Source of the DNA: an uncultured Candidatus Saccharibacteria bacterium
Lineage (GTDB): Bacteria > Patescibacteriota > Saccharimonadia > Saccharimonadales > Saccharimonadaceae
Direction: 5' to 3'
NCBI GenBank assembly: GCA_947166125.1
Contig: CAMVCW010000001.1
Coordinates: forward strand, 1-64,000
Length of the DNA stretch: 64,000 bases
Shown: piece after piece, positions 1 through 64,000 of the stretch
Numbering within the stretch: position 1 is the first letter of the stretch
How the letters are laid out: each line of letters begins with the position of its first letter
The notes under the pieces: generated by a model
Told to the model about the DNA's origin: nothing
The model's input: only the letters and a program-made list of their open reading frames with translations
Databases searched by the model: none
Translations under genes and position numbers: made by a program

Positions 1-189
1 TGTGGTGCCACTATATTAATGGGGATTAACAAAAATGGCACCGCAAGGGGTGCTACAACCTAATAACCTGCATCGACAATGTCTCTCCAAGCATTCGGCT
101 TCCTTACGGTGCCGTTGTTATGCTCAGAGATAATTGACTATAAAATATGCGGTGCATATATGTTATTAAGTTGTAGCATCTTAATTGTA
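1..189 (-). promoter_or_regulatory. FISUMP-type structured leader, copy 1 (gene lies off the left edge)
   Basis: On the minus strand a -10 box TACAAT (184-189) is followed after 5 nt by segment A (163-178), then B (102-113), A' (51-66), B' (37-48) with a T-run, and B'' (4-9). A pairs with A' over 16 positions with one G.U wobble. B pairs with B' over 12 positions with one wobble. Because the order is A-B-A'-B', the helices cross. Positions 1-49 are identical to 63909-63957. The same arrangement precedes all three FISUMP genes in the window, so a further FISUMP gene is expected to the left of position 1. Function is inferred. Confidence 0.75.
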
Positions 190-244
190 ACGTGATTTCG
201 ACATTAAAACAAGGGCGGATTTTGGGCATATTTTAGCCAAAAAA

Positions 245-284
245 CAGCAAAAAATAGCCTAGATGGGCCAAAAATTGCTATTTT
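245..284 (-). terminator. Probable intrinsic terminator of ftsA
   Basis: On the minus strand an 8-bp stem (277-284 with 251-258) encloses a GGCC-type inner stem and is followed by a run of T. It lies just downstream of the ftsA stop codon and upstream of the promoter for the leader at 1-189. Confidence 0.5.
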
Positions 285-330
285 AACAAAAAATTAACAG
301 AGGTGGAGAAGATTACGAAATTAGCAAAAA

Positions 331-1566
331 CTAGAATTTAGAGAAGAGTTTTTTGAGGAAACCTGGAGTTTTAGGCATTTTAAAGGCCTTTTTAGCCTTT
401 TTACTACTAACTGGGACATATTGGCTCTCTTCAGCGGCAAGCATCGCTAAGCCGACAGCAGCGGCAAATTCTGGTTTCTCTATAGCATCCGCTACGCCGC
501 CTAGGCCCTTTGGTGTGCCAATTTTAACAGCGGCTTCGAGGGATTGTTTGGCAAATAAATCGATATCACGCATTTTGGCGCCACCACCTACCAGAATAAT
601 TCCCTCTGGGAGACGTTGGTCGTATTTGGCAGCTTTTAGCTTTTTGCGAATTTCACCAAAAATTTCATCTAAGCGGGCTTTGACTACTTCTTCTACTTCT
701 TTTCTATCAAATACACGTTCATCCTTGCCTTCGCGACCAATCTTGATAACTGGGGATTTTTCGGTGTCAAAATTGCCAGTGACAAAACGTTGCTTGATTT
801 CTTCGGCTAAAGTAGGGTCTATAGCTAAGACAATAGCTAGATCGTTGGTGACATTATTGGAACCGGCAGGAACTACGCCTACATATTGCAAATCGCCTTC
901 TTCGTATACGGCGATAGAGGTGGTAGCGGCGCCCATATCTATAACGGCGACACCGTTTTCTTTTTGACGATCCGTAAGCACGGCCTTGGCTGCAGCGATT
1001 ACGCTAGGAACCAATCTATCAGCGTGAACATCGGCGGCAGCAGTGGTTTTTTTAAGATTTTCACAATTAGGGGTAAGGGCGGATACCACGCAGGCGCGCA
1101 TTTCTAGCCGAGCGCCAGACATACCGAGAGGATCTTTAATCCCCCCTTGGCCATCCAGGGCATACTCTAAGGGCACTACATCTAAAACATCACGATTAGC
1201 CGGAATGCGGCCAGAGACAGCGACATCTTCTACCCTATCTAGATCTTCCCCGCTGATTTCGTGCTCTACCGTACCGACGGCAATCATGCCTTCGGTGCGA
1301 GTGGACAAAATACTAGAACCGTTGATGGAAACATAAGCATTACGGACATCGTAGCCGCCCATGCGTTCGGCCTCGCCAAGCATTTTGTCTATGGCACCGG
1401 CCGGACCAGCAAGATTAGCAGGGACACCCTTTCGCATACCGGCGGATTTACCTTCATTGTAGCCCACTACAGCAAGAGCACCATCTTTGCTAACCGAAGC
1501 AATAACGGCGCGGATATTTTCCGTACCCACGTCTAAGCCCGTAACGAAACGTTTATCGTTATCCAT
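331..1566 (-). CDS. ftsA: Cell division protein FtsA
   Basis: Actin-fold protein (411 aa) that ties FtsZ filaments to the membrane at the division site. Visible features are the N-terminal phosphate-1 motif (GLDVGTENIRA), the mid-protein phosphate-2 motif (VIDMGAATTS), the adenosine motif (ILVGGGA near residue 328) and a C-terminal basic amphipathic tail (GFLKKLFSKF) that is the usual membrane-targeting helix. A TATAAT box at 1573-1578 ends 6 nt before the ATG and no Shine-Dalgarno site is seen, so the mRNA is probably leaderless. ftsZ, the usual next gene, is not downstream; a FISUMP-type leader is there instead. Identification is firm. Confidence 0.95.
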   Translation of the reverse strand: MDNDKRFVTGLDVGTENIRAVIASVSKDGALAVVGYNEGKSAGMRKGVPANLAGPAGAIDKMLGEAERMGGYDVRNAYVSINGSSILSTRTEGMIAVGTVEHEISGEDLDRVEDVAVSGRIPANRDVLDVVPLEYALDGQGGIKDPLGMSGARLEMRACVVSALTPNCENLKKTTAAADVHADRLVPSVIAAAKAVLTDRQKENGVAVIDMGAATTSIAVYEEGDLQYVGVVPAGSNNVTNDLAIVLAIDPTLAEEIKQRFVTGNFDTEKSPVIKIGREGKDERVFDRKEVEEVVKARLDEIFGEIRKKLKAAKYDQRLPEGIILVGGGAKMRDIDLFAKQSLEAAVKIGTPKGLGGVADAIEKPEFAAAVGLAMLAAEESQYVPVSSKKAKKAFKMPKTPGFLKKLFSKF

Positions 1567-1572
1567 AAGCTT

Positions 1573-1578
1573 ATTATA
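1573..1578 (-). promoter_or_regulatory. -10 box of ftsA, leaderless arrangement
   Basis: TATAAT on the minus strand with 6 nt to the ATG, so a start site at the usual distance falls on the A of the start codon. Confidence 0.6.
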
Positions 1579-1584
1579 GCACTA

Positions 1585-2361
1585 TTAGTCTGGCAAAGTC
1601 AAAACTTCGTAGCCATCTTTGGTGACTAAAATCGTGTGTTCACAGTGGCAGCCAATGGAGCCGTCTTTCATGCGGACAGTCCAGTTGCTGTCTTCGTCTA
1701 CATAGTTGGCCGGGCGGCCAAGACAAGACATTGGCTCTATACAAATAGTGTCGCCCTCTACTAACTTGTAGCCGTGGCCGCGTTTGCCGTAGTTGGGAAC
1801 TTCGGGCTCTTCGTGCATAGTTTTGCCGATGCCATGACCAATGTAATTTTCTATCACGCCGAGATGACCTTTTTTTAGCACTTTTTCTACCGCATGGCCA
1901 ATGTCGCCGATATGAGCACCGGGTTTGACTTGCTCAATTCCTTCCCACATGGAAGATTCGGTAACCTGAATCATTTTTCTGACAGCCGGATTAACCTTTT
2001 CGCCTACAATCATAGTGAAAGCAGAATCAGTAAAATAGCCTTTATAATAAATATCTAGATCAAAGGAAACTTTGTCACCCTCTTCTAGAGGCTCGTCCGT
2101 AGGAGCGCCGTGGACTAAGGCATCGTTTACAGAAATACAGATGGCGCCAGGAAATTCTTCTTCTAGCATATCGTAGGCCACGCCAGCGCCGCGTTTCACG
2201 ATTTCTTTGCGTACCCAAGCATCAACTTCTTTGCCAGTCATACCAGGCTGGACATAATTTTTAAGATCTCTCAAGAGATTGCCGAGGATTTTGCCGCCCT
2301 CGCGCATGGCAGTGATTTTTTCTTGTAGAGTTTTGGCATCTGCAGTTTCTTTATTCACCAT
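1585..2361 (-). CDS. map: Type I methionine aminopeptidase
   Basis: Removes the N-terminal methionine from nascent proteins. The metal ligands of the family are all recognisable: the two aspartates in FDLDIYYKGYFTDSAFT, the histidine in GHGIGKTMHEEP, and glutamates in IEPM and CEHTI. The open frame reaches 2391, overlapping adk by 41 nt; the ATG at 2361 (MVNKETADAK) leaves an 11-nt overlap with the adk stop and is preferred, but 2385 is also possible and no clear ribosome site decides. It is probably co-transcribed and translationally coupled with adk. Length (about 258 aa) is normal. Identification is firm, the start is not. Confidence 0.93.
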   Translation of the reverse strand: MVNKETADAKTLQEKITAMREGGKILGNLLRDLKNYVQPGMTGKEVDAWVRKEIVKRGAGVAYDMLEEEFPGAICISVNDALVHGAPTDEPLEEGDKVSFDLDIYYKGYFTDSAFTMIVGEKVNPAVRKMIQVTESSMWEGIEQVKPGAHIGDIGHAVEKVLKKGHLGVIENYIGHGIGKTMHEEPEVPNYGKRGHGYKLVEGDTICIEPMSCLGRPANYVDEDSNWTVRMKDGSIGCHCEHTILVTKDGYEVLTLPD

Positions 2362-2944
2362 AGCTGTGCTCGATTTCTCCGCCATTAACATCTTTTTCTT
2401 GCTCGGTGGCGTTGGGATTCATTTCTTTTGCAACTTCTACCAAGCGAGCGGTAACTTCTTCTACCTGGCCTACACCATCTACACGCCGAATCGGGATATT
2501 GGCCGATTCCAGAAGTGGCAAGATTTCGTTGATATTTTGCTCGTAGATACTGAAGCGACGCTCAATACTGGCGCGTTCTTTATCATCATCGCGACCACGG
2601 AGCGCTAGGCGTTCTAATAGCTCCTCTTTGGGGACTTCTAGGATAATGGCACCGTCTAGCTTGCCGGGCATGTTGTCTATAATCCATTTGGTTTGCACGG
2701 CGTCACGCGGGTAGCCATCTAAAATTAAGTCAAAACCTTCATCTTCGGCCTTGGCAATTTGTTTTCCCATCATCTTGATGACATCTTCGTCTGGGATCAT
2801 GTTGCCCTGGTTGATAATATCGTCATATTCATTGGTTTGGCGAATAGCCTCACCTACAGATAGCCAGCGCCAACCGAAAATTTCTGCCAGGGCGCGGCCT
2901 TGAGTGCCTTTACCAGAACCTGCTAAACCAAATAGTGTAATCAT
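2351..2944 (-). CDS. adk: Adenylate kinase
   Basis: Converts AMP and ATP to two ADP in the cytosol. The N-terminus carries the P-loop (GLAGSGKGT), followed by the DGYPRD segment of the AMP-binding/catalytic core and an RGRDDDKERASIERRF arginine cluster. The LID is short and has no zinc cysteines. The last 30 residues are a polar extension. A Shine-Dalgarno AAGGAG stands 4-5 nt before the ATG. The pairing with map is the usual ribosomal-protein-locus order, but secY and the ribosomal genes are not beside it here. Confidence 0.95.
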   Translation of the reverse strand: MITLFGLAGSGKGTQGRALAEIFGWRWLSVGEAIRQTNEYDDIINQGNMIPDEDVIKMMGKQIAKAEDEGFDLILDGYPRDAVQTKWIIDNMPGKLDGAIILEVPKEELLERLALRGRDDDKERASIERRFSIYEQNINEILPLLESANIPIRRVDGVGQVEEVTARLVEVAKEMNPNATEQEKDVNGGEIEHSYGE

Positions 2945-2976
2945 TTTTCTCCTTTTTCGTTGTTTATTTTACCATA

Positions 2977-3003
2977 AAAAAGTACCCCGGTAAACGGGGT
3001 GCT
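2977..3003 (-). terminator. Intrinsic terminator of rpsU
   Basis: Minus-strand hairpin GCACCCCG-TTTA-CCGGGGT followed by ACTTTTTT, directly after the rpsU stop. Confidence 0.85.
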
Positions 3004-3004
3004 T

Positions 3005-3223
3005 TTACTTAAGTCCTAATTTGATGCGCTCGGTCTTTTCGGCCTTGCGAGCTTCGCGGATAATAGCCTTTAAGCGGCGTTCGCGCTTAGAAATAGGTTT
3101 GCTAAAGCGCATTTGCGATTTCTTAAGAGGCATCATACCACTCTGAAGAACTTTGCGGTTAAAACGACGGATAATGTTTTCGTTCGCCTCACCTTGATCT
3201 TTTCTAGTAACTTTAATAGCCAT
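3005..3223 (-). CDS. rpsU: Small ribosomal subunit protein bS21
   Basis: 72-residue basic protein of the 30S platform. The N-terminal half reads as bS21 (VTRKDQGEANENIIRRFNRKV), with an arginine/lysine-rich C-terminal helix (ISKRERRLKAIIREARKAEK). A TATAAT box at 3233-3238 ends 9 nt before the ATG and there is no ribosome-binding site, so the mRNA is leaderless or nearly so. A terminator follows, so it is a single-gene unit. Confidence 0.93.
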   Translation of the reverse strand: MAIKVTRKDQGEANENIIRRFNRKVLQSGMMPLKKSQMRFSKPISKRERRLKAIIREARKAEKTERIKLGLK

Positions 3224-3300
3224 ATTGGTGGTATTATATCACAGGTTCGGAGATATGGCAAGGGCGTAAAGTGACTCGTGCGGTTCTAGTTATTAGAATG

Positions 3301-3328
3301 AAAAAATAAAGCCCCTTAGGACTTATTT
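3301..3328 (-). terminator. Terminator of tRNA-Asp
   Basis: Minus-strand stem AAGTCC-TAA-GGGGCTT (one wobble) followed by TATTTTTT, just 3' of the tRNA. Confidence 0.7.
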
Positions 3329-3336
3329 TTATATAG

Positions 3337-3413
3337 TGGCGGAACCGACGAGACTCGAACTCGCGACCTCTGCCGTGACAGGGCAGCGCTCTAACCAACT
3401 GAGCTACGATTCC
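3337..3413 (-). tRNA. tRNA-Asp (GTC)
   Basis: A 77-nt cloverleaf on the minus strand. The acceptor stem is GGAATCG/CGGTTCC with one G.U pair, the anticodon stem is CTGCC/GGCAG around loop CTGTCAC (anticodon GTC), and the T-arm is GCGAGTTCGAGTCTCGT. The 3' CCA is encoded. A TATAAT box at 3424-3429 lies 10 nt upstream. Confidence 0.96.
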
Positions 3414-3508
3414 AGCTGAAATTATTATAGCGTACTTTGGAGAAAAACGCAATACTGCAAAATTATTCCCCACCTAAATATTATCATACTTGTGCTAAAA
3501 TGTCAAGA

Positions 3509-5446
3509 TTACATCCCTGGGATTTTGAAAGCACCTGGATCGTTGACCTGCGGAGCATAGACTTGGTCTTGCATAGCGGGCTGAGAACCAAGTGGCGTAG
3601 GAGTAGATTCCATCGGAGGAGTGGCTGGCTGAATAGGTGTAACTGGTTCTGCTGGAGCTTCTGGTGCTGGCGCAGAGGACATATCAATTGGCGGGGTTGG
3701 TGGTGGAGGCAGGACTTCTTCGCCAGGCATAGGCATATAATTCATTTCCGGGACACCGTTGATTTCTGGCGCGCTGGCTACCTGCGGGGCCATCATGGAG
3801 GCCGGATTAGCAGCTGTATCTGCTGCTGGAGCGGTAGTACCACCTAGGCCAGAAATAGCATCTTCTAGCATTTTGCCATATTTGCCAGAACCTTCGTCTG
3901 GAGCGGAAAGATCCATATCTGGTGAAGGCTGGATGACTTTTTCTGGTTTTTCGCTGTCGCCAATAATTCCCTCTTCGCTTAGGCCAGGCTCTGCAGTAGG
4001 TCCAGCGGTGGGTTCAGCGGAAAAGTCAGGAGTAGGCATTACCGATGGCAAGGTTGGTTCAGAGGCTGGAGTTTCTGAAATTGGTTCTGGCGTTGACGAA
4101 ACGTCTGGCGTTGGAGCCGGAGAAACAGCCGGCTCTTCTGCTGCTGGCGCTGGCACTGTGGCTGGAGCATTAAAAGAAACTGGCGGCAAAGACGGCTCGG
4201 TAGGCTCTGATGGAGTAGTATTCAACTCATTTTCTACGGTGGCGGTGTCTGCCGGAGCACTATCCAACTTTATTGGCTGGTTACTAGTATCTGGTACAGT
4301 TTCGTTGCCGGCAGTGGCAAGGCTAGCCTCAGCAGCCTTTAGATCGTCTAGCAAAGTAGAGGTTTCCTCAGTGATTGGTGCATCTACCTCTTTATTTTCA
4401 TCGACGTTTTCTTCACCATGTTCGATGTCTAATTTGGTAGGGTCTGCGTCACGCTTTGTTTGAGAGGACTCGCCCATCAAAGAATAAAGTTCATTATCTA
4501 CATCTGGAGTAATGTTTTTGGAAATGAGCTGCTGGTTGGCGCCAGATTGCATCAGGCGAGAAGAAATTTGCATGGTTTCTGGAGTGGTTTTAGCATTAGA
4601 GAAACGATTGGTGGCTGCCACAATACCAGTGAGAAACGCAGTGGCTTCTTCTTTTTCTATCTTAGCCTTACTATTTACACTGTATAATAATTTCGCAATC
4701 ATTTCAGAGACAGAACTGGCGGATTTGTCGCTCCATTCGATTTCGCCAAAGCGGCCTGGATTGCCAGTAGTAATATTGACAATTACGGCATCGTGCATGA
4801 TACGGCCGTGTTCGCGAAGTGCAGAATCCAAATCTATACCATTTGCAACATCCAAGGCCAGGACGAGATCCACATTGTAATCACCGTAGGAAAATTCGAG
4901 ATCTTCTTCCCCGATGCGGGTTTTGTATGGAGTGATGTAAATTTTAACATAATCGCCATCTAGCTTATAGCGAAGATGGTCTGCCTTGTCTTTATTGAGT
5001 GCAATAACAAAATCTTGCAATGTATCGGCGGAGGTTTCAAAGGTTTCTTCAGGTTTTAAGAATTCTAGCGCGTTTGGCGTAGAGCCAGAATAGATAGCCG
5101 TAGCGCGCTTGCCGAGTTTATCTAGAAAAAGAGATAGACCAATAGCGGCGGACATTTCGTCTACGGACGGATCGCTAGAGAGAGCAACCAAGACGTTTTG
5201 TGCTTCGGCGATTTTCTTGACAACTTCGGACTGGATATCTGAAGCCGGAGCTACAGGAGCTTCTGGAGCAGGCATAGGGCCTGGAGTGACGACGGCATCT
5301 GAAACTGGTGGCGCAAAAGCAGCAGCCGGGTTTGGCATAGGCGCATCTAAGGTGTCTGATGCCGGGGCATCCGATACTGGAACACCCGAAGAAACAGGCG
5401 CTGTAGACGCTTGCGTAACAGGATTTGAGCTCATGTCTTGATCCAT
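3509..5446 (-). CDS. NrnA-like DHH-family protein with degenerate active site and long disordered tail
   Basis: 645 residues. About residues 70-330 follow the layout of NrnA-type DHH/DHHA1 phosphoesterases: a first motif region (SSDPSVDEMSAAIGLSLFL), the strand before the DHH motif, the RFGEIEW...SASSVSEMIAKLL block, and ATNRFSNAKTTPETMQISS. The metal-binding motifs are degenerate: the usual DGDA reads SVDE, and the usual DHH reads NITTGN. The remaining 300 residues, and the first 65, are rich in Pro, Ala, Glu and Ser with PAP and TPE repeats, and are probably disordered. This suggests a non-catalytic paralogue used for binding or scaffolding; the function is unknown. It is a single gene upstream of tRNA-Asp. 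Confidence 0.7.
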   Translation of the reverse strand: MDQDMSSNPVTQASTAPVSSGVPVSDAPASDTLDAPMPNPAAAFAPPVSDAVVTPGPMPAPEAPVAPASDIQSEVVKKIAEAQNVLVALSSDPSVDEMSAAIGLSLFLDKLGKRATAIYSGSTPNALEFLKPEETFETSADTLQDFVIALNKDKADHLRYKLDGDYVKIYITPYKTRIGEEDLEFSYGDYNVDLVLALDVANGIDLDSALREHGRIMHDAVIVNITTGNPGRFGEIEWSDKSASSVSEMIAKLLYSVNSKAKIEKEEATAFLTGIVAATNRFSNAKTTPETMQISSRLMQSGANQQLISKNITPDVDNELYSLMGESSQTKRDADPTKLDIEHGEENVDENKEVDAPITEETSTLLDDLKAAEASLATAGNETVPDTSNQPIKLDSAPADTATVENELNTTPSEPTEPSLPPVSFNAPATVPAPAAEEPAVSPAPTPDVSSTPEPISETPASEPTLPSVMPTPDFSAEPTAGPTAEPGLSEEGIIGDSEKPEKVIQPSPDMDLSAPDEGSGKYGKMLEDAISGLGGTTAPAADTAANPASMMAPQVASAPEINGVPEMNYMPMPGEEVLPPPPTPPIDMSSAPAPEAPAEPVTPIQPATPPMESTPTPLGSQPAMQDQVYAPQVNDPGAFKIPGM

Positions 5447-5526
5447 ATTTTTATGTTAACATAAGCTTTTAAAACTCGCAAGATGTTTATAGATACTTTT
5501 CTCTTTACTTTTTGAGAAAAAAGAGT

Positions 5527-5532
5527 TATAAT
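5527..5532 (+). promoter_or_regulatory. -10 box of rpsT
   Basis: TATAAT 39 nt before the rpsT ATG; AGGAAG at 5563-5568 is the ribosome site. Unlike many neighbours this gene has a normal leader. Confidence 0.55.
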
Positions 5533-5571
5533 AGGCAAAAGTCATTAATTTTTAATCTAAATAGGAAGAAA

Positions 5572-5973
5572 ATGCCGATTATTAAATCTGCCAAGAAGGC
5601 TGCCCGGCAGGCGGAAAAACGCACCGAGCATAACGTAGAAATCAAAAAAGCAATTAAGGCCGCTTTGAAGGCTTTTAAGGCTAATCCTACTCTAGAAAAT
5701 CTCGCAAAAGCACAATCTGAGTATGACAAAGCCGTGAAAAAAGATTTACTAAAGAAAAATACTGCTTCACGTCGCAAGGCTAAGCTTTACAAAATCGCAA
5801 AGAATGCGGGCCTCACTTTAGAGAAAAAGGCTGCTGAAGCTAAGAAAGCTGCCGCTAAGACTACAGCCAAAGCTGCTAAGGCCGTAGAAAAGGCCGCTGA
5901 AAAGGTTGAAGCTAAAGCGAAGAAAGCCGCAACAAAAACGACTGCACCAAAAGCCAAGGCTGCAAAGAAGTAG
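5572..5973 (+). CDS. rpsT: Small ribosomal subunit protein bS20 with Lys/Ala-rich tail
   Basis: The first 85 residues are a standard bS20 (MPIIKSAKKAARQAEKR, then a conserved helix with SRRKAKLYKIAK). The start at 5572 is chosen because the family begins here and AGGAAG lies 3 nt upstream; the open frame runs 60 nt further. Residues from about 88 to 133 are an added tail made almost only of Lys, Ala, Glu and Thr (AAEAKKAAAKTTAKAAKAVE), resembling histone H1-type tails, and could bind nucleic acid. The last 62 nt overlap the end of holA on the other strand. Confidence 0.93.
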   Translation: MPIIKSAKKAARQAEKRTEHNVEIKKAIKAALKAFKANPTLENLAKAQSEYDKAVKKDLLKKNTASRRKAKLYKIAKNAGLTLEKKAAEAKKAAAKTTAKAAKAVEKAAEKVEAKAKKAATKTTAPKAKAAKK

Positions 5974-6520
5974 ATTTTAGATCTAAATCAAGTCTGGAGA
6001 GTTCACGTAGAACTCTCTTTTCTTTGGTTCCCTGTTTTTGATTAAAATCTTTGAGAGCTTGCGAGATGAGCAGACCACAGAACATAATAGGGTCTTCTTC
6101 GGATTGGATTTTTTCTAGCATTTTGACGGCTTTTACTCCATCACGCTTGGCGGTGCGATAAATATCAAAAACTAAGTTAAGATTTGGGTTTTTAGGTAGA
6201 GTGAATTCCTGGAATTCTATTTGGCCTTTAAGAGTTTTATAGATGGCAGAGCGTTTGTCTATCTTGGCGTCCAGGATAGCAATTTGATGCGGGGTGTTAA
6301 GATATTCTGGAAGCTTTTCGTAAGCGGGCTTATTGGTGGTGAAATCACGGATAAGGATGGCGCGAGTACTAGCAAAAAGCGAGTTGCTCAAGAAAATACT
6401 CGGGAGATCGGCAGGAGTGAGGTCGGCACCCTCAATAATTTCGTAATCTTTAGTGTTAAGAAACTTGATGATTTCGACTTTGGCGCGAACACGATCGTCG
6501 CCATAGAAAATTTTAATCAT
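5912..6520 (-). CDS. holA: DNA polymerase III delta subunit-like protein
   Basis: 202 aa, shorter than classical HolA (about 340 aa). The N-terminus (MIKIFYGDDRVRAKVEI) and the segments LFASTRAILIRDF and LPKNPNLNLVFDIYRTAKRDG resemble small delta-like clamp-loader subunits found in reduced genomes. It would help open the beta clamp. It starts inside the end of mutM (8-nt overlap), so the two are co-transcribed. Its C-terminal 20 codons overlap rpsT antisense. The family assignment is reasonable but rests on general likeness. Confidence 0.65.
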   Translation of the reverse strand: MIKIFYGDDRVRAKVEIIKFLNTKDYEIIEGADLTPADLPSIFLSNSLFASTRAILIRDFTTNKPAYEKLPEYLNTPHQIAILDAKIDKRSAIYKTLKGQIEFQEFTLPKNPNLNLVFDIYRTAKRDGVKAVKMLEKIQSEEDPIMFCGLLISQALKDFNQKQGTKEKRVLRELSRLDLDLKSTSLQPWLLVQSFLLRLSSL

Positions 6521-7436
6521 TTTTGGCTCCTTTTTTAATGAAGCTTTCGGAAGAAACGGACGCGCCTGATTCGGAATTTACAGGGGAAGTTTGGCAATGC
6601 GGACAAAGGTGAGTGCCACGACCGGCGACCCTGATTTTGATGATCTGGGTGCCACAACGTGGGCACGGTGTGCCTTCTTTATGAAAAACTTGAGCAAATT
6701 TTTCTAAATAATCGCCCTTGGTGCCGTCAGCTTTCACATAGGTGGCCATAGTGGAGCCACCAGAAGCGATAGATTTATCCATAACGTCACAGGCGACTTT
6801 TAATAATTTTTCTGTTTCTTCCCTAGTGACGGCACCACAACGACGCTCTGGGTGGATTTTGGCGGCGAAGAGAGATTCGTCGGCATAGATGTTGCCAAGA
6901 CCGCAGATAATGGATTGATCCAAAATGGTAGCCTTGACTAGTGAATTTTTGTGCCTTTGGAATTTTTCGTATAGTTCGTCTGCGGTCATATCCCAAGGTT
7001 CTTTGGCGAGTTTTTTGATGAAAGAGTCATTTTCTACGTCTTTTGTTTTGATATTCTTGATAAAGCCGAATTTGCGTTGATCGTTAAAATAGAGGGTGCC
7101 GTCTGGAAATTTGATAACAACACGAGTCTGCTTATTGGGAAGAGCCGAGGTGAAATTGTCGCTAGGATGGCCGGCAGCATAGCGCTCTGTTTTTTTGCCG
7201 TCGTAGATAAGTTGCCCGGTCATCCGCAGATGGATCATGAGCGAGGTGTCATTGTCTAAATCTAAAATTAGAGCCTTGCCAAAGCGGCGGATGGCTTTGA
7301 TAGTTTGATTTTCTGCCTGATCCGGTTGGCCTTGAAAAGATTTATCACACAAAATTTCGATTTTGGTGATTTTTTTGCTCACTATAAAATCTTTTAATCC
7401 GCGACGGATAGTTTCTACTTCTGGTAACTCCGGCAT
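6513..7436 (-). CDS. mutM: Formamidopyrimidine-DNA glycosylase
   Basis: Bifunctional base-excision enzyme for oxidised purines. The start at 7436 gives the required N-terminal catalytic proline (MPELPEVET); the open frame 27 nt upstream is ignored. Visible are the helix-two-turn-helix region (ATILDQSIICGLGNIYADE) and the C-terminal zinc finger with CPRC and CPHC. About 307 aa, slightly long because of a 20-residue tail after the finger. It is the first gene of a pair with holA. Confidence 0.95.
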   Translation of the reverse strand: MPELPEVETIRRGLKDFIVSKKITKIEILCDKSFQGQPDQAENQTIKAIRRFGKALILDLDNDTSLMIHLRMTGQLIYDGKKTERYAAGHPSDNFTSALPNKQTRVVIKFPDGTLYFNDQRKFGFIKNIKTKDVENDSFIKKLAKEPWDMTADELYEKFQRHKNSLVKATILDQSIICGLGNIYADESLFAAKIHPERRCGAVTREETEKLLKVACDVMDKSIASGGSTMATYVKADGTKGDYLEKFAQVFHKEGTPCPRCGTQIIKIRVAGRGTHLCPHCQTSPVNSESGASVSSESFIKKGAKND

Positions 7437-7472
7437 AATTTTCCTTTCCCTATATTTTAGCATATTTTATAG

Positions 7473-7656
7473 TTGGCGGATTATGCCTGCACCTATTTTC
7501 TCGTTATCGGGACTTGAAATTTTTAGCACGTCATACGCTGGGCGTCCGGGAAAGTCTGCCCTTTGGGCAGCTTCCTCGGCGCCTTCAGGAATATACGTGT
7601 AAAAATTCCAAATCATTTTATGATAACGAGGAAAATAGGGTGCAGGCATTCGCCAA
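7473..7656. repeat. Palindromic element, tsaD type (intergenic copy)
   Basis: A 184-bp imperfect palindrome. Outer arms TTGGCG...CGCCAA continue into ATGCCTGCACC/TATTTTC/TCGTTATC on both sides with single-base gaps. The inside contains GGGACTTGAA and CATACGCTGGG on the left and ATATTCCTG on the right arm complement, all shared with the insertion inside tsaD (58183-58352). The outer arms are unrelated to those of the tsaD copy. It fills most of the 385-nt gap between mutM and the next gene; read as protein it gives the peptide GLEIFSTSYAG, matching GLEFSSTSYAG in tsaD. Confidence 0.85.
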
Positions 7657-7730
7657 AAAATAAGCCCTCCTATAGGCCAAAGTTTTCCACAATTTTGCAT
7701 AAAAACACCACATTTAGCGTAAAAAAGTGC

Positions 7731-7759
7731 TTGACGCACACTATATGTGGGGTTATAAT
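7731..7759 (+). promoter_or_regulatory. Sigma-70 promoter
   Basis: TTGACG (7731-7736), 17-bp spacer, TATAAT (7754-7759), one of the best two-box promoters in the window. The leader that follows holds a small GGCG/CGCC hairpin and an AAAGGAAA ribosome site before the ATG at 7822. Confidence 0.85.
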
Positions 7760-7821
7760 GAAAAACATAACGGTAATACTAAAATAAATTTAACGGGCGG
7801 GAACGCCGAAAAAGGAAAACC

Positions 7822-8262
7822 ATGAAGAAAATTATTTATCGCAATCCTAACGACGCCGAAAATTTTGACATCAAAAGGTTTGTAAAGTCACTCAGCAAAT
7901 ACGCTAAGGTATCTGAAAAAGAGGTAAAAGAGGCGCTAGCGGAGTTTGATCAATACGAGACAATGCACGTGTCCTGCTTGGTAGAGGTTGGAATGAAATT
8001 AATCGGCGAAAAAGCCGGCGATGAAGCGATGAAAGAGTACTTTGATGCGCACGCAGAGTATTTTGATGAAGGTAAATTTGAACGTTTGCGCCGGATCACT
8101 GGCTACTTAGTAGGGACTTTGGATCGCTGGAACGATGCTAAAAAGGCTGAAGAGCACGCACGTGTAAAGCACTCTGTAAACTCTGCAATTGACGATGCAG
8201 AAAGATTGGTAGCATTGGAAACTCAGGCTATGGAACATAATATCGCTTACGCGACACGGTAA
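7822..8262 (+). CDS. Unknown protein with NrdD-tail-like segment
   Basis: 146 aa, charged and helical. I do not recognise the whole protein. Residues about 93-117 (RITGYLVGTLDRWNDAKKAE, then HARVKH) resemble the C-terminal tail that follows the glycyl-radical loop in anaerobic ribonucleotide reductases, but no glycyl-radical or cysteine motif is present. The N-terminal part (NPNDAENFDIKRFVKSLSKYAK) recalls a short ATP-cone-like helical region only loosely. It has its own strong promoter and a leader of about 55 nt with a ribosome site. It may be a regulator or accessory protein of nucleotide reduction; this is a guess. Confidence 0.6.
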   Translation: MKKIIYRNPNDAENFDIKRFVKSLSKYAKVSEKEVKEALAEFDQYETMHVSCLVEVGMKLIGEKAGDEAMKEYFDAHAEYFDEGKFERLRRITGYLVGTLDRWNDAKKAEEHARVKHSVNSAIDDAERLVALETQAMEHNIAYATR

Positions 8263-8279
8263 ACGGGTTGCTGACTAAG

Positions 8280-9263
8280 CTAGTTTTCAAGAAGCTTACA
8301 GATGAGGGCCACAAGAAGGCCCTTTTCTGATGGGTTAGACTCGGCAATTAGAAGTGCTAAGGCAGTGAGAGCGCGGTCACTGATTTTAGTTTCACCGTTT
8401 TTAGTGAGATGATAATCGTTAATGGTGAGAAAAACTACAAAAAGCAAAGCGCCGATACGCTTATTGCCATCGTAAAAGGGGTGATCTTTAATGACGAAAT
8501 AGAGAAGATTGGCAGCCTTCTCAGCGATGGACGGATAGACGTCTTTACCATCGAAGGTTTGAGAGATGGCGCTGAGGCTAGCCTCGAAAGCACTACTGCG
8601 GGGCTTGCCAAAAAGTTCGTCGCCCTTGACATTACGCTTAAGCTGTGATATAATATCTATACACTCGGAAGGAGTGAGAGTTTTGGTGGCCTTCTTCCCT
8701 TTTGCGAAAGAGATATGACCTTCGTCAAATTCTTGCAAAGCTTTAAAACTGGGGGCGTATTTGGTAATTACTTCTAGGATACCACCCGCTTCGCCGGCAG
8801 ATAATTCTGATGCAGCGACCAGACGTTTTACGATACCTAGAGCGCCTTCGATTTCGTGGAGTTTTTTGGCGTCCAATTCTTTGAGTCTTCTTTCGTTGAT
8901 GGCGGCGCCATCTACCACGTAATGGTGGAGAACTTTGGTAGCCCAGATGCGGAAATCGGTGGCCTTTCTAGAATTAACGCGATAACCAACAGAGATGATG
9001 GCATCGAGATTATAAAGCTTAATATTTCTTTTAACCTTGCGCCCGCCTTCAATTTGAACTTTTTCCATTTTGGAAAAAGTTGCATCCATTTGAAGCTCGC
9101 CGCTTTTGTAAATATTGCTGAGATGTTTGGCAATTGCGGGAACCTGAACATCAAAAAGTTGAGCGATTTGTTCTTGGGTGGCCCAGATAGTTTCCTGCTT
9201 TTTGTCGACATTGAAGACTATTTCGCCTTTTGTGAACTTATAGATTTCGATTCCCTGTTCCAT
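8280..9263 (-). CDS. RhuM-type protein fused to a Fic domain
   Basis: 327 aa. The N-terminal 120 residues match the virulence-associated RhuM family (helix-turn-helix-like TQEQIAQLFDVQVPAIAKHL and YRVNSRKATDFRIWATKVL). The C-terminal part contains the full Fic motif HPFYDGNKRIG at residues 261-271, expected to transfer AMP or another nucleotide group to a target. Such fusions are often linked to toxin-antitoxin or stress systems. No antitoxin gene is next to it. TATTAT ends 7 nt before the ATG, so it is probably leaderless. It is convergent with the gene at 7822, with only 17 nt between them. Confidence 0.85.
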   Translation of the reverse strand: MEQGIEIYKFTKGEIVFNVDKKQETIWATQEQIAQLFDVQVPAIAKHLSNIYKSGELQMDATFSKMEKVQIEGGRKVKRNIKLYNLDAIISVGYRVNSRKATDFRIWATKVLHHYVVDGAAINERRLKELDAKKLHEIEGALGIVKRLVAASELSAGEAGGILEVITKYAPSFKALQEFDEGHISFAKGKKATKTLTPSECIDIISQLKRNVKGDELFGKPRSSAFEASLSAISQTFDGKDVYPSIAEKAANLLYFVIKDHPFYDGNKRIGALLFVVFLTINDYHLTKNGETKISDRALTALALLIAESNPSEKGLLVALICKLLEN

Positions 9264-9334
9264 TATCTATATAATACCATATTATATCTGTTATTTTTCA
9301 GTATATGTAAAAATGCACAAGTTCAGGGCTCAAT

Positions 9335-11758
9335 TTACAATTCGCCCCAGTTGTGGCCAATGGCGACGTCTACAGCGAGTTTAATTTTGAGTTCAGGAGC
9401 GACGGATTCCATCTGCTGTTGTAAGATTTTAGCAACGTCTTTAGCGATAGCCTCATCGCATTCTACAATAAGTGAGTCGTGCACTTGCATCACGAGTTCG
9501 GCGCCGGCTGGGAGAGCCTTATCCACGTTAATCATGGCGCGCTTCATGAGATCGGCCTCTGTGCCCTGGATAGGCATGTTCTGAGCAGCGCGCTCGGCGG
9601 CCTGGCGGATGAGGAAGTTGGAAGATTTAACATCCGGTGTGGGACGGCGGCGGCCATAGAAAGTTTCTACATAACCCTGCTCGCGGGCTTGTTTTAAAAT
9701 ACTTTCTAGCTTGCGCTTGATGGGGGCGCGAAGCTCAAAGTAATTATCAATGAATTGCTTGGCCTCAAGGATGGACATTTTAGCAGCCTCGGCCAGGCCC
9801 TTCACGCTCATACCATAAAGAATACCAAAATTAATCACCTTGGCGGCGCGGCGCTGATCTTTGGTGACCTTGTCAAATGGTACGCCGAAAGCCTCGGCGG
9901 CGGTCTTGGTGTGGATGTCTATATCGGCATTAAAATCATTGATGAGCGCGGCATCGTTTGACAAGATAGCAGCCAAGCGCAACTCAAATTGAGAATAGTC
10001 CGCCGAAACCAACACTTTGCCAGCTGGCGCAACAAAACCAGTGCGAATACGTTTGCCCTCATCGGTACGGACGGGAATGTTTTGAAGGTTAGGATCTTTG
10101 GAACTAAGACGGCCAGTAGCAGTGACGTTTTGAGTGAAGGTAGTGTGGATACGATTTTCTTGATCTGCTAGATCTGGCATAGGAATAATATAAGTAGAGA
10201 GTAACTTGGCGGCTTCGCGATATTCGATGATCTTGGCAATGATGGGGTGCAAATCTTTTAACTTGTCCAGCTCTTTGGCACCAGTGGAATAGCCACGAGA
10301 AGTTTTCTTGATACCCTTAGTAGGAAGGCCGAGCGTAGTAAAGAGAATATCACCAAGCTGATAAGGCGAATTAAGATTAAACTCTTTGCCGGCAAGTGTA
10401 TAAATTTCTTGTTCAATACGGGAGACTTCAGCGGTGTATTCTGATCTAAGATTGGCAAAATAGGAGCGATCTATTAGCATGCCCTTCTTTTCCATCTTGT
10501 AGAGGACTGGAATGAGCGGCAAATCTAGTTCGGTGAGTACCTGCAATAGTTTAGGATATTTCGCGAGCGCGGATTTTTGAGTCTGGTATTCTTCTTCCGG
10601 TACGGATAAGGTAGGTTGCTCACGAGAGAGAGGATTTAAGAGAAAGGCGGCTTGGGATAAGTCCCAAAAAGGTTTGCCGGATAGAATTTCATCGGCAATT
10701 TTTTGGTTGCCATGCATGATGGTTTTGATGTCCCAACCAATAATCAAATTTTTGTTCCCAGTAGACGCCGGAGATAATTCTTTCGTGACGCGCTCGTTTC
10801 GGCCCATCGTTATGGGCGAAACTTCGCTCCCCCGCTCCTCGTTAGTCGCGGAAGGTCGCGAAAGAATATCTTCCGACATTTTATTAGCATCAATCTTTCT
10901 GATTAGCGAATTGAATTCCAGTTTCTTCAAACCAACAATAACCTGAGCGCGGTCGAAATGAAAGTCCTGCAGGCTGGTAAGGTCCACAGGGGCGTCAAAC
11001 ATAATTTGAGCGAGCTGGCGTGACATATAGGCACTATCTTTCCCTGCTTCAAGCTTGGCGTGGGTAGAGCCGGTGATTTTATCTAGATTTTGGTAAATAC
11101 CTTCTAACGTGCCGTATTCGTTTAATAATTTTGCAGCAGTTTTTTCACCAATACCGGGTACACCAGGAATATTATCAGAAGAATCGCCTTTCAAAGATTT
11201 TAAATCTAGAAATTGGGACTTTTTGATGCCATATTTAGCTTCTACTTCGGCCACATTAATTTGTTCAATATTAGAAAAGCCTTTGAGAATACGCCACATG
11301 TGAGTATTTTCATCTACAATCTGCAACATATCCAAATCGGAGGAGATAATATAGGTCTCGTAATCACATTGGCCAGAGGAATCTAGCGTTTCGTCTGCCT
11401 GGCGGCTGAGCGTGCCAATAATATCATCTGCCTCATAGTTATCTATTTCTACAAAATTCCAGCCAAGATCATGAATAAGCGCCTCTAGAAGTGGGATTTG
11501 TGTGTAAAAATCGTCACCTGGTTTGACGCGGCCAGCTTTGTATTCTGGATAAATTGCTCGGCGACGCGAAGTGGAGGATTTAGAGTCCCAAGCTACTACT
11601 ACTTTAGTGGGATTTAGTTTTTGGACAATTTCCATAGCAATGGCAGCAAAACCATATACGCCGCCAGTAGGTGTGCCATCGGATAGGCTAAGCGGCCCCA
11701 TAGCATAGTAACCACGATAGAATACTGATTTTCCGTCTATTAAAACTAAGCGCTTCAT
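9335..11758 (-). CDS. polA: DNA polymerase I without an active proofreading domain
   Basis: 807 aa. Residues 1-290 are the 5' nuclease (DGKSVFYRGYYAM, EADDIIG, GDSSDNIPGVPGIGEKTA). A linker carrying a palindromic element follows (residues 295-330). The 3'-5' exonuclease region is short and lacks the acidic metal ligands. The polymerase domain is complete: motif A (SADYSQFELRLAAIL), motif B (RRAAKVINFGILYGMS) and motif C (MQVHDSLIVEC). It acts in Okazaki-fragment and repair synthesis. The start codon overlaps the stop of the upstream membrane-protein gene (TAATG), so the two are coupled. Confidence 0.95.
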   Translation of the reverse strand: MKRLVLIDGKSVFYRGYYAMGPLSLSDGTPTGGVYGFAAIAMEIVQKLNPTKVVVAWDSKSSTSRRRAIYPEYKAGRVKPGDDFYTQIPLLEALIHDLGWNFVEIDNYEADDIIGTLSRQADETLDSSGQCDYETYIISSDLDMLQIVDENTHMWRILKGFSNIEQINVAEVEAKYGIKKSQFLDLKSLKGDSSDNIPGVPGIGEKTAAKLLNEYGTLEGIYQNLDKITGSTHAKLEAGKDSAYMSRQLAQIMFDAPVDLTSLQDFHFDRAQVIVGLKKLEFNSLIRKIDANKMSEDILSRPSATNEERGSEVSPITMGRNERVTKELSPASTGNKNLIIGWDIKTIMHGNQKIADEILSGKPFWDLSQAAFLLNPLSREQPTLSVPEEEYQTQKSALAKYPKLLQVLTELDLPLIPVLYKMEKKGMLIDRSYFANLRSEYTAEVSRIEQEIYTLAGKEFNLNSPYQLGDILFTTLGLPTKGIKKTSRGYSTGAKELDKLKDLHPIIAKIIEYREAAKLLSTYIIPMPDLADQENRIHTTFTQNVTATGRLSSKDPNLQNIPVRTDEGKRIRTGFVAPAGKVLVSADYSQFELRLAAILSNDAALINDFNADIDIHTKTAAEAFGVPFDKVTKDQRRAAKVINFGILYGMSVKGLAEAAKMSILEAKQFIDNYFELRAPIKRKLESILKQAREQGYVETFYGRRRPTPDVKSSNFLIRQAAERAAQNMPIQGTEADLMKRAMINVDKALPAGAELVMQVHDSLIVECDEAIAKDVAKILQQQMESVAPELKIKLAVDVAIGHNWGEL
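10769..10875. repeat. In-frame palindromic element inside polA
   Basis: Arms CGGAGATAATTCTTTCG and the complement of CGAAAGAATATCTTCCG enclose 107 bp. The core shares GGCCCATCGTTATGGGC with the copy in argS. It encodes about residues 295-330 of PolA, in the linker between 5' nuclease and the remaining domains, and keeps the frame open. The part is visibly richer in G+C than the surrounding gene. Confidence 0.75.
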
Positions 11759-12198
11759 TATAACCCCAGATACTCGCGGCCAGGACGGCGCGAAATCAAT
11801 TGTTTAATAACAGAAAGGACTTTGGGCACCTGATGACAGGCCCCAAGTTCGCAAATGTCAATTGTGTCTTCCCCGTCTAGCTCCAAGGAATTGGTATTGA
11901 CGCCATCATAAACCATGACCGTACGATTGACAGAGGTGCTTTCAAAACTTTCGTCTTCTACAAAAATACGATCATTATATACATAGTATGTGGTGCGGAT
12001 ATTACTACCTTCGTTATAATTATCGGTAACGGCAAATTTATAGCCGGGTGGAACCGCGGCAGATATTTCTCCGTTCATCATGTTGAAAAATGTAGAAAAG
12101 AGCACCGCGATACATACGGCAGCAGCTCCCCACAAGGTATACCGCATCCAGTTGCCTTTTTTGTAGGCGACAGATGTGAGCTTGGAAGCGTCGCTCAA
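11758..12198 (-). CDS. Small membrane-anchored protein of unknown function
   Basis: 146 aa. One transmembrane helix at about residues 20-42 (YTLWGAAAVCIAVLFSTFF) with a short cytosolic N-terminus, then an outside domain of about 100 residues rich in Thr, Asp and Tyr with two cysteines (ICELGACHQ) that could form a disulfide. I do not recognise a family. It overlaps the upstream kinase gene by 4 nt and the start of polA by 1 nt, so the three form one transcription unit. Confidence 0.65.
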   Translation of the reverse strand: MSDASKLTSVAYKKGNWMRYTLWGAAAVCIAVLFSTFFNMMNGEISAAVPPGYKFAVTDNYNEGSNIRTTYYVYNDRIFVEDESFESTSVNRTVMVYDGVNTNSLELDGEDTIDICELGACHQVPKVLSVIKQLISRRPGREYLGL

Positions 12199-12761
12199 AA
12201 CTCAATCTCCTTCAAAATTTCATCTAGATCTCTTTGCATATTTTCAACGGTACCATTGTTCAAAATATAATAATCCGCGGCGGCGATGGGGCCACCTTTT
12301 TCTAGATTTTCAATCTCTGAGCGGTCGCGTTCGCGAATGGCGGCAGCATCAAAAGACCGGCCAGGGCGATGCGCCACACGTTCATATCGTAATTTCTTAT
12401 CCACTACCACAGCGAGAAAAATCATATTTTTAGGAAATTCGTGTTTCAAAGTTTTATATTCTGTCCAACTGTAAACACCATCCAGCACGATGCGTTTCTG
12501 GCCAGCGTTAATTAAATCCTTGGTTTCGGCTATAACTTGGCGCACTACCCAATCTTTGCCTTCGGTGGCACGAATTTCTTCACGGAATTTTTTTTCACTC
12601 TCGCCATCTTCGGTGCGAGCAATTCCCCGCTTTTCCATTTCTTTGTAAATCATGCCGCCAAAGTAAACTTTGGGGTAACCTTTTTCAGTAAGATAATCCA
12701 CCACCACGGATTTGCCGCTACCGCTCATACCTACAGTAGCTAAGATTTTTACGTTGTCCAT
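12195..12761 (-). CDS. P-loop NMP-kinase-like protein (CoaE/UPF0200-like)
   Basis: 188 aa. Walker A motif GMSGSGKS at residues 11-18, a lid-like stretch VAHRPGRSFDAAAIRERDRSE, and a C-terminal ADYYILNNGT segment. These fit the dephospho-CoA-kinase-like or archaeal UPF0200 group of small nucleotide or cofactor kinases. The substrate cannot be told. TATACT at 12768-12773 ends 6 nt before the ATG, a leaderless promoter arranged back to back with that of the next gene. It is first gene of a unit with the membrane protein and polA. Confidence 0.7.
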   Translation of the reverse strand: MDNVKILATVGMSGSGKSVVVDYLTEKGYPKVYFGGMIYKEMEKRGIARTEDGESEKKFREEIRATEGKDWVVRQVIAETKDLINAGQKRIVLDGVYSWTEYKTLKHEFPKNMIFLAVVVDKKLRYERVAHRPGRSFDAAAIRERDRSEIENLEKGGPIAAADYYILNNGTVENMQRDLDEILKEIEF

Positions 12762-12767
12762 AAAGTA

Positions 12768-12791
12768 AGTATATCATATCTATGGTATAAT
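12768..12791. promoter_or_regulatory. Divergent leaderless promoter pair
   Basis: Minus-strand -10 TATACT (12768-12773) serves the kinase at 12761. Plus-strand -10 TATAAT (12786-12791, with an upstream TGG) serves the gene at 12797, only 5 nt away. The start codons are 35 nt apart. Confidence 0.6.
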
Positions 12792-12796
12792 AAGGT

Positions 12797-13612
12797 ATGG
12801 CGAATTTTTTTACTCCTGATGACCAGCTAGATAAAATTATTGCGAAGACTTTTCCTGAAAAGAAAATCGAGAAAACTGAGCATATTCTAACAGGGTGGAC
12901 TAATATTGTAATAGAAGTAACCACTAATGATGGCGTGTACTTTTTCCGGTTCCCGCGCAATCCGTTTTGGTCTAAAATGATCGTGAAAGATGCTACTGTG
13001 TGCAATTTTGTGGATGGTAAAACCAGTTTTTATACACCGCAAATGGAGCTGCATTACGACGATAAAAAGCGGCCGTATTCGGTGCACCAAAAAATAGAAG
13101 GATACACTTTAGGAGATAGGATTTATCATTTATCGCACACAGCGCTAACTGGCGCGGCGTATGATGTGGCAAAGTTTATTAAAGAACTCTCTGGGATAGA
13201 TCTACGCGGGGCGCCGGAGAAGGTAAAATATCCGTTGAGTGAATTTTTACATGAGCTAGATTACGAGCACTATACCAAACATATAGATGCAGACCATGAA
13301 TATATTAAAGAGACCGAACTGCAGAATTTGGTACATGGGGATTTGAACCTAGGTAATATTTTGCTAGATAGAAACGATAAGGTAATAGGTGTGATAGATT
13401 TTTGCTTTGCTGGGACAGGTAATCCAAATATGGACGTAGCCAGGATGGTGTCACGCCCAGTGCCAGAAGAGTTTGAAAAAGTGTTTCTCGCGCAGTTTGC
13501 AGACGAAGCGAAGGAAGTAGATAGAATGAAGTTGGCATGGAAACATATAGATGCGGGGTACGCGGATCATATTCGTACAAATTTCCCGGAGATTAATTTG
13601 AATCAACTATAA
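12797..13612 (+). CDS. Aminoglycoside/choline phosphotransferase-family kinase
   Basis: 271 aa, kinase fold of the APH family. The catalytic loop is HGDLNLGNILLD and the metal-binding motif IDFCFAG, both intact. The N-terminal lobe starts with a TGWTNIVIEVTT strand pair as in other APH or choline-kinase-like proteins. Members phosphorylate small hydroxyl compounds (sugars, choline, antibiotics); the substrate here is unknown. The gene stands alone, leaderless, and is followed by a large palindromic element. Confidence 0.8.
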   Translation: MANFFTPDDQLDKIIAKTFPEKKIEKTEHILTGWTNIVIEVTTNDGVYFFRFPRNPFWSKMIVKDATVCNFVDGKTSFYTPQMELHYDDKKRPYSVHQKIEGYTLGDRIYHLSHTALTGAAYDVAKFIKELSGIDLRGAPEKVKYPLSEFLHELDYEHYTKHIDADHEYIKETELQNLVHGDLNLGNILLDRNDKVIGVIDFCFAGTGNPNMDVARMVSRPVPEEFEKVFLAQFADEAKEVDRMKLAWKHIDAGYADHIRTNFPEINLNQL

Positions 13613-13682
13613 TTTATTCGCGTCTATACTATAGATAGGTAAAACCCAAATCTAACCCTTTCAAAGCCTACTTTTTGCAATA

Positions 13683-13846
13683 AGTTTCCAAACCATAATT
13701 TCTAGAAGCGGTATCACTTCGCGCAGGGATATTTTTAGACGAATTTATTAACGGAAAATCTTGATTTCTTAATCTGCGATTTTCCTAAAATTCGCTAAAA
13801 ATCTCTCTGGCTCGTTCAATGCTTCTAAAAATTAGGTTCGGAAACT
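13683..13846. repeat. Long imperfect palindrome between convergent genes
   Basis: Arms begin AGTTTCC (13683-13689) and end GGAAACT (13840-13846). The pairing continues through AACC, TAATTT, TAGAAGC and further in TTTTTAG, CGAATTT and GGAAAATC/GATTTTCC. Total 164 bp. It fills most of the gap between the APH-like gene and the FISUMP gene, both of which point towards it. Whether it acts as terminator or is a mobile palindromic element is not decided; the core differs from the argS and tsaD types. Confidence 0.7.
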
Positions 13847-13870
13847 ATCGTTTTAGTCGCGAGCCAAAAC

Positions 13871-15556
13871 TCATCGGGCGAGGCAGCGGATGGACCTTCC
13901 TGCAAACTTACGAAGTAACCGGTTAGTATCATGGATTGGCCAGGCATTAGATTTGTTGAAACGCAATAGATAAGCATTTGCGTAGCTGTTTACGGTGTTT
14001 GACCAATAATAGCCGTTATTTCCTGATTCTCTTAACACGGCATCAATATAGCCTGATCGGGAAAAATAAAGTGGTTGATGTCGGATAAGATTGAAGCCGT
14101 CTATCGAATAAGAAGTGTCTGATGAGCTGTCTAAAATGTTTTGCGCGGCCAACAACACGCCAAATTCGTTCGATATAGTCGTTGGCAGTCTCCAACCTTT
14201 CGGGCAAATAGAATCCATGGCAATGGTGCTAGCAGTAGAATAACTAGAAGAATTATTTGAGGCTATGGCCGCCGTCCAGTTATAATAGTTACCTACGTGA
14301 TAGTGTTTGCATTCTCCTTCTGTATGGCCTGCAGACGTACAGTTAGATAATGAAGTATATTTTATATCATCTGCTTCCGAGTTAGATGTATAGTAATATA
14401 CATCACCTGGGTCTGCAGAGTATGGGTAATCAGTTTGGTTAGACCAATCAGAAACAGAAGTACCATTTATTGGTAGGTTATATTTACCATTAGTAGTGTC
14501 TGGTGTCCAGGTGGCATTAGTGTCAAAGTTGTTTGTATCCCAGCCTAGGTCTGTGTCGTTATGGGTGTAGGTTCTGGTGGTGTCTATATCAAAGTCTAGG
14601 TTCTGCGTCATCCAACAATGCCCGTCCTTTAGCTTAGTTACATAATATAGCTTATTGTCTCGTATGTCTACTAGTTGGGTAGTAGTGGCTTCTCCGGTTC
14701 TAGTGACGGAATTGCATATATCACTAGTCATATCCTGCATAGCAAAGTAATAATTGTTGTCTATGCTTTGATATTTTTGTTTGCCGGTTGTAGCAAAAGC
14801 GGCATCTATGTCCGGTATAGTATTATGGGAGTCATTATTTGGATGTATCATTAAGTATTTTGCCCTCCCCTCATAACTTCCAGCAGGCTGTACCGAACTA
14901 GCATAGATATTATATGTAGTATTAAAGTAAGAACCAGCAATATCAGTATCTATAGTCATATTAGTACCAGAAGTTCTAGAAGCTACTAAGGTATAACTAC
15001 TTGGTACTGCATTATAGCTATTATAACTATTCATAATAGTAGGTGGGGTTAAATCACTAATACTACCAGTACCTACTCCTGGGGTTAGTTTCATACCCCA
15101 AAAGGAAGGAGTAGAAGTATCTATATTATTACCATTAGCATATGCCCCGGTATGTATATTATAGTGTTCATCTATATCACTAACTAAGTCTGTATTACCA
15201 TCTGCATTATTACTAGTTCCTATAGCATAGATACTATAACCATTATTATCATTACAATATGTATTAATCCTAGTATCACCTATGCCTTCTTCATATTGTC
15301 CACCATTAAGCGATGCATTATGTGGAGTAATGACAGAACTACTTAATGTGCAAGATGTAGAGAGGGTGAGGGTGACGCTGTCTGAACCAGAGTTGGTGGC
15401 GGAACTATGAAGAGAAGATAAAACTATAGCGGAAATAAAGATTAGTGGAATACCAATTACTAATATATTGCGGAAAGTATAGTAGAAGAAATCTGTATAA
15501 TTATTGGTTTTATTACTTTCTACTTTTATTTTAGACTTTGTGGTACTATAACCCAT
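13871..15556 (-). CDS. FISUMP-domain surface protein 1
   Basis: 561 aa. The ATG at 15556 (MGYSTTKSK) is chosen because AAGGTG lies 6-7 nt before it and because the product then matches the N-terminus of the paralogue at 62271. A membrane helix at about residues 25-45 (TFRNILVIGIPLIFISAIVL) exports or anchors it. A beta-rich outer region has paired cysteines (STSCTLSS, TYCNDNNGYSIYA). The C-terminal 260 residues are the Fib_succ_major domain: MQDMTSDIC, DGHCWMTQNLDFD, HYHVGNYYNWTAAIASN, CPKGWRLP and a final RSIRCLAR. Probably a cell-surface adhesin or recognition protein. The stop is TGA. Confidence 0.88.
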   Translation of the reverse strand: MGYSTTKSKIKVESNKTNNYTDFFYYTFRNILVIGIPLIFISAIVLSSLHSSATNSGSDSVTLTLSTSCTLSSSVITPHNASLNGGQYEEGIGDTRINTYCNDNNGYSIYAIGTSNNADGNTDLVSDIDEHYNIHTGAYANGNNIDTSTPSFWGMKLTPGVGTGSISDLTPPTIMNSYNSYNAVPSSYTLVASRTSGTNMTIDTDIAGSYFNTTYNIYASSVQPAGSYEGRAKYLMIHPNNDSHNTIPDIDAAFATTGKQKYQSIDNNYYFAMQDMTSDICNSVTRTGEATTTQLVDIRDNKLYYVTKLKDGHCWMTQNLDFDIDTTRTYTHNDTDLGWDTNNFDTNATWTPDTTNGKYNLPINGTSVSDWSNQTDYPYSADPGDVYYYTSNSEADDIKYTSLSNCTSAGHTEGECKHYHVGNYYNWTAAIASNNSSSYSTASTIAMDSICPKGWRLPTTISNEFGVLLAAQNILDSSSDTSYSIDGFNLIRHQPLYFSRSGYIDAVLRESGNNGYYWSNTVNSYANAYLLRFNKSNAWPIHDTNRLLRKFAGRSIRCLAR

Positions 15557-15583
15557 ATGCATCACCTTGTTTAATTTCTTAAT

Positions 15584-15775
15584 CTTTGTGATGCCATTTT
15601 GTGTAAACGGGGTAGTATTACAAAAATGGCACCGCAAGGGTGTTACAGCCTAGTAATTGCATTAGCGTAAACTAACCAAAACTTAGCTCCTTACGGTGCC
15701 GTTTAAATTTTGATTAATTTACAAATTAAAAGCACTAATGCTCTTAATTTACTAGACTGTAACATTTTTATTATA
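15584..15775 (-). promoter_or_regulatory. Structured leader of FISUMP gene 1, copy 2
   Basis: TATAAT (15770-15775) is followed by A (15749-15764), B (15689-15700), A' (15641-15656), B' (15628-15639) plus T-run, and B'' (15586-15602). A-A' pairs 16 of 16 positions with one wobble, extended by GCATTAG/CTAATGC further inside. B-B' pairs 12 of 12 with one wobble. B'' can pair with B' and its T-run with few defects. Relative to copy 1, helix A has paired changes at two positions. Both wobbles are G.U only on the minus strand, the transcribed one. Confidence 0.85.
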
Positions 15776-15786
15776 CCATAGTCATA

Positions 15787-15823
15787 TAAAAATTAAGTGT
15801 TGTAAAAATTACAACACTTAATT
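15787..15823 (-). terminator. Intrinsic terminator of the kinase at 15840
   Basis: Perfect 15-bp inverted repeat (15791-15805 with 15809-15823) and 3-nt loop, followed on the minus strand by a T-run. It sits between the zeta-like gene and the FISUMP leader promoter. Confidence 0.85.
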
Positions 15824-15839
15824 AAGCTATACTTCCCTA

Positions 15840-16634
15840 TTATTTGGCGAGGTAGGCGATTTTGGCGTCGCGGCGGGCGTCGTCGTCCTTTTTTGGCAAA
15901 TCTTCGCGAGTGGAATATTCATCAAAAATATTTAGGCAGCCTTTGATGGGACCGTCGTAGATAGGTGGTTTATCATATACACTCCAGAGGATAATACGGT
16001 TTTCTGGTGCGTTCTTGACGTAAAAATCTAAGGCGTGCGAGGTGGCACGGACGAATTCTTCCTCGGTTTCTTTGGTGTGGCGCCAAGCGCGGCCGGCTAA
16101 GAAATGCGCAGTCACGGTGGGAGACACGGCAATCATGAGAAGTAGCATTTGGTAATTGGTAGCTTTCAAAGTTTTCAAGAGCATAGCTTCAATCTCTGGA
16201 TCTAGCAGAGTAACATCCAGAATAACATCATACCCGCCTTTAAGAAGTTCGGTAAGGGTGAGGAATAGCATAATAGTGGCGAATTCGTCTGTCATTTTGC
16301 GAAGGTTAGCATCGCCATAAAAATCTTTAATTTCCTGGTAGTGGGGGTGATATTCTACGAAACGGCGCGCGGCGACTAGGATAGGCTCGTAATCGTTTTT
16401 CTCGCAGTAGGCTTCTACGGCGGGGAGAATTTGAGTGGTTTTACCAGAGCCAGAAAGCCCAGCGATGCGAATAAACTGGCGATTTTTGGTGGCAGCGAGA
16501 GTAAAGTCTGCCAAAGCCTTTTCTATAAGTGCCGGATATTCTACCAAGCCAACCTGCCACTCGGGCTTGACCTGACTAGGCCAATGGGCCTTCATGTACT
16601 CAATAACTTTAATTAAATCTGGATTTTGTTGCAT
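15840..16634 (-). CDS. Zeta-toxin-like P-loop kinase
   Basis: 264 aa. Walker A GLSGSGKTTQ at about residues 59-68, then an aspartate-ending strand (GGYDVILDVTLLDPE) in the Walker B position and an arginine-rich lid (AGRAWRHTKETEEEF). The layout resembles zeta-toxin or related UDP-sugar and nucleoside kinases. No epsilon-type antitoxin is adjacent, so a housekeeping or unknown kinase role is as likely as toxicity. It follows the lipid kinase gene by 8 nt and shares its transcript, ending in a strong terminator. Confidence 0.65.
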   Translation of the reverse strand: MQQNPDLIKVIEYMKAHWPSQVKPEWQVGLVEYPALIEKALADFTLAATKNRQFIRIAGLSGSGKTTQILPAVEAYCEKNDYEPILVAARRFVEYHPHYQEIKDFYGDANLRKMTDEFATIMLFLTLTELLKGGYDVILDVTLLDPEIEAMLLKTLKATNYQMLLLMIAVSPTVTAHFLAGRAWRHTKETEEEFVRATSHALDFYVKNAPENRIILWSVYDKPPIYDGPIKGCLNIFDEYSTREDLPKKDDDARRDAKIAYLAK

Positions 16635-16642
16635 AGTAATCT

Positions 16643-17551
16643 CTATTTATGAATAACTTTAATAAATTTATCACCTTTTTTAATTTCTATAGTTGCGATA
16701 TCTTTGAAGATTTTGTATTCGCCTTCAGCCTGGAGCTCTACGGTGGCAGGATGAGTAAACTCCAAAACGTCGCCCGTGGTAGGCTTGCCTGGAGTACGTA
16801 TAAAGATGGATTTGGTCATAAGCTTGATTAGACGCCAAAGGTTGGTAAGCCGACAGTTTTCGCTGCGGAAAACTTTAGGCTTTAGATAATCATCTCCGCC
16901 CTTCATAACGCGACACATAGACTTGCCACTTAGGGCACAATAATCACTGATTTTCTTGGCGGTTTTTTTGCCATTTAGGGTAAATTCTGGAATAAAGATT
17001 TTCTTGTGGCGGTTTTTAAAATACCAAAACATAAGGTAAAAGTAAGAGCGCCAGGAACTTTTGTGGCCTTTTTGAAGCTTTTTGCGAGTTTTGGGTTCAT
17101 CAAAAAGCTCTACAGCTTCGGCAGTCATACCGATAGTAACATAGCAAGTGGCATAACGGAAAAAATTGCCGTCTACGATAATTTCTAGAGGATAAAGTTT
17201 TTGGGTAGTGGCAGTTTTAGCGAAAATATCCGTTAAAGTCTTGGTGCCAAGCGTGCGCGAAAGATCATTAAAATTGCCGTATGGTAGCACGGCTAAAGTA
17301 GCATCTTTACCAGATTTAATAATGCCATTAGATGCGATAATGCCAGTAGCATCACCGCCGGCGGAAATGACTAGATCGCCATCCTGGATAAGTCGGGAAA
17401 GTTTAGTGACATTAGTTTCGAGATTGGTTTTTTCTACTTCGTATTTACCAATAAGATAACCCTGGAGCTTTTTAGCGGGGGCAAGGACCTCTTTTTCTAC
17501 ATCGATAAAACGTGAAGAGTTGGGATTGTAAACAATAAGTAGGCGTTTCAT
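16643..17551 (-). CDS. Diacylglycerol kinase-family lipid kinase
   Basis: 302 aa of the DagK/YegS/LCB5 family. The nucleotide-binding motif reads SAGGDATG where GGDGT is usual, and LPYGNFNDLSRTLG replaces the usual GTxNDFAR, so both catalytic motifs are present with small changes. The N-terminus (RLLIVYNPNSS) is typical. It would phosphorylate diacylglycerol or a similar lipid at the membrane. It lies in a run of minus-strand genes from dnaG to the zeta-like kinase. Confidence 0.85.
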   Translation of the reverse strand: MKRLLIVYNPNSSRFIDVEKEVLAPAKKLQGYLIGKYEVEKTNLETNVTKLSRLIQDGDLVISAGGDATGIIASNGIIKSGKDATLAVLPYGNFNDLSRTLGTKTLTDIFAKTATTQKLYPLEIIVDGNFFRYATCYVTIGMTAEAVELFDEPKTRKKLQKGHKSSWRSYFYLMFWYFKNRHKKIFIPEFTLNGKKTAKKISDYCALSGKSMCRVMKGGDDYLKPKVFRSENCRLTNLWRLIKLMTKSIFIRTPGKPTTGDVLEFTHPATVELQAEGEYKIFKDIATIEIKKGDKFIKVIHK

Positions 17552-17569
17552 AGTGCTGGCTGAAATTCC

Positions 17570-17953
17570 TTATGAGCCAAAGCTAGGCAAAAGCCATTTA
17601 AGAGCGGCGTAAATTAAGACGTAAGCAACTAGTCCAATGACAATTTCAAACATACGGCGTTTGGCTTTACGGGTTTTTTCTTCACTACCGCCAGCGGTAA
17701 GATATTGAATACCCGTAATGGATATGCCAATTACGCCTAGGATGCCAATGCCAATAGTCATGATATCGACAACAAGCTCAAGGATGCAAGTTATGCTTTC
17801 GCCTTTGCCCCCTTCTTTTCCGGCGCAATCCTTAAGAATAGCCGCGTCAACTGTATCCCCAAAAATAGTTGACTGATTAGCGGCCATAACAGGCGATCCT
17901 AATAAAGATAGACTTAAAATTGATGTCATAACTGCTGCGAATATTTTTTTCAT
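17570..17953 (-). CDS. TrbC/VirB2-like (T4SS-type) pilin
   Basis: 127 aa. A signal peptide with an AMA-like cleavage site (VMAANQ near residue 25) is followed by two hydrophobic helices (LELVVDIMTIGIGILGVIGI and IVIGLVAYVLIYAALKWLL) separated by a short basic loop (GGSEEKTRKAKRRM). This is the arrangement of T4SS-type pilins common in Saccharibacteria. Other T4SS components are not in the window. It lies 7 nt below rpoD and likely shares its transcript. Confidence 0.8.
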   Translation of the reverse strand: MKKIFAAVMTSILSLSLLGSPVMAANQSTIFGDTVDAAILKDCAGKEGGKGESITCILELVVDIMTIGIGILGVIGISITGIQYLTAGGSEEKTRKAKRRMFEIVIGLVAYVLIYAALKWLLPSFGS

Positions 17954-17960
17954 ATGCCTC

Positions 17961-18935
17961 CTACCTTAAATATTCGTGTAATTTTTTAGTGTCTTTGTTC
18001 TTGCGAAGTTTTGCTAAGGCTTTGGCCTCAATCTGACGGATGCGTTCACGGGTAACATCAAATTCATTGCCAACTTCTTCTAGGGTGTGCGGGCGTCCAC
18101 CTCCAATGCCAAAACGTAAGCGAATAATTTTTTGTTCCCTATCGGTCAATGTGGCGATAATTTCAGAAAGCTGCTCTTTTAGTATTTGATTGGCAGCAGA
18201 ATCTTCGGGCGAAGCACGCTCTTCATCCTCTACAAAATCACCAAGTACAGAATCTTCGTCGTCACCATCCTTGCCAACGGAGGCATCAAGCGATGCAATG
18301 TCTTGCTTAATTCGCATCACATAATCGATTTTTTCCGGTTCCATATCCAGCTCTTTAGCGATTTCTTCGTTGGTAGGTTCGCGGTTTAGTTCTGAAGTAA
18401 GTTTACGAGTAGTACGCAATACTTTGTTGATAGTCTCTACCATATGGACGGGAATACGGATAGTCCGAGCCTGATCGGCAATAGCGCGAGTAATAGCCTG
18501 ACGTACCCACCAGGTGGCATAAGTAGAAAATTTAAAGCCTTTGTCTGGGTCAAATTTTTCTACAGCCCTCAAAAGACCAGTGTTTCCCTCCTGGATAAGA
18601 TCAAGGAAATCTAGACCGCGGCCACCATAACGCTTGGCGATAGAAACCACGAGACGCATGTTGGACTCTACCATTTTGTCTTTGGCTTTTTTATCGCCTT
18701 TGACGATGCGTTGGGCAAGATCTGCCTCTTCTTCTGGAGTAAGTAGCGGGATTTTACCAATTTCACGAAGATAAAGCCGTACGGAATCATCTGCAAAAGC
18801 ATCGACGTTTTCGGCAGTGATAGCCAACTCTTCATCAGAGAGTTCTTCTTCGTTTTCAAGATCGCCAGTTTCTGGCTCGTCTAAGTCTATTGGTAAATCT
18901 TTTGCGTTCAAAATATTGTCTTTTTTAGAGCTCAT
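17961..18935 (-). CDS. rpoD: Primary sigma factor (SigA/RpoD)
   Basis: 324 aa. An acidic N-terminus is followed by region 1.2 ([15 protein letters not shown]), region 2 ([29 protein letters not shown] with [14 protein letters not shown]), region 3 and region 4 ([20 protein letters not shown]), all intact. It lacks the long non-conserved insert of proteobacterial RpoD. It would recognise TTGACA/TATAAT promoters, consistent with those seen here. The order dnaG-rpoD is the classic macromolecular-synthesis pairing, here with 21 nt between the genes. Confidence 0.96.
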
Positions 18936-18956
18936 TGCACTAAGTATAATCTAATT

Positions 18957-20588
18957 TTAGAGTTTTTGCAAGTTTCTTATCTCACGCAAAACTTTTTCAT
19001 ACTCTTCGTCATTCTCATCTAGCTCATCTAGCTTTTTGCTCAGTTCTTTAATTTTTTGTTTTTTGACTTCTTCCCTATAGCGGTCTAAAAGTTCTTTGGC
19101 CTCGCAGTCATAATCTGCGTTTTCGGAGAGCTGGTGTTCAGAATTAAAAATTAATTCCAACTCAGCCAAGCGAGTATCGTCTTCTGGGATCTCTAGTGGG
19201 ATCTGGACCTTGCTAACTCCGCCAAAAATCTTGAGAGCCAGCAAGCTATTCTCCAGTTTTTTGATAGTGTCACTTTTAATTTCGGTTTTGGGTTTTTTGA
19301 GATATTTCTTACCAGACTGTTCTAATTTTTTGCTCAGTCTTTCGCCCTTTTCGCGAAGCACGGCCACGTCTACATCCAACTTTTTGGCAACTTTTTCTTC
19401 GTAGCTGGCGCGCTCTATTTCGTCTTTAACGTAATCCAATAACTTTAAAGCTACATCGGAATATTTGCGTTTACCGGGAGCAGAACTCAAATCTACGGTT
19501 TCTTCGTATTTTTTAAGTAGCCAATCTACCGCGGGTACGCTTTTATTTACTGCGGCTTGCCACAACTTAGGATCTTTTTGAATGAGCTCATCTGGGTCTT
19601 TGGCACCGTGATAATCAGAGATCACTGTTAGATCTATTCCTAAATCGCCGGCCAGCATGATGGCGCGCTCTGTAGCTTTAATTCCGGCAGCATCACCATC
19701 GTAAGCTAGACGAATATCGGAAGTAAGATTAGAAAGAGCTTTTAAATGTTGTTCGGTCATGGCGGTACCAGAAGTAGCTACAGCCTCCTTTACACCGGCT
19801 TGGTGACTAGAAATCACGTCCATGTTCCCTTCCACTATCACTACAAAACCATTGCGACGAATCGACTCTTTGGCCTGATATAAGCCAAAAATAAAACGAG
19901 ACTTATTAAAAAGCAAAGTTTCCGGCGTGTTTAGATACTTGGGTTCACCCTTACCGAGGATACGGGCAGTATAGCCAATTACATTACCGGTAGTATCTAT
20001 AAACGGCACCATCATGCGATCGCGGAACATATCGGATTTGAAACGATTCAAAAGCCCTGCTGTGTCTAGTTCTTCCTCTGAGAAGCCGCGTTTTTTAAGC
20101 GCCGTGATTAAAGCCTTACCGCTAGCAGGAGAATAACCAATCTTGAACTCTTCTACGGTCCTACGATTAAGGTTGCGTTGATAAAATACGTATTCGCAAA
20201 CATTTTTGCTGCGCACCAGGCAAGCTTGATAATATTTGGTAGCCAGCGCTAAAGCTTCGCGGGCACGGGCTTTTTTGCGAGAAACTTGCGGATCGCCGCC
20301 GCGATATTTGGCAAGATCTACGCCGGCTTGCGCAGCGAGTTTCTCTAATGCCTCACGAAAACCAATACCTTCTACCTCCATGATAAAAGTGAAGATGTCG
20401 CCACCTTTATTGGCGGAAAAATCGTGCCAGATCCCCTTTTCCGGCGAAACCATGAAGCTAGGAGTTTTATCCACTCCCCAAGGAGAACGACCTTTTAAAG
20501 TTCGGCCGGCCCGCTTTAGCTCCACATACTGCCCCACTACATCTTCCACCGCCAGTCGGGATTTTATCTCCTCCTTAGCATCGTTCAT
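18957..20588 (-). CDS. dnaG: DNA primase lacking the zinc-binding residues
   Basis: 543 aa. The fold of the N-terminal CHC2 domain is kept (KTPSFMVSPEKG, GGDIFTFIMEVEG), but the four zinc ligands of DnaG (Cys, His, Cys, Cys) are Ser35, Gly38, Asp56 and Ala59. The TOPRIM domain is intact (VEGNMDVISS, YDGDAAG). The C-terminal part is short and coiled. It makes primers at the replication fork; zinc-free template recognition is an inference. A TATAAT at 20597-20602 ends 8 nt before the ATG, so translation is probably leaderless. rpoD follows. Confidence 0.93.
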   Translation of the reverse strand: MNDAKEEIKSRLAVEDVVGQYVELKRAGRTLKGRSPWGVDKTPSFMVSPEKGIWHDFSANKGGDIFTFIMEVEGIGFREALEKLAAQAGVDLAKYRGGDPQVSRKKARAREALALATKYYQACLVRSKNVCEYVFYQRNLNRRTVEEFKIGYSPASGKALITALKKRGFSEEELDTAGLLNRFKSDMFRDRMMVPFIDTTGNVIGYTARILGKGEPKYLNTPETLLFNKSRFIFGLYQAKESIRRNGFVVIVEGNMDVISSHQAGVKEAVATSGTAMTEQHLKALSNLTSDIRLAYDGDAAGIKATERAIMLAGDLGIDLTVISDYHGAKDPDELIQKDPKLWQAAVNKSVPAVDWLLKKYEETVDLSSAPGKRKYSDVALKLLDYVKDEIERASYEEKVAKKLDVDVAVLREKGERLSKKLEQSGKKYLKKPKTEIKSDTIKKLENSLLALKIFGGVSKVQIPLEIPEDDTRLAELELIFNSEHQLSENADYDCEAKELLDRYREEVKKQKIKELSKKLDELDENDEEYEKVLREIRNLQKL

Positions 20589-20592
20589 ATGC

Positions 20593-20602
20593 TATAATTA
20601 TA
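20593..20602. promoter_or_regulatory. Overlapping divergent -10 boxes for dnaG and the gene at 20607
   Basis: TATAAT (plus, 20593-20598) and TATAAT (minus, 20597-20602) overlap by 2 bp. Each ends 8 nt from its start codon. Only 18 bp separate the two ATGs, so the promoters cannot both be occupied at once. Confidence 0.6.
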
Positions 20603-20606
20603 TCAT

Positions 20607-21224
20607 ATGGATAGACAAGAATATCTGAACCAGATTTCTATGAAAAATCAGCCAGTTAAAAAGTCTAAATTGAGCGGTATTTTTGGTTCTAAATTTTTCT
20701 GGGTAGGTGTGATTGGTGTGGCTGTTTTTGTTTTTATTATGATTCTTGGTGGGATTTTAGGCGGTGCGCGTGGTAGCGATAAAGACCGTCTATTTGCCCT
20801 GATTTTACACATTGATAACACTTCAGAAATAATCAGCGAATACCAGCCAAACATAAAATCTTCAGATTTACGCTCTTATAGTGCATCTCTTAGTGGAATC
20901 TTGTCTAACACTAACAAGGATCTAACAGAATACGCCACAGCTAAGTATAATTTTAAAGCTAAAGACGTCAAACAAAATATCATAGAAGAAGAGACTACCG
21001 CTAAAGACGCTTTGAAAGATGAGTTTTTTGAGGCAAAGATTAATGGCGTGCTGGATAGAATTTATGCGCATAAGATGGCATACGAGATTTCACTGATGGC
21101 CAATACTGAAGCGCAGCTTTTAAAATCTACCAGCAATGACACACTAAAAGAAATGTTGACCACGTCGTATAATAGTTTAGATAATTTATACGATAAATTT
21201 AATGATTTTTCGGAAACTAAATAA
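20607..21224 (+). CDS. Membrane-anchored helical protein, unknown
   Basis: 205 aa. A basic cytosolic N-terminus (QPVKKSKLSG) and one transmembrane helix at about residues 30-52 (FFWVGVIGVAVFVFIMILGGI) are followed by an outside domain of about 150 residues predicted to be helical, with many Lys, Glu, Ser and Asn. No known motif. It is divergent from dnaG and followed 15 nt later by mscL, with an AGAAAGGA ribosome site between, so the two are probably co-transcribed. Confidence 0.65.
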   Translation: MDRQEYLNQISMKNQPVKKSKLSGIFGSKFFWVGVIGVAVFVFIMILGGILGGARGSDKDRLFALILHIDNTSEIISEYQPNIKSSDLRSYSASLSGILSNTNKDLTEYATAKYNFKAKDVKQNIIEEETTAKDALKDEFFEAKINGVLDRIYAHKMAYEISLMANTEAQLLKSTSNDTLKEMLTTSYNSLDNLYDKFNDFSETK

Positions 21225-21239
21225 AGAAAGGAAAATAAT

Positions 21240-21647
21240 ATGGCAAAGTCCGAAGAAGCAGCCAAAATTCAAGAAAAACAAGGTTTAAAGGAAGAATTTA
21301 TCGAATTTATTAATCGTGGTTCGATGATAGATCTCGCCGTAGGTGTGGCCGTGGGTGGTGCGTTTACCGCGATTGTTAATTCCCTAGTAAACGATATCGT
21401 AATGCCTATAGTAGGGTTAATAGTTGGTGGTGTAGATTTCACTAATTTGGCTATCCGGGTGCCGAATTTCTTTGGCACCGGCGATGAAGCGGTGATTGCA
21501 TACGGCAATTTCATCCAAAATGTAGTGCAATTTTTAGTAATCGCCTGGGTAATCTTTATGGTAATTAAGGCGATGAACCGATTAAACCGTCGGCGCGATG
21601 CACGCAAAGCCGCCAAAGAAGCAAAAGCCACCGAGAAGAAAAAATAG
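21240..21647 (+). CDS. mscL: Large-conductance mechanosensitive channel
   Basis: 135 aa. The first helix ([24 protein letters not shown]) with its glycine-rich pore lining, the following [15 protein letters not shown], the second helix ([20 protein letters not shown]) and a basic cytosolic tail are all typical of MscL. It opens under membrane tension to release solutes. Ribosome site AAGGAAAAT precedes the ATG. A strong bidirectional terminator follows. Confidence 0.95.
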
Positions 21648-21660
21648 TTTATTTGCATAT

Positions 21661-21690
21661 AAAATCCCCCAGTGGTGGCTGGGGGATTTT
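21661..21690. terminator. Bidirectional terminator between mscL and FISUMP gene 2
   Basis: Perfect 12-bp arms AAAATCCCCCAG/CTGGGGGATTTT with a 6-nt loop. T-runs appear on both strands, serving the two convergent genes. Confidence 0.92.
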
Positions 21691-21697
21691 TGCGAAG

Positions 21698-23332
21698 TTA
21701 GCGGGCGAGACAGCGGACCGAAAAACCGTAGTCTTTTCGACTAGGGTCTGATGGCCAAACACCACCGCTATTAAATACTAATCGGGATGCGCTAAGCTCT
21801 TGATTGATTGTGCTAGACCAATAATAGCCTATACTCATTGAATATGATAAGGTTATGATATTAATGTATCCCGATCGCACAAAAGACACTGGCATGCTTC
21901 TTATGGCCGTAATGTTTTCTGGTTTTATATCATAAGTTGTAATAAGATCTTTAAAATCGTTTGTAGATGTTTTTGGCAATCTCCACCCCTTAGGACACAC
22001 AGAATCCGGCGCATCCCCACTCATTATTTCACTCGTATCATTACTCCCCACTGCAACACTCCAGTTATAATAATTCCCGGCATGATAATGCGCACAATCA
22101 TTATGTCCTGCTACTGTGCATTCTTGTAATGAATTATACTTAATATCATTTTCTTCTGTTCCTGACGTATAGTAATATATATCTCCAGGATTAGCGGAAT
22201 ATGGTTCTGTATTACTATTAACCCATCCTGGTACTTGGTTGGTATTAGCTCCATCAAAGTCAATAGTAGAGTGGCTAGGTTTCCAAGTGGCATTTTCATC
22301 TACAGTGCTACCATCTTCTGTACTCCACCCTAAATCCGTATCCCAGTGAGTATAGGTTCTATTACTATCTAGATCTAAATCTAAGTTCTGTGTCATCCAA
22401 CAATGATTATCTGCTAGTTTAGATATCCAGTATAGTTTGTTATCTCTTATATCTAATACTTGTAATTGTGCTCCTATAGCTTCTGTCTTTTCACATATAG
22501 TAGATGTCATATCCTGCATAGTATAGTAACCGTTAATCATAGTCTTACCCTCACTCGCATAGGCTTCACTTAGAGTAATGGATGTAGGTTTAGTGGTAGC
22601 ATAAAAGTTAATGGTTCCAGTATAGACTCCGGAGGGTTGGGCATTGCTGGCTTTAGCTGCTATCTTGAAACCTATATTATTAGAAACGTTACTGCTAGTA
22701 TCCAACAATATAGCATTATTACTATTAGCCAGACCATTATAATTAGACCAAGTGGTACTATTATCCAGTGAAGTAGAGTAGCCCCAAATATTAGTGTCTT
22801 CACCGTCATCTAAACTAGATAAGTCTGCATTAGTAGCTATACTACTAAATACACTAGTATTATTAGTATGAGTTAGATTACTATTGTTGTGAATATCATC
22901 GCCTATATTAGCAGATAGTGTATACCCATACGCTGCATTAGTAGCAACACTTACATTAATACTATTACTATCTTCTATACTACCAGGAACTAGATTAGGA
23001 ATAACTAAGTCATTAGAACTAAGGCTAATAGACAATGTAGGATTAAAGGTAAACCCTATACCTACATTACTAGAATAGTCTAAGGCAGAGACATTGGAAT
23101 TATTAAATATATTAGAAGAACATAATGTCATGTTTGTAAAACTTAACATTATGATTAATGAAGCTAAGGTTATGTTTTTAAATCTTAAGGTTAAGATTTT
23201 TTCCTTATCTGTTAAATGGCTTGTTATGTTTCTATAAAACGATATTAAGTTCTTAAGATTAAATGTTAAGAATTTATACTTCAATGTTATGTTTCTAATA
23301 TTGAATTTTATGTTATTTTTATTATTCCGCAT
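21698..23332 (-). CDS. FISUMP-domain surface protein 2
   Basis: 544 aa from the ATG at 23332 (MRNNKNN); the open frame continues 150 nt upstream but there it runs through the structured leader. GGAAGG lies 11 nt before this ATG. A long basic N-terminus has four RNIT/KNIT-like repeats and contains a hydrophobic helix (LASLIIMLSF). A beta-rich region (VATNAAYGYTLSANI, QPSGVYTGTINFYA) precedes the C-terminal Fib_succ_major domain (MQDMTSTIC, DNHCWMTQNLDLD, CPKGWRLP, FSVRCLAR). The N-terminal half differs from the other two copies. Confidence 0.87.
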   Translation of the reverse strand: MRNNKNNIKFNIRNITLKYKFLTFNLKNLISFYRNITSHLTDKEKILTLRFKNITLASLIIMLSFTNMTLCSSNIFNNSNVSALDYSSNVGIGFTFNPTLSISLSSNDLVIPNLVPGSIEDSNSINVSVATNAAYGYTLSANIGDDIHNNSNLTHTNNTSVFSSIATNADLSSLDDGEDTNIWGYSTSLDNSTTWSNYNGLANSNNAILLDTSSNVSNNIGFKIAAKASNAQPSGVYTGTINFYATTKPTSITLSEAYASEGKTMINGYYTMQDMTSTICEKTEAIGAQLQVLDIRDNKLYWISKLADNHCWMTQNLDLDLDSNRTYTHWDTDLGWSTEDGSTVDENATWKPSHSTIDFDGANTNQVPGWVNSNTEPYSANPGDIYYYTSGTEENDIKYNSLQECTVAGHNDCAHYHAGNYYNWSVAVGSNDTSEIMSGDAPDSVCPKGWRLPKTSTNDFKDLITTYDIKPENITAIRSMPVSFVRSGYINIITLSYSMSIGYYWSSTINQELSASRLVFNSGGVWPSDPSRKDYGFSVRCLAR

Positions 23333-23372
23333 CCTATATATACCTTCCGCCTTAATTAAGGTTTTAATTCGG

Positions 23373-23544
23373 TTGCGGTGCCATCTTTGTAATATATGAA
23401 AAGGCGTATACAAAAATGGCACCGCAAGGTTGCTATAGTCCAACGATAGTTTCACCAATCGAAAGACACCTCGCGATGCCATTAAATTTGGCGAAACAAT
23501 CGTTCTATTAAAAATAATCGTTGAACTATAGCAACTTAATTATA
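23373..23544 (-). promoter_or_regulatory. Structured leader of FISUMP gene 2, copy 3
   Basis: TATAAT (23539-23544), A (23517-23534), B (23469-23480), A' (23430-23447), B' (23418-23429) with T-run, B'' (23373-23391). Helix A differs at most positions from copies 1 and 2 but still pairs 18 of 18 with one wobble. B has two substitutions, both giving G.U pairs with the unchanged B'. B'' matches B' and its T-run over 19 nt with one mismatch, forming a stem that competes with B-B'. Confidence 0.87.
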
Positions 23545-23570
23545 GCATTTTTGTGGCAAAAGCAAAATAC

Positions 23571-23858
23571 TTAGGAAGTAATATTGTAGCTGAGGCGGAC
23601 AAGGTCGGCAAGCTCAATTTCTGAAAGTTGGCCGGCAAGAACGATTTCGATACCACCGCGGCCAAAATAACGGGATTCCATCACGCTTTCGTACTTCCCT
23701 TTCAGGAGGTCGCTTAGTTTTTGGTCGCAGCGGACTTCTATGGTGTTGCGGTGCAACACCAAAAACGTGCGGCCATTTTTAAGATACAGTTCGCGGTCTT
23801 TTTCTTTCTGAATAGTGAATTCGCCTAGGCCGCTTATTTTAGAAACGTCAAATACCAT
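23571..23858 (-). CDS. MmcQ/YjbR-like small protein
   Basis: 95 aa. The pattern of a lysine-containing nutrient-fold-like N-terminus and the C-terminal SEIELADLVRLSYNI resembles the MmcQ/YjbR family, small proteins of unknown role with a cystatin-like DNA-binding-type fold. It overlaps the end of orn by 25 nt, so it is the last gene of argS-orn-this. The likeness is modest. Confidence 0.55.
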   Translation of the reverse strand: MVFDVSKISGLGEFTIQKEKDRELYLKNGRTFLVLHRNTIEVRCDQKLSDLLKGKYESVMESRYFGRGGIEIVLAGQLSEIELADLVRLSYNITS

Positions 23859-24358
23859 TTTAGCTCCTCTATACTGCCATTAATATCGTCTAAAGCACGA
23901 TGATTTTCCGGCTTAGTGAATTTTTTGTTCAAAGCGTTTTCGAAATAAATTTTCCAAGCAGAAACGTCCAACATGCGATAGTGTAACTTCTTATCCAGCT
24001 CTGGCATTTCGTGTTCGATAAACTTGCGGTCTTGGTGAATAGAATTGCCAGCGAGGTAAATCGTTTTGCCGAAATATTTATCTATAAAATCTATCAGTTC
24101 TTTTTCTACTTCTGCTGCGGGTTTGCCGTCTTTGTTTTGCGCCATTAAACTATCGCGCGATTTACTGTTTTTCTCCCAGAAATCACCCACCATGCGGGAT
24201 TTCATTAGATTTTCATCCACCTTAACTACAGCTTCGTATTTGGCAATTTCGTTTAATTCCATATCTGTAGCGATGGCGGCGACTTCTAAGATTTTGTCTT
24301 TGTCCGGCTCTAGACCGGTCATTTCTAAATCTACCCATAAAAGTTTAGCTTTTTTCAT
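23834..24358 (-). CDS. orn: Oligoribonuclease
   Basis: 174 aa, DEDDh exonuclease that degrades 2-5 nt RNAs to mononucleotides. Motifs: ExoI WVDLEMTGL, ExoII AGNSIHQDRKF, ExoIII HRALDDI. The start codon shares one base with the argS stop (TAATG), so translation is coupled. An intact Orn together with a degenerate NrnA-like protein at 3509 suggests Orn does the nano-RNA work here. Confidence 0.95.
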   Translation of the reverse strand: MKKAKLLWVDLEMTGLEPDKDKILEVAAIATDMELNEIAKYEAVVKVDENLMKSRMVGDFWEKNSKSRDSLMAQNKDGKPAAEVEKELIDFIDKYFGKTIYLAGNSIHQDRKFIEHEMPELDKKLHYRMLDVSAWKIYFENALNKKFTKPENHRALDDINGSIEELKWYLTFLK

Positions 24359-26058
24359 TACATTTCCTCCGGGATGTTAATGCCTAGAATATTTAAGCCG
24401 TGAGACATAGTGTCTAGATAAACTTTGACGAGTTTGGTGCGCTCAGCTTCCCTGTCGCTGCCGGCTACAGGGCAGTGTTCATAGAAGCGTGAGAACTCCT
24501 GGGCGAGTTCGTATAAGTAGCTCGCAACTTTGTGCGGCGCCATTTCGGCAACGGCTTCTTTAAGCGTGCCCTTATATTCTAAAATCTTCTTGACGAGATT
24601 ACGCTCTGCATCTGTAAATATGCTTTTTCGGAACGTTCCCTCAGGCCCATCGTTATGGGCTTCGGTCGCTCCGTATTTCCCCCGTTGGGAAATATGTTCC
24701 TCAAAAGCATCGTTTACAGATGCCAAAATCTTTTTAGCTCTGACGCAGGCATAGAGCAGGTACGGGCCGGAATTGCCGGTCATTTTGACGGATTCTTTCG
24801 GATCGAAAATGATGTGGCCGCCCATTTTGTATTTGAGGAAAGCGTATTTGGTGGCGGCGAGGGCTACGGTATTATCTGTGGAATTATATTCACTCTGCAG
24901 CTCATCACGAACCATATTTAATACATCTACGGCTTTAAGGAAATTACCCTTGCGGGAAGACATTTTGACGTTGCCGGGGAGTTTCACTAAACCATGAGTA
25001 AGATGGGTGGTTTTTTCTACCAAATCTGGAGCGTATTGTTCGACAGATTTTAGTACCACTTTCATATATTCCAATTGTTCGCTGCCGGTAATGACGACAG
25101 ATTTATCAAAATGGTAATCTTGCCATTTGGTGAAGATAAGGCCGACGTCTTTAGTTTCGTAAGTGGGGACGCCTTCTTTGTTAATGAATACGCGAGTGTG
25201 TAAGCCAAACTTATCGCCATTGAAAATTACGGCTCCATCTGACATTTCATAGACGCCCTTTTCTAGCTCTTCTTTAACTTTTGCTAAGCCTAAGTCTGCA
25301 ACAGTGGATTCGGGGTAGAATTTGTCAAAATGCACGCCAATCTGAGCGTAGAAATCTTTGAAATAATCGTAGGACAATTCCCTGCCCTTCCAGTAAAGTT
25401 CAGCTAGCTTACTATCATGAAGATTTTCGGAATTAATCTGATAAATTTTTTTGTTCAGTTCAGTGATTCTGGCATGAGCATCCTCACTATCTTCATAGGC
25501 AGCAGTGCCTTCTACATAACATTTGGCAATATCTTCGATAGTAAAATCTGCAGGAGATTTTTGCTCTAGGATATAGAGAGTTTTGGCAACGTGCAAGCCT
25601 ACATCGCCGCCAAAGTTTGCACGAATAACCTTGGCGCCGGAGTATTCAAAAAGTCGCGAGATGGAATCACCAATTATACTAGTGTAAAGATGCCCTACAT
25701 GTAGTACTTTGAAAGGGTTTGGATCGCTAAATTCACAAATAACAGTTTTGCCAGAATATTCGTCTGATGATATATTTTCTCTGAAATTGGTGCTGAGATT
25801 TTTGATTTGGGCGGCTAGATATTCGTCTGGCAAAGTGAAGTTGACAAAACCTGGTGCAGAAACTTTTGCGGAGATTTTAGGGGCGATTTCGTTTGCTATT
25901 TCCATTGGTGCTTTGTGTAAATCTTTGGCAAGTTTCAGAGCGATATTAGAAGAATAATCCGCATCGATATTCTCAGGCGATGGAGTAATATCTGGTGCAA
26001 CATCTAGACCATAGAGGTCTTTGATGGTAGTTTTAATCTGTTCGTGGATTTGTTCCAT
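24358..26058 (-). CDS. argS: Arginyl-tRNA synthetase with palindromic insertion
   Basis: 566 aa class I synthetase. N-terminal additional domain, HVGH signature (KVLHVGHLYTSIIGDS), KMSSR motif (VKMSSRKGNF) and C-terminal anticodon-binding helices (PHKVASYLYELAQEFSRFYEHCPV) are all present. Residues 446-484 come from a palindromic element (24608-24723) placed in the linker before the anticodon-binding domain, where most ArgS proteins have only a short loop. A TATAAT at 26065-26070 ends 6 nt before the ATG: leaderless. First gene of a three-gene unit. Confidence 0.95.
   Translation of the reverse strand: MEQIHEQIKTTIKDLYGLDVAPDITPSPENIDADYSSNIALKLAKDLHKAPMEIANEIAPKISAKVSAPGFVNFTLPDEYLAAQIKNLSTNFRENISSDEYSGKTVICEFSDPNPFKVLHVGHLYTSIIGDSISRLFEYSGAKVIRANFGGDVGLHVAKTLYILEQKSPADFTIEDIAKCYVEGTAAYEDSEDAHARITELNKKIYQINSENLHDSKLAELYWKGRELSYDYFKDFYAQIGVHFDKFYPESTVADLGLAKVKEELEKGVYEMSDGAVIFNGDKFGLHTRVFINKEGVPTYETKDVGLIFTKWQDYHFDKSVVITGSEQLEYMKVVLKSVEQYAPDLVEKTTHLTHGLVKLPGNVKMSSRKGNFLKAVDVLNMVRDELQSEYNSTDNTVALAATKYAFLKYKMGGHIIFDPKESVKMTGNSGPYLLYACVRAKKILASVNDAFEEHISQRGKYGATEAHNDGPEGTFRKSIFTDAERNLVKKILEYKGTLKEAVAEMAPHKVASYLYELAQEFSRFYEHCPVAGSDREAERTKLVKVYLDTMSHGLNILGINIPEEM
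24608..24723. repeat. In-frame palindromic element inside argS
   Basis: 116 bp. Outer arms GCATCTGTAAA..ATGCTTTT and their complement (ending CAGATGC) pair with a 2-base gap. The core CATCGTTATGGGC..TCGGTCGCTCCGTATTT..CCCCGTTGG..AAATATG matches 60890-60967 in the P-type ATPase and, in part, polA. In argS the core is read as FEEHISQRGKYGATEA, in the ATPase in another frame. Confidence 0.88.
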
Positions 26059-26107
26059 AAAATTATTATACCATATTTACAGGGATATGGTATAATAGAG
26101 AGAGCCT

Positions 26108-26182
26108 GCGGGTATCGTATAGCGGCTATTATGTATCCTTCCCAAGGATAAGATTGGGGTCCGACTCCCCATACCCGCACCA
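26108..26182 (+). tRNA. tRNA-Gly (CCC)
   Basis: 75 nt. Acceptor stem GCGGGTA/TACCCGC, anticodon stem TATCC/GGATA around loop TTCCCAA (anticodon CCC), T-arm GGGG-TCCGACT-CCCC, encoded CCA. An extended -10 (TGGTATAAT ending at about 26094) lies upstream. Confidence 0.94.
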
Positions 26183-26191
26183 ATGTCATCT

Positions 26192-26212
26192 AGCCCGATT
26201 GGGCTGTTTTTT
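26192..26212 (+). terminator. Terminator of tRNA-Gly
   Basis: AGCCC-GATT-GGGCT stem followed by GTTTTTT. Confidence 0.88.
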
Positions 26213-26223
26213 ATAGTGCTAAA

Positions 26224-26324
26224 TTGACATTCTGTCGAAAGTATGCCATAATTAAGAGGTATCCTTTCTCTTTTTTTAGAGGCAAGGGTTGAATCTTTAT
26301 TTTTAGAAAGGTAGGTGATATGCT
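26224..26324 (+). promoter_or_regulatory. Promoter and folded leader of the accessory operon
   Basis: TTGACA (26224-26229), 17-bp spacer, CATAAT (26247-26252). The leader that follows has CCTTTCT (about 26262) complementary to AGAAAGG just upstream of the start codon, which includes the ribosome site. A second hairpin (ATATGCTTT-GAAA-AAAGCATAT, 26318-26339) encloses the TTG start itself. Control of translation by folding is an inference. Confidence 0.65.
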
Positions 26325-26972
26325 TTGAAAAAAGCATATTTAGAACTGGTAAAACAAATCAGGGATGCCGTGCGCGAAAAAGCGAAAGATATAGGCATCC
26401 GTGAGGGCTGTATCCGCATACTGGCATATCCATGTTGCGGACTGGCCGATCAGTGGCTTGGGGGGCTAAGCGATTTTAGCGGGCCTTCGCCGGATATCGT
26501 TGACTACGAACACGCCTTCCCCATAGAGTTTTGTGGGAGCCGAAGGGCTGAAGTTGTTGGAAATAATGGCGCTAAATACAAGATGGATTGCTATGGGACT
26601 TCCGCGCTCAAAATCGCCCATTGTTCTCTTGGTCAAGACGAAGGGAACGTTCTGCTCTCTGGCTGTTTTTGCGCTACGCCGTATATTACGGAAGCCAACG
26701 GCTACTCTCCGAAATTTGGTGCACTCTGCACCGAGATTAAGTTTAGTAAAATAGCCAATGAAAAAGGCGAACTTTGTACAAAAAAGTGTGACTTCTGCGG
26801 AATTTACGTTAGTGTTTCTAGCGACCGGGATATTATTAATCCGGAGACCAACCTCTCCTGCGCTTCTGTAGCCATCAAGGTCATTGAAGAATTTTTCGTA
26901 GGTCCCGACTGGGATTGCGACGTCTTTGAGGTTGTTGCACCGGACCCGAATGTATACCTACACTGTGACTAA
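26325..26972 (+). CDS. Cysteine-rich protein of unknown function
   Basis: 215 aa, TTG start at 26325 with AGGTAGGTG upstream; the ATG at 26319 is out of frame and stops at once. About 14 cysteines, including LAYPCCGLADQ, CTKKCDFCG and several single ones, point to metal binding or disulfides. There is no signal peptide. I do not recognise a family. It ends 10 nt before the racemase gene, so the two form an operon. Codon choice is more G+C-rich than in the nearby housekeeping genes, which suggests later acquisition. Confidence 0.7.
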   Translation: MKKAYLELVKQIRDAVREKAKDIGIREGCIRILAYPCCGLADQWLGGLSDFSGPSPDIVDYEHAFPIEFCGSRRAEVVGNNGAKYKMDCYGTSALKIAHCSLGQDEGNVLLSGCFCATPYITEANGYSPKFGALCTEIKFSKIANEKGELCTKKCDFCGIYVSVSSDRDIINPETNLSCASVAIKVIEEFFVGPDWDCDVFEVVAPDPNVYLHCD

Positions 26973-26982
26973 GGAGGTCAAA

Positions 26983-27732
26983 ATGAAGCGTATCGGTATT
27001 ATTGGAGGGATGAGTTACGAGTCAACTCTCCATTACTATGAACGGATAAACCGTCAGGTGAATGAGCGCGCCGGAGGGCCGACTTCCGCAGACCTGGTAC
27101 TTCGAAGCGTAAACTTTGAGGACTACCACAAGCTGATGGAAAAAGGCGATTGGGCAACAATCGGCCGTCTCCTTCGCGCTGCAGCGAGAAACCTATTTCT
27201 CGAAAACCAATGTAATTATGTGGCGATTGCCACAAATACAATGCACAAAGTCGCTGAGTATATCGCCGAACCATATACGTGGATGCAGCATACCGGCGCC
27301 AGAGCAATACGTGTAGAAATACCTCTTGTCCACATCGGCGACTGCATCGCCAAGAAGTGCAAAGAGGTGGGGGCTAAACGCGTGCTCCTCCTCGGAACTA
27401 AATTCACCATGACCGAAGATTTCATGGCGAAACGCCTTGCGCAACATGGTATCGAGGTGATGTCGGTAGATAATTATCCTGAAGAAATCGAAGAGATCGA
27501 CCGAGTTATCTTCGATGAACTATGCCACGGAGTTGTGACTGCCGAATCTAAGGAATTCATGATGAACTTCGTTTATCAATTCCCTGCTGATAGTGATATT
27601 CGTCCCGACGCAATCATCCTTGGTTGTACCGAGCTCGAGATGATTCTTGAGCAGGATGACGTGGATATCCCGCTAATTAACTCCACTCAGGCCCATATCG
27701 ATAAGATTGTCGAACTATGCCTCGAAGACTAA
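26983..27732 (+). CDS. Aspartate/glutamate racemase-family protein
   Basis: 249 aa. N-terminal IGIIGGMSYEST loop, first catalytic region AIATNTMHKV and second ILGCTELEMIL. The first acid/base residue is Thr rather than Cys and the second is Cys, the Thr/Cys pair seen in E. coli YgeA-type broad amino acid racemases. The ATG at 26983 is chosen for the perfect AAGGAGGT 5 nt upstream and the family start. It would interconvert L- and D-amino acids, perhaps for interaction with the host cell wall. It is second in an operon with the cysteine-rich protein. Confidence 0.85.
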   Translation: MKRIGIIGGMSYESTLHYYERINRQVNERAGGPTSADLVLRSVNFEDYHKLMEKGDWATIGRLLRAAARNLFLENQCNYVAIATNTMHKVAEYIAEPYTWMQHTGARAIRVEIPLVHIGDCIAKKCKEVGAKRVLLLGTKFTMTEDFMAKRLAQHGIEVMSVDNYPEEIEEIDRVIFDELCHGVVTAESKEFMMNFVYQFPADSDIRPDAIILGCTELEMILEQDDVDIPLINSTQAHIDKIVELCLED

Positions 27733-27777
27733 ACTTATCTACCTATACACTTTATAAGGTTCCAGTTTACTGGGGCC

Positions 27778-28065
27778 TTATTTTTGATCATTATGATGAG
27801 CAAGGTGCTCCATCATTACAAAACCATCGTAGTATTTTTGCATTTTTGTGGGGTTGGTATGGTAGGAATTGTTATTGAAAAAGTAGTCACAAAACTCATC
27901 GCGGGCTTTTAAGATTTCGGTAAGACGCACAGAGTTCTCAACGTTAGCTTCGATAGTAAAATCAAAAAGTTCCAAAGCGCGATTTATGGCTTTGTTAGCG
28001 CGAGCTTGATTCCCCTTTTCTGTCCATTTGAGTGAGCGCGAAACTTCACTGCCGATATTACCCAT
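27778..28065 (-). CDS. Small conserved helical protein, possibly 5'-truncated by a stop codon
   Basis: 95 aa. GNIGSEVSRSLKWTEKGN, RALELFDFTI, RLTEILKARDEFCDYFF and a final KYYDGF segment match a small uncharacterised family of helical proteins found in many bacteria. The ATG directly follows an in-frame TAA. Upstream in the same frame, 28069-28146 encodes a 26-residue peptide starting behind a good AAGGAG site. The full gene may therefore have been split by a nonsense change, or translation may restart at 28065. Confidence 0.65.
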   Translation of the reverse strand: MGNIGSEVSRSLKWTEKGNQARANKAINRALELFDFTIEANVENSVRLTEILKARDEFCDYFFNNNSYHTNPTKMQKYYDGFVMMEHLAHHNDQK

Positions 28066-28146
28066 TTAGTAGGTGATGGGGCGGGTTTGCCAATCCTGAC
28101 AAACCTCTTTGTCGTGGATGTAATTTACTTTAGCCATTGTATGCAT
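28066..28146 (-). other. Upstream in-frame peptide separated by TAA from 27778-28065
   Basis: ATG at 28146 with AAGGAG 4 nt before it; the peptide MHTMAKVNYIHDKEVCQD.. ends at TAA (28066-28068), immediately before the downstream ATG in the same frame. This looks like the original N-terminus of the downstream protein. It could also be a translated leader peptide. Confidence 0.5.
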
Positions 28147-28214
28147 TATGCTCCTTGAACAAAATATTTAAAAGCCGCCGCGGTGTTTTCCTTGATTTTT
28201 TATGGGTTTTGTGG

Positions 28215-28220
28215 TATAAT
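28215..28220 (+). promoter_or_regulatory. -10 box of the lipoprotein gene
   Basis: TATAAT with upstream TGG, 43 nt before the ATG at 28264; GGAGGTG lies 8 nt before that ATG. Confidence 0.6.
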
Positions 28221-28263
28221 GTATGAGATAGGGGCGTATCTTAATAACTGGAGGTGCAAAAAC

Positions 28264-29109
28264 ATGAAAAAGATAATTGCCTTATTGGTGCTTGTTGGCA
28301 TGATTTTTTCTGTTTGTTTGGCAGGTTGTGGGCAACAAAGTCAGATAGCAGAAACTAGCCAACCGTCGGAATATGATCAGCTACACCAGGTAGAGTCTAA
28401 CGTCTTAATGGAAAATACTATTATTCACGAAGGGCTAACTGAAGTGTTGCCAGATTTAAAGACCTTGGTTAGGGATTCTTTGAGTAAAAAGAACTATCTG
28501 AATTGGGGACAATTTGAAACCGTCTCTGAGATAAGAGAGTTCAAAAGCCCAGAGTTAGTCGGCGACTTCGCTGAAACAACTGCTTTTTACCCTGCTGGGA
28601 CACGCATAATTGTAGTGTGTCCGAAATTTTTTGCCATAAGAAATGGCGATCAGCAAACATATTCCCTAGCGCATGAGCTGGTACACTCCTTAACAGGCGT
28701 TGGTAAAAGCGGTGAAGAAGCTTCTATGAATTTATTTATGGAGGGTATTACCGACTATTTAACTAACTCGATGTTGGTGGACACTAACCTAGAATATGTA
28801 CCAACTTATCAGAATGAGTTATACTGTATAACTTGGTTGGCGGCGCTGTATGGGGATGATAATATCGCAAAAATCATTTGTAGTGGTGAAATAATCAGCT
28901 TTATTGATGAGCAGGCCGGAAAAACTGGCACTGGCGCCAGCCTTCATAATGTCTTGGCTACCCTCGATAAAAGCAATGACCGAAAAGAAGCGAGGGATGC
29001 TATTTTGACCGAAATTAGCATCTTGCAAACAATGAGTGGTGAAAAAATCGAGATAAGCGAAAAGTTTACCGAAATTTTTAAGGCCGCTTACGCACCTTAT
29101 CTGAATTGA
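28264..29109 (+). CDS. Lipoprotein with HExxH metalloprotease motif
   Basis: 281 aa from the ATG at 28264; the longer frame upstream is rejected because GGAGGTG and a signal sequence fit here. A lipoprotein signal (KKIIALLVLVGMIFSVC, then LAGC lipobox at about residue 22) anchors it to the outer face of the membrane. The zinc motif HELVH (in LAHELVHSLTG) and a downstream glutamate (EGITDYLTN) form a gluzincin-like site. It could cut host or self surface proteins. SD-led and isolated in the accessory block; stop is TGA, followed by a terminator. Confidence 0.8.
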   Translation: MKKIIALLVLVGMIFSVCLAGCGQQSQIAETSQPSEYDQLHQVESNVLMENTIIHEGLTEVLPDLKTLVRDSLSKKNYLNWGQFETVSEIREFKSPELVGDFAETTAFYPAGTRIIVVCPKFFAIRNGDQQTYSLAHELVHSLTGVGKSGEEASMNLFMEGITDYLTNSMLVDTNLEYVPTYQNELYCITWLAALYGDDNIAKIICSGEIISFIDEQAGKTGTGASLHNVLATLDKSNDRKEARDAILTEISILQTMSGEKIEISEKFTEIFKAAYAPYLN

Positions 29110-29130
29110 GTCCCTGATGGGGCTCTTTTT
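29108..29130 (+). terminator. Terminator of the lipoprotein gene
   Basis: GAGTCCC-TGAT-GGGGCTC stem (one wobble) followed by TTTTT. Confidence 0.85.
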
Positions 29131-29137
29131 GGTGATA

Positions 29138-30166
29138 TTATTCCGATTGCGGAATTTCTGCAGCGGGATCAGAGATACTAATGTATTCAGAAATTTTGCC
29201 GTCTTCTTTTAGCGTAGCGAATTGTTTGGCGAATTCTGTAAATGGAACTTTAATAGACACAAAATCTACTTCGGAATCGGTTTTTTTGATAAGTTTAACG
29301 AAATAATAGCCATCGCCATTCATGGAGACAAAACGACCGCTACTTTTGCCGGGCTCTAATTTCATAGCCTCAGAAGCGCGGCCACCGTCTATATTTCTAT
29401 TATCTACCAAGCCGCCGGTTTCTTCGTAAACAATCTCGCCGCCGAGTTGATCAGCAACGGCTTTGTAGTCATTGCCATTTTCCGCTAAAAGTGTTTCTAC
29501 CCTGCTGGCGATTTTGTTGGCGTTTGTATCGATATCCATCTCTACTTTGGCTTTAACAAGAGTGAGATAAAGCATACGATCATATTCGCTTTTATCCAGG
29601 CCAAAATTGTTTTCAATAATCTTGATGAAGCCTTCTTCGCTACGGTCTATGCCACCGATTTTGAGGTGACGATCAAATTCTGCAGCAACTTCTTCTTGTG
29701 AAACCGTGATATCCGATGCTTTGGCAAGCTTGGTAGCGTAAGCGTATTTTTCGGCTTCGGTGAGAGCGGAACGTTTATATTCGGAACGAAGCTCTTCAAA
29801 TGAAGATTCGTCGAACTGGCTGCCAGATTGGCGTTCTATAGAAGTCATACTGCTGCGGTAGAGCATGAGATAATCCGAGAAACGAACTTCTTCGCCATCT
29901 ACATTAGCAACAGATAGTGGCAAAACTTTAGTAATATTAAAAAGTAGCTGATCCGTCATGCCGATGCGGTATAGAGCAAGCCAGCCACCAATAAAAATCA
30001 TTGCAAAAACAACTAGTGCAATGAGTATAGTATTAATAACGATGCGATGGCGCGTCCACTGAAAAGGATATTTGAACTTGCGACCTTTGGCAAGGACCTC
30101 TTCGCGACGTTCTTCTACCTTTTCTTTCTCAGTTTTTTTCTCTTCTTTCTTGGAGAGTAATTTCAT
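29138..30166 (-). CDS. Membrane-anchored SurA/PrsA-like peptidyl-prolyl isomerase
   Basis: 342 aa. A highly charged cytosolic N-terminus (KKEEKKTEKEKVEERREE) and one transmembrane helix at about residues 45-68 are followed by an extracellular SurA_N-like helical chaperone region (NVDGEEVRFSDYLMLYRS, LTEAEKYAYATKLAK) and a parvulin-like segment (GLVDNRNIDGGRASEAM, GDGYYFVKLIKK). It probably helps exported proteins fold, such as pilins and FISUMP proteins. It is monocistronic, divergent from tRNA-Arg. Confidence 0.75.
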   Translation of the reverse strand: MKLLSKKEEKKTEKEKVEERREEVLAKGRKFKYPFQWTRHRIVINTILIALVVFAMIFIGGWLALYRIGMTDQLLFNITKVLPLSVANVDGEEVRFSDYLMLYRSSMTSIERQSGSQFDESSFEELRSEYKRSALTEAEKYAYATKLAKASDITVSQEEVAAEFDRHLKIGGIDRSEEGFIKIIENNFGLDKSEYDRMLYLTLVKAKVEMDIDTNANKIASRVETLLAENGNDYKAVADQLGGEIVYEETGGLVDNRNIDGGRASEAMKLEPGKSSGRFVSMNGDGYYFVKLIKKTDSEVDFVSIKVPFTEFAKQFATLKEDGKISEYISISDPAAEIPQSE

Positions 30167-30200
30167 GATATAATCATTATAACATATTTGGTTTTATTTG

Positions 30201-30275
30201 GCCCGGTGGCTCAATGGATAGAGCAATTCCGTCCTAAGGAAGAGGTTGTGCGTTCGACTCGCACCCGGGTCACCA
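30201..30275 (+). tRNA. tRNA-Arg (CCT)
   Basis: 75 nt. Acceptor GCCCGGT/ACCCGGGT region, D-arm GGCTCAATGGATAGAGC, anticodon loop GTCCTAA (anticodon CCT) on a stem with one end mismatch, T-arm GTGCG-TTCGACT-CGCAC, encoded CCA. A shortened copy of its 3' end lies 42 nt downstream. Confidence 0.9.
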
Positions 30276-30316
30276 TTTTTTGTTGTGGAACTTTCTATAT
30301 GCTCGTCGAACCTAGC

Positions 30317-30341
30317 GGTGCGACTCACACCCGGGTCACCA
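30317..30341 (+). pseudogene. tRNA-Arg 3'-end remnant
   Basis: GGTGCGACTCACACCCGGGTCACCA repeats the T-arm and acceptor end of the tRNA-Arg at 30201-30275, with 3 bases lost and one changed. No D-arm or anticodon arm is left. It is either a decayed tandem tRNA or an attachment-site scar. Confidence 0.75.
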
Positions 30342-30352
30342 GAAAATAAAGA

Positions 30353-30374
30353 AGCCCTGAGGGGGCTATTTTTA
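30353..30374 (+). terminator. Terminator after tRNA-Arg and its remnant
   Basis: AGCCC-TGAGG-GGGCT stem followed by ATTTTT. Confidence 0.8.
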
Positions 30375-30391
30375 TGCAGAAGGTTTACATG

Positions 30392-30414
30392 AAAAAGGGG
30401 GCCGGGATGGCCTC
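30392..30414 (-). terminator. Possible minus-strand terminator
   Basis: On the minus strand GGAGGCC-ATCC-CGGCCCCC (imperfect) is followed by TTTTTC. It would end a transcript from the small frame at 30429-30554. Confidence 0.5.
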
Positions 30415-30428
30415 CATGAGGTAGGGGT

Positions 30429-30554
30429 TTAGACGATGATCGTAATCTCTACCCCCGTAGCCGGAGTCAGGATAATCGCACAGATGCGATCAAGGTTAAG
30501 AGCGGAATGCCCACGATAGTATGTTTCGGCACGTTTGATGAACGCATCCCACAT
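30429..30554 (-). CDS. Possible small protein, 41 aa
   Basis: MWDAFIKRAETYYRGHSALN is followed by a hydrophobic C-terminus with VEITIIV. The open frame continues upstream to 30686 but there overlaps the promoter and start of the ABC transporter gene, so the shorter form is preferred. A terminator-like hairpin follows. There is no clear ribosome site or known family. Support is weak. Confidence 0.35.
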   Translation of the reverse strand: MWDAFIKRAETYYRGHSALNLDRICAIILTPATGVEITIIV

Positions 30555-30604
30555 ACTTAATTCGTCAATACGTTGAGCTAAGAAGCTTGTGGTATAATGT
30601 AGAT

Positions 30605-31477
30605 ATGACGAGAAAACGGGCGGAGAAGGTGAAAAAATTCTTTTCTGGGTGGTGGCTTTTGATCCTCTTGATGGTGGGACTAGCAATTTTAAACACCGTG
30701 ACTTTAATCCAAAATCTAGAAAGTTACGATTATATAGTGGAAACCAATGCGTTTTTTGCGCCGTTTGAGTTTTATGATAATCGCAAAATTGTAGGGGTGG
30801 ATATAGACATCATCAACCGCGTAGCGGAAAAATTAAACGCAAAGATTGAGATTAAAAATGTGGAATTTGATTTAATTATCGACAACGTGGCAAGTGGTGT
30901 TATTGCTGACGCTGGTGCGGCAGGATTGACTATTACGCCAGCGCGGGCGGAAAAAGTAGATTTTAGTATTCCCTACTATACTTCGGTACAGTATGTGATT
31001 TTCGATAAAAATGCAGCACCAGAGACGCGTAATGGGCACGTAGTGTGGGAAGCTTTAGCTGGCAAAACGCTTGGGTCACAAATGGGCAGTACAGGATATT
31101 TGTTTATGTCTGGCGAAGTGGACGACGGCATGTTGAAAAATACCAATACTAAAATTAAAGGATTTGATTCGCATCAATTGACGGCGGATGCAATAGGCGC
31201 ACATATTATTGATTATGCGATTGCGGATGAACTGGCGGCAAGGTTTATTGTAGAAAAAAATCCGAACTTGGCAGCTTTGCCATTGTATTATAGCGGAAAA
31301 ACCGTAGAAGAAGATTATCCGGCAGAAGAATCCTATGCGATTGCAGTGAATAAGCAACGAACGGAGCTATTGAACGCGTTCAATGAGGTGCTGGCGGAGA
31401 TGCTGGAGCCTGGCGAAGATGGCAAAACCGAAATTGATAAATTAATATTAAAATATATGGGACTTACAAATGGATAA
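30605..31477 (+). CDS. Amino acid ABC transporter, substrate-binding protein
   Basis: 290 aa from the ATG at 30605; TATAAT at 30593-30598 ends 6 nt upstream, so leaderless. It is held by an N-terminal transmembrane helix (WWLLILLMVGLAILNTVTLI) rather than a lipobox. The SBP_bac_3 fold is clear: FAPFEFYDNRKIVGVDIDI, LTITPARAEKVDFSIPYY, GSQMGSTGYLF, YAIADELAARF and ESYAIAVNK. It binds a polar amino acid, identity unknown. It overlaps the permease gene by 8 nt in a three-gene importer operon. Confidence 0.92.
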   Translation: MTRKRAEKVKKFFSGWWLLILLMVGLAILNTVTLIQNLESYDYIVETNAFFAPFEFYDNRKIVGVDIDIINRVAEKLNAKIEIKNVEFDLIIDNVASGVIADAGAAGLTITPARAEKVDFSIPYYTSVQYVIFDKNAAPETRNGHVVWEALAGKTLGSQMGSTGYLFMSGEVDDGMLKNTNTKIKGFDSHQLTADAIGAHIIDYAIADELAARFIVEKNPNLAALPLYYSGKTVEEDYPAEESYAIAVNKQRTELLNAFNEVLAEMLEPGEDGKTEIDKLILKYMGLTNG

Positions 31478-32168
31478 TTTCTTTGAAAAAATAGTAGAAC
31501 TTTTTACAACGCCAGAATATATCGAATCTTTACTGCATGGATTTTTGCTAACGCTACAGATTTCGTTTTTTGCGATAATCATTGGGCTAATACTTGGGAC
31601 GGTGATTGCACTGGTGGACACAGCGCAGAAATCGCGGTGGATGATAATACCGAAGTTTATATGCAAAGTATATACCACCATTATCCGTGGTACACCAATG
31701 GCCTTGCAGCTATTTATTATGTTCTTTGTGATATTTGCAATTAGAGGGTTTCCGCAGATTATTACGGCGATACTAGCGTTTGGCTTTAATTCGGCGGCAT
31801 ATGTGGCAGAAGTGATCCGGAGTGGCATACAATCCGTGGACAGTGGACAAACAGAAGCAGGGCTGGCGCTAGGGTTATCGAGATTCACAATTTTCCGGAA
31901 AATTGTGGCGCCACAAGCGATCAAAAACATTATTCCGGCATTGGGTAATGAAATTATTACCGTAATAAAAGAGACGGCTATTGCGAGTATGGTAGGGCTG
32001 TACGACCTTAATATGGCAGCGAAGGATATTGGTTCTGGACAAAATATGGCAAGTTATATAGTACCGATGTTTGTGGCGGCGTTGTTCTACTTGGCGGTGG
32101 TGTATTTGATTACGTTCGTGATTAAACGGATTGAGAAAAAATTAAGAGAGAGTGATTCGCGGGTATAG
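31470..32168 (+). CDS. Amino acid ABC transporter permease (HisM/GlnP type)
   Basis: 232 aa, about five membrane helices. The family hallmark TIIRGTPMALQLFIMFF and the EAA loop (EAGLALGLSRFTIFRKIVAPQAIKNIIPALGNE) that contacts the ATPase are well kept. It forms the channel for amino acids delivered by the upstream binding protein. Probably a homodimer since only one permease gene is present. Confidence 0.94.
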   Translation: MDNFFEKIVELFTTPEYIESLLHGFLLTLQISFFAIIIGLILGTVIALVDTAQKSRWMIIPKFICKVYTTIIRGTPMALQLFIMFFVIFAIRGFPQIITAILAFGFNSAAYVAEVIRSGIQSVDSGQTEAGLALGLSRFTIFRKIVAPQAIKNIIPALGNEIITVIKETAIASMVGLYDLNMAAKDIGSGQNMASYIVPMFVAALFYLAVVYLITFVIKRIEKKLRESDSRV

Positions 32169-32177
32169 GAGAAAAAG

Positions 32178-32903
32178 ATGGAAGATATTATTAGAATTAA
32201 AGATTTGAAAAAGCAATTTGGCAAAAATAAGGTGCTAAAGGGTATTGATTTTGACCTAAAAACGGGCGAAAGAGTGGTAGTGTTGGGGCCGAGTGGTTCG
32301 GGTAAGTCTACGTTTTTGCGCTGCATCAACCGGATGGAAGAGCCGACCTCAGGAGAAATTTATTTTGGAAATACATTGATTACAGATAAGAATATTCAGA
32401 AGATGCGCCAAGATATAGGGATGGTGTTTCAGCATTTTAATTTGATTAGTAATTTGACGGTGATGGAAAATTTGACTTTGGCACCGGTGAAATTAAAATT
32501 GATGAACGGAGAAACAGCTGAGAAAAAGGCGCGGGGACTGCTACGACACATTGATTTGCTCGACAAAGCGGAGTCCTTCCCTGCTAGCTTGTCTGGCGGA
32601 CAAAAGCAACGTATTGCAATTATCCGGGCAATGATGATGGAACCAAAAGTTTTATTATTCGATGAACCGACTTCGGCACTAGATCCAGAATCCATTGGGG
32701 ATGTGCTAGATTTAATCCGCGAAGTAGCGGATGGCGGTATGACAATAATGATAGTAACACATGAAATGAGCTTTGCGAAAGAAATCGCCACAAGAGTAGT
32801 GTTTATTGATGAGGGTAAAATTATAGAAGAGGGTACGCCGGAAGAGTTTTTTGCGCATCCGAAAACCCCTAGAGTAAAAGAATTCTTAGAGAAGGTATTA
32901 TAA
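32178..32903 (+). CDS. Amino acid ABC transporter ATPase (GlnQ type)
   Basis: 241 aa. Walker A GPSGSGKST, Q-loop VFQHFNLISNLTV, signature LSGGQKQR, Walker B VLLFDEPTSALDPE, H-loop VTHEMSFA. It powers uptake with the two genes upstream. AGGAGAAAAAG precedes the ATG, 9 nt after the permease stop. For an organism with no visible amino acid biosynthesis this importer is likely important. Confidence 0.96.
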   Translation: MEDIIRIKDLKKQFGKNKVLKGIDFDLKTGERVVVLGPSGSGKSTFLRCINRMEEPTSGEIYFGNTLITDKNIQKMRQDIGMVFQHFNLISNLTVMENLTLAPVKLKLMNGETAEKKARGLLRHIDLLDKAESFPASLSGGQKQRIAIIRAMMMEPKVLLFDEPTSALDPESIGDVLDLIREVADGGMTIMIVTHEMSFAKEIATRVVFIDEGKIIEEGTPEEFFAHPKTPRVKEFLEKVL

Positions 32904-32916
32904 GCTCGTTTTATGG

Positions 32917-32940
32917 TATAATATATACCAATAAAGGGAG
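32917..32940 (+). promoter_or_regulatory. -10 box and ribosome site of ackA
   Basis: Extended -10 TGGTATAAT (TATAAT at 32917-32922) and AAAGGGAG at 32933-32940, 5 nt before the ATG. ackA thus has a short leader, unlike many neighbours. Confidence 0.65.
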
Positions 32941-32945
32941 AAAAA

Positions 32946-34139
32946 ATGAAAGTATTGTGCGTTAACGCTGGTTCATCATCTTTGAAGTTTCAGCTTTATG
33001 ATATGCCGGCAGAAATATCTATTATTAGTGGATATGTTGAAAAAATCGGGGCGGCGGATAGTTTTTATACTATTAAATACAAAGGTAAAAAAACCGAAAC
33101 TGTTAAACCTATCAAGGACCACGCGGAAGCTGCGAAAATCATGCTTGAAGAACTGGTTAATTATGGCGCAGTGAAAGATTTGGAGGAAATCCGCGGCGTA
33201 GGACATAGAGTTTTACACGGTGGTGAAAAATATGCGAAATCGGTAGTAATTGACGAGCAGGTGCTAAAAGATATTAAGGACCTAACAAAACTTGGGCCTT
33301 TGCATCACCCTGGTAATATTGCCGGAATTAAAGCGATGCAAAAAGCATTACCAAATGCTACCCAGGTGGCGGTATTTGATACGGCATTTCATCAAACGAT
33401 TCCAAAAGTTCAGTTTATGTACCCAGTGCCAATGAAGTGGTATGAAAAATATGGCGTGAGAAAGTATGGTTTCCATGGAACAAGTCATAAATATATCACC
33501 GAGACAATGCAGAAGAAGTTGGGCAAAGAAAAAGTCAATCTGATTGTATGCCACGTGGGTTCTGGGGCTAGTATTACCGCCGTAAAAGACAGTAAGAGTT
33601 ATGACACGACCATGGGGCTAACGCCGCTTGATGGCCTAATGATGGGGACTAGATCCGGTTCGATTGATCCATCAATCATTAAATATATGATTGATGAGGC
33701 CGGTATGACATATGAAGAAATTGACGAGGCGCTAAATAAAGAATCCGGGCTAAAGGGCGTATGTGGATTTAACGACAACCGCGACGTAGAAAAAGCCATC
33801 GAGGAAGGTGACGAAAACGCACGATTGGCGCTTGATATGTATGTAGATCGTATTGATAGATACATTGCCGAGTATTACTTGGAACTAGGCGGAGAAGTAG
33901 ATGCTATTGTATTTACGGCGGGCGTACTAGAAAATGGGGCGGAAACTCGCGAATCGATCATCGAGGGTTTGGCACCATTAGGGATTAAAATTAATCACGA
34001 AGTAAATAACGCAATTGCAAGCTTTAAGGAGATTACAAGCGGCATCATCACGACCGAAGATTCGACAGTACCGGTATATGTTGAACCGACCAATGAAGAA
34101 GTAATGATTATTCGTGATGCTTATAAGCTAACAAAATAA
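32946..34139 (+). CDS. ackA: Acetate kinase
   Basis: 397 aa, ASKHA-fold enzyme making ATP and acetate from acetyl phosphate. Motifs: VNAGSSSLKFQLY at the start, GHRVLHGGEKY, FDTAFHQTIP, YGFHGTSHKYI, CHVGSGASITA, and TAGVLENG. Length is normal. It is the only central-metabolism gene here and fits a fermentative organism with acetate as end product. Its stop codon lies in the left arm of the structured repeat that follows. Confidence 0.97.
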   Translation: MKVLCVNAGSSSLKFQLYDMPAEISIISGYVEKIGAADSFYTIKYKGKKTETVKPIKDHAEAAKIMLEELVNYGAVKDLEEIRGVGHRVLHGGEKYAKSVVIDEQVLKDIKDLTKLGPLHHPGNIAGIKAMQKALPNATQVAVFDTAFHQTIPKVQFMYPVPMKWYEKYGVRKYGFHGTSHKYITETMQKKLGKEKVNLIVCHVGSGASITAVKDSKSYDTTMGLTPLDGLMMGTRSGSIDPSIIKYMIDEAGMTYEEIDEALNKESGLKGVCGFNDNRDVEKAIEEGDENARLALDMYVDRIDRYIAEYYLELGGEVDAIVFTAGVLENGAETRESIIEGLAPLGIKINHEVNNAIASFKEITSGIITTEDSTVPVYVEPTNEEVMIIRDAYKLTK

Positions 34140-34271
34140 CAAGCTATTATATCTCGGAAGCTCCGCAATGTGCTAATAAATTTTATCACATTGCTACGCC
34201 CTTTCAGCGACAAGAATCTGCCTAGAGACAGATTCTTGTCTTTATGCCCCTCGATTATAACGGCTTGTTAT
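34136..34271. repeat. Multi-stem palindromic element between ackA and the recombinase gene
   Basis: Outer arms ATAACAAGC/GCTTGTTAT, continuing into TTATA. Inside are two perfect hairpins: GCAATGTG..CACATTGC and GACAAGAATCTG..CAGATTCTTGTC. It is 136 bp and would fold as a three-way junction. There is no other gene in the gap. It could end ackA transcription or be a mobile palindrome. Confidence 0.75.
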
Positions 34272-34275
34272 CTTA

Positions 34276-34284
34276 TGCTATAAT
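34276..34284 (+). promoter_or_regulatory. Extended -10 of the recombinase gene
   Basis: TGCTATAAT (TATAAT 34279-34284), 6 nt before the ATG: leaderless. Confidence 0.65.
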
Positions 34285-34290
34285 TTAGTT

Positions 34291-35229
34291 ATGTATATCT
34301 CTGACCTGATTGAAGATTTTTTGGAGCATTTGGAGATTGAGGGTGGGCGAAGTAAGAAAACTATAGATAACTATCGCTTGTATCTGGAAAGATTTTTGGA
34401 GCTTTCGCAAGAGATATTAAATAAAGACGATATTAAACCTACTGACGTTACGCGTGAACTGCTACGAAAATATAGGTTAAGACTGAATAGGTATGGGTCG
34501 GAAAACGGTGGAGATGATCTAAAGACTATTACGCAAGCCTATCATTTGATAGCGCTGAGAGGGTTTTTGAAGTATTTGACACGGCGCGAGATTAAATCTT
34601 TGGATCCTTCCCTAGTTGAATTACCGCACGTAATACGTAAGCAAGTGACGTTTTTACATTATGATGAGGTAGAGGATATGCTTAATCAAATAGATACCTC
34701 TACCGAGTCCGGATTAAGAGATCGGGCGATTATTGAACTACTGTATTCTGGAGGGCTTCGTGTATCTGAACTAGTGGGGCTAGACCGTGGGTCTATTAAT
34801 TTGGAACGACGTGAATTTATGGTGCGCGGAAAAGGTAGCAAAGACCGGCCAATCTTCATTAGCCAATCGGCGGCAGATAGAGTACAAGATTACCTAGATG
34901 CGCGCACTGATTCCCTGCCGGCATTATTTTTGAATAATTCGCGCAATACCCAAACGGTAGATACTTCGGGAAATTACCGGCGGATTACGGCACGGAGCGT
35001 GGAAAGGATTGTAGAAAAATATGCCAGACTAGCCGGCATTACTAAACATGTGTCACCGCACACATTGCGACATTCGTTTGCTACGGATTTATTGATGAAC
35101 GGGGCAGATTTACGCTCGGTGCAGTCTATGCTGGGGCACGCCGATATCTCTACTACCCAAATCTATACACACGTGACTGATGCACACCTAAAAGAAATTC
35201 ACGAGAAATTCCACTCAGAAACGAAATAG
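34291..35229 (+). CDS. Tyrosine recombinase, XerC/XerD-like
   Basis: 312 aa. N-terminal SAM-like domain (FLEHLEIEGGRSKKTIDNYR) and a C-terminal catalytic domain with Arg in SGGLRVSEL, Lys in GKGSKDRPI, HTLRHSFAT, LGHADISTTQIYTHV. All catalytic residues (R, K, H, R, H, Y) are visible. The single gene fits a one-recombinase chromosome dimer resolution system working with FtsK at 53485. An integrase role is less likely, as it is in a housekeeping context. Leaderless start. Confidence 0.88.
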   Translation: MYISDLIEDFLEHLEIEGGRSKKTIDNYRLYLERFLELSQEILNKDDIKPTDVTRELLRKYRLRLNRYGSENGGDDLKTITQAYHLIALRGFLKYLTRREIKSLDPSLVELPHVIRKQVTFLHYDEVEDMLNQIDTSTESGLRDRAIIELLYSGGLRVSELVGLDRGSINLERREFMVRGKGSKDRPIFISQSAADRVQDYLDARTDSLPALFLNNSRNTQTVDTSGNYRRITARSVERIVEKYARLAGITKHVSPHTLRHSFATDLLMNGADLRSVQSMLGHADISTTQIYTHVTDAHLKEIHEKFHSETK

Positions 35230-35970
35230 CTAGTTTTTGACAATACCTGGATCGTAAAGTCGCATCACGGTAGAAATAGTGGATGGGGTTTTGTCACCAG
35301 TGCCGTACCAGCAGGTACGGATGTAAAAATCGTAGTAGGCGGATTTATTTGTGCCGGCGATTGTGGTGGAGCCAGGGTCTTTGACGGCAACAATGTAGAC
35401 ACCTTCGACACTAGAAAGACTTGGACTAAACGATTCTGAAGCTAAGTTTCCTTCGTCGGTATAAACTAAGCGTGGGTAGGTGGTTGCTTCTTGAAATAAT
35501 TCTTTATTATCATTGTTTTTAGCGCTTATGATAGCATTCTTTGGTTCAGGGCCAAGAAGATTAGTATTGATAACAAAGCCATATTGTTTGGCTTGACCGT
35601 CGTTGCCGTACATCTCAGAACATTCACTAGGTGAGTATTGTGCAATAGACTCTATAGCTTCGCCCGTAACGACATTTACATTATTAGCACTAGCTGCCCC
35701 AGTAGCGGTTCCGGTGATTTGTCGCCAAAGATTGGCGTAATCACCATTTACGTTGTCTTTTTCGGCAATGTATGAAGATTGAATAAAACGCAGGGCCTCA
35801 GCCTGAGCGTCAATTGCTTCACGAGTAAGAGTGGTTTCTAGGGCAGTCTGAGCACTAGAGGTGCCACCGCTCATCACGGCTACTACGGCAACAGCCACCA
35901 TAGAAAAAATACCTACGGCCAACATCACCTCAATTAACGTATCGCCTCTTTTGCCCACGTGCTTTGCCAT
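35230..35970 (-). CDS. Prepilin-like protein (type IV pilus/T2SS minor pilin)
   Basis: 246 aa. A short basic leader ends in GDTLIEVMLAVGIFSMVAV, a class III prepilin signal with Asp replacing Phe at the first mature position and Glu at +5 kept. The rest is a globular domain with two cysteines. The ATG at 35970 is preferred over 35976 since TATAAT at 35977-35982 overlaps the earlier ATG. It is processed by the prepilin peptidase encoded upstream. Confidence 0.8.
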   Translation of the reverse strand: MAKHVGKRGDTLIEVMLAVGIFSMVAVAVVAVMSGGTSSAQTALETTLTREAIDAQAEALRFIQSSYIAEKDNVNGDYANLWRQITGTATGAASANNVNVVTGEAIESIAQYSPSECSEMYGNDGQAKQYGFVINTNLLGPEPKNAIISAKNNDNKELFQEATTYPRLVYTDEGNLASESFSPSLSSVEGVYIVAVKDPGSTTIAGTNKSAYYDFYIRTCWYGTGDKTPSTISTVMRLYDPGIVKN

Positions 35971-35987
35971 AAGCATATTATACCACG

Positions 35988-36794
35988 TTAGCCGCCGATA
36001 GCATAATAGAAAAAGTCAGCAAAGGTAAGGGTGATGATAGACGCCGCCACCATGAAAGGGCCAAAATAGATTTTTTTGTTTTTGCGACGCTTGATAACTG
36101 GAGCCATAACCAAGCAGGCCAGAACATTGGCGATAAAAAGCGCAATGAGCGCGAGCCAAGGGTCTGCTAAGGCTATGCCAAGAGCAGCACCAAGAATCCA
36201 GTCGCCATCCCCCACCCATTTGCCTTTTGATATTAAATACAAGATGAGATATACCCCGCCGAGAATTGCGACAGAGGCTAAAGGTTTGAATATGATTTCT
36301 GGAGTAAATGAAGAATTGGAAAGAATAAGCCATTCTTTCAGGCATAATACTATTATAGCACAGATAATGGATATTGTCAAGTAGCTAGTGGGGAGTTCCC
36401 CATAAATGCCGTCGTAAATTGCTAAAAAGCCTAGGCTTATAGTGAGCATTAGCGTAATTATAAAGATGGACCATTGCAAAATATTTGCAGCTGTGGGGTT
36501 TATGGTGGTGCCAAGAGCTAAAAAAGCCAAGCCAAGGCCCAACTCAGACAGAAACTCTGCGAGGCCGATCTTTTTACCGCATTTACGACATTTGCCACGG
36601 AGGAATAACCAGGATAAAACTGGGATGTTATCATACCATTTGAGCTGATAATGACACTGAAGACAGACAGAGCGGGCACCAAGTTTTTTGCCTTTCCCTG
36701 CTGATTCAAGGTGCAGACGCCGAGCTTGGCAGCACAGAAATGAACCGAAACAACTACCGAGGATAAAAAGTAAAATATAGAATAAAATTTGCAT
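35988..36794 (-). CDS. pilD: Prepilin peptidase / N-methyltransferase
   Basis: 268 aa polytopic membrane protein. The cytosolic zinc-binding loop has two CxxC pairs (CLQCHYQL and CRKCGKK). The two catalytic aspartates are in IYDGIYGELP and WVGDGDWILGA (GxGD type). It cleaves and methylates the prepilins encoded around it. TACAAT ends 6 nt before the ATG, so leaderless. Confidence 0.93.
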   Translation of the reverse strand: MQILFYILLFILGSCFGSFLCCQARRLHLESAGKGKKLGARSVCLQCHYQLKWYDNIPVLSWLFLRGKCRKCGKKIGLAEFLSELGLGLAFLALGTTINPTAANILQWSIFIITLMLTISLGFLAIYDGIYGELPTSYLTISIICAIIVLCLKEWLILSNSSFTPEIIFKPLASVAILGGVYLILYLISKGKWVGDGDWILGAALGIALADPWLALIALFIANVLACLVMAPVIKRRKNKKIYFGPFMVAASIITLTFADFFYYAIGG

Positions 36795-36858
36795 AAGTTA
36801 ATTGTAGCATAGGGTTGAGTTTTTGCGGGAATAATCTATAATAAACATAAGGAGAAAT

Positions 36859-37362
36859 ATGAAAAAGGGTGATTCAAGAAAGAAAACTGGTTTTACAATA
36901 ATTGAAGTAGCTTTGGTGCTGGCGATTGCTGGATTGATATTTTTGATGGTGTTTGTTGCCCTGCCATCTTTACAGCGTTCGCAGAGGGACTCTAGACGAC
37001 GAGATGATATTTTGAGCTTCTTAGAGGCAGTAAAGAAATATCAGACGAATAATAGAGGGGTTCTACCTGATACGCTATCTGACTGGAGCAGTGTAGCCGA
37101 AAAATATATGGGTAGCAGTTTTATAGATCCGGACGGAAACAGATACGAACTAGTCCCAAATACATGCCATCGAACAGATGATGATAAGGTTGGCGTTGTT
37201 TGCACATCAGATTATCCTTCACTGGATTTCGTGGACCATAGGTTATATATATATAGAAAGGCTACTTGTGATGACACGAAAGCGGTCGGATCATCTAACC
37301 CAAGGAATATTGCGGTATTATACAGACTGGAGGGTGCTGGAATTTATTGCGCAAATACTTAA
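36859..37362 (+). CDS. Type IV prepilin (divergent paralogue)
   Basis: 167 aa. Signal KKTGFTIIEVALVLAIAGLIF with cleavage after Gly and Glu at +5. The mature start and the C-terminal NIAVLYRLEGAGIYCANT closely match the two prepilins on the other strand, but the codons differ, so this copy is older. Ribosome site AAGGAG lies 5 nt before the ATG. A bidirectional terminator follows. Confidence 0.9.
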   Translation: MKKGDSRKKTGFTIIEVALVLAIAGLIFLMVFVALPSLQRSQRDSRRRDDILSFLEAVKKYQTNNRGVLPDTLSDWSSVAEKYMGSSFIDPDGNRYELVPNTCHRTDDDKVGVVCTSDYPSLDFVDHRLYIYRKATCDDTKAVGSSNPRNIAVLYRLEGAGIYCANT

Positions 37363-37410
37363 CATACTGGATGGACTAAGTTTCACAAGATTAACTCATG
37401 TCAATATTAA

Positions 37411-37436
37411 AAATACTCCCTACAGGGAGTATTTTT
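37411..37436. terminator. Bidirectional terminator between convergent prepilin genes
   Basis: AAATACTCCC-TACA-GGGAGTATTT with a T-run on both strands. Confidence 0.9.
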
Positions 37437-37455
37437 AATATCAGATGGACTAGCC

Positions 37456-38061
37456 CTACTGATCGTCAATGCAGTATACGCCCGCACCTTCAAGACGATA
37501 CAAAACGGCGTAATTCGAGCTTTGCCCCTTCTTGAATTCTTCATCCTGACACGTACCGCCTGGTATTATATATATAATATGGTCGCTAAAATCAGTGTCT
37601 ATCGCCCAAGATTCGGAAGTTGCATTTTTTTTGATTTTTGCAGGAAAACCAGTTACAGTAGGCACGCCGCTTTTGGCAATATTTTGGGAAATATATACAT
37701 TGTATAAAGTACCGTCCGGATCTTTGAAATCATTAATGGGGGCGTCGGAACCGGAATTCATATATTGAAAAACGAAGTTTTTCGCGTTCTCTCGAGTGTT
37801 GGGAGGGCCTGGGGTATTATCGGTAGTTGCGTCATAATAACTTGGACCAATAGGCAGGCCCTCAGAGCTAGAACTGTGATTGGTCTTATATTGTACTAAC
37901 GAAGTATCTACGCGCGACATATCGTTACGACGCTGAGTATCACGCTGCGATCTTTGGAGTGCCGGTAAAGCTACGAATACCATCAAGAAGATAAGACCCG
38001 CGATAGCCAATACGAGCACGACTTCGATGATGGTGAAGCCCTGACGGACTTTTGTATTCAT
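37456..38061 (-). CDS. Type IV prepilin
   Basis: 201 aa from ATG 38061 (MNTKVRQ), with GAAGGGA 6 nt upstream. Signal QGFTIIEVVLVLAIAGLIF, then a long helix (FLMVFVALPALQRSQRDT) and a variable globular part ending YAVLYRLEGAGVYCIDDQ with a final cysteine pair typical of a pilin disulfide loop. Bases 37937-38034 are identical to 38552-38649 in the next gene, while the middle of the two genes differs. Likely a major or minor pilin of the adjacent pilus machine. Confidence 0.92.
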   Translation of the reverse strand: MNTKVRQGFTIIEVVLVLAIAGLIFLMVFVALPALQRSQRDTQRRNDMSRVDTSLVQYKTNHSSSSEGLPIGPSYYDATTDNTPGPPNTRENAKNFVFQYMNSGSDAPINDFKDPDGTLYNVYISQNIAKSGVPTVTGFPAKIKKNATSESWAIDTDFSDHIIYIIPGGTCQDEEFKKGQSSNYAVLYRLEGAGVYCIDDQ

Positions 38062-38090
38062 ACTTGTTCCCTTCATATATTTTATTAGTC

Positions 38091-38114
38091 AAAATGCTCC
38101 CGTAGGAGCATTTT
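38091..38114 (-). terminator. Terminator between the two prepilin genes
   Basis: AAAATGCTCC-CGTA-GGAGCATTTT, perfect 10-bp arms. Confidence 0.85.
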
Positions 38115-38133
38115 AGCTTATTTCTAGGATATT

Positions 38134-38685
38134 CTACTGATCATCAATACAGTATACACCTGCGCCTTCTAGGCGATAAAGGACTGCATAGTGACGAGGC
38201 GTGTCTTTAACGGCTGTATCGTCTTTACACTTTGCGCCAGTTCTAATATAAACTATATGATTCATGGTTGTTTCTGGATATGCGAACGCATCATTGCCTT
38301 GCGTATCTATTTGAAGGCTATAGAAAGTACCGTCTGGATCCTTGAATTCATTTTTCTTGTCTGTACCGGAAACTCCAGAGTTCATATAATCGCGTACAAA
38401 TTTACACGATTCATCGTTAGTGCCACAATTAAAAGTCTCGGCGCCTACCCATACTCTAGAATCTGGAGGCAATGTCGTAGAGGAGTTCTGATGGTTTGTT
38501 TGATATTGAGTGAGCGAAGTATCTACACGCGCAATGTCATTGCGGCGGGCGGTATCACGCTGCGATCTTTGGAGTGCCGGTAAAGCTACGAATACCATCA
38601 AGAAGATAAGACCCGCGATAGCCAATACGAGCACGACTTCGATGATGGTAAAGCCTTTTTTAGAGTTAATATTTTGTTTTGCCAT
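38134..38685 (-). CDS. Type IV prepilin
   Basis: 183 aa. Signal KKGFTIIEVVLVLAIAGLIF and C-terminal YAVLYRLEGAGVYCIDDQ as in the neighbour. GAAAGGA lies 8 nt before the ATG. The globular middle (residues about 60-160) has its own sequence with cysteines at CGTNDESCKF. Each prepilin gene is followed by its own terminator, suggesting independently set, high expression. Confidence 0.92.
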   Translation of the reverse strand: MAKQNINSKKGFTIIEVVLVLAIAGLIFLMVFVALPALQRSQRDTARRNDIARVDTSLTQYQTNHQNSSTTLPPDSRVWVGAETFNCGTNDESCKFVRDYMNSGVSGTDKKNEFKDPDGTFYSLQIDTQGNDAFAYPETTMNHIVYIRTGAKCKDDTAVKDTPRHYAVLYRLEGAGVYCIDDQ

Positions 38686-38758
38686 ATGTATAAATCCTTT
38701 CTAGATTTTTATGCTTAAGCTTATAATAACTTAAAATAAATATAAAATCAAGTATTTT

Positions 38759-39964
38759 TTACGTGGCGACGGAATTGACGAGAGAGTAGATTGGGAGCAA
38801 AGTACCACCTACCACTACACCAATGAGGCCGGCCATAATTACCATGAGGATAGGTTCGATCATAGTGGAAATGCTATTGATTTGTTCATCGAGCTCGTTT
38901 TCGTAAACTTGGGCAGCCTTGCCAAGCATTTCGTCAATTTTACCAGATTGCTCACCAATGGAAGCCATTTGTGGTACGAGTGGCAGCATATATTCGCGTT
39001 CCTTGAGGGCCTCTGACAAAGGCTTGCCGCCCTTGATGATGTCGAGGGATTTGCCGTATTCTTCTTCTACTACTACATTATTTACCGCGCCAGTGGCAAT
39101 GGTGATGGAATCCAACATCGGTACACCGGTAGCAAGCATCATCTCGGCAGTACGAGCAAACCGTGAAACATAAAGTTTGCGGAAAAGTCCACCAAAGATT
39201 GGCACATGAATCTTGAACGCATCCATAGTTTTGCGCCCAATTGGAGTCTTTTTGACAAAATAGAAGATACCACCGCCAATGGCGCCAACGACAATTAATA
39301 CTAACCACCAGAAATTACCGAAGAAATCTGTAAGGTTTACCAAAGCTTGAGTTAGGCCGGGTAGCTCTTCTCCCATGTCCTCGTAGAGGTTTTTGACCTG
39401 TGGGACTACGGCGATCATCATGAAAGCAAGTACTGCAATAATCACCACCAAAATAATCGCTGGGTAAACTAAGGCGCCGCGAATTTTACTAAGCATGGCA
39501 GCGTCTTTTTCTTCTTGGTCGGCTAAGCGTTTCAAGGCTAAATCTAGAGTACCAGAAGTTTCGCCGGCACGAATAAGCGCAAGATAAACACCATTAAAAA
39601 CTTGGCTATGCTTAGAAAAAGCATCGTAGAGGCTTTTGCCGGATTCCACATCAGTGAGGATTTCTTCGGCAATGGCTTTCATTCCCTTACCTTGAGTTTG
39701 CTCAATGACTGTGCGGAGAGAAGTAGCAAGAGGCAGACCAGCACCAATCAAAGTAGAAAGCTGACGAGTAAAAGTGATACGATCTTTGTTGGTAACGCGG
39801 TTTTTGTTACCAAAAAGCCCGGAACCTTCTTCCATGACGGATTGCGGAATATAACCCTGTTCAATCAGGAGCTTACCGGCAGTTTGTTCGTTTTCAGCCT
39901 GAATGAAGCCCTTGACGGCCTTGCCGGTTTGCTTTTCCTTGGCCTTATATTTAAAGCGCTTCAT
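38759..39964 (-). CDS. pilC: Type IV pilus inner-membrane platform protein PilC
   Basis: 401 aa, two repeated T2SSF domains. First: FTRQLSTLIGAGLPLATSLRTV; second: FARTAEMMLATGVPMLDSITI. Membrane helices are at LVYPAIILVVIIAVLAFMMI, FWWLVLIVVGAIGGGIFYF and the C-terminus (PILMVIMAGLIGVVVGG). It links the motor ATPases to the growing pilus. It starts 1 nt after the pilT stop. Confidence 0.95.
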   Translation of the reverse strand: MKRFKYKAKEKQTGKAVKGFIQAENEQTAGKLLIEQGYIPQSVMEEGSGLFGNKNRVTNKDRITFTRQLSTLIGAGLPLATSLRTVIEQTQGKGMKAIAEEILTDVESGKSLYDAFSKHSQVFNGVYLALIRAGETSGTLDLALKRLADQEEKDAAMLSKIRGALVYPAIILVVIIAVLAFMMIAVVPQVKNLYEDMGEELPGLTQALVNLTDFFGNFWWLVLIVVGAIGGGIFYFVKKTPIGRKTMDAFKIHVPIFGGLFRKLYVSRFARTAEMMLATGVPMLDSITIATGAVNNVVVEEEYGKSLDIIKGGKPLSEALKEREYMLPLVPQMASIGEQSGKIDEMLGKAAQVYENELDEQINSISTMIEPILMVIMAGLIGVVVGGTLLPIYSLVNSVAT

Positions 39965-39965
39965 T

Positions 39966-41048
39966 TTAGCCCTTTACTAGCCGGTTTAATTCAGTGAGAT
40001 CTACAGCGTATTCACGGGCAGAATCGTAAGAAATGACGCCAGTCTGAATAAGCTTGGCCAGAGTGCGATCCATAGTTTGCATGCCTTGTTCGGCGCCGGT
40101 CTGAATGGCAGTATCAATCTGATGGGTTTTACCATCGCGAATAAGCGTACGAATAGCAGAATTGGCCACCATAATTTCCGCAGCCACTACACGGCCGCCA
40201 CCAATGGCGGGCACTAAACGCTGAGCACAAATAGCCATAAGTATATTTGAAAGCTGAGAGCGTACTTGGGGTTGCTGATGGGCCGGGAAGACGTCTATCA
40301 TACGATCAATAGACTGCGCAGCAGAGTTGGTATGAAGAGTAGCAAAAACTAAGTGGCCTGTTTCTGCGATGGTAATGGCGGCTTGGATGGTTTCAAGATC
40401 GCGCATCTCGCCGATAAGCACCACATCTGGATCTTCACGCAAAACCGAGCGAAGTGCAGCAGCAAAACTAAAGGTATCGTAATGAACTTCACGCTGAGCG
40501 ATGACGCTACGTTGAGATTTGTGAGTGAACTCGATTGGATCTTCGATAGTAATAATATGAGTAGACTTTTCACGATTAATCTTATCTACCAATGCAGCGA
40601 GAGTGGTAGATTTACCAGAGCCAGTAGGTCCAGTAACCAAAACCAAGCCACGCGGAAAATCGGCAAAAGTTTCAACGATGGCAGGCATGCCAAGCTCGTT
40701 AATTCCCTTGATTTTATTAGGAATGAGACGAAAAGCAGCAGCCAGCTTGCCGCGTTCATGAAAAGCATTAACACGGAAACGGGCAATATCGCCAAAAGCG
40801 AAAGAATAGTCAAATTCCTTATCCTTGAGAAGAATTTTTTGCTGATCTTCATCTAAGGTGGCAAAAATGAGGCTACGGACTGTATCCTCATTCATAGCAG
40901 TGGTACCGGCTACAGGCGCCAATACACCATCCACGCGCAAAATTGGCGGGAGGCCATATTGAAGATGGAGATCCGAAGCATTGCGACGAACACATTCCTC
41001 TAGTAAGTTTTCTATTCTTAACGTATTTTGCTGCCCACTATTTTCCAT
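39966..41048 (-). CDS. pilT: Pilus retraction ATPase PilT
   Basis: 360 aa. Walker A GPTGSGKST, Asp box (HIITIEDPIEF), Walker B (LIGEMRDLET) and His box (TGHLVFATLHTNSA). The AIRTLIRDGKTHQID segment near the C-terminus is the PilT hallmark AIRNLIREgK/H. It powers pilus retraction and twitching. TATAAT ends 6 nt before the ATG, so it has its own leaderless promoter inside the pilus cluster and may be made independently of pilB. Confidence 0.95.
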   Translation of the reverse strand: MENSGQQNTLRIENLLEECVRRNASDLHLQYGLPPILRVDGVLAPVAGTTAMNEDTVRSLIFATLDEDQQKILLKDKEFDYSFAFGDIARFRVNAFHERGKLAAAFRLIPNKIKGINELGMPAIVETFADFPRGLVLVTGPTGSGKSTTLAALVDKINREKSTHIITIEDPIEFTHKSQRSVIAQREVHYDTFSFAAALRSVLREDPDVVLIGEMRDLETIQAAITIAETGHLVFATLHTNSAAQSIDRMIDVFPAHQQPQVRSQLSNILMAICAQRLVPAIGGGRVVAAEIMVANSAIRTLIRDGKTHQIDTAIQTGAEQGMQTMDRTLAKLIQTGVISYDSAREYAVDLTELNRLVKG

Positions 41049-41069
41049 AATATTATTATACCATAAGCA

Positions 41070-42833
41070 TTACGATAAATCACTCGCAACACGGTTAACT
41101 TCCTCCAATGTAGTAATACCTGACAAAGCCTTTAGTACGCCATCTTGACGCATAGTGACAGTTCCCTTCGACTTAGCTAGACGCATAATCTCATTAGCGG
41201 TGGCGTGAGAGATAATCAACTTTTGAATATCTTCGTCCACGACGATAGTCTCATAAAGACCAGCACGACCAGAATAACCGCCAGGAGTTTCTTTGGTGTC
41301 CATGCCGCGAGCGAGCATGTAAAAATCATCGTTTTTAACTGGTAAGCCTGGGTAGCCTAGGTCTTCACTGACCTTGGCGACGGATTCCTTATTACTAGGC
41401 AATAAATCACCAACGATAGAGTTAACACCCTTGGTCTCTATTTCGGAAGATTTGTACATTTCGCGTTTTTCGGTGACACGACGAACCAAGCGCTGGCCAA
41501 TCACCACGTTGAGAGTGGAAGCTAAAAGAAATGGCTCGATGCCCATGTCCAAGAGACGTGGCAAAATACCCGCAGCGGAGTTGGTGTGGAGGGTAGAAAA
41601 CACTAAGTGACCGGTGAGTGCAGCCTGCACAGCAAGCGAGGCGGTCTCCGAATCACGAATCTCGCCCACCATAACTACATCTGGATCTTGGCGAAGAATA
41701 CTACGGAGGCCAGAAGCAAACGTTAGGCCAGCATCAACATTGACCTGAATTTGATTAATACCGTCCATTTTGTATTCTACCGGGTCTTCTAGGGTAACGA
41801 TATTGATAGCTTCGGATTTAATTTTCTGGATGAGGGCATAGAGGGTAGTGGACTTACCAGAGCCGGTAGGACCAGAGGTCAGGATCATGCCGTTTGGTTT
41901 TTTAATGCCTTCGAGCACGTCACGCAAAGCATGGCCGCTCATACCCATTTTTTCGATCTCCATAGAGACACCTTTTTTATCTAAGAGACGAATTACGACT
42001 TGCTCACCCCAAGTAACGGGAGAAATAGCGATACGAAGATCAATTTCTTGATCATCTACCAGTACAGTAAACTGGCCGTCCTGGGGGATGCGGTGTTCAT
42101 CAATCTTAAGATTGGAGAGAATTTTAATGCGAGAGACCAAGGCCGGAGCGACTGTTTTAGGGAGTTCCATGATTTTGCGAAGAACACCATCGATGCGGCA
42201 ACGAATAATAAGTGAATTTTCTAGAGGCTCGATATGAATATCGGAAGCCTTAGTTTTGGCGGCATAGCTTAAAATAGTAGTAAGAGCCTTAGAGATTGGA
42301 GAATCCTGAACGATAGTTTTGACGTTAGACTGCGCGTCAGCAAGAGCCTCTTCTCCAGTTTCTTTGACGGCATCCTTAACGCCAGAAAAATCTCCATGAT
42401 ATTGATCTAAGACACTACGAATACCACGCTCTGACGACATCCATACCCGGATTGGTTGATTTACGAGAGTAGAGAGATAATCGGTGGCCTGAACGTTGGT
42501 GACATCCACCATGGCGACGTTGAGCATGCCGTCTTTTTCACCAAGCGGCACTGCCATAACGCGAACGGAAGCTTCTTGTGGAATTTTAGAAAGAATATCT
42601 TGATCTATATCAATATTTTTAAGTTCGACATAAGGCACGCCAATAATTAGCGCGGTTGCGTGCGCCACCATATCGTCACTGATGAGTTTACGCCGGACGA
42701 GCTCAGACAAAAGTGGCTTGTTTTCCCTTTCAGATTCTTCTTTAACCGCTTGAACCAGAGTAGGGTCAGCCAAACCCTCGCCTAATAATAGATCAATGAT
42801 TCTGATCTCAGCTTCTTTGGTAAGGAGTGCCAT
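41070..42833 (-). CDS. pilB: Pilus extension ATPase PilB
   Basis: 587 aa. N-terminal GspE_N domain (LLLGEGLADPTLVQAV, ATALIIGVPYVELK), then the AAA-like core: Walker A GPTGSGKST, Asp box IVTLEDPVEY, Walker B VGEIRDSETA, His box GHLVFSTLHTNSA. The tetracysteine zinc site of many PilB proteins is absent from the 435-500 region. It drives pilus assembly. It overlaps the upstream small gene by 1 nt. Confidence 0.95.
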   Translation of the reverse strand: MALLTKEAEIRIIDLLLGEGLADPTLVQAVKEESERENKPLLSELVRRKLISDDMVAHATALIIGVPYVELKNIDIDQDILSKIPQEASVRVMAVPLGEKDGMLNVAMVDVTNVQATDYLSTLVNQPIRVWMSSERGIRSVLDQYHGDFSGVKDAVKETGEEALADAQSNVKTIVQDSPISKALTTILSYAAKTKASDIHIEPLENSLIIRCRIDGVLRKIMELPKTVAPALVSRIKILSNLKIDEHRIPQDGQFTVLVDDQEIDLRIAISPVTWGEQVVIRLLDKKGVSMEIEKMGMSGHALRDVLEGIKKPNGMILTSGPTGSGKSTTLYALIQKIKSEAINIVTLEDPVEYKMDGINQIQVNVDAGLTFASGLRSILRQDPDVVMVGEIRDSETASLAVQAALTGHLVFSTLHTNSAAGILPRLLDMGIEPFLLASTLNVVIGQRLVRRVTEKREMYKSSEIETKGVNSIVGDLLPSNKESVAKVSEDLGYPGLPVKNDDFYMLARGMDTKETPGGYSGRAGLYETIVVDEDIQKLIISHATANEIMRLAKSKGTVTMRQDGVLKALSGITTLEEVNRVASDLS

Positions 42834-43195
42834 TATTGATTCTCCTGAGTGCTATTCTCCGGAGTTAGTACTGTTTCCTCTTCTACATTTACCGATTCGG
42901 TTGTTGACTCACCGTCCGTAGACTCTTCCACATTGGTTTCCGTGTCAGTGACTTCTATACATTCTCCGTAAGTATTATATTCTTCACATTCGCCAACATA
43001 GACCTCTACTGTAGGATTGAGTGCGCGATAATTAAATACCTCTGGGTCTGGGTTGGACAGATTGGTATTGACTGCGGAATCAATGGTTTTATAAGAAACA
43101 TCTTCAATTGGACCCATAAATAAATTAGTGACAAAATAAGCAATCAAAACACCAGCGATAGCTGCGATGATAGAAGTAGCTAAATCTGTTTTCAT
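42833..43195 (-). CDS. Small membrane protein of the pilus operon
   Basis: 120 aa. One N-terminal transmembrane helix (SIIAAIAGVLIAYFVTNLF), then an outside part with two cysteines (GECEEYNTYGEC) and a Glu/Thr/Ser-rich tail. It lies in the position where pilP is found in classical pilMNOP operons, but it has no PilP-like sequence and the cell is expected to have no outer membrane. The start follows the pilO-like stop directly. Confidence 0.7.
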   Translation of the reverse strand: MKTDLATSIIAAIAGVLIAYFVTNLFMGPIEDVSYKTIDSAVNTNLSNPDPEVFNYRALNPTVEVYVGECEEYNTYGECIEVTDTETNVEESTDGESTTESVNVEEETVLTPENSTQENQ

Positions 43196-44065
43196 TTATT
43201 TACCCTCCGCTTTGATGGTTTTTGTGGTTTCGGTGACTGTTGATTCGTCCATGTAATACGCCGTGGCTTGAGCCTGAAGATTAAGTGTATTATTGCTTCC
43301 CCACTCAATAGTGGCGCGTTCGATATCGAATTCGCGGATAGAGCGCTCGATATTATTTAACACGTTCATAGTGGTACCGGTATCAGCTTCTACAGATAAA
43401 CTAACCGAGATGGCATTAAGCCCCGGAACGAGAGTGGAGGCAGACGATGAACCACTAGGGCTGAGGGATTCTGGTTGCCAACCGGATTCAATAAATAATT
43501 TGTTCAAGCTAGCAAGAAGAGCTTCTTCGTTTTTGAAGGCCGGGAGAGCATCTGGGATGATACGCAAAGCTGAACAACTTTTAATAAGCTGGCTAGCTGC
43601 GGCAAGTTCTGTGCTACCATTGGCATCGTTATAAATCTTGTTGAGCTCTGCATAAGTATAATTTTTTTCTGTGTTTGGGTTAATACAGCTAGAACTAGCT
43701 TCTTTTGGTACAGAGTTTAGCGCTTCGTTAGCAGCAAGGTTTTCCAAGATATTGGCGCGAAGAGTGCCGGGGATTTCGGAAACCTCAATACTATCTGGGC
43801 TACATTTTTTAAGCTCGTCTTCGGAATATACATCGCCTTTGGGGCTTTTACAGATTCCTGTGTTCTTGATGACGTTTGAATAAGAAACAATTGCTTCATC
43901 TTCTGCGGCAATAACTTTAGCGTTGAAAGAAATTTGCTGGACGAAGTGGATAATGAGCGAAATAGCCGCACCAAGAACAATAGAAGCAGCTAGGACTGAT
44001 AGGAGCATATATTGCTGTGCTTCAGAGATTTTAGCGCGTTTGCCGATTGCAACTTCTTTAGCCAT
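43196..44065 (-). CDS. PilO-like pilus assembly protein
   Basis: 289 aa from ATG 44065 (MAKEVAIG), with GGAGGG 8 nt upstream. One transmembrane helix at about residues 22-44 (MLLSVLAASIVLGAAISLII), a coiled region, then a C-terminal ferredoxin-like segment (NAISVSLSVEADTGTTMNVL, NIERSIREFDIE) as in PilO. It would form the PilN-PilO ring around the pilus. Assigned mostly by position and topology. Confidence 0.75.
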   Translation of the reverse strand: MAKEVAIGKRAKISEAQQYMLLSVLAASIVLGAAISLIIHFVQQISFNAKVIAAEDEAIVSYSNVIKNTGICKSPKGDVYSEDELKKCSPDSIEVSEIPGTLRANILENLAANEALNSVPKEASSSCINPNTEKNYTYAELNKIYNDANGSTELAAASQLIKSCSALRIIPDALPAFKNEEALLASLNKLFIESGWQPESLSPSGSSSASTLVPGLNAISVSLSVEADTGTTMNVLNNIERSIREFDIERATIEWGSNNTLNLQAQATAYYMDESTVTETTKTIKAEGK

Positions 44066-44066
44066 A

Positions 44067-45227
44067 CTAATTCCCTCCATTTACATTATTGGTATTTGTA
44101 CTACATGCCGTATCGCCATCGGCACAATCTCTAGCACGTTCACCGAACATGGCTTGAACCTGAACGTAAGAATCGGTAACATTGCGGCGACCAGAAGGAG
44201 CAATGGCTAGGACGTGAGAATTGGTAAAATTATAAACTGCTGGCGCTAGAGAAATAACAGCCGAAAATCTGAGGACCAGTTCGTCGCCGGCACCACGACC
44301 ATTAGAAGAATCTGATACTCTAATACCATCTGTGCCACCCGGGACCAAGAGACAAGATTCATTGGACTCTATCCACTTGGGACTTGCGGCATTTTGGCTA
44401 TCATTACCAGTATAGGTAATGCAGGCACTCTCAAAATGTGCTACGCCGGAGATTTGGCCATTTAAGTTCATGTACGGCTGGCCTTCTACTTGGGTTTGTT
44501 TATACCAATCACTATATTGTGGGGTACGCCAAATACGAACGACCTGTTGACCTTCGTATTCTTCGGTGGAGTAATCGCTGACCTCGGTATCCTTAGATGG
44601 ATTACAACCTTCTGCGTTGATGGTCCAGAAGGCATAGATACCTTTAGAAGGCTCCATAAAGGTAGCACCATCAGCGCCAGTTTCAATCATACAATACGCT
44701 GGGATGGTTGCACCGTTTTTATCGACGTAGTTGCCATAATCGTAACGCATATACTGCATACTTTTCTTGAAGGAATCTAGTACGTTGTAATCGATAAATG
44801 GTTCTCTGCCAGCATTGGCTTGGGCATCAAAACTAAACGTGGGCTGGTCACCAGAAAGATTGACATTTAACTCTGAGACCGTAATAGTATCGGCGCCAGT
44901 TGGAATAAGGGCAGAAAGAATATTAAAAGTACGTGAAAGAACTTTCTTGTTATTGGTAAGAGTAGAAATATTGCCAACCTGATCTTTGATGGTCAGGAAT
45001 TCATCTAAATCGCTATAAGAGTTAAGCTTCTGAGACAGACCATCCAAAGTAGATTTTTTGCCATCTAGCGCTGCCTGTTGTCCACCCATGATGAGTGCAA
45101 CAATTGCAGTAGCACCAAGGCTAACCGCACCCACTACAATACAAATGAAATAAATAAGGTTACGCAATTTGAGCGTCTTAATCATTTCGCCTTTGATGTC
45201 TGGGACTAGATTAATTTCGCGTGCCAT
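44067..45227 (-). CDS. PilN-like pilus assembly protein
   Basis: 386 aa. The N-terminal EINLVPDIKGEM is the conserved PilN segment that binds PilM, followed by a membrane helix (LIYFICIVVGAVSLGATAIV) and a coiled stretch (LSQKLNSYSDLDEF). The outside part is much longer than in proteobacterial PilN (about 200 aa). AAGGAG stands 8 nt before the ATG, which overlaps the pilM stop by 1 nt. Confidence 0.85.
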   Translation of the reverse strand: MAREINLVPDIKGEMIKTLKLRNLIYFICIVVGAVSLGATAIVALIMGGQQAALDGKKSTLDGLSQKLNSYSDLDEFLTIKDQVGNISTLTNNKKVLSRTFNILSALIPTGADTITVSELNVNLSGDQPTFSFDAQANAGREPFIDYNVLDSFKKSMQYMRYDYGNYVDKNGATIPAYCMIETGADGATFMEPSKGIYAFWTINAEGCNPSKDTEVSDYSTEEYEGQQVVRIWRTPQYSDWYKQTQVEGQPYMNLNGQISGVAHFESACITYTGNDSQNAASPKWIESNESCLLVPGGTDGIRVSDSSNGRGAGDELVLRFSAVISLAPAVYNFTNSHVLAIAPSGRRNVTDSYVQVQAMFGERARDCADGDTACSTNTNNVNGGN

Positions 45228-46273
45228 TAATCGTTGCTCCTTTCTGATAGACCTATGACCACTGCAAACTCACTAGAGACATTAGCGAGTGCACGTTGCT
45301 GGCTAGACGTGGTACGGACAAACTGCCAAGGGTTGCCGCGCATAGTGGCAACGCCAGTTTTAGCTTCGATGTATTCTGGGAAAAGTGGAATAATTTCACC
45401 GTAGCTAGAAAGCACAATACCACCAACTTTACCATTAATATATTTAGTCTGGAAGAAGCGAACAGATTTGGCGAGCTCTGCAGCGTAAGCATCTAAGTGG
45501 GTGTTAAGAATTCTGAAAACCTGCCCCTCAACTTGATTCTCGTCGAGACCGAATTTTAATAAGAATTGGCGTGCTTGATCTGGACGAACGTTCAAGCCGT
45601 TAGCGATGGCACGAATCAGTACTTCTACCCCACCAGGAATAGAGCGCACTAAGCGTGGTTGATCTTTATACATAATAACAATGTCTGTAGATCCTTCTCC
45701 AAGGTCTACTATCATTGTAGCATCTATAGAGCCTGGATTATTGAGCGCACGGGCAAGCGCAAGTGGCTCCGGCTCCATGGCAATAATATTAAGGCCGGTT
45801 TTCTCAATCATTTCCATGGTGGATTCGGCATAATCTTTGGCTACAGAGCTGACCAGAACTTCAGTTTTGGCCGGATCGTTAAAGCTAGGGCCGAGGATTA
45901 CGTAGTCGGCCTTGGCGTCGCTCATAGCCATCGGGACATATTTATCAATCTCGTATTTGAAAGATTTTTTAAGTTCTTTTTCTGGTAAAGTTTCAGTTTC
46001 TACGATAGAAGTAAAAGTTTTGCTAGCGGGGAGGCCGAGAGCAATGTTTTTGGTTTTGATACCGGCCTGATTAACGGCGCCTAAAATAGCTTCGCCAAGA
46101 CGTTTCTTGCCTAAATCTGAAGAATCTTGAGTAAGCTGTGGAGTAATTGGTACGTAAGCGTACTTCTGGAGAGTCCAGCCATGCTGACTGTTACCAGAAA
46201 GCTGCACGATTCGCATCGAATTTGTCCCAATATCTAGGGAGAAAAAGTCGCCCACGCCATGCAATAAGTTCAT
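45227..46273 (-). CDS. pilM: PilM, actin-like pilus assembly protein
   Basis: 348 aa from ATG 46273, where TATAAT ends 7 nt upstream (leaderless); the frame runs 36 nt further. Actin-fold motifs: FSLDIGTNSMRIVQL, TMIVDLGEGSTDIVIM and GIVLSSYGEIIP. KELKKSFKYEIDKYVPM is the typical PilM helix. It binds the PilN N-terminus inside the membrane. First gene of the pilMNO-x-B operon. Confidence 0.93.
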   Translation of the reverse strand: MNLLHGVGDFFSLDIGTNSMRIVQLSGNSQHGWTLQKYAYVPITPQLTQDSSDLGKKRLGEAILGAVNQAGIKTKNIALGLPASKTFTSIVETETLPEKELKKSFKYEIDKYVPMAMSDAKADYVILGPSFNDPAKTEVLVSSVAKDYAESTMEMIEKTGLNIIAMEPEPLALARALNNPGSIDATMIVDLGEGSTDIVIMYKDQPRLVRSIPGGVEVLIRAIANGLNVRPDQARQFLLKFGLDENQVEGQVFRILNTHLDAYAAELAKSVRFFQTKYINGKVGGIVLSSYGEIIPLFPEYIEAKTGVATMRGNPWQFVRTTSSQQRALANVSSEFAVVIGLSERSND

Positions 46274-46298
46274 ATCTATTATTATATGCTTATGGCTT

Positions 46299-46922
46299 TT
46301 ATTTTGCAAGCTTTAAATAATAGAATCTTTCTAGATTGCCGTTCTTGCCGGCTAATCTATTGTCGCGCTTGTTGATAATGATGAAATTATTTTGCCCCAG
46401 CCATTGTTCAAAATTTTTAATGATTTCGCGACGAATCTTTTCGTTTTTTACGACACCCTTGTTTAGTTGATATGGCCTAGCTTCAAATTGGGGCTTAAGC
46501 ATTACTAAGAAATCCGTATTGCTACGTGATAAGTGTATTTTAGCATACTTTAAGATTTTTGTCAAGCTCAAGAAGGATACATCGGCTACAATAACATCGG
46601 GAACTTTGGTTTTAAAATCAAATATATCGGTTTTTTCGTGCAGTTCTATTCTGGGATCGTAGCGGAGAGGGGCCTTCATTTGATGAGTTCCCTTCTCTAC
46701 CGCGATCACTTTAGCGGCGCCAAGATTTAGAGCTAATTCGGTGAAACCGCCAGTGGAAGAGCCGACGTCTAAAACTACTTTGCCACGAAAATCATAATTA
46801 AAAAACCTCACGGCATCAGATAATTTGATATAACCTCGGATGGGGCCTGCCGCCGCAGTTTTCCCCACCGTACTCGGTCTGTGCCTGCGTGCGGCGGGGT
46901 TCCACCCAGCGGTGCCACCCAT
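46299..46922 (-). CDS. TlyA-like rRNA methyltransferase domain without S4 domain
   Basis: About 207 aa. The FtsJ/TlyA methyltransferase core is clear (KLSDAVRFFNYDFRGKVVLD, GSSTGGFTELAL, VIVADVSFLSLTKIL, LKPQFEARPYQLNKGVV). The S4 RNA-binding domain that opens normal TlyA (about 60 aa) is missing. In its place the first 30 codons come from a G+C-rich palindrome (46837-46925) that also supplies the ATG at 46922. The gene begins 10 nt after the efp stop. It may methylate rRNA with altered targeting, or be non-functional. Confidence 0.75.
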   Translation of the reverse strand: MGGTAGWNPAARRHRPSTVGKTAAAGPIRGYIKLSDAVRFFNYDFRGKVVLDVGSSTGGFTELALNLGAAKVIAVEKGTHQMKAPLRYDPRIELHEKTDIFDFKTKVPDVIVADVSFLSLTKILKYAKIHLSRSNTDFLVMLKPQFEARPYQLNKGVVKNEKIRREIIKNFEQWLGQNNFIIINKRDNRLAGKNGNLERFYYLKLAK

Positions 46923-46925
46923 CCG
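46837..46925. repeat. G+C-rich palindrome at the 5' end of the tlyA-like gene
   Basis: Arms CGGATGGG/CCCATCCG, continuing loosely through CCTGCCGCCGCAG and its partner TGGCACCGCTGGG. 89 bp, clearly richer in G+C than the A+T-rich genes on both sides. It encodes MGGTAGWNPAARRHRPSTVG and following residues. Confidence 0.75.
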
Positions 46926-46932
46926 GATTGAA

Positions 46933-47493
46933 TTACTTTTTGCGTTCCCGATAGGCATAAGTATCCGTATCCACCGAAACGACGTCGCCTTCCTTAATAA
47001 AGGCTGGAACTTTGATAACAACGCCGGTTTCCAAGGTGGCATCCTTCATAACCGAGCTAGTAGTATCACCCTTTACGGCGTTTTCCGTGTAAGTGACAAC
47101 AAGCCAAATGTTCTTTGGCAATACTAGGTTGATTGGGGTGCCGTTGTAGAACTGGATCTCCATTTCGTCGCCATCTTTCATGAAATCTTTAGAGTCGCCA
47201 ACCATATCGGCAGGAAGCTCGTATTGTTCAAAAGATTCTGGATCCATGAAATAGAACTTTTCGTCGTCTTTGTAGAGATATTGAACCTTGCGAGTGGTGA
47301 CCTCGGCTGGCTCAATTTTTTCTTGACCTTTAAAAGTTTTAGGTAAAAGTGCACCAGTGATAAGGTTTTTAACCTTAACATTGACGATGGAGCCACCGCG
47401 GCCCATAACTTTTTGGGAATATTCGACTACTTTATACGGTTGACCGTCTAAAGTAATGAGCGTGTTTTTCTTTAGATCTGTTGGTCCGTACAT
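46933..47493 (-). CDS. efp: Elongation factor P
   Basis: 186 aa, three beta-barrel domains. It binds stalled ribosomes between the P and E sites to help proline bond formation. Domain I has the tip loop KVMGRGGSIVNVK, where Arg32 sits at the place of the modified residue (Lys in E. coli, Arg in EarP-type systems). Domain III ends TLETGVVIKVPAFIKEGDVV. No modifying enzyme gene is seen. rpsR lies 9 nt upstream. Confidence 0.95.
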   Translation of the reverse strand: MYGPTDLKKNTLITLDGQPYKVVEYSQKVMGRGGSIVNVKVKNLITGALLPKTFKGQEKIEPAEVTTRKVQYLYKDDEKFYFMDPESFEQYELPADMVGDSKDFMKDGDEMEIQFYNGTPINLVLPKNIWLVVTYTENAVKGDTTSSVMKDATLETGVVIKVPAFIKEGDVVSVDTDTYAYRERKK

Positions 47494-47502
47494 AATATCT
47501 CC

Positions 47503-47700
47503 TTAACTATTTGATACAAATGGCAAGAGAGCCAAGTGGCGAGCACGCTTAATGGCGACCGCTAGTTGGCGTTGTTGCTTGGCGGAAAGACCAGTTTTGG
47601 AAATTGGCTCAATCCGACCGTAAACATCGATATAGCGTTGTAAAGTTTTAACATCGCGATAATCGAAGTATAAATTTGGATCGTTTTTAATCCTTCTCAT
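47503..47700 (-). CDS. rpsR: Small ribosomal subunit protein bS18
   Basis: 65 aa. [21 protein letters not shown] and [23 protein letters not shown] are the full bS18 signature. It pairs with bS6 on the 30S platform. Third gene of the rpsF-ssb-rpsR operon; AAGGAGAT precedes it. Confidence 0.97.
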
Positions 47701-47724
47701 AAAATCTCCTTCGCTTATAGATTA

Positions 47725-48186
47725 TTAGAATGGGACATCGCTGAGGTCGATTTCGCCATCAGGAATGTCATCTGGGATGTCGCTGGCCGCAGAGCTATCT
47801 GCAGTGCCGGCACCACCATAATTGTTAGAGTAAGAACTGCCACCGCTGTTGTCGCGAGCGCCAGTGAAGTTGAAATCTTCTACTACGATTTCAACACGAG
47901 AGCGTTTGCTGCCAGTGGTTTTGTCTTCCCAACTGCGCTGATCGAGGCGACCAGAAACGAGTACGCCGGTGCCTTTTTTGGCATATTGGCTGATCATCTC
48001 GCCGAGTTTACCCCAAGCAGAACAATCGATAAAGGAAACATCCTCCTTTTGTTCCCCGCTAGCATCACGGTAGGTACGATTTACCGCTACTGAGAAGCTG
48101 CAAACACTAGCGCCATTTGGCGTGCTGCGAAGCTCTGGGTCGCGAGTGAGGTTACCGGTGATGATTGCTTTACTAAAACCGCGCAT
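47725..48186 (-). CDS. ssb: Single-stranded DNA-binding protein
   Basis: 153 aa. OB-fold (KAIITGNLTRDPELRSTPNG, FIDCSAWGKLGEMISQYAKKG, VSGRLDQRSWED), Gly/Ser/Asn-rich linker (GGSSYSNNYGGAG) and an acidic C-terminal tip ending DLSDVPF that recruits repair and replication proteins. Placed between rpsF and rpsR as in most bacteria. Confidence 0.97.
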   Translation of the reverse strand: MRGFSKAIITGNLTRDPELRSTPNGASVCSFSVAVNRTYRDASGEQKEDVSFIDCSAWGKLGEMISQYAKKGTGVLVSGRLDQRSWEDKTTGSKRSRVEIVVEDFNFTGARDNSGGSSYSNNYGGAGTADSSAASDIPDDIPDGEIDLSDVPF

Positions 48187-48192
48187 AATAAA

Positions 48193-48552
48193 TTATTCTC
48201 CTTTTTCTTCGGTATCTTCTTCGTTGGATTTTTTAGCCTCTTTACGGCGAGCCTCCAACTTGGCTTTGCGTTCGTCTACACGGACGAGCAAGTAGCGCAA
48301 AACTTCGTCGGTGATGTTAAACACAGACGAGAGTTTGGCTGGAGCGTCGGCCGGAAGCTCCAAATTAAAGTAATAATAGATGGCAAAATCTTGGCCGTTG
48401 ATAGAATAAGCGAGGCGCTTTTTGCCTTCGGCTTCTTCTTTGGTGATTTTGCCGCCGTTTTGCTCGATAATTTTCTTTACCTTATCGAGGGCGGGGTCTA
48501 TGTTCATCTCCAAATCGGGATGGAACAAGACTGAGAGTTCGTAGTCTTTCAT
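48193..48552 (-). CDS. rpsF: Small ribosomal subunit protein bS6
   Basis: 119 aa. YELSVLFHPDLEMNIDPALDKV, KRLAYSINGQDFAIYYYFNLEL and DEVLRYLLVRVDE are typical bS6 strands and helices, with a charged C-terminal tail. AAAGGAG stands 5 nt before the ATG. First gene of the operon, with a folded leader upstream. Confidence 0.96.
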   Translation of the reverse strand: MKDYELSVLFHPDLEMNIDPALDKVKKIIEQNGGKITKEEAEGKKRLAYSINGQDFAIYYYFNLELPADAPAKLSSVFNITDEVLRYLLVRVDERKAKLEARRKEAKKSNEEDTEEKGE

Positions 48553-48646
48553 AAAACTCCTTTGGTTAAAGCAAACGCTGCTCTTGCCCGCTGATCGTAG
48601 TGGACGGTTGGCTCGTTTGCTGAGCTGATATTATGGGGTGATTATA
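48553..48646 (-). promoter_or_regulatory. Promoter and folded leader of rpsF operon (possible S6:S18 site)
   Basis: TATAAT at 48641-48646. The roughly 80-nt leader has an outer stem AGCAAACG/CGTTTGCT and inside it ACCG and GCGGGC segments. Many bacteria control this operon by binding of the S6:S18 complex to a leader helix with a CCG feature that mimics 16S rRNA; the layout here is compatible. The match is not proven. Confidence 0.55.
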
Positions 48647-48713
48647 GCATAGAATTGGGGTGTTGGCAAGAAACTTAGTCGACCTCAAATTATAATTCCA
48701 TGACTATATGATA

Positions 48714-49508
48714 CTATGGCCGTTCTAAAGGATAGTAATATCTGACACTGTTAGCAGGCAAAACATAATAAGAGAAGAGTTCTGGCGAAACGCCGAGTGA
48801 AGAGATGGCATCTTTGACTTGTTGTATATACGATTCCTTAGTTGAATCCCCTAATACGTCGAAAGTATACGGGGTGATTTCAATTCTGTTTGAATTATCT
48901 TCTAAAGAATATCTGACGCCAAAATGATTAAACTCAAAACGGGATATAAAATCTGATACTAGTTCGTATTTGCCAGCAAGACCAAAGTCATCTTTGCAGC
49001 TAAAGTCTTGGTAGATGATTTCTTGTGTGCTATCGAGACAGAAAATTCTATAAGACTTATAGTAGTCTACATATTGGTTCGGCTCTTCGTCCGAGTATTC
49101 GTTGTAAAACCAGTATGACTGTCTAATTTCAGGTATATCTATTATCGCACTAATGTAATTAATATTTTGATCTTTAAAATATATATTTTTTACACTATTA
49201 TCACGAATTACGGCATCAACAGAGGTGGAAATATCCTTGTCTGGAGAATTCCTGAGGATTAATGCAAATAAAGTTGTTTCAATTCCTTGAAGATAGCCAG
49301 TGTAATTCTCGGGTATGATAGAGGAGAAATTATTGATTTTGGCAACTGGAACACGGCTAGGGTCTTCATCATTGATTTCAGAGGGCTGAAATAGTCTAGG
49401 TATAGAAATTGCAAGAAAAATTATAAAAACTACTTGAATAATAATAAATATAGCCGTAGGTATATTAATTTTAATCCTAGAGTCCGTCTGGTTTTGCCAT
49501 TCTTCCAT
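48714..49508 (-). CDS. Membrane-anchored protein, unknown
   Basis: 264 aa. One N-terminal transmembrane helix (AIFIIIQVVFIIFLAISI), then an outside domain of about 220 residues rich in Asp, Ser, Tyr and Asn with two cysteines (FCLDSTQ, SCKDDFG). No family recognised. It is the last gene of a three-gene set with the multidomain hydrolase (2 nt upstream) and the PEGA protein, which suggests a common surface assembly. Confidence 0.65.
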   Translation of the reverse strand: MEEWQNQTDSRIKINIPTAIFIIIQVVFIIFLAISIPRLFQPSEINDEDPSRVPVAKINNFSSIIPENYTGYLQGIETTLFALILRNSPDKDISTSVDAVIRDNSVKNIYFKDQNINYISAIIDIPEIRQSYWFYNEYSDEEPNQYVDYYKSYRIFCLDSTQEIIYQDFSCKDDFGLAGKYELVSDFISRFEFNHFGVRYSLEDNSNRIEITPYTFDVLGDSTKESYIQQVKDAISSLGVSPELFSYYVLPANSVRYYYPLERP

Positions 49509-49510
49509 AA

Positions 49511-52500
49511 TTAATTTCCTATAATTTCTTTCAGTGATTTATTTCCAAGATGACCCTCGTTCGGTGTAAAATGATTGCCAGGGTAGGCTAGAATGCCTAC
49601 GCCTTCGGAAAAATACGATGGTGATTTAGTTAATACCCGAGCATCCCACTGGCAATATGCTGCTTCTATAGTAAGGATGTTGCCGTCGTCCGTCTTGCCG
49701 ACAACTACGCCAGTGTGGGACCATGCACTACTGCCTGCGCCCCCGAAAATGCTATATGGTGTCGGGTCATTCCCTGTCTCCCAACCAACGCCCGGTAAAC
49801 CGGTGTCGGCAATGTAGGAGCCGTCGCCTATTATGCCCGATGTGACTCCTTTCTCAGATGCATCCGTGAAGGCCGACACAAACCAATAGCTAAATGAGAC
49901 GCAGTTGACCTTTGCACAGCTTGACGGAATTATTCCATCAATAAAGTTCGAAGCGGTCGCTTCATTATTGTAATAATCGGCAACCTTTTGGGCTTGCTCC
50001 TCTGTCAATCCGTCCATATTAACAGTAGTATTTGAACTAGTATTACATAGTCCACTATTGCTGCAGCCATTCTTGCCACCACTGCCCCCCTTGATAGCAG
50101 TAAAGATGCCCCATATTAGCGCATGCGCCATGTCATCGAGAGAGGCTTTTTGATGAACTTCGCCCATGCCCGAGTTTGCCTGTGTAACCATGTCGTTTTC
50201 ATCTATATCGAATAACCCAATAACATGGCCATTTGTACATCCGCCTGATGCATAGATGAAACCCGGATAGCATCCTGCGCCAGTAAAGTGAATCATATAA
50301 CCCTTTTTAAGGTAATCGCGCATCTTGGTCTTTGCATCTTCAGCACCTGACGTAGATACAACTTCTACGTCGAAACCATAATGTTCACCCACTATAGGGT
50401 CGAGTGTGGCTATGCTTACCGAATCGTAATATTGATTGCCTAGAAGTTTAGCAATGTCGTCTGGAAAAATATCTTGCCCAGTAGCCACAGTAGCCAGCAT
50501 CGCCATAGATGCCGCACCACAACCACTTCCGCAAATATTGTCAGTGCTGTATGGATAATTTGACCATCTTGGATCACCACACTGGTCATATTGTGGGTAC
50601 TCGCCATCATATGTAGTGCAACCATTGCCAGCGGCAGACAATAAAGCATTAGATATAGTTTCTATCCATTTTCCATATCCTTTAGTATTAGGGTGAGTAG
50701 AATTGTCTGTATAGGCACCGGTGCTATGGTCATCAAAATATTCATCTAGATGATCTTTAGCGGCATCGTACCAATCTGCCAAAATTACATTATCGTATTT
50801 TTCAACAGCCTCCTGCATAGCTTCATGATAAGCGTCATAAATACTTCGAGTAGAATCATTATTGGTAATTGGAGATACTAAAATAATTTTCGTATTACTA
50901 TTATATTTTTTAACTGTGACAACTAAATCATCAATATTCTTTGTCATGCCTTCTTTTGATGTCGCATCAGTATTAGTGCCAAGAGCAAAGACAAGATAAT
51001 CTCGTAGGTCGTCTTTTATTTCGTTTCCAATAATGTTTAGACCGCTAGCACCCCACCTATTGCTATCGTTTGCGAACATTCTACCAGATTGTCCGTTGTA
51101 ATAAATACCAGGATATTTCGCTTCAACTGCGGCTTTATTGGCTGAATTCTCGGAATAAGAATCTCCAATCCAGGTTATACTATTGCCAGACACCGTTCCG
51201 GATGAAGTGCTTGAACCAGACGTGTTGGAGGAATCGTTTGAGTTGCCAGAATTGGATGAAGATGAATTTGACCCGCATTGTGCAGACATATCTTCTACCC
51301 AAGATTCTGCCATTTCCAACCCCCAGCATTCCCCAAAGTCTGCACTAGGCGAATAAACACTGCAAACTCCTGTACCACCTTGCTTGGAGTAATCTACGTC
51401 GTCGCGGCATTTACTACCATCCCATACGCAAACAATTTTACCGGCACCCACATTGCTACCACCAGTAGCGTTGCCAACCGCGTATTTAATATTATTGCTG
51501 CCATTCAAAGCCTGATTAATCCAATCTTGCTCTGTATCGTTTATTGTGTGGTCGCCCCTACAACTTATGCCACCTCTAAAGGCCGGGCACTGGCTATCAA
51601 GCCAGGAATTGAGGTTGCCATCATTGTAAGCTAGGGCTTGATTCATGTAACCCTCAACACCAGCGATGGAATAGTTCTCTTGAGATACGGTATACATAAA
51701 ATCTTCGCGGTCTTCTTGGGATGCCTTGGTCCACATGGCGGTTCTAAGTTCTTTTAGTTTAGCGCAAGATCCACTAGCTTCGTCTGAACAAGTGAAGTCC
51801 TTGTACTCATCATAGTATTTTTGAGCTGCCGCCGCACGTGGAGCTAGTTCGGAATCGCTCGCACACACCGAACATCCACAGTCTTTGCAGACCTCAATAT
51901 CCCTTGCCCAATATATGGCAGCTTCTTCTAAATTTGTAAGGCCAACGAAAGTATCGTAAATGCCTTGCCCCTTATATTTAGGTATCCATTCATTCACAAA
52001 ATAATTGACCTCTATGTCAATCAGGCGATCAACTGCATCCTGACCAATTTTTTCGGCAAGTTCGTCTCCGGTCGCATAGCAGGTATTCGAGGGGTCCTTA
52101 AAATATTGAATTAGGTCTGGGGCCTTATCGTTGACATAGTGGAGATAATCGCTTAGCCCGGACGTAAGGCCAAAGCTACCTACACCGTATTTACCGTCAT
52201 ATGCTCCATTGTATAAATCATCCCAGCTTACCAAAAAACTGCAGGTGCTGAGAGAGACCACTTTTCCGTACTCCCATTTGACCGGTTGAAAGCTCCCCTC
52301 TCGAGCAATACTGCCGAATGCAGCAGCCGCATGTAGTGGATCCAGGGTCTGCCTTAGAATTGACCAGATTTTTTCTTCAGAAGTATTACCGCAAATACCA
52401 GTAGAATTACCACTAAGGCATTCACTTGGGTCGTAAAATAAAATATTATTTTGAGCAAATTCCTCAAATTGCCCCGCGGGAAGTCCATTACTGGAGCCGG

Positions 52501-52633
52501 CCGCATAAGTAAAACCTATACAGAGAAATGGTATATAAAATATAGCTAGCACTAAAGAGAGGATTAGGTAAAATTCGGGCTTATGAAAAAGCGATATCTT
52601 TTTTTTAATAGAAAACTTTATACTCAATTTCAA
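49511..52633 (-). CDS. Giant multidomain cell-wall hydrolase
   Basis: 1,040 aa. A membrane helix at residues 21-45 is followed by: a phage-tail-lysozyme-like domain (about 85-245, HAAAAFGSIAREGSFQP); a Cys-rich region; a Ser/Asn linker (453-482); an SGNH hydrolase (IGDSYS with Ser492, GTNTD, DNSTH with Asp643 and His647); a C39-like cysteine peptidase (CGSGCGAASM near 701-710, His803 in NGHVIG); and a CHAP/NlpC-like domain (Cys911 in NCVSFSYWF, His973 in WSHTGVVVG). Four enzyme types aimed at peptidoglycan or its cross-bridges suggest host-wall attack or remodelling around a secretion system. It overlaps the PEGA gene by 29 nt. Confidence 0.82.
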   Translation of the reverse strand: MKLSIKFSIKKKISLFHKPEFYLILSLVLAIFYIPFLCIGFTYAAGSSNGLPAGQFEEFAQNNILFYDPSECLSGNSTGICGNTSEEKIWSILRQTLDPLHAAAAFGSIAREGSFQPVKWEYGKVVSLSTCSFLVSWDDLYNGAYDGKYGVGSFGLTSGLSDYLHYVNDKAPDLIQYFKDPSNTCYATGDELAEKIGQDAVDRLIDIEVNYFVNEWIPKYKGQGIYDTFVGLTNLEEAAIYWARDIEVCKDCGCSVCASDSELAPRAAAAQKYYDEYKDFTCSDEASGSCAKLKELRTAMWTKASQEDREDFMYTVSQENYSIAGVEGYMNQALAYNDGNLNSWLDSQCPAFRGGISCRGDHTINDTEQDWINQALNGSNNIKYAVGNATGGSNVGAGKIVCVWDGSKCRDDVDYSKQGGTGVCSVYSPSADFGECWGLEMAESWVEDMSAQCGSNSSSSNSGNSNDSSNTSGSSTSSGTVSGNSITWIGDSYSENSANKAAVEAKYPGIYYNGQSGRMFANDSNRWGASGLNIIGNEIKDDLRDYLVFALGTNTDATSKEGMTKNIDDLVVTVKKYNSNTKIILVSPITNNDSTRSIYDAYHEAMQEAVEKYDNVILADWYDAAKDHLDEYFDDHSTGAYTDNSTHPNTKGYGKWIETISNALLSAAGNGCTTYDGEYPQYDQCGDPRWSNYPYSTDNICGSGCGAASMAMLATVATGQDIFPDDIAKLLGNQYYDSVSIATLDPIVGEHYGFDVEVVSTSGAEDAKTKMRDYLKKGYMIHFTGAGCYPGFIYASGGCTNGHVIGLFDIDENDMVTQANSGMGEVHQKASLDDMAHALIWGIFTAIKGGSGGKNGCSNSGLCNTSSNTTVNMDGLTEEQAQKVADYYNNEATASNFIDGIIPSSCAKVNCVSFSYWFVSAFTDASEKGVTSGIIGDGSYIADTGLPGVGWETGNDPTPYSIFGGAGSSAWSHTGVVVGKTDDGNILTIEAAYCQWDARVLTKSPSYFSEGVGILAYPGNHFTPNEGHLGNKSLKEIIGN

Positions 52634-53297
52634 AATCCTCTAAGTTAAAACCCTTACCCTGCAGCAAAGAGTCGGCGAGCGTTCTATCGCTTTCGCTGTT
52701 CATCAATGCTTTAATGCATAATGTAACATCACATTTGTCACTCTTATTTACGGAAATATATTTCACCAACTCATTGTTATCGTCATACTCCGAATAAGTG
52801 GCCGGGAGTTGGGTAGAATAAAGATTATAATTTCTTCGGAAATCAGCAATAAACTCTTCGGCTGAAGTATCGTGGTCGGTGGTCTGATTATCGCTGGCGG
52901 CAGCAATTCTTTCGAGCGCTAAATAGGAGCTGTAATTATCTTTAAGCCTATAAAAATCAAAGTTATCACTCCCGGAAAGAAAGGTTGTAATTGCGGCATT
53001 GCTGTTATCTTGAAGCTCGACCGTAAAAGTTTTAGAGTTGAGCCCGTCGTGAGAGATAACTACTTCGTATGTGCCTGGGTGAAATTGATACGAACCATTA
53101 TGATAGCTACTATTGCCATTGACTGTGATTGTAGCGTCAATAGGGGCTATTGTAAAATTGATAATGGAATTTTTGGTCAAATTATATATAATTATCGCAA
53201 TAATCCCAATAATAGCCAAAATATCGACAATCAAAATAAGGCGTACCCACTTATTGCGGAAAAAACTACCAATTGGCGACACACTCCCATCCTGCAT
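52605..53297 (-). CDS. PEGA-like membrane protein
   Basis: 230 aa. Transmembrane helix at about residues 18-42 (VRLILIVDILAIIGIIAIII), then a PEGA-like beta domain (APIDATITVNGNSSYHNGSY, FHPGTYEVVISHDGLN) that often binds surface polymers, then a C-terminal region with two cysteines (CDVTLC). TATAAT ends 6 nt before the ATG, leaderless. First gene of the surface module. Confidence 0.75.
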   Translation of the reverse strand: MQDGSVSPIGSFFRNKWVRLILIVDILAIIGIIAIIIYNLTKNSIINFTIAPIDATITVNGNSSYHNGSYQFHPGTYEVVISHDGLNSKTFTVELQDNSNAAITTFLSGSDNFDFYRLKDNYSSYLALERIAAASDNQTTDHDTSAEEFIADFRRNYNLYSTQLPATYSEYDDNNELVKYISVNKSDKCDVTLCIKALMNSESDRTLADSLLQGKGFNLEDFEIEYKVFY

Positions 53298-53357
53298 ATG
53301 GTTATTATAGCACAGAAAGCATGAGAGCGGAAAGGTCTATTTTTCAAAAGCTAAACG

Positions 53358-53453
53358 TTAGCTAGCTGGTATGGCTACTTCGCAGCCATATAATCTGCGC
53401 ACATTCGGAAAATCGTAAATAAATTTATGATTTTCACTCATTGTGCTAGCTAA
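53358..53453. repeat. Palindromic element downstream of ftsK
   Basis: Outer arms TTAGCTAGC/GCTAGCTAA. Inner pairs GCACA..TGTGC and a hairpin GAAAATCGTAAAT/TTTATGATTTTC, plus a small TGGCT/AGCCA hairpin. It fills most of the gap between the PEGA gene and the end of ftsK, and could stop ftsK transcription. Confidence 0.65.
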
Positions 53454-53484
53454 TCGGTTCACTGCGTGAGTCGTCCAATTTTTG

Positions 53485-55689
53485 CTACAAGTTGCTCAAT
53501 TGGTCAAATTCTTCCATAGAAGAGATGAGAAGGTCGCGAGGCTTGTTGCCATTTTGTGGGCCAATGACGCCAATTTCTTCAAACCAGATGGCGAGGCCAG
53601 AAACAAAGCCGTGGCCTTTACCGAGATAAGTCTGTAACATAGCGGTAGAAAACTTACCCTTGGAAAGTGAGATTTCTACAGCTTTACGAACGATTGGGTC
53701 CTGTGGATCAAAGCGCCGGCCTAGACCGCCCATATCACCAGCACCACCGCCCATGCCCTTGATGGCGACTTGCTGAGCCACGACTTCATCGTTGTATTCT
53801 GGTGGACGTTGCGCGCGCAAGAAATCGGTTACTTTGGCAATATCCTCGTCAGATGCCCAGGCACCCTGGATACGACGAGGTTTGCCCATCATTTCGGTAG
53901 TAAGAAGGAGCATATCGCCCTTGCCGAGCAATTTCTCGGCACCACCTTGGTCTAGCATAATACGAGAGTCCATTTGCGAACCGACAGCAAAAGCGATGCG
54001 GCCCGGAATATTGGCCTTAATAAGACCAGTGATAACCTTAACTTCTGGACGCTGGGTGGCGAGCACTAGATGAATACCGGCGGCACGGCCCTTCTGCGCG
54101 ATGCGGACGATCAGCATTTCAAGGTCCTTCCCTGCCATCATCATGAGGTCGGCCATCTCGTCGATAATTATGACGATATATGGCATTTTACCTTCTTTTT
54201 CTGGATCGTTTGCTTTAGCCATCTTGGCATTGTAATCAGAAATGTTTTTAACCTTTTCTTCAGCCATAAGAGTATAGCGACGCTCCATCTCGCCGACGGC
54301 CCATTTCATGGCGGAGAGAGCTTTGTCTGTTTGCGTGATGATTGGGGTGAGAAGATGCGGAATGTCCTGATACTGAGCCATTTCTACCTGCTTAGGATCT
54401 ACAATAATCAGCTTCATATCGGATGGAGCGTTGCGGTAGAGCAAAGAGCTAATTAAAGTATTAGTCATAACAGATTTACCAGAACCAGTAGTACCCGCAA
54501 TGAGAAGGTGTGGCATCTTGGCGAGGTTGGCCACTACGGCACGGCCGGAGATATCTTTCCCTACTGCAAAGGTGAGTGGATCGCTAGCTTTTTTCCATTC
54601 GTTGGATTCCAACACACCGCGCATACGCACGTCGGCTGAGCGGGCATTAGGGATTTCTACGCCTACACTTCTAGTGCCGGGGATGGGGGCTTCGATACGG
54701 ATTTTGTCCACGGCGAGGTTGAGTGCAAGCTCTTTATCACGAGCTAATATTTTACTCAAGTTGACGCCGGCAGGTGGACGCATAGTATACTGCGTGACAC
54801 GCGGGCCAACATTGGCGCCTTCCATTTCTACTTCGATACCAAATTCGGCGAGGGTAGTTTTGATGATATAGGCGTTCTGTTGGATGTTACCGGCATCGGC
54901 AGGAGATTGCTTCTTTTCTAATAAATCAGTAGAAGGCATTTTCCAATCGGGGTCCGAAACGGCAACCAGGGCGGTGGGCTCTTTAGCGGGCTCGGGTGCA
55001 GGGGCGGGCTTTTTGATGGCGGATTTATGCAAAAGCTTAGAAGTGGCGGGCGCGGAAGCCGGCTCCATAGAGCCAAGGCCAGAGTTGACTTTGATTTCGA
55101 GTTGGCCGGGTTTGCGCTTTTTGGGCTCTTCGTCTTCTGTGGCAGACTTTTTACCGCCGGTTTTGACGAGATTTTTGGTACCCTTGAAGAAAGTTACTGG
55201 AGAAAGTTGCAAGATGAAAGCGGTAGTAATGAGGATTAGGACAATATATATTAATATGACTACGCCTTGATCTAGGACATTGGTCATGAGGGAGTTGAGC
55301 CAACTGCCAACGTGGCCACCGTTTTGCCAGATAGCGGCAACACCCGAGATCCAGAAAATCATTAAGAAGCTGGCGATATAGACAGGGATAGCGACGCGGT
55401 TGTCTTCGGCACGGAAGATTTTGACGGCGAGGTAAACTAAAAGCGCCGGGATAAAGTAAGCGGCAAAACCGATGATGTTTAAAAAGAATTTATGGACTTC
55501 GTTGAGTACCGTGCCGCCGTGGCCAAACCAAGTAATCACGAAAAATAGAGAAAGCGCAATCATCAAAACAGCGGAAGTTTGGCGCCAAAAACCACCAGGA
55601 AGCTCATGCTCTGGCTTAACCTCTTTTACCGACCGAGTGGTGCGGCGTTTTGTGTTTTTGGATGTTTTTTTGCGCTTTTGAGTAGCCAT
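53485..55689 (-). CDS. ftsK: DNA translocase FtsK/SpoIIIE
   Basis: 734 aa from ATG 55689; TATAAT at 55696-55701 ends 6 nt upstream (leaderless) and the longer frame would run into a tRNA remnant. A basic N-terminus is followed by about four membrane helices, a Pro/Ala/Lys linker, and the motor: Walker A GTTGSGKSVMTN, Walker B YIVIIIDEMADLMM, and the RecA-like QRPEVKVITGLIKANIP. The C-terminal winged-helix gamma domain (STAMLQTYLGKGHGFVSGL) reads polar DNA signs. It moves chromosome ends at division and activates Xer recombination (gene at 34291). Confidence 0.95.
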   Translation of the reverse strand: MATQKRKKTSKNTKRRTTRSVKEVKPEHELPGGFWRQTSAVLMIALSLFFVITWFGHGGTVLNEVHKFFLNIIGFAAYFIPALLVYLAVKIFRAEDNRVAIPVYIASFLMIFWISGVAAIWQNGGHVGSWLNSLMTNVLDQGVVILIYIVLILITTAFILQLSPVTFFKGTKNLVKTGGKKSATEDEEPKKRKPGQLEIKVNSGLGSMEPASAPATSKLLHKSAIKKPAPAPEPAKEPTALVAVSDPDWKMPSTDLLEKKQSPADAGNIQQNAYIIKTTLAEFGIEVEMEGANVGPRVTQYTMRPPAGVNLSKILARDKELALNLAVDKIRIEAPIPGTRSVGVEIPNARSADVRMRGVLESNEWKKASDPLTFAVGKDISGRAVVANLAKMPHLLIAGTTGSGKSVMTNTLISSLLYRNAPSDMKLIIVDPKQVEMAQYQDIPHLLTPIITQTDKALSAMKWAVGEMERRYTLMAEEKVKNISDYNAKMAKANDPEKEGKMPYIVIIIDEMADLMMMAGKDLEMLIVRIAQKGRAAGIHLVLATQRPEVKVITGLIKANIPGRIAFAVGSQMDSRIMLDQGGAEKLLGKGDMLLLTTEMMGKPRRIQGAWASDEDIAKVTDFLRAQRPPEYNDEVVAQQVAIKGMGGGAGDMGGLGRRFDPQDPIVRKAVEISLSKGKFSTAMLQTYLGKGHGFVSGLAIWFEEIGVIGPQNGNKPRDLLISSMEEFDQLSNL

Positions 55690-55793
55690 GGTTCCATTAT
55701 AGCACATTTTAAGGAAAAGCACAAGGGGTATGGGGATTATCGGGCGACAAAACGTGATGACCGAACAGCGATAGTAGTAGAAGTATAAAAAAT

Positions 55794-55812
55794 AGACCTG
55801 AAGGTCTTTTTT
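55794..55812. terminator. Bidirectional terminator-like hairpin
   Basis: AGACCT-GA-AGGTCT with T-runs on both strands, downstream of the tRNA-Gln remnant. Confidence 0.65.
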
Positions 55813-55815
55813 ACG

Positions 55816-55888
55816 TGTGGCTAGGCCGGCAGGATGGGGGAATCCTTCGCTACGCTCAGGATGCGAACCTTGGGCTCGTATCCTGCCA
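55816..55888 (-). pseudogene. tRNA-Gln 3' remnant with small palindrome inside
   Basis: 55816-55835 repeats 20 nt of the tRNA-Gln 3' end (55937-55956) exactly. The T-arm is then broken by about 27 nt holding the palindrome ATCCT-TCGCTACGCTC-AGGAT, after which GCGAACCT..GGG resumes the tRNA likeness weakly. The remainder is gone. A separate terminator follows each copy, which fits a decayed tandem duplicate. Confidence 0.75.
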
Positions 55889-55910
55889 GAAATAATCACA
55901 AGAACAAAAC

Positions 55911-55926
55911 AAACCCTTGCGGGTTT
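55911..55926. terminator. Terminator of tRNA-Gln
   Basis: AAACCC-TTGC-GGGTTT; on the minus strand it is followed by GTTTTG. Confidence 0.65.
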
Positions 55927-55938
55927 CTTTTTTTCTTG

Positions 55939-56013
55939 TGGCTAGGCCGGCAGGATTCGAACCTGCGAATGCTGGGACCAAAACCCAGTGCCTTACCACT
56001 TGGCGACGGCCTA
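55939..56013 (-). tRNA. tRNA-Gln (TTG)
   Basis: 75 nt. Acceptor TAGGCCG/CGGCCTA, anticodon stem CTGGG/CCCAG around TTTTGGT (anticodon TTG), T-arm GCAGG-TTCGAAT-CCTGC, encoded CCA. A truncated copy lies about 105 nt downstream. Confidence 0.95.
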
Positions 56014-56116
56014 ATCTTTAGTATTGTATCATAAAGTTGGCGATTGGTAAATATTTGGATTACTGAAAAAATACCACCTATGAGATGGTATTTTTGATCT
56101 TAGATCCAACCAGCCA

Positions 56117-56704
56117 CTAGTTGTTTGATTTTTTTAACCCTTTGATATTGGCTTCGACTGCTTTTTCTATATCTTTAACATTGTTTCGGATGATGATCAT
56201 ATCAACAATATTAACAATTGAGTGCACCATGATGATAACACCGCTGAGGACGACAAGAGAAATTAGTGAAGCAAATGGGTTGAATAGGATGATAATACCG
56301 CAGATTAAATCGATTATCCCAAGCAGTAGCAGCAGACACCAGTTAGAATATTCTTTTTTGACAGTAATGGCAATACTGATGACGTTGATGCTGGATAGTA
56401 TAATCCATATACCTAGCGCAATGGTAAAGATAACCGGCAGTATGCTTGGCATCGAAACAAGAACGACGCCCAATATGATAGATAGTAAACCAGACATTAC
56501 GCCAAAAAATGGAGTATAGATTGTGTGGGTTGAGAAGGCCAAGGCCATTAACACAATGCCGTGGATGATGATATAAATACCAGCTACAAGACCCATGGTT
56601 TGTAGTGATACTCCAGGTGCAACTACCATAATTAAGCCGATAATAAAGGCGGCAATTGATGATAATATTATAGATGTCGCTGTTTTTTTGAAAAGCTCTT
56701 TCAT
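56117..56704 (-). CDS. HdeD/DUF308-family membrane protein
   Basis: 195 aa with six predicted membrane helices in three similar pairs (SIILSSIAAFIIGLIMVVAP, LSIILGVVLVSMPSIL, LGIIDLICGIIILFNPFAS), the DUF308 pattern of HdeD-like proteins linked to acid or membrane stress. AAAGGAGG precedes the ATG by 9 nt. This belongs to the group of SD-led accessory genes. Confidence 0.8.
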   Translation of the reverse strand: MKELFKKTATSIILSSIAAFIIGLIMVVAPGVSLQTMGLVAGIYIIIHGIVLMALAFSTHTIYTPFFGVMSGLLSIILGVVLVSMPSILPVIFTIALGIWIILSSINVISIAITVKKEYSNWCLLLLLGIIDLICGIIILFNPFASLISLVVLSGVIIMVHSIVNIVDMIIIRNNVKDIEKAVEANIKGLKKSNN

Positions 56705-56787
56705 TTATGCTTCCTCCTTTTACCACATTATAACATAATGGATTCTGCTGGCTTTCTATCTTTTATGACGTGTTCAATATAGAGAAA

Positions 56788-56810
56788 GCCCCCGCTCAGT
56801 GAGCGAGGGC
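56788..56810. terminator. Terminator of the gene at 56817
   Basis: GCCCCCGCTC-AGT-GAGCGAGGGC (one wobble) with a short T-run on the minus strand. Confidence 0.8.
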
Positions 56811-56816
56811 AGAGTG

Positions 56817-57233
56817 CTAGCTGCAAGTAATCTTCACCATGCAATCCAAATTGGCTGCGCGGTTTATATTTGTAGCAAAATCGCTAGAGTGCGGGGCAGA
56901 TTCTATGCGGATGCCCGCGACACTACCTTTCATGCTATCCGTAATGGCACGAAAGCCGGAAACAGTTTTATGAAGGTCTCCAGGCGCGTTGCCATTAATC
57001 GCCATGATAGCGTTTTTGCCTTTCCGCAACATATCCTCTACTGCCCAAGAGACATCTCCTTGACACATAATCGGAATCCGCTGACCAATTTTGGCAGCCA
57101 CTTGCCGATATACGCGGTCATGCGCCAGATTATAGCTGTCTCTAACAATAACTATGCATACCGGTTGAGGGAGCGCAACAATAGCTTCCAGCGCTTCGTC
57201 TAAACCTGTTCTCTTTAATACCACACATTCCAT
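56817..57233 (-). CDS. Unknown soluble protein
   Basis: 138 aa from ATG 57233, with AGGAGGTG upstream. Alternating hydrophobic strands and helices (VCIVIVRDSYNLAHD, KIGQRIPIMCQGDVSWAVED, KNAIMAINGNAPGD) suggest a small alpha/beta domain. There is no signal peptide, membrane segment or recognised motif. The codon choice is more G+C-rich than in its neighbours rlmH and tsaD, so it may be acquired. Confidence 0.65.
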   Translation of the reverse strand: MECVVLKRTGLDEALEAIVALPQPVCIVIVRDSYNLAHDRVYRQVAAKIGQRIPIMCQGDVSWAVEDMLRKGKNAIMAINGNAPGDLHKTVSGFRAITDSMKGSVAGIRIESAPHSSDFATNINRAANLDCMVKITCS

Positions 57234-57348
57234 TATTATATGCACCTCCTAATAATCTAATGGTTTCTGCTTACGGTATTAACTTCTAATATACCATAGT
57301 ATTTTATTTTTGTCAATATTTTACTGGGTTCTATGGTATAATATTGGT

Positions 57349-57780
57349 ATGATAAAAATTATTGCCGGCGGGAAGAAAAATGCGGGATGGGTGCTTGAGG
57401 CGTGTGCTGAATATGAGAAACGCCTACGCAAACCTTTTGATGTGGTATGGAATTTTATGCCGGAAGAAAAATTGGAAAAGTATCTAGCCGAATGGCCGTT
57501 TACAGGGCGAGAATATGTGATTTGTTGCGATGAGCGAGGTGAAAATATATCATCACCTGAATTTTCTCGAAGATTAGAAAAAGCATTCACTGATGGGCGA
57601 GAAGTTGTAATTTTGATAGGAGGAGCGTATGGCTTTACTCCAGAGGTGCGGGAAAAGGCGGATTTTATGTGGAGTTTCTCTAAGCTAGTGTATCCGCACG
57701 GAATAGCGCGCGTAGTCTGCACAGAACAGATATATAGAGCATCACAGATTATGAGCGGAGGGCCATATCATCACGAATAA
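57349..57780 (+). CDS. rlmH: 23S rRNA pseudouridine-1915 N3-methyltransferase
   Basis: 143 aa SPOUT enzyme that methylates pseudouridine 1915 in helix 69 of 23S rRNA. The knot motifs VILIGGAYGFTPEVREKAD and the C-terminal YRASQIMSGGPYHHE are diagnostic. The ATG at 57349 is used since TATAAT (57337-57342) ends 6 nt before it. It is followed by tsaD with a separate leaderless promoter. Confidence 0.95.
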   Translation: MIKIIAGGKKNAGWVLEACAEYEKRLRKPFDVVWNFMPEEKLEKYLAEWPFTGREYVICCDERGENISSPEFSRRLEKAFTDGREVVILIGGAYGFTPEVREKADFMWSFSKLVYPHGIARVVCTEQIYRASQIMSGGPYHHE

Positions 57781-57807
57781 TTATTCGTTCTGTGATATAA
57801 TTAAGAT

Positions 57808-59007
57808 ATGAAAATACTGGGAATTGAAACAAGTTGTGACGAGACAGCCGCGGCCGTAGTAGAAGATGGCGTGCGGATTTTATCCAATGTAGTGGTTTCT
57901 CAGATAGATATTTTTGCAGAGTATGGCGGCGTAATACCAGAGGTGGCAGCCAGAAATCATTTAGAAGTAATGATGCCGGTAGTAAAAAAGGCACTCTCTG
58001 ATGCGGAATGTACTTGGGACGATATTGACGCGATAGCAGTGACACATGCGCCGGGGCTACTTGGTTCCCTGCTGATTGGCACGCTGACGGCTAGGACATT
58101 GGCTATTTTACATGATAAACCTCTATATGCGGTGCATCACCTAAAATCACATGTGTATGCGAATTGGCTAAGCAATGCCGAAGAAACCAAACCTGTCTTT
58201 TCTTCAGCGGGACTTGAATTTTCAAGCACCTCATACGCTGGGTCACGGGCAGGACCGCCCCTACGGGGCGAACCTGTCCGGCCCGGCAGGAATATAGGTG
58301 TTGAAAATTCAAATCAAAACTTTATGCTTCAGAAAAGACAGGTTCTGGTTTCCCAAACACCCCAGTTTCCTCTTATTGCCTTAGTGATTTCAGGGGGACA
58401 TACGCAAATTCTGTATATGCCGGCACATAATCAGTTTGAAATAATTGGTACGACTAGGGACGATGCGGTGGGAGAGTGTTTTGATAAAGTGGCGAAGATA
58501 CTGGGGTTACCATATCCTGGTGGACCGGCTATCGCGAAAGCCGCTTTAGACGGCGATGAAGGTAAGTATAAGTTACCACATCCGAAAGTGGAAGGGCTAG
58601 ATTTTTCGTTCTCGGGGTTAAAAACCGCGGTTCTCAGGGCGGTGCAAAAGGAATTGGGGTTACCGATTTCACACCCAAGTTATGACTTAAAAAATCACCT
58701 GTCTAAAAAACAGGTGGCGGATTTTGCGGCATCGTTTCAGAAAACTGCAGTGGAGATATTATGTGAAAAATTAGCCTTAGCAATGGAGCAGTATCCAGAT
58801 GTGCAATCTGTAGTGATTGCGGGTGGAGTAAGCGCGAATAAGGCTCTCCGCGAGGCCCTGCCAGAGGCGTATTTCCCAGAATCTTCCCTTTCCGGCGACA
58901 ATGGAGCAATGGTTGCGGCAGCAGCATATTATGAGATTATTTCAGGGGTAAAGCCGGTAGATCCGTATAGTCTAAACATTTATCCGAGAATATCTATAGA
59001 AAAGTAA
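57808..59007 (+). CDS. tsaD: tRNA threonylcarbamoyladenosine transferase TsaD with palindromic insertion
   Basis: 399 aa; the family is usually near 340. It moves the threonylcarbamoyl group to A37 of ANN-decoding tRNAs. Visible: LGIETSCDETAAAVV, the metal histidines in HHLKSHVYANWL, LVISGGHTQILYM, GECFDKVAKILGLPYPGGP and VVIAGGVSANKALR. Residues about 126-182 come from a palindromic element placed between ANWLSNAE and PQFPLIAL, a surface loop of only a few residues in E. coli. TATAAT at 57796-57801 ends 6 nt before the ATG, leaderless. Confidence 0.95.
   Translation: MKILGIETSCDETAAAVVEDGVRILSNVVVSQIDIFAEYGGVIPEVAARNHLEVMMPVVKKALSDAECTWDDIDAIAVTHAPGLLGSLLIGTLTARTLAILHDKPLYAVHHLKSHVYANWLSNAEETKPVFSSAGLEFSSTSYAGSRAGPPLRGEPVRPGRNIGVENSNQNFMLQKRQVLVSQTPQFPLIALVISGGHTQILYMPAHNQFEIIGTTRDDAVGECFDKVAKILGLPYPGGPAIAKAALDGDEGKYKLPHPKVEGLDFSFSGLKTAVLRAVQKELGLPISHPSYDLKNHLSKKQVADFAASFQKTAVEILCEKLALAMEQYPDVQSVVIAGGVSANKALREALPEAYFPESSLSGDNGAMVAAAAYYEIISGVKPVDPYSLNIYPRISIEK
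58183..58352. repeat. In-frame palindromic element inside tsaD
   Basis: 170 bp. Outer arms GAAACCA..ACCTGTCTTTTCT and the complement pair over about 21 nt with one extra base; inner TTGAATTTTCAA appears in both arms. The core GGGACTTGAA..GCACCTCATACGCTGGG matches the intergenic copy at 7473-7656, and the right arm CATAAAGTTTTGATTTGAA..CCTATATTCCTG (complement) also matches it. Confidence 0.88.
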
Positions 59008-59031
59008 ATACCCCCAAGATTGGGGGTATTT
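59006..59031. terminator. Bidirectional terminator between tsaD and the gene at 59044
   Basis: AAATACCCCCA-AGAT-TGGGGGTATTT, perfect 11-bp arms. Confidence 0.92.
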
Positions 59032-59043
59032 AAGGTGCGTGCG

Positions 59044-59277
59044 TTAGTCATCGACCTCTTCAGGGACGATAGGGGGATCGGGCTCGTCAGGAGCGAGCAG
59101 TTCTCCGTTGGGTCCATGACGCCATCCCCGTTTAATTAAATCGCTAGGGATGGGATCATTGCGACGATAGTTGCTACGACAACGTTCGTCAGTGGAATCG
59201 GGATTATCTCGCTCTGGATTATACTTTCCGCCGATTGGGGTACAGCGCGGATCTACCGCAGACGCGAAATCATTCAT
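59044..59277 (-). CDS. Small acidic, proline-rich protein, unknown
   Basis: 77 aa from ATG 59277, with AGGAGGTGAG upstream. Rich in Pro, Asp, Arg and Asn (CTPIGGKYNPERDNPDS, LLAPDEPDPPIVPEEVDD), with no hydrophobic core apparent, so likely disordered. It overlaps the end of the upstream gene by 8 nt, giving coupled translation. No family recognised. Confidence 0.6.
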   Translation of the reverse strand: MNDFASAVDPRCTPIGGKYNPERDNPDSTDERCRSNYRRNDPIPSDLIKRGWRHGPNGELLAPDEPDPPIVPEEVDD

Positions 59278-59677
59278 AGTGCTCACCTCCTTGTATGTCA
59301 AAGATGATGCGGTCTATCTCATTGACCGACTCGAGTTTAGTCCATTCGCTGAGCCACTCGTCAGGTTCAAGGCCGACATTTTTGGCAAGGACGTTATCCA
59401 TCCAAGCCAGATAATCATCTCCCATTAAAGGATCGCCTAGCTTTCTGGCAAATTTTGCCAAAAGGGAGCGCCTAGGCTCGTGATCTAAAATTATACCACT
59501 AACCACGGTCGCCTTTTTGGCGTCTGCAGTGAGGATGCCACGCGCAACAAGTTCTCTGATAGCGATTACCAGAATATCCTCGTCACCTTTATCGAGCAGA
59601 ACTCCGAGTGCGTCATGGATTTCTGCGTAATCCTCTTTAACTAGCGCTTCTATGAAGCTTCTGATCTCCGTTTTCAT
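59270..59677 (-). CDS. Small helical protein, unknown
   Basis: 135 aa from ATG 59677 (MKTEIRSFIE), with AAAGGAG 10 nt upstream; the longer frame from 59788 lacks support. Helices with HEAT-like spacing (YAEIHDALGVLLDKGDEDIL, VIAIRELVARGILTAD, EPRRSLLAKFARKLGD). No known motif. It forms a two-gene SD-led operon with the small acidic protein. Confidence 0.65.
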   Translation of the reverse strand: MKTEIRSFIEALVKEDYAEIHDALGVLLDKGDEDILVIAIRELVARGILTADAKKATVVSGIILDHEPRRSLLAKFARKLGDPLMGDDYLAWMDNVLAKNVGLEPDEWLSEWTKLESVNEIDRIIFDIQGGEHYE

Positions 59678-59788
59678 TAAAGTACAACTCCTTTGCGTAT
59701 TTGCTCGCCAGCAGATTTTGTGAGGAATAAAAACCTTGGCGGTCTTAAACCTCGTATCCATAATAGCATATTTGTTGTGGTTTGTCAA

Positions 59789-62203
59789 CTAGAGGTTGCG
59801 ATGGGGTGCAGCGGCGAAAATGCGAGCGGTGATTTTTTGCATGAGACGGCGCATAGCTTCAAAAATTACTAGGCCCGAACCAATAATTACCAACATGACA
59901 ATAAAATTATCTGGGGTGAGTAGGACGAATTCAAAGAAGTCGCGAATAATGGGTACGGCAAAGGCGGCTACCATAATGCCAATAATCGTAAAGAATAAGC
60001 CAGCACGGAGTTTGTTGAGTGGACGAGAAATCCAATAGATGAGAACAAGGTCGATAGTAAAGGTAACAAAGACGGAGATAGTAGTAAGCTCTGGGTGAGA
60101 AAAGCCTTGAAGGTGAGAAACAATGGAAAGCGCAGCCATGCAGAAAGAAACCGTGAGACCAATTGGGAAGGAATAGGTGAGAATATTTCTGGTGAAATTG
60201 TTTTTGATGCGGTTGGTGTTTTTTTCTAGGGCCAGTACCAAACCCGGGAAGCCGATACAGGCAAAGTTTAGCAGCGACATTTCAATGGGGGTGAAGGGGT
60301 ATTGCATAGGGAGAAAGACAAAAATGACGGCGAGAATAGAGGCATAGATGGTCTTAGCGAGAAAGAGAGCAGTGGAACGCTCGAGGTTATTGATGGATTG
60401 GCGGCCTTCATCTATAATGCTGGGGACAGAAGAAAAATCGGAGCCTAAGAGAACCATTTTAGCGCTACGACGGGCAGCATCGGAACCTTCGCCGATGGCG
60501 AGGCTGACGTCGGCTTCTTTCATGGCCAGGATATCGTTGACGCCATCGCCGGTCATAGCGACAGTATTTCCCTGTTTTTTAAAGGCTTGGATAAGGGATT
60601 TCTTTTGAGCAGGTTTGACGCGAGTAAAAATATTATAGGTTTTGACTAATTTATTATAATCTGGTGAACCCTTGATGGTGGACAAATCTATACCATGGAT
60701 ATCTTTAACGCCAACTTTAGCGGCAATGGTCTCTACGGTGGAGAGGTTGTCGCCGGAGATGATCTTGACGGTAATGTCGTTACGATAGAAATAGTTGATG
60801 ATTTCAGGAGCGTCACGGCGAAGTTCGTCTTCTAATAAAACATAACCTAGTAGTTTGCTATGCTGCGGAATGCGAGAATACCCGTCATTTTCGGAACGCT
60901 CCCTCGCTCCCGTCGTTACGGGGCTCGGTCGCTCCGTATTTGCCCCGTTGGCAAATATGCTCCTCAAATGAGGGTATTCTTCGCATTCTACTACGGCGAG
61001 GATGCGGTATGTACTATCAAAGTCGGATTTTTCATTGGTAAGGAACTCGGGGGCGCCCATTAGGTAAGCGGTTTTTTTAGTGACGACGCCGGAATATTTG
61101 CGGTCGGAGGAGAAAGGGATGGTTTCGAGGATTTGCTCTGTGGGCTTAAATTTGGCCGTTTTTAGCAGTTTTGACTTTAAGGCGAGTGAAGTAGCGGTAT
61201 CGGCGCTAGAATTGCTTAAAATAGCCTTTAGCGCATTCTCAAGGGCATTTTGAGACTGACCTTTGGCTGGAATTAGCTCTTTAACGCGCATTTTGCCGGT
61301 AGTGAGGGTGCCAGTCTTATCTAAACAGATGCAATCTACACGAGCGAGGGTTTCGATAGAGTAAAGATCTTGCACTAAGACCTTTTTGCGACTGAGACGG
61401 ATGGTAGCAAGGGCAAGGACAGAAGAAGTAAGGAGAATAAGGCCTTCAGGGATCATATTGATAAGTGCAGCAACCGTACTAGTGACGGCTACTTCTGTGG
61501 TGGTGCCGGGAACGCGGAAACGTGCCCAAAGTAAAAGCGCGCCGATGGGGATAAGGGCATAAGAGATGTATTTGACGATGTTGTTCATGAGCGTGAAAAG
61601 CTTGGAATCGGCAGTCTTGATGGTGTGGGCGGTGGACTCTAGTTTACTGATGAAATTATCAGCGCCAACAGCGGTAGCAGTAGCTTTACAAGCGCCAGAG
61701 ACAATAAAACTACCAGAAATAAGCTTATCGCCTGGATGTTTTAGGATATTATCGGATTCACCAGTGATGAAAGATTCATTAACCTCTACTTCCCCCTCAA
61801 TGATTTGACTGTCTACAATGATTTGGTCGCCTATGGAGAGGACGAGAAGATCGCCGTCGACGATTTGCTCTTGGCTGATTTGGCGAATTTGACCATTTCT
61901 GATAACCGTAGGCCTTTGTTCAGAGATAAGACGCATTTTGTCGATGGTTTTCTTGGCGCGGATTTCGTTGACAATGCTGATAAGGGTATTAGCAATGGCG
62001 ATGAGCACAAAAAGAAGATTTTTGTAGCTACCAACAAGAAAGATCATGGCGGCAAGGACGAGGTTGACGAGATTGAAGATAGTGAGCGTGTTTTTAAGAA
62101 TGATTTTGCCGATGGAGTTAGACTGTTTCCTAGGGGCGCGATTGATGCGGCCTTGGCGAGTTTTCTCGGCAACTTCTTTGTCTGTGAGCCCAGTAAGTTT
62201 CAT
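59789..62203 (-). CDS. P-type cation-transporting ATPase with palindromic insertion
   Basis: 804 aa. About ten membrane helices; actuator TGES (FITGESDNI), phosphorylation site CLDKTGTLTTGKM, hinge TGDGVNDILAMKEADVSLAIGEGSDAAR. The overall layout is of the calcium/magnesium-type or CtpE-like group; no heavy-metal binding domain is present. The ion is unknown. Residues about 406-446 in the nucleotide-binding domain come from a palindromic element (60868-60988), between VVECEEYPH and LLGYVLLEDELR. No Shine-Dalgarno site is clear. Confidence 0.9.
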   Translation of the reverse strand: MKLTGLTDKEVAEKTRQGRINRAPRKQSNSIGKIILKNTLTIFNLVNLVLAAMIFLVGSYKNLLFVLIAIANTLISIVNEIRAKKTIDKMRLISEQRPTVIRNGQIRQISQEQIVDGDLLVLSIGDQIIVDSQIIEGEVEVNESFITGESDNILKHPGDKLISGSFIVSGACKATATAVGADNFISKLESTAHTIKTADSKLFTLMNNIVKYISYALIPIGALLLWARFRVPGTTTEVAVTSTVAALINMIPEGLILLTSSVLALATIRLSRKKVLVQDLYSIETLARVDCICLDKTGTLTTGKMRVKELIPAKGQSQNALENALKAILSNSSADTATSLALKSKLLKTAKFKPTEQILETIPFSSDRKYSGVVTKKTAYLMGAPEFLTNEKSDFDSTYRILAVVECEEYPHLRSIFANGANTERPSPVTTGARERSENDGYSRIPQHSKLLGYVLLEDELRRDAPEIINYFYRNDITVKIISGDNLSTVETIAAKVGVKDIHGIDLSTIKGSPDYNKLVKTYNIFTRVKPAQKKSLIQAFKKQGNTVAMTGDGVNDILAMKEADVSLAIGEGSDAARRSAKMVLLGSDFSSVPSIIDEGRQSINNLERSTALFLAKTIYASILAVIFVFLPMQYPFTPIEMSLLNFACIGFPGLVLALEKNTNRIKNNFTRNILTYSFPIGLTVSFCMAALSIVSHLQGFSHPELTTISVFVTFTIDLVLIYWISRPLNKLRAGLFFTIIGIMVAAFAVPIIRDFFEFVLLTPDNFIVMLVIIGSGLVIFEAMRRLMQKITARIFAAAPHRNL
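60868..60988. repeat. In-frame palindromic element inside the P-type ATPase gene
   Basis: 121 bp. Arms GAATGCGAGAATACCC..TCATTT and the complement of AAATGA..GGGTATTCTTCGCATTC pair with single-base gaps. The core GGAACG..TCCCTC..CGTCGTTACGGGG..TCGGTCGCTCCGTATTTGCCCCG matches that in argS. It is read here as HLRSIFANGANTERPS, one base out of phase relative to argS. Confidence 0.88.
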
Positions 62204-62270
62204 AAGGAAATTATAGCATAGTTAAAAATACCTGGCTTCGCTGTATAGCTTACTGTACCTCGGAAATTTA

Positions 62271-63866
62271 CTAGCGGGCGAGGCAGCGGACAGAAAAACC
62301 AAATCCCCTATTGTTCCCGTCGTATTGGTCGTATATGTAATACCCAACTGGGTTCATATTATTATCAATGCGTAAATAGTACGCACTTTTGTCACCATTA
62401 AGTGTGCTAGATTGGTAAAAACCTATTAATCCAAATTGTTTTGTATCCCCGCTCACTATTAAACCAGACTTATTGAACCATATTGGTGATGTTGGCGAAT
62501 TACGATAATAGTACTTTAAATTGGCAAAATCATTATCGCCGGAATAGTAATTGGAATACTCTGTAACTATAGGTAATCTCCAACCTTTAGGGCAAATGGA
62601 ATTGTGCGGGTTATTTGATACGTTGTTAAAAGTGCTTTCTATTAAATTAGTTGAATTGTTGGAGGCGATTGCCGCAGTCCAGTTGTAATAATTACCGATT
62701 AGCCCATGGTTATTACTAATGTATGTAGCATATGACTCTCCAATATTTAGAGAATATGGTTTATTATTGTTGTTTTTCCAATTAGTCCTATTCGCATTAG
62801 TAAGTGTAGAGCTAATCGGGGTCCACTTTATTACATTATTTTCTATATTGTACCCATCCTGATAAGCTGCACTGGTAGCGTCGTTTAAATCTGTATCCTC
62901 AGATGTAAGAGCTACGCTACTGTCTAGGTCTAAATCTAAGTTTTGGGTCATCCAGCAATGTCCATCTAGGAGTTTGGTGACCCAGTAGGTTTTGTTGTCT
63001 CTAATGTCTACTAATTGCACTTGAGATGCTTCGCCAGTAATATTGGCGGCATTACAAATATTGGTAGTCATATCTTGCATTTTGTAGTAGCTATTAGTCT
63101 CTCCAGTAGTAGGGTCTACTATGTCTACTTTGGTTTTACCAGCTAAGAAGAAGGCTCTTTCTAATGTAGTAGGAGAGATGGAAGAAGATGGATGAAGCAA
63201 AGCAAACTTCACCTGTCCAGTATAAGTACCAGCTGGTTGAGTTCCTTTAGTGTATATAGCATAGGTAGTAGTAAAAGTAGAACCTTCTTGCATATCAAAA
63301 GTACCAGGATCTCTAGATGCTACATTGGTCCAAGTATTTGGTATTAAGCCATAGGTATTATTGTATTCTGCTGGGATAGTAGGAGTATAATTGCCGGCTA
63401 CTGGAGTTAATTTCATGGCCCAACTAGATGTATCCTCACCGGTAGAAGGTTTAGATGTGTTTAGTCCAGTAGGAATATCGTAGTCTTCACCTAGATCTAT
63501 GGAAGATAAGGTATTCTTACCATCTATATCGTTAGTAGAACCTATGGCGTAGATAACATAACCATCTTTATCGTTGCAGGTAGTCTTCATGGTGGTTTTA
63601 CCAATATTGTCTTTATAAGTTCCAGATATCATAGAAATGGTATGCTCACTATTGATGGTAGCATTAAGAGTGCAAGATACTGGTATTGATAATGTAACCT
63701 TATCTACACCAGAGCCATCTATAGCAGAAGAATGAGAAATCCTAAAACCAAGTACAAAAGCAGAAACAGCTAGAACAACAACAGAAACTAACAATACATT
63801 ACGGAAAGCATAGTAGAAGAAGTCTATTCTACTACTCATTAAAGATTGTTTTACTTTGTGGCCCAT
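62271..63866 (-). CDS. FISUMP-domain surface protein 3
   Basis: 531 aa. The ATG at 63866 (MGHKVKQSL) has GTGAGG 8 nt upstream. A membrane helix at about residues 20-42 (AFRNVLLVSVVVLAVSAFVLG) is followed by a beta-rich domain with cysteines (PVSCTLNATINSEHTISM, TTCNDKDGYVIYAIGSTND) closely related to FISUMP protein 1, and by the Fib_succ_major domain (YKMQDMTTNIC, DGHCWMTQNLDLDLD, IGNYYNWTAAIASNN, CPKGWRLP, GFSVRCLAR). Proteins 1 and 3 differ most in the middle of the FISUMP domain, as expected for a ligand-binding part. Confidence 0.9.
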   Translation of the reverse strand: MGHKVKQSLMSSRIDFFYYAFRNVLLVSVVVLAVSAFVLGFRISHSSAIDGSGVDKVTLSIPVSCTLNATINSEHTISMISGTYKDNIGKTTMKTTCNDKDGYVIYAIGSTNDIDGKNTLSSIDLGEDYDIPTGLNTSKPSTGEDTSSWAMKLTPVAGNYTPTIPAEYNNTYGLIPNTWTNVASRDPGTFDMQEGSTFTTTYAIYTKGTQPAGTYTGQVKFALLHPSSSISPTTLERAFFLAGKTKVDIVDPTTGETNSYYKMQDMTTNICNAANITGEASQVQLVDIRDNKTYWVTKLLDGHCWMTQNLDLDLDSSVALTSEDTDLNDATSAAYQDGYNIENNVIKWTPISSTLTNANRTNWKNNNNKPYSLNIGESYATYISNNHGLIGNYYNWTAAIASNNSTNLIESTFNNVSNNPHNSICPKGWRLPIVTEYSNYYSGDNDFANLKYYYRNSPTSPIWFNKSGLIVSGDTKQFGLIGFYQSSTLNGDKSAYYLRIDNNMNPVGYYIYDQYDGNNRGFGFSVRCLAR

Positions 63867-63908
63867 CTTTTAACCTCACTTATATATATGATTACTACTA
63901 CTCCCCCA

Positions 63909-64000
63909 TGTGGTGCCACTATATTAATGGGGATTAACAAAAATGGCACCGCAAGGGTGTTACAAGCTAATGATTTGCGCCAATTGAACTAACCCAAATC
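63909..64000 (-). promoter_or_regulatory. Structured leader of FISUMP gene 3, copy 4 (partial)
   Basis: B'' (63912-63917), B' with T-run (63937-63956) and A' (63958-63973) are visible; B, A and the promoter lie beyond the window. B'' is in the loop of a CCCCAT/ATGGGG hairpin. Bases 63909-63957 are identical to 1-49. Confidence 0.75.

Follow-up and report, generated by a model that had tools for sequence, protein, structure and literature searches.

What kind of element precedes the FISUMP genes in this Saccharibacteria DNA, and does its structure act as RNA or as DNA? The window, by which we mean the whole stretch of 64,000 nucleotides analyzed here, belongs to a genome of 817 kb in 8 contigs, denoted as G000; genome-wide reading of G000 and its relatives covered the stretches around matches. 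In the initial annotation, a leader with strands A, B, A' and B' in crossing order was described in three complete copies, at 1-189, 15584-15775 and 23373-23544. On the minus strand, which is the gene strand, we found the parts of these copies as described, with A paired to A', 12 of 12 pairs between B and B', and a T-run. All three copies are present, but they are not the full number: a fourth window copy is cut at the window end, and the genome contains 39. The 20-nt core of the leader occurs in G000 in 33 exact copies and in 39 with at most two mismatches, and the reversed control pattern of the core gave no copies there. The parts are listed in Table 1, in which the gene of copy 1 lies off the contig end. 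A zeta-toxin-like kinase gene (15840-16634) is located directly upstream of copy 2 on the same strand.

Table 1. Leader parts and the genes behind them in the window.
Feature	Position	Strand	Remark
Copy 2, -10 box	15770-15775	-	TATAAT
Copy 2, P1 5' strand (A)	15749-15764	-	begins at about +1
Copy 2, P2 5' strand	15735-15741	-	
Copy 2, P3 5' strand	15704-15723	-	
Copy 2, B, apical loop	15689-15700	-	GGCACCGUAAGG
Copy 2, P3 3' strand	15666-15685	-	
Copy 2, P2 3' strand	15659-15665	-	
Copy 2, P1 3' strand (A')	15641-15656	-	
Copy 2, 20-nt core	15620-15639	-	B' 15628-15639 and A, U5 15622-15626, GU
Copy 2, C element, alternative partner of B'	15588-15602	-	ACAAAAUGGCAUCAC
FISUMP gene behind copy 2	13871-15562	-	TIGR02145, 55 bits
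Copy 1	29-189	-	-10 box 184-189, P1 162-180/49-67, P2 150-156/69-75
Copy 1, continued		-	P3 120-130/84-94, B 102-113, core 29-48, C 4-10
Copy 3	23410-23544	-	-10 box 23539-23544, P1 23517-23534/23430-23447
Copy 3, continued		-	P3 23488-23497/23449-23458, B 23469-23480, core 23410-23429
Copy 3, C element	23371-23390	-	ACAAAGATGGCACCGCAACC
FISUMP gene behind copy 3	21698-23332	-	TIGR02145, 41.8 bits; start inferred from Shine-Dalgarno sequence and spacing
Copy 4, cut by window end	63910-64000	-	C 63910-63919, core 63937-63956, A' from 63957
FISUMP gene behind copy 4	62271-63866	-	TIGR02145, 52 bits

On the gene strand, the -10 box is followed after 3-6 nt by the 5' strand of P1, a few nucleotides, the 5' strand of P2, a U-rich linker and the 5' strand of P3. 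The apical loop with B comes next, then the 3' strands of P3, P2 and P1, 0-3 nt, B', an A, five U residues (U5) and GU; about 20 nt further on, a C element precedes the Shine-Dalgarno sequence and the start codon. B is RAAYGGCRCCGYAAGG followed by NNNC, and B', which directly follows P1, is CCUUGCGGUGCC. Frequently, the U-rich linker folds into a small hairpin of its own, P2.1, whose loop contains UUUUA. Thus, A and A' of the earlier A-B-A'-B' hairpin are the strands of P1 (14-21 bp), but P2 and P3 had been overlooked and B sits in the apical loop. The loops and junction of the leaders before FISUMP genes (FISUMP type) are nearly without conserved bases, the exceptions being B, B', the U-rich linker and the C after B. 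The -10 box is present in 39 of 39 G000 copies and is extended (TGN) in 32, and A begins within about 2 nt of the +1 position predicted from it, as had been proposed. A same-strand gene lies behind the leader in G000 wherever the contig continues, and a Shine-Dalgarno sequence with a start codon was found 13-75 nt downstream of the leader at 17 of 19 further loci. The position between promoter and start codon is therefore consistent, as in structured cis-regulatory leader RNAs. At L014, L024 and L147, leader and gene start are separated by inserted DNA of about 100-200 nt with strong inverted repeats.

To evaluate the fold, we compared pairing with several controls. Over 13 positions, P1 is paired at all 13 in 36 copies and at 12 in the other 3, a level (12/13) reached in 0.15% of shuffled leaders and in 5% of combinations of strands from different copies. 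A covariance model built from 14 copies (R1) recovered all 39 G000 copies together with relatives in other genomes, and 85 R1 matches from about 14 genomes served as the covariation set. For model building, the stems were delimited with a script and filled up with N, and long loops were cut; the pair counts therefore lean toward the segmented structure, with sliding, shuffling and the comparison of close relatives as guards, and on these terms 95.1% of pair cells in the 85 copies are standard against 54.3% after shuffling. Double-change cells numbered 988 against 285 in shuffled leaders and occurred in 29 of 29 pairs, so that the covariation first seen between window copies holds in a larger alignment. 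When the partner strand was slid by 1-3 columns, pairing fell to 33-41%. In an independent family of 27 leaders of a second, single-copy type, paired cells amounted to 95.5% versus 63% and double-change cells to 188 versus 50. Among close relatives, compared mostly at orthologous loci, pairs changed on both sides were kept in 98 cases and broken in 22, while 34 both-sided changes in all would be expected if sites were independent. Compensatory changes, the mark of a structured cis-regulatory leader RNA, are thus evident, and a conserved secondary structure of the leader is near certain. Aligning raw leaders with MAFFT misaligned the stems, and RNAalifold on one such alignment gave only B-B'.

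The initial annotation had taken every residual mismatch for a G.U pair on the gene strand, which does not hold strictly: C opposite A beside B is common, and there are a few A.C mismatches. Still, wobble pairs outnumber A.C mismatches on the gene strand by 155 to 10, which identifies it as the folding strand. By itself this ratio cannot separate RNA from a folded single strand of DNA, and the further step to RNA is argued for by the promoter, the +1 position, U5, the Shine-Dalgarno sequence and the orientation.

Since B' is nearly invariant within G000, other genomes were needed to test B-B'. There, B' appears as CCUCGCGGUGCC, CCUCGUGGUGCC, CCUUGUGGCGCC, CCUUAUGGUGCC and CCCUGUGGUGCC, and B changes along with it, from G-C to A-U as well as from A-U to G-C. 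Of 92 FISUMP-type copies, 72 have 12/12 pairs and 17 have 11/12. In the 27 single-copy leaders, B-B' is paired in 99.1% versus 91.0% of cells, with 21 versus 7.9 double-change cells, and one pair is G-C in 15 leaders, C-G in 10 and U-A in 1. The nested best fold retains P1 in 39 of 39 copies, and a nested fold with B-B' costs a median of 10 kcal/mol more. The crossing order had been read as either a pseudoknot or two exclusive folds; the retention of P1 and the covariation of B-B' favor the former and disfavor the latter. Given the conservation of both P1 and B-B', the leader is most naturally read as a pseudoknot, if both form, and the helix lengths would be compatible with P3 stacked on B-B' beside P1-P2.

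The U-run directly behind the B-B' helix, another part of the original description, has exactly five residues in 83 of 92 copies. A GC-rich helix directly before a U-tract is what characterizes an intrinsic terminator, and B-B' with U5 shows this arrangement. U5, kept in nearly all copies, is conserved more strictly than the opposing A-run, which favors a terminator over mere pairing. A standard terminator scan did not call the B-B' site, because its loop is long and crossed. In addition, the end of A' and B' can form a local hairpin, which is short in the FISUMP type (median -7.5 kcal/mol) and stronger in the single-copy type (GACACC-UUGC-GGUGUC-GUUUUU, -9 to -10 kcal/mol). Either B-B' or this local hairpin could be the predicted terminator.

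The downstream C element, complementary to B', had been overlooked. A B-like sequence recurs after the U-run, for instance ACAAAGAUGGCACCGCAACC at 23371-23390, and it is chiefly C that competes with B for pairing to B'. Of 54 downstream types, taken from several genomes, 31 have a B'-C pairing that surpasses 99% of shuffles, and B' is paired with C in the best fold for 36 of 36 full-length G000 leaders. B'-C is thus a competing pairing incompatible with the predicted terminator helix, as attenuators have; it is insignificant in some genomes, and as G251 is one of them, C is a lineage-specific part. In genome G014 (L102-L105), C repeats the locus-specific 5' strand of P1 in 4 of 4 loci read (GUGUUCA, UGUCUAU, GUGUUCG and UGUUACAA), so that its competition there would be for A' and not for B'. 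In some cases, such as GCAUGAUC/GAUCAUGC in G009, sequence beside C clearly covers the start codon. As a general feature, a relay of B-B', B'-C and C-start pairing that occludes the start codon looked convincing by eye, and we rejected it on its weak support (13 of 54 at the 10% level).

Based on these pairings, we lean toward the leader being a cis-acting attenuator of a class absent from Rfam, in which B-B' beside U5 would terminate transcription and read-through would let C capture B'. In the nascent leader, P3, P2 and P1 would fold first, and B' would leave the polymerase beside its partner B. The B-B' helix, directly beside U5, would then bring about termination (off); if B-B' is blocked or forms too slowly, transcription would pass U5 and C would be made, whereupon B'-C could form, dissolve the pseudoknot and commit the RNA (on). 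Sequences next to C may, in some lineages, cover the start codon as well. The switching and its signal are deduced from sequence, and a ligand, a protein, an RNA, temperature or chance are candidate inputs that might tip the balance.

The window proteins behind copies 2, 3 and 4 match TIGR02145 (FISUMP) above cut-off, and 30 of the 39 G000 leaders stand before such a match. Five others end at a contig edge, and FISUMP fragments beginning at contig edges are equal in number. At L025, L038 and L045, the leaders precede ends that are FISUMP-like by eye and give no TIGR02145 match, and at L044 the shared N-terminal part is joined to a different C-terminal domain. The tie between leader and FISUMP genes is therefore strong, but the claim that every FISUMP gene has the leader does not hold: three intact FISUMP genes lack one and have their -10 box close to the start. 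Elsewhere in the genus, the same leader type precedes FISUMP genes, so the link extends to other genomes as the annotation had proposed. A diversity-generating retroelement was noticed at L206 (G000:C3:19500-22800), where 1113-3227 holds an RVT_1 reverse transcriptase of 388 aa, an accessory-like ORF (235 aa) and a FISUMP end that is rich in Asn and resembles the template repeat. Compared with this repeat, its closest target gene, L027, is changed at 28 of 57 positions with A in the template and at 16 of 123 others, and some leader-borne FISUMP genes are probably targets of this element. One survey of such retroelements (PMC4159848) reportedly names the FISUMP domain, and we found no paper joining FISUMP with Saccharibacteria in the literature searched.

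A covariance-model search of other Saccharibacteria, the check suggested in the initial annotation, was positive in many families. Within the genus, the leader occurs in 73 of 174 genomes, several of which carry at least 17-18 copies, and R1 also matched single-copy leaders outside it, both in other genera and in other families; one R1 match, L130, was spurious by eye. A second model, R2, was built from only six single-copy leaders of other genera and families, and still finds 12 G000 copies (best E 1e-8), from which we take the FISUMP and single-copy types to be homologous. In the order, R2 matches 57 of 295 genomes and 35 of 143 genera; outside it, there is a strong match elsewhere in the class (G583, 7e-18) and, beyond the class, two plausible ones (G629, G316). 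Weak phylum-level matches near E 0.005 were at chance level and were set aside. Genes behind the single-copy type are varied and include DUF4352, DUF4190, OmpA-like and small membrane proteins and DNA methyltransferases; at L153 and L186, in other genera, the leader lies directly ahead of DNA methyltransferase genes (N6_N4_Mtase; EcoRI methylase family). The named FISUMP-type records are uncultured Saccharibacteria, with cattle, goat and sheep gut as stated sources. Rfam 15 gave no match at gathering or E-value thresholds, and no regulatory RNA that came up in our literature searches was described as specific to Patescibacteria. This is apparently a new class of leader RNA, which is spread over the order and seems to extend beyond it.

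The leaders of G000 are mutually unlike, with no pair above 0.74 identity. Their mean identity is 0.77, near the shuffle level of 0.73, and that of the 150 nt after the core is 0.92 in the main downstream type. Orthologous leaders of close relatives are bimodal: in 8 of 29 comparisons they are 95-100% identical and in 19 they are 56-78% identical, with 83-99% identity in the 120 nt upstream of these 19. Leaders are replaced between near-identical flanks at L012/L270, L016/L294 (flanks about 90% identical), L026/L271 and L032/L262, and the downstream type switches beside an identical leader at L010/L266 and L012/L287. Discrete alleles are shared incongruently among G000, G744, G752 and G675; the L012 allele, for example, is common to G744 and not to G752, and L032 stands apart from three relatives. 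We sought the source of the diverged orthologs in exchange between loci within one genome, and no donor was found among 124 leaders, the relatives being incompletely sampled. Recombination anchored at B' and at the promoter would explain the allele pattern simply, and selection for distinct stems is possible. Assemblies tend to break just after the leader core, as at the contig ends of G000 C1-C5 and of many G005 and G012 contigs, and the break point is the start of the shared downstream DNA.

Such exchange invites the view that the leader is a palindromic hotspot of DNA recombination or replication, its structure kept by the mutation process and not by RNA function. The swapping of modules at B' between loci and strains, the replaced leaders, the clustered changes of both arms, which resemble template switching, and the breaking of contigs at the core all agree with it. 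Copying of one arm onto the other, however, would not retain the excess of G.U over A.C and leaves B-B'-C unexplained, and the fixed distance to the -10 box, the gene orientation, U5, the Shine-Dalgarno sequence and the same fold in single-copy forms of other families also argue against this view, which we hold to be very unlikely. Most improbable in our estimate is regulation in trans, where terminated RNAs from the 39 loci would cross-regulate or answer one common RNA: a B' that is near-invariant within a genome and differs between genomes, beside stems unique to each locus, would suit it, but, given the identities above, the invariance is accounted for by gene conversion of the stretch that runs from B' into the gene, and an unsystematic look noted no separate complementary RNA beyond the leaders.

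Two further alternatives accept a cis-acting RNA. In a riboswitch or protein-binding leader, a small molecule or protein bound by the three-way/pseudoknot fold would set B-B' against C or against the local A'-B' terminator hairpin. The single-copy type is suggestive here, as it keeps the unpaired bases UAAGCA/UAAACA after B and GUGAAUGG opposite P1/P2, precedes varied genes, many for membrane proteins, like ligand-sensing leaders, and has the compact terminator-like hairpin of GACACC and GGUGUC. The FISUMP type, on the other hand, has no evident pocket and almost no conserved loop or junction bases, and no Rfam riboswitch matches; we consider this explanation possible, if on the improbable side. 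A constitutive protector of the mRNA end, or insulator, in which P1 blocks decay and B'-C frees the ribosome site with no switching, would fit the start of P1 at about +1 in all copies, the long near-perfect stems and the folding of full-length RNA as P1-P3 plus B'-C. As a plain hairpin would suffice for this, the B/B' covariation and the adjoining conserved U5 go unexplained, and it appears unlikely. The attenuator thus remains our preferred reading. With considerable reserve, one may extend it to a family of mutually orthogonal RNA switches in one genome, with shared B, B' and C and private stems, through which only a few out of dozens of retroelement-diversified surface proteins would be expressed at once, the stems being under diversifying or balancing selection. 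On this doubtful extension, stems would be diversified because cross-pairing would couple loci, and selection on them would be seen as the discrete alleles shared incongruently between species.

With 39 copies in a 0.8-Mb genome, or about 1 per 20 kb, the leader is abundant, and if it works as proposed, it controls the surface-protein repertoire of these epibionts. It would offer a handle on how reduced bacteria choose among their many paralogous surface proteins, some of them diversified by a retroelement, and an example from nature of an RNA in which selection acts almost only on the fold, the sequence being almost free to vary provided the folds are kept.

Among known systems, attC sites of integrons share with the leader sequence-variable, structure-conserved palindromes beside exchangeable genes. 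However, attC sites lie at the 3' end of cassettes, whereas the leader is 5' of a gene with its own promoter, has the crossing pairs B-B' and B'-C and occurs as single copies without cassettes; no R or L boxes were seen by eye in the leaders. T-boxes likewise have a sequence like UGGCACCG that pairs with a downstream strand, then a U-run. No Rfam T-box matches the leader, though, UGG is replaced by CGG in many copies, and the genes behind are those for FISUMP, membrane or other proteins and not tRNA-synthetase or amino-acid genes. In preQ1, SAM-II, fluoride and ZTP riboswitches, a loop-to-tail pseudoknot stands beside a terminator or ribosome site. The leader has a predicted pseudoknot of this sort in common with them, but its stems are much longer, no conserved pocket is evident in the FISUMP type, no Rfam entry matches, and a genome can hold tens of copies. 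Attenuators with mutually exclusive hairpins, such as the leaders of amino-acid operons, share a structured leader, a helix abutting a U-tract and an alternative partner for one strand. Here, in contrast, no leader peptide is seen, the presumed terminating helix is crossed, from hairpin loop to 3' tail, and the competitor C lies after the U-tract, so that it can act only once read-through occurs. Taken together, an attenuator-like leader is of a kind already known; what is new, as far as the literature searched and Rfam show, is its architecture and the way it has expanded on a family of surface proteins.

Follow-up and report, generated by a model that had tools for sequence, protein, structure and literature searches.

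A palindromic element of 116 bp, lying in frame inside argS of a Saccharibacteria genome 816,580 bp long, belongs to a repeat family (family 1) that is genus-wide and occupies dozens of host sites, which was missed by the initial annotation of this DNA. The family is probably a mobile DNA repeat, non-autonomous and confined to one genus, whose copies of about 115 bp would fold into a branched hairpin, spread selfishly and keep their pairing at the DNA level, these properties being taken jointly. The palindromes and the parts of the argS element are listed below by position in the window, i.e., the whole stretch of 64 kb that was analysed.

24358 to 26058, minus strand: host gene argS, 566 aa, with the insert at residues 446-484 within DALR_1 (434-566)
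24608 to 24723, core reading on the plus strand and argS on the minus strand: palindromic element of family 1 (fold z-scores, family search)
24608 to 24623, plus strand: left outer arm GCATCTGTAAATATGC, locus-specific (arm alignment)
24624 to 24706, plus strand: conserved 83-bp core, with outer stem ends TTTY/RAAA and two hairpins (50-copy alignment, pair counts)
24629 to 24673, plus strand: hairpin 1, with the tip CCCATCGTTATGGG (consensus fold, pair counts)
24675 to 24693, plus strand: hairpin 2, whose stem letters swap among copies while pairing is kept (consensus fold, pair counts)
24707 to 24723, plus strand: right outer arm GCATCGTTTACAGATGC, with one extra unpaired nucleotide (arm alignment)
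60868 to 60988: second family-1 copy (core 60887 to 60969), lying in frame within the gene of a P-type ATPase (59789 to 62203, minus strand)
about 10769 to 10875: in-frame palindrome within polA (9335 to 11758, minus strand), from a family related to family 1 but distinct from it
58210 to 58315: in-frame palindrome within tsaD (57808 to 59007, plus strand), from a second, unrelated family (GGACTTGAATTTTCAAGCAC...)

The 116-bp palindrome with its own core is present at 24608-24723 as had been claimed, with the outer arms of 16-17 bp flanking the 83-bp core and its two hairpins, the loops of which both include CGTC. The RNA fold of 24590-24740 reaches -55.9 kcal/mol (z -6.4), equalled by none of 200 shuffles, and the DNA fold of the palindrome has a z-score of -8.0; the interruptions in its arms hide the element from an inverted-repeat tool used alone. 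The in-frame location was likewise borne out, since residues 446-484 of ArgS are encoded by the element on the minus strand (sample predicted peptide YGATEAHNDGPEGTFR). However, the insert does not lie in a linker before the anticodon-binding domain, where it had been placed, but forms a loop inside this domain, as Pfam DALR_1 covers residues 434-566. The sole stretch of the ArgS structure model with pLDDT below 50 is residues 454-478, within the insert, most of which is missing from the solved E. coli-type bacterial ArgS 4oby, and on translation the insert should give the protein an additional, flexible loop, with translation deduced from the open frames and mobility from sequence. The insert is not common to all ArgS homologues: some are without it, and others carry different palindromes at that codon. 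The core had also been said to recur in the ATPase and polA genes; this holds for the ATPase copy, which is 86% identical to the argS copy across 81 bp and has the outer arms GAATGCGAGAATACCCGTC and GAGGGTATTCTTCGCATTC, but not for the polA palindrome, which has only the tip hairpin CCCATCGTTATGGG in common with family 1.

Far from being unique, the core was matched six times in the genome of the window, in argS, P-type ATPase, TatD, RlmD, Obg and one place on contig 4, and the consensus query also found a ValS copy there. Among draft assemblies taken one per species, consensus-core matches were found in 127 of the 174 congeneric genomes, with none in the other 131 genera of a 246-genome sample of the order. 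The exact core pattern was met in 65 stretches among 84,980 species genomes, all of Saccharibacteria, the carriers being metagenome-assembled genomes with titles mostly of ruminant gut. Carriage of the element by viruses was rejected, with the core pattern in 0 viral contigs.

Taken together, the retrieved loci yielded 101 full-length copies, each of about 115 bp, in some 20 gene families; many of them occupy orthologous sites and so are not independent of one another. All but one of these (100/101) lie inside ORFs of at least 120 aa, the remaining copy being outside any long frame. The host frame is open in 100 of 100 copies, as compared with 277 of 500 (55%) for the other frames, and the copies occupy four of the six reading frames in both orientations. 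The host genes, named by NCBIfam or Pfam, comprise aminoacyl-tRNA synthetases and enzymes of tRNA/rRNA modification (ArgS, ValS, IleS, LeuS, QueA, MnmA, a Dus, TrmD, MiaA, TsaD, TruB and RlmD), together with a NifS-type desulfurase, Obg, PolA, a RarA-like ATPase, TatD, oligoribonuclease, a FemX-like protein and P-type ATPase. The former class makes up 12 of the 20 named hosts, and this share is apparently far above that of tRNA/rRNA-related genes in the genome.

The stems remain about 95-97% paired overall while their sequence is replaced, almost every change being two-sided. In 50 aligned copies, 98.5% of the core cells are paired; 164 core cells are changed on both sides, versus a shuffle mean of 46, with the covariation score reached by none of 500 shuffles, and the outermost core pair takes the forms UA, GC, CG and AU, intermediates changed on one side only being absent. 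The outer arms are locus-specific and complementary within a copy, with a median pairing score of 12 versus 1 for swapped flanks; arm complementarity amounts to 0.93 within a copy, 0.78 between orthologous copies and 0.64 with any other copy, and the arms stay about 95% paired despite replaced sequence. The very strong RNA fold and the covariation in all three helices would suit an element acting in mRNA, as a self-removing or spliced insert, a ribosome-bypass signal or a regulatory stem, with pairing selected in RNA. However, covariation alone is no proof of RNA function, and selection on an mRNA stem was rejected because G.U mismatches, read in mRNA sense in 88 distinct copies, show no excess over A.C, either in the arms (24 G.U, 22 A.C) or in the core (19 G.U, 21 A.C). 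In a tRNA control, 92 G.U stood against 0 A.C, a weak comparison in that ARAGORN may report allowed pairs only. Excision or bypass would also not require the host frame to be always open, and no Rfam family matched, the sole hit being at chance level and outside the element. An RNA-level role is therefore very improbable, and since G.U is not dominant as mRNA selection would predict, it is apparently in DNA, and not in mRNA, that the stem pairing is preserved. The initial annotation had missed this too, as well as the complementarity of the locus-specific arms.

The occupancy of the sites varies among the closest species. Two of them (G173 and G177, about 95% identical in DNA) were compared with the species of the window (G000): the rlmD and tatD copies are the same in all three, whereas the Obg site is empty in G000 and filled in the other two; the argS element is common to G000 and G177, its codon being occupied by another palindrome in G173; and at the IleS locus the palindrome of G177 is unlike that of the other two species. 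At the RlmD codon, an in-frame palindrome of varying family occurs in all 30 closest congeners (loci L174-L203), and this codon is a genus-wide palindrome hot spot; one copy there (L179, G001) is an internally deleted derivative of which only both arms and the core ends are left, in frame. A second palindrome is nested in hairpin 1 of the family-1 copy in Obg of G173 (L230) and in IleS of G177 (L243), and nested copies of a similar kind are seen in other genomes too. The shared rlmD and tatD copies and the constant presence of some palindrome at the RlmD site (30/30) are what one would expect of old neutral insertions, inherited vertically and kept by mutation bias only, with no mobility at present. 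Against this stand the occurrence of unlike palindromes at one codon in species that share 95% identity, the nested insertions, and the near-identity of cores from several loci of a single genome (in G119 as in G070, 96-98% to the consensus), which render such an origin quite improbable. The empty Obg site has no obvious direct repeat that would mark a target-site duplication, and its flanks are diverged; as some differences between the species, such as that at Obg, fall in diverged tracts, the locus was transferred at least partly by homologous recombination.

The origin of the arms bears on what it is that moves. It may be supposed that insertion puts an inverted copy of about 16 bp of host flank across the core, only the core being mobile; in line with this, the arms differ locus by locus, the stem is longer by 5-14 locus-specific bp at some loci, the insert at argS site 259 has a net size of 105 bp with one arm aligning with native residues, and one QueA arm overlaps native EAK codons. 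However, the arm CGAGAATACCC recurs in ATPase, Obg and MnmA, and its presence at different genes means that these arms move together with the element; measured against empty homologues, the net insert size ranges between about 70 and 114 bp; and the arms of the second (tsaD) family, determined by direct reading of the flanks, are common to several loci, with compensating changes. Simple target inversion for all arms is contradicted by the gene-shared arms and the net insert sizes, and arms derived from the target are on the whole unlikely. The second family has relatives in 36 of the 174 congeners.

The mobile repeat preferred here would work as follows. A branched hairpin, i.e., an outer stem bearing two inner hairpins, would insert and spread as a selfish element, and a copy would survive only where a tolerant loop coincides with a stop-free frame. 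Such a copy, once translated, would add an unstructured loop of roughly 25-40 residues to the protein and would then be trapped and hard to lose, because loss needs an exact in-frame deletion, which is rare. Pairing may be kept either via polymerase template switching, in which one arm is copied onto the other, or since a hairpin-recognising enzyme needs the structure. In most right arms a single additional nucleotide stands unpaired at 4-10 positions from the core, and in 22 of 57 left arms one does so at 3 positions from the core. The right-arm nucleotide speaks against simple template-switch repair, which should remove it unless the frame forbids, and one possibility is that it persists since its correction would shift the reading frame; pure quasipalindrome correction, which leaves it unexplained, was rejected. 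A Y1/RAYT transposase was discarded as the mover because it is absent from carriers: the Y1 (IS200-like) transposase PF01797 was found in 0 of 28 carriers tested and in 3 of 99 congeners. No homologue of SbcD over the cut-off was detected in 60 genomes of the order, in which the controls were detected; this absence is compatible with tolerance of palindromes and may favour their survival, but it is order-wide and so not specific to the genus. More tentatively, and with less than even likelihood, the stems might be continually rewritten strand to strand, by template switching or hairpin-mediated movement, with the arms locus-private and partly host-derived, the recognised core fixed, and spread preferentially via tRNA-related genes, leaving neutral translated loops throughout the translation machinery of the genus.

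Translated palindromic repeats are mainly a feature of Rickettsia. The Rickettsia palindromic elements (RPE; Ogata et al. 2000, 2002) are palindromes of about 100-150 bp that form several families in frame in housekeeping genes, are predicted to be translated and have no known transposase (PMC10969869, PMC6649704). The present element resembles them in size, as an in-frame dispersed palindrome of several families in housekeeping genes with predicted translation, and in having no known transposase; it differs in belonging to another phylum, in using four reading frames and both orientations, and in that its stems stay paired (arms about 95%), whereas the identity of RPE repeats is reported to be lost over time (PMC6649704). 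Inverted repeats within coding genes, with arms actively kept complementary, for which template switching was proposed, are also found in Nematomorpha mitochondria (PMC6649704); the maintained pairing is common to both systems, but those palindromes are not described as a dispersed family, whereas the core in Saccharibacteria recurs at many loci. The REP elements are 20-40 bp long and mostly extragenic, the CGTC-tagged ones being without a dedicated transposase (PMC3733652). Like REP/REPIN, the element is a short dispersed palindrome, of a kind that is intragenic in some cases, with CGTC present and no dedicated transposase as in the CGTC REPs; unlike REP/RAYT, it is about 115 bp long and almost always intragenic, has CGTC in the loops and not as an end tag, which in REP is GTAG or CGTC, and occurs in carriers that have no Y1 transposase. 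Quasipalindrome or template-switch mutation produces multi-base compensatory changes and perfected stems in DNA (PMC7202029, PMC8794818), much as the stem of the Saccharibacteria element changes in pairs at the DNA level; it is, however, a process and not an element, and it leaves the dispersed core unexplained.

The likeness to RPE that the initial annotation had proposed thus stands for behaviour (dispersed, in frame, in essential genes) but not for family membership, as four inserted peptides, searched up to E 10, matched no model of NCBIfam or Pfam, NCBIfam being presumed to contain RPE models. Its remark that it knew of no such family in Saccharibacteria agrees with a literature search that gave none, most subscription journals lying outside it. 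If borne out, the family would be an unrelated, larger system in the minimal-genome Saccharibacteria, and this way of gaining residues in essential proteins would have arisen independently. With about 100 copies in orthologous genes of close species, the concerted evolution of stems at the DNA level, with simultaneous double substitutions and no G.U bias, becomes testable, as does the way in which transposase-less palindromes spread.

Two other repeats were noted in the window. A further copy of the second family, at 7510-7614, lies upstream of a mutM-like gene and outside ORFs of at least 100 aa, and at 23410-23554 an inverted repeat of 43 nt, 74% complementary and with a spacer of 59 nt, lies across the start of ORF 21698-23482.
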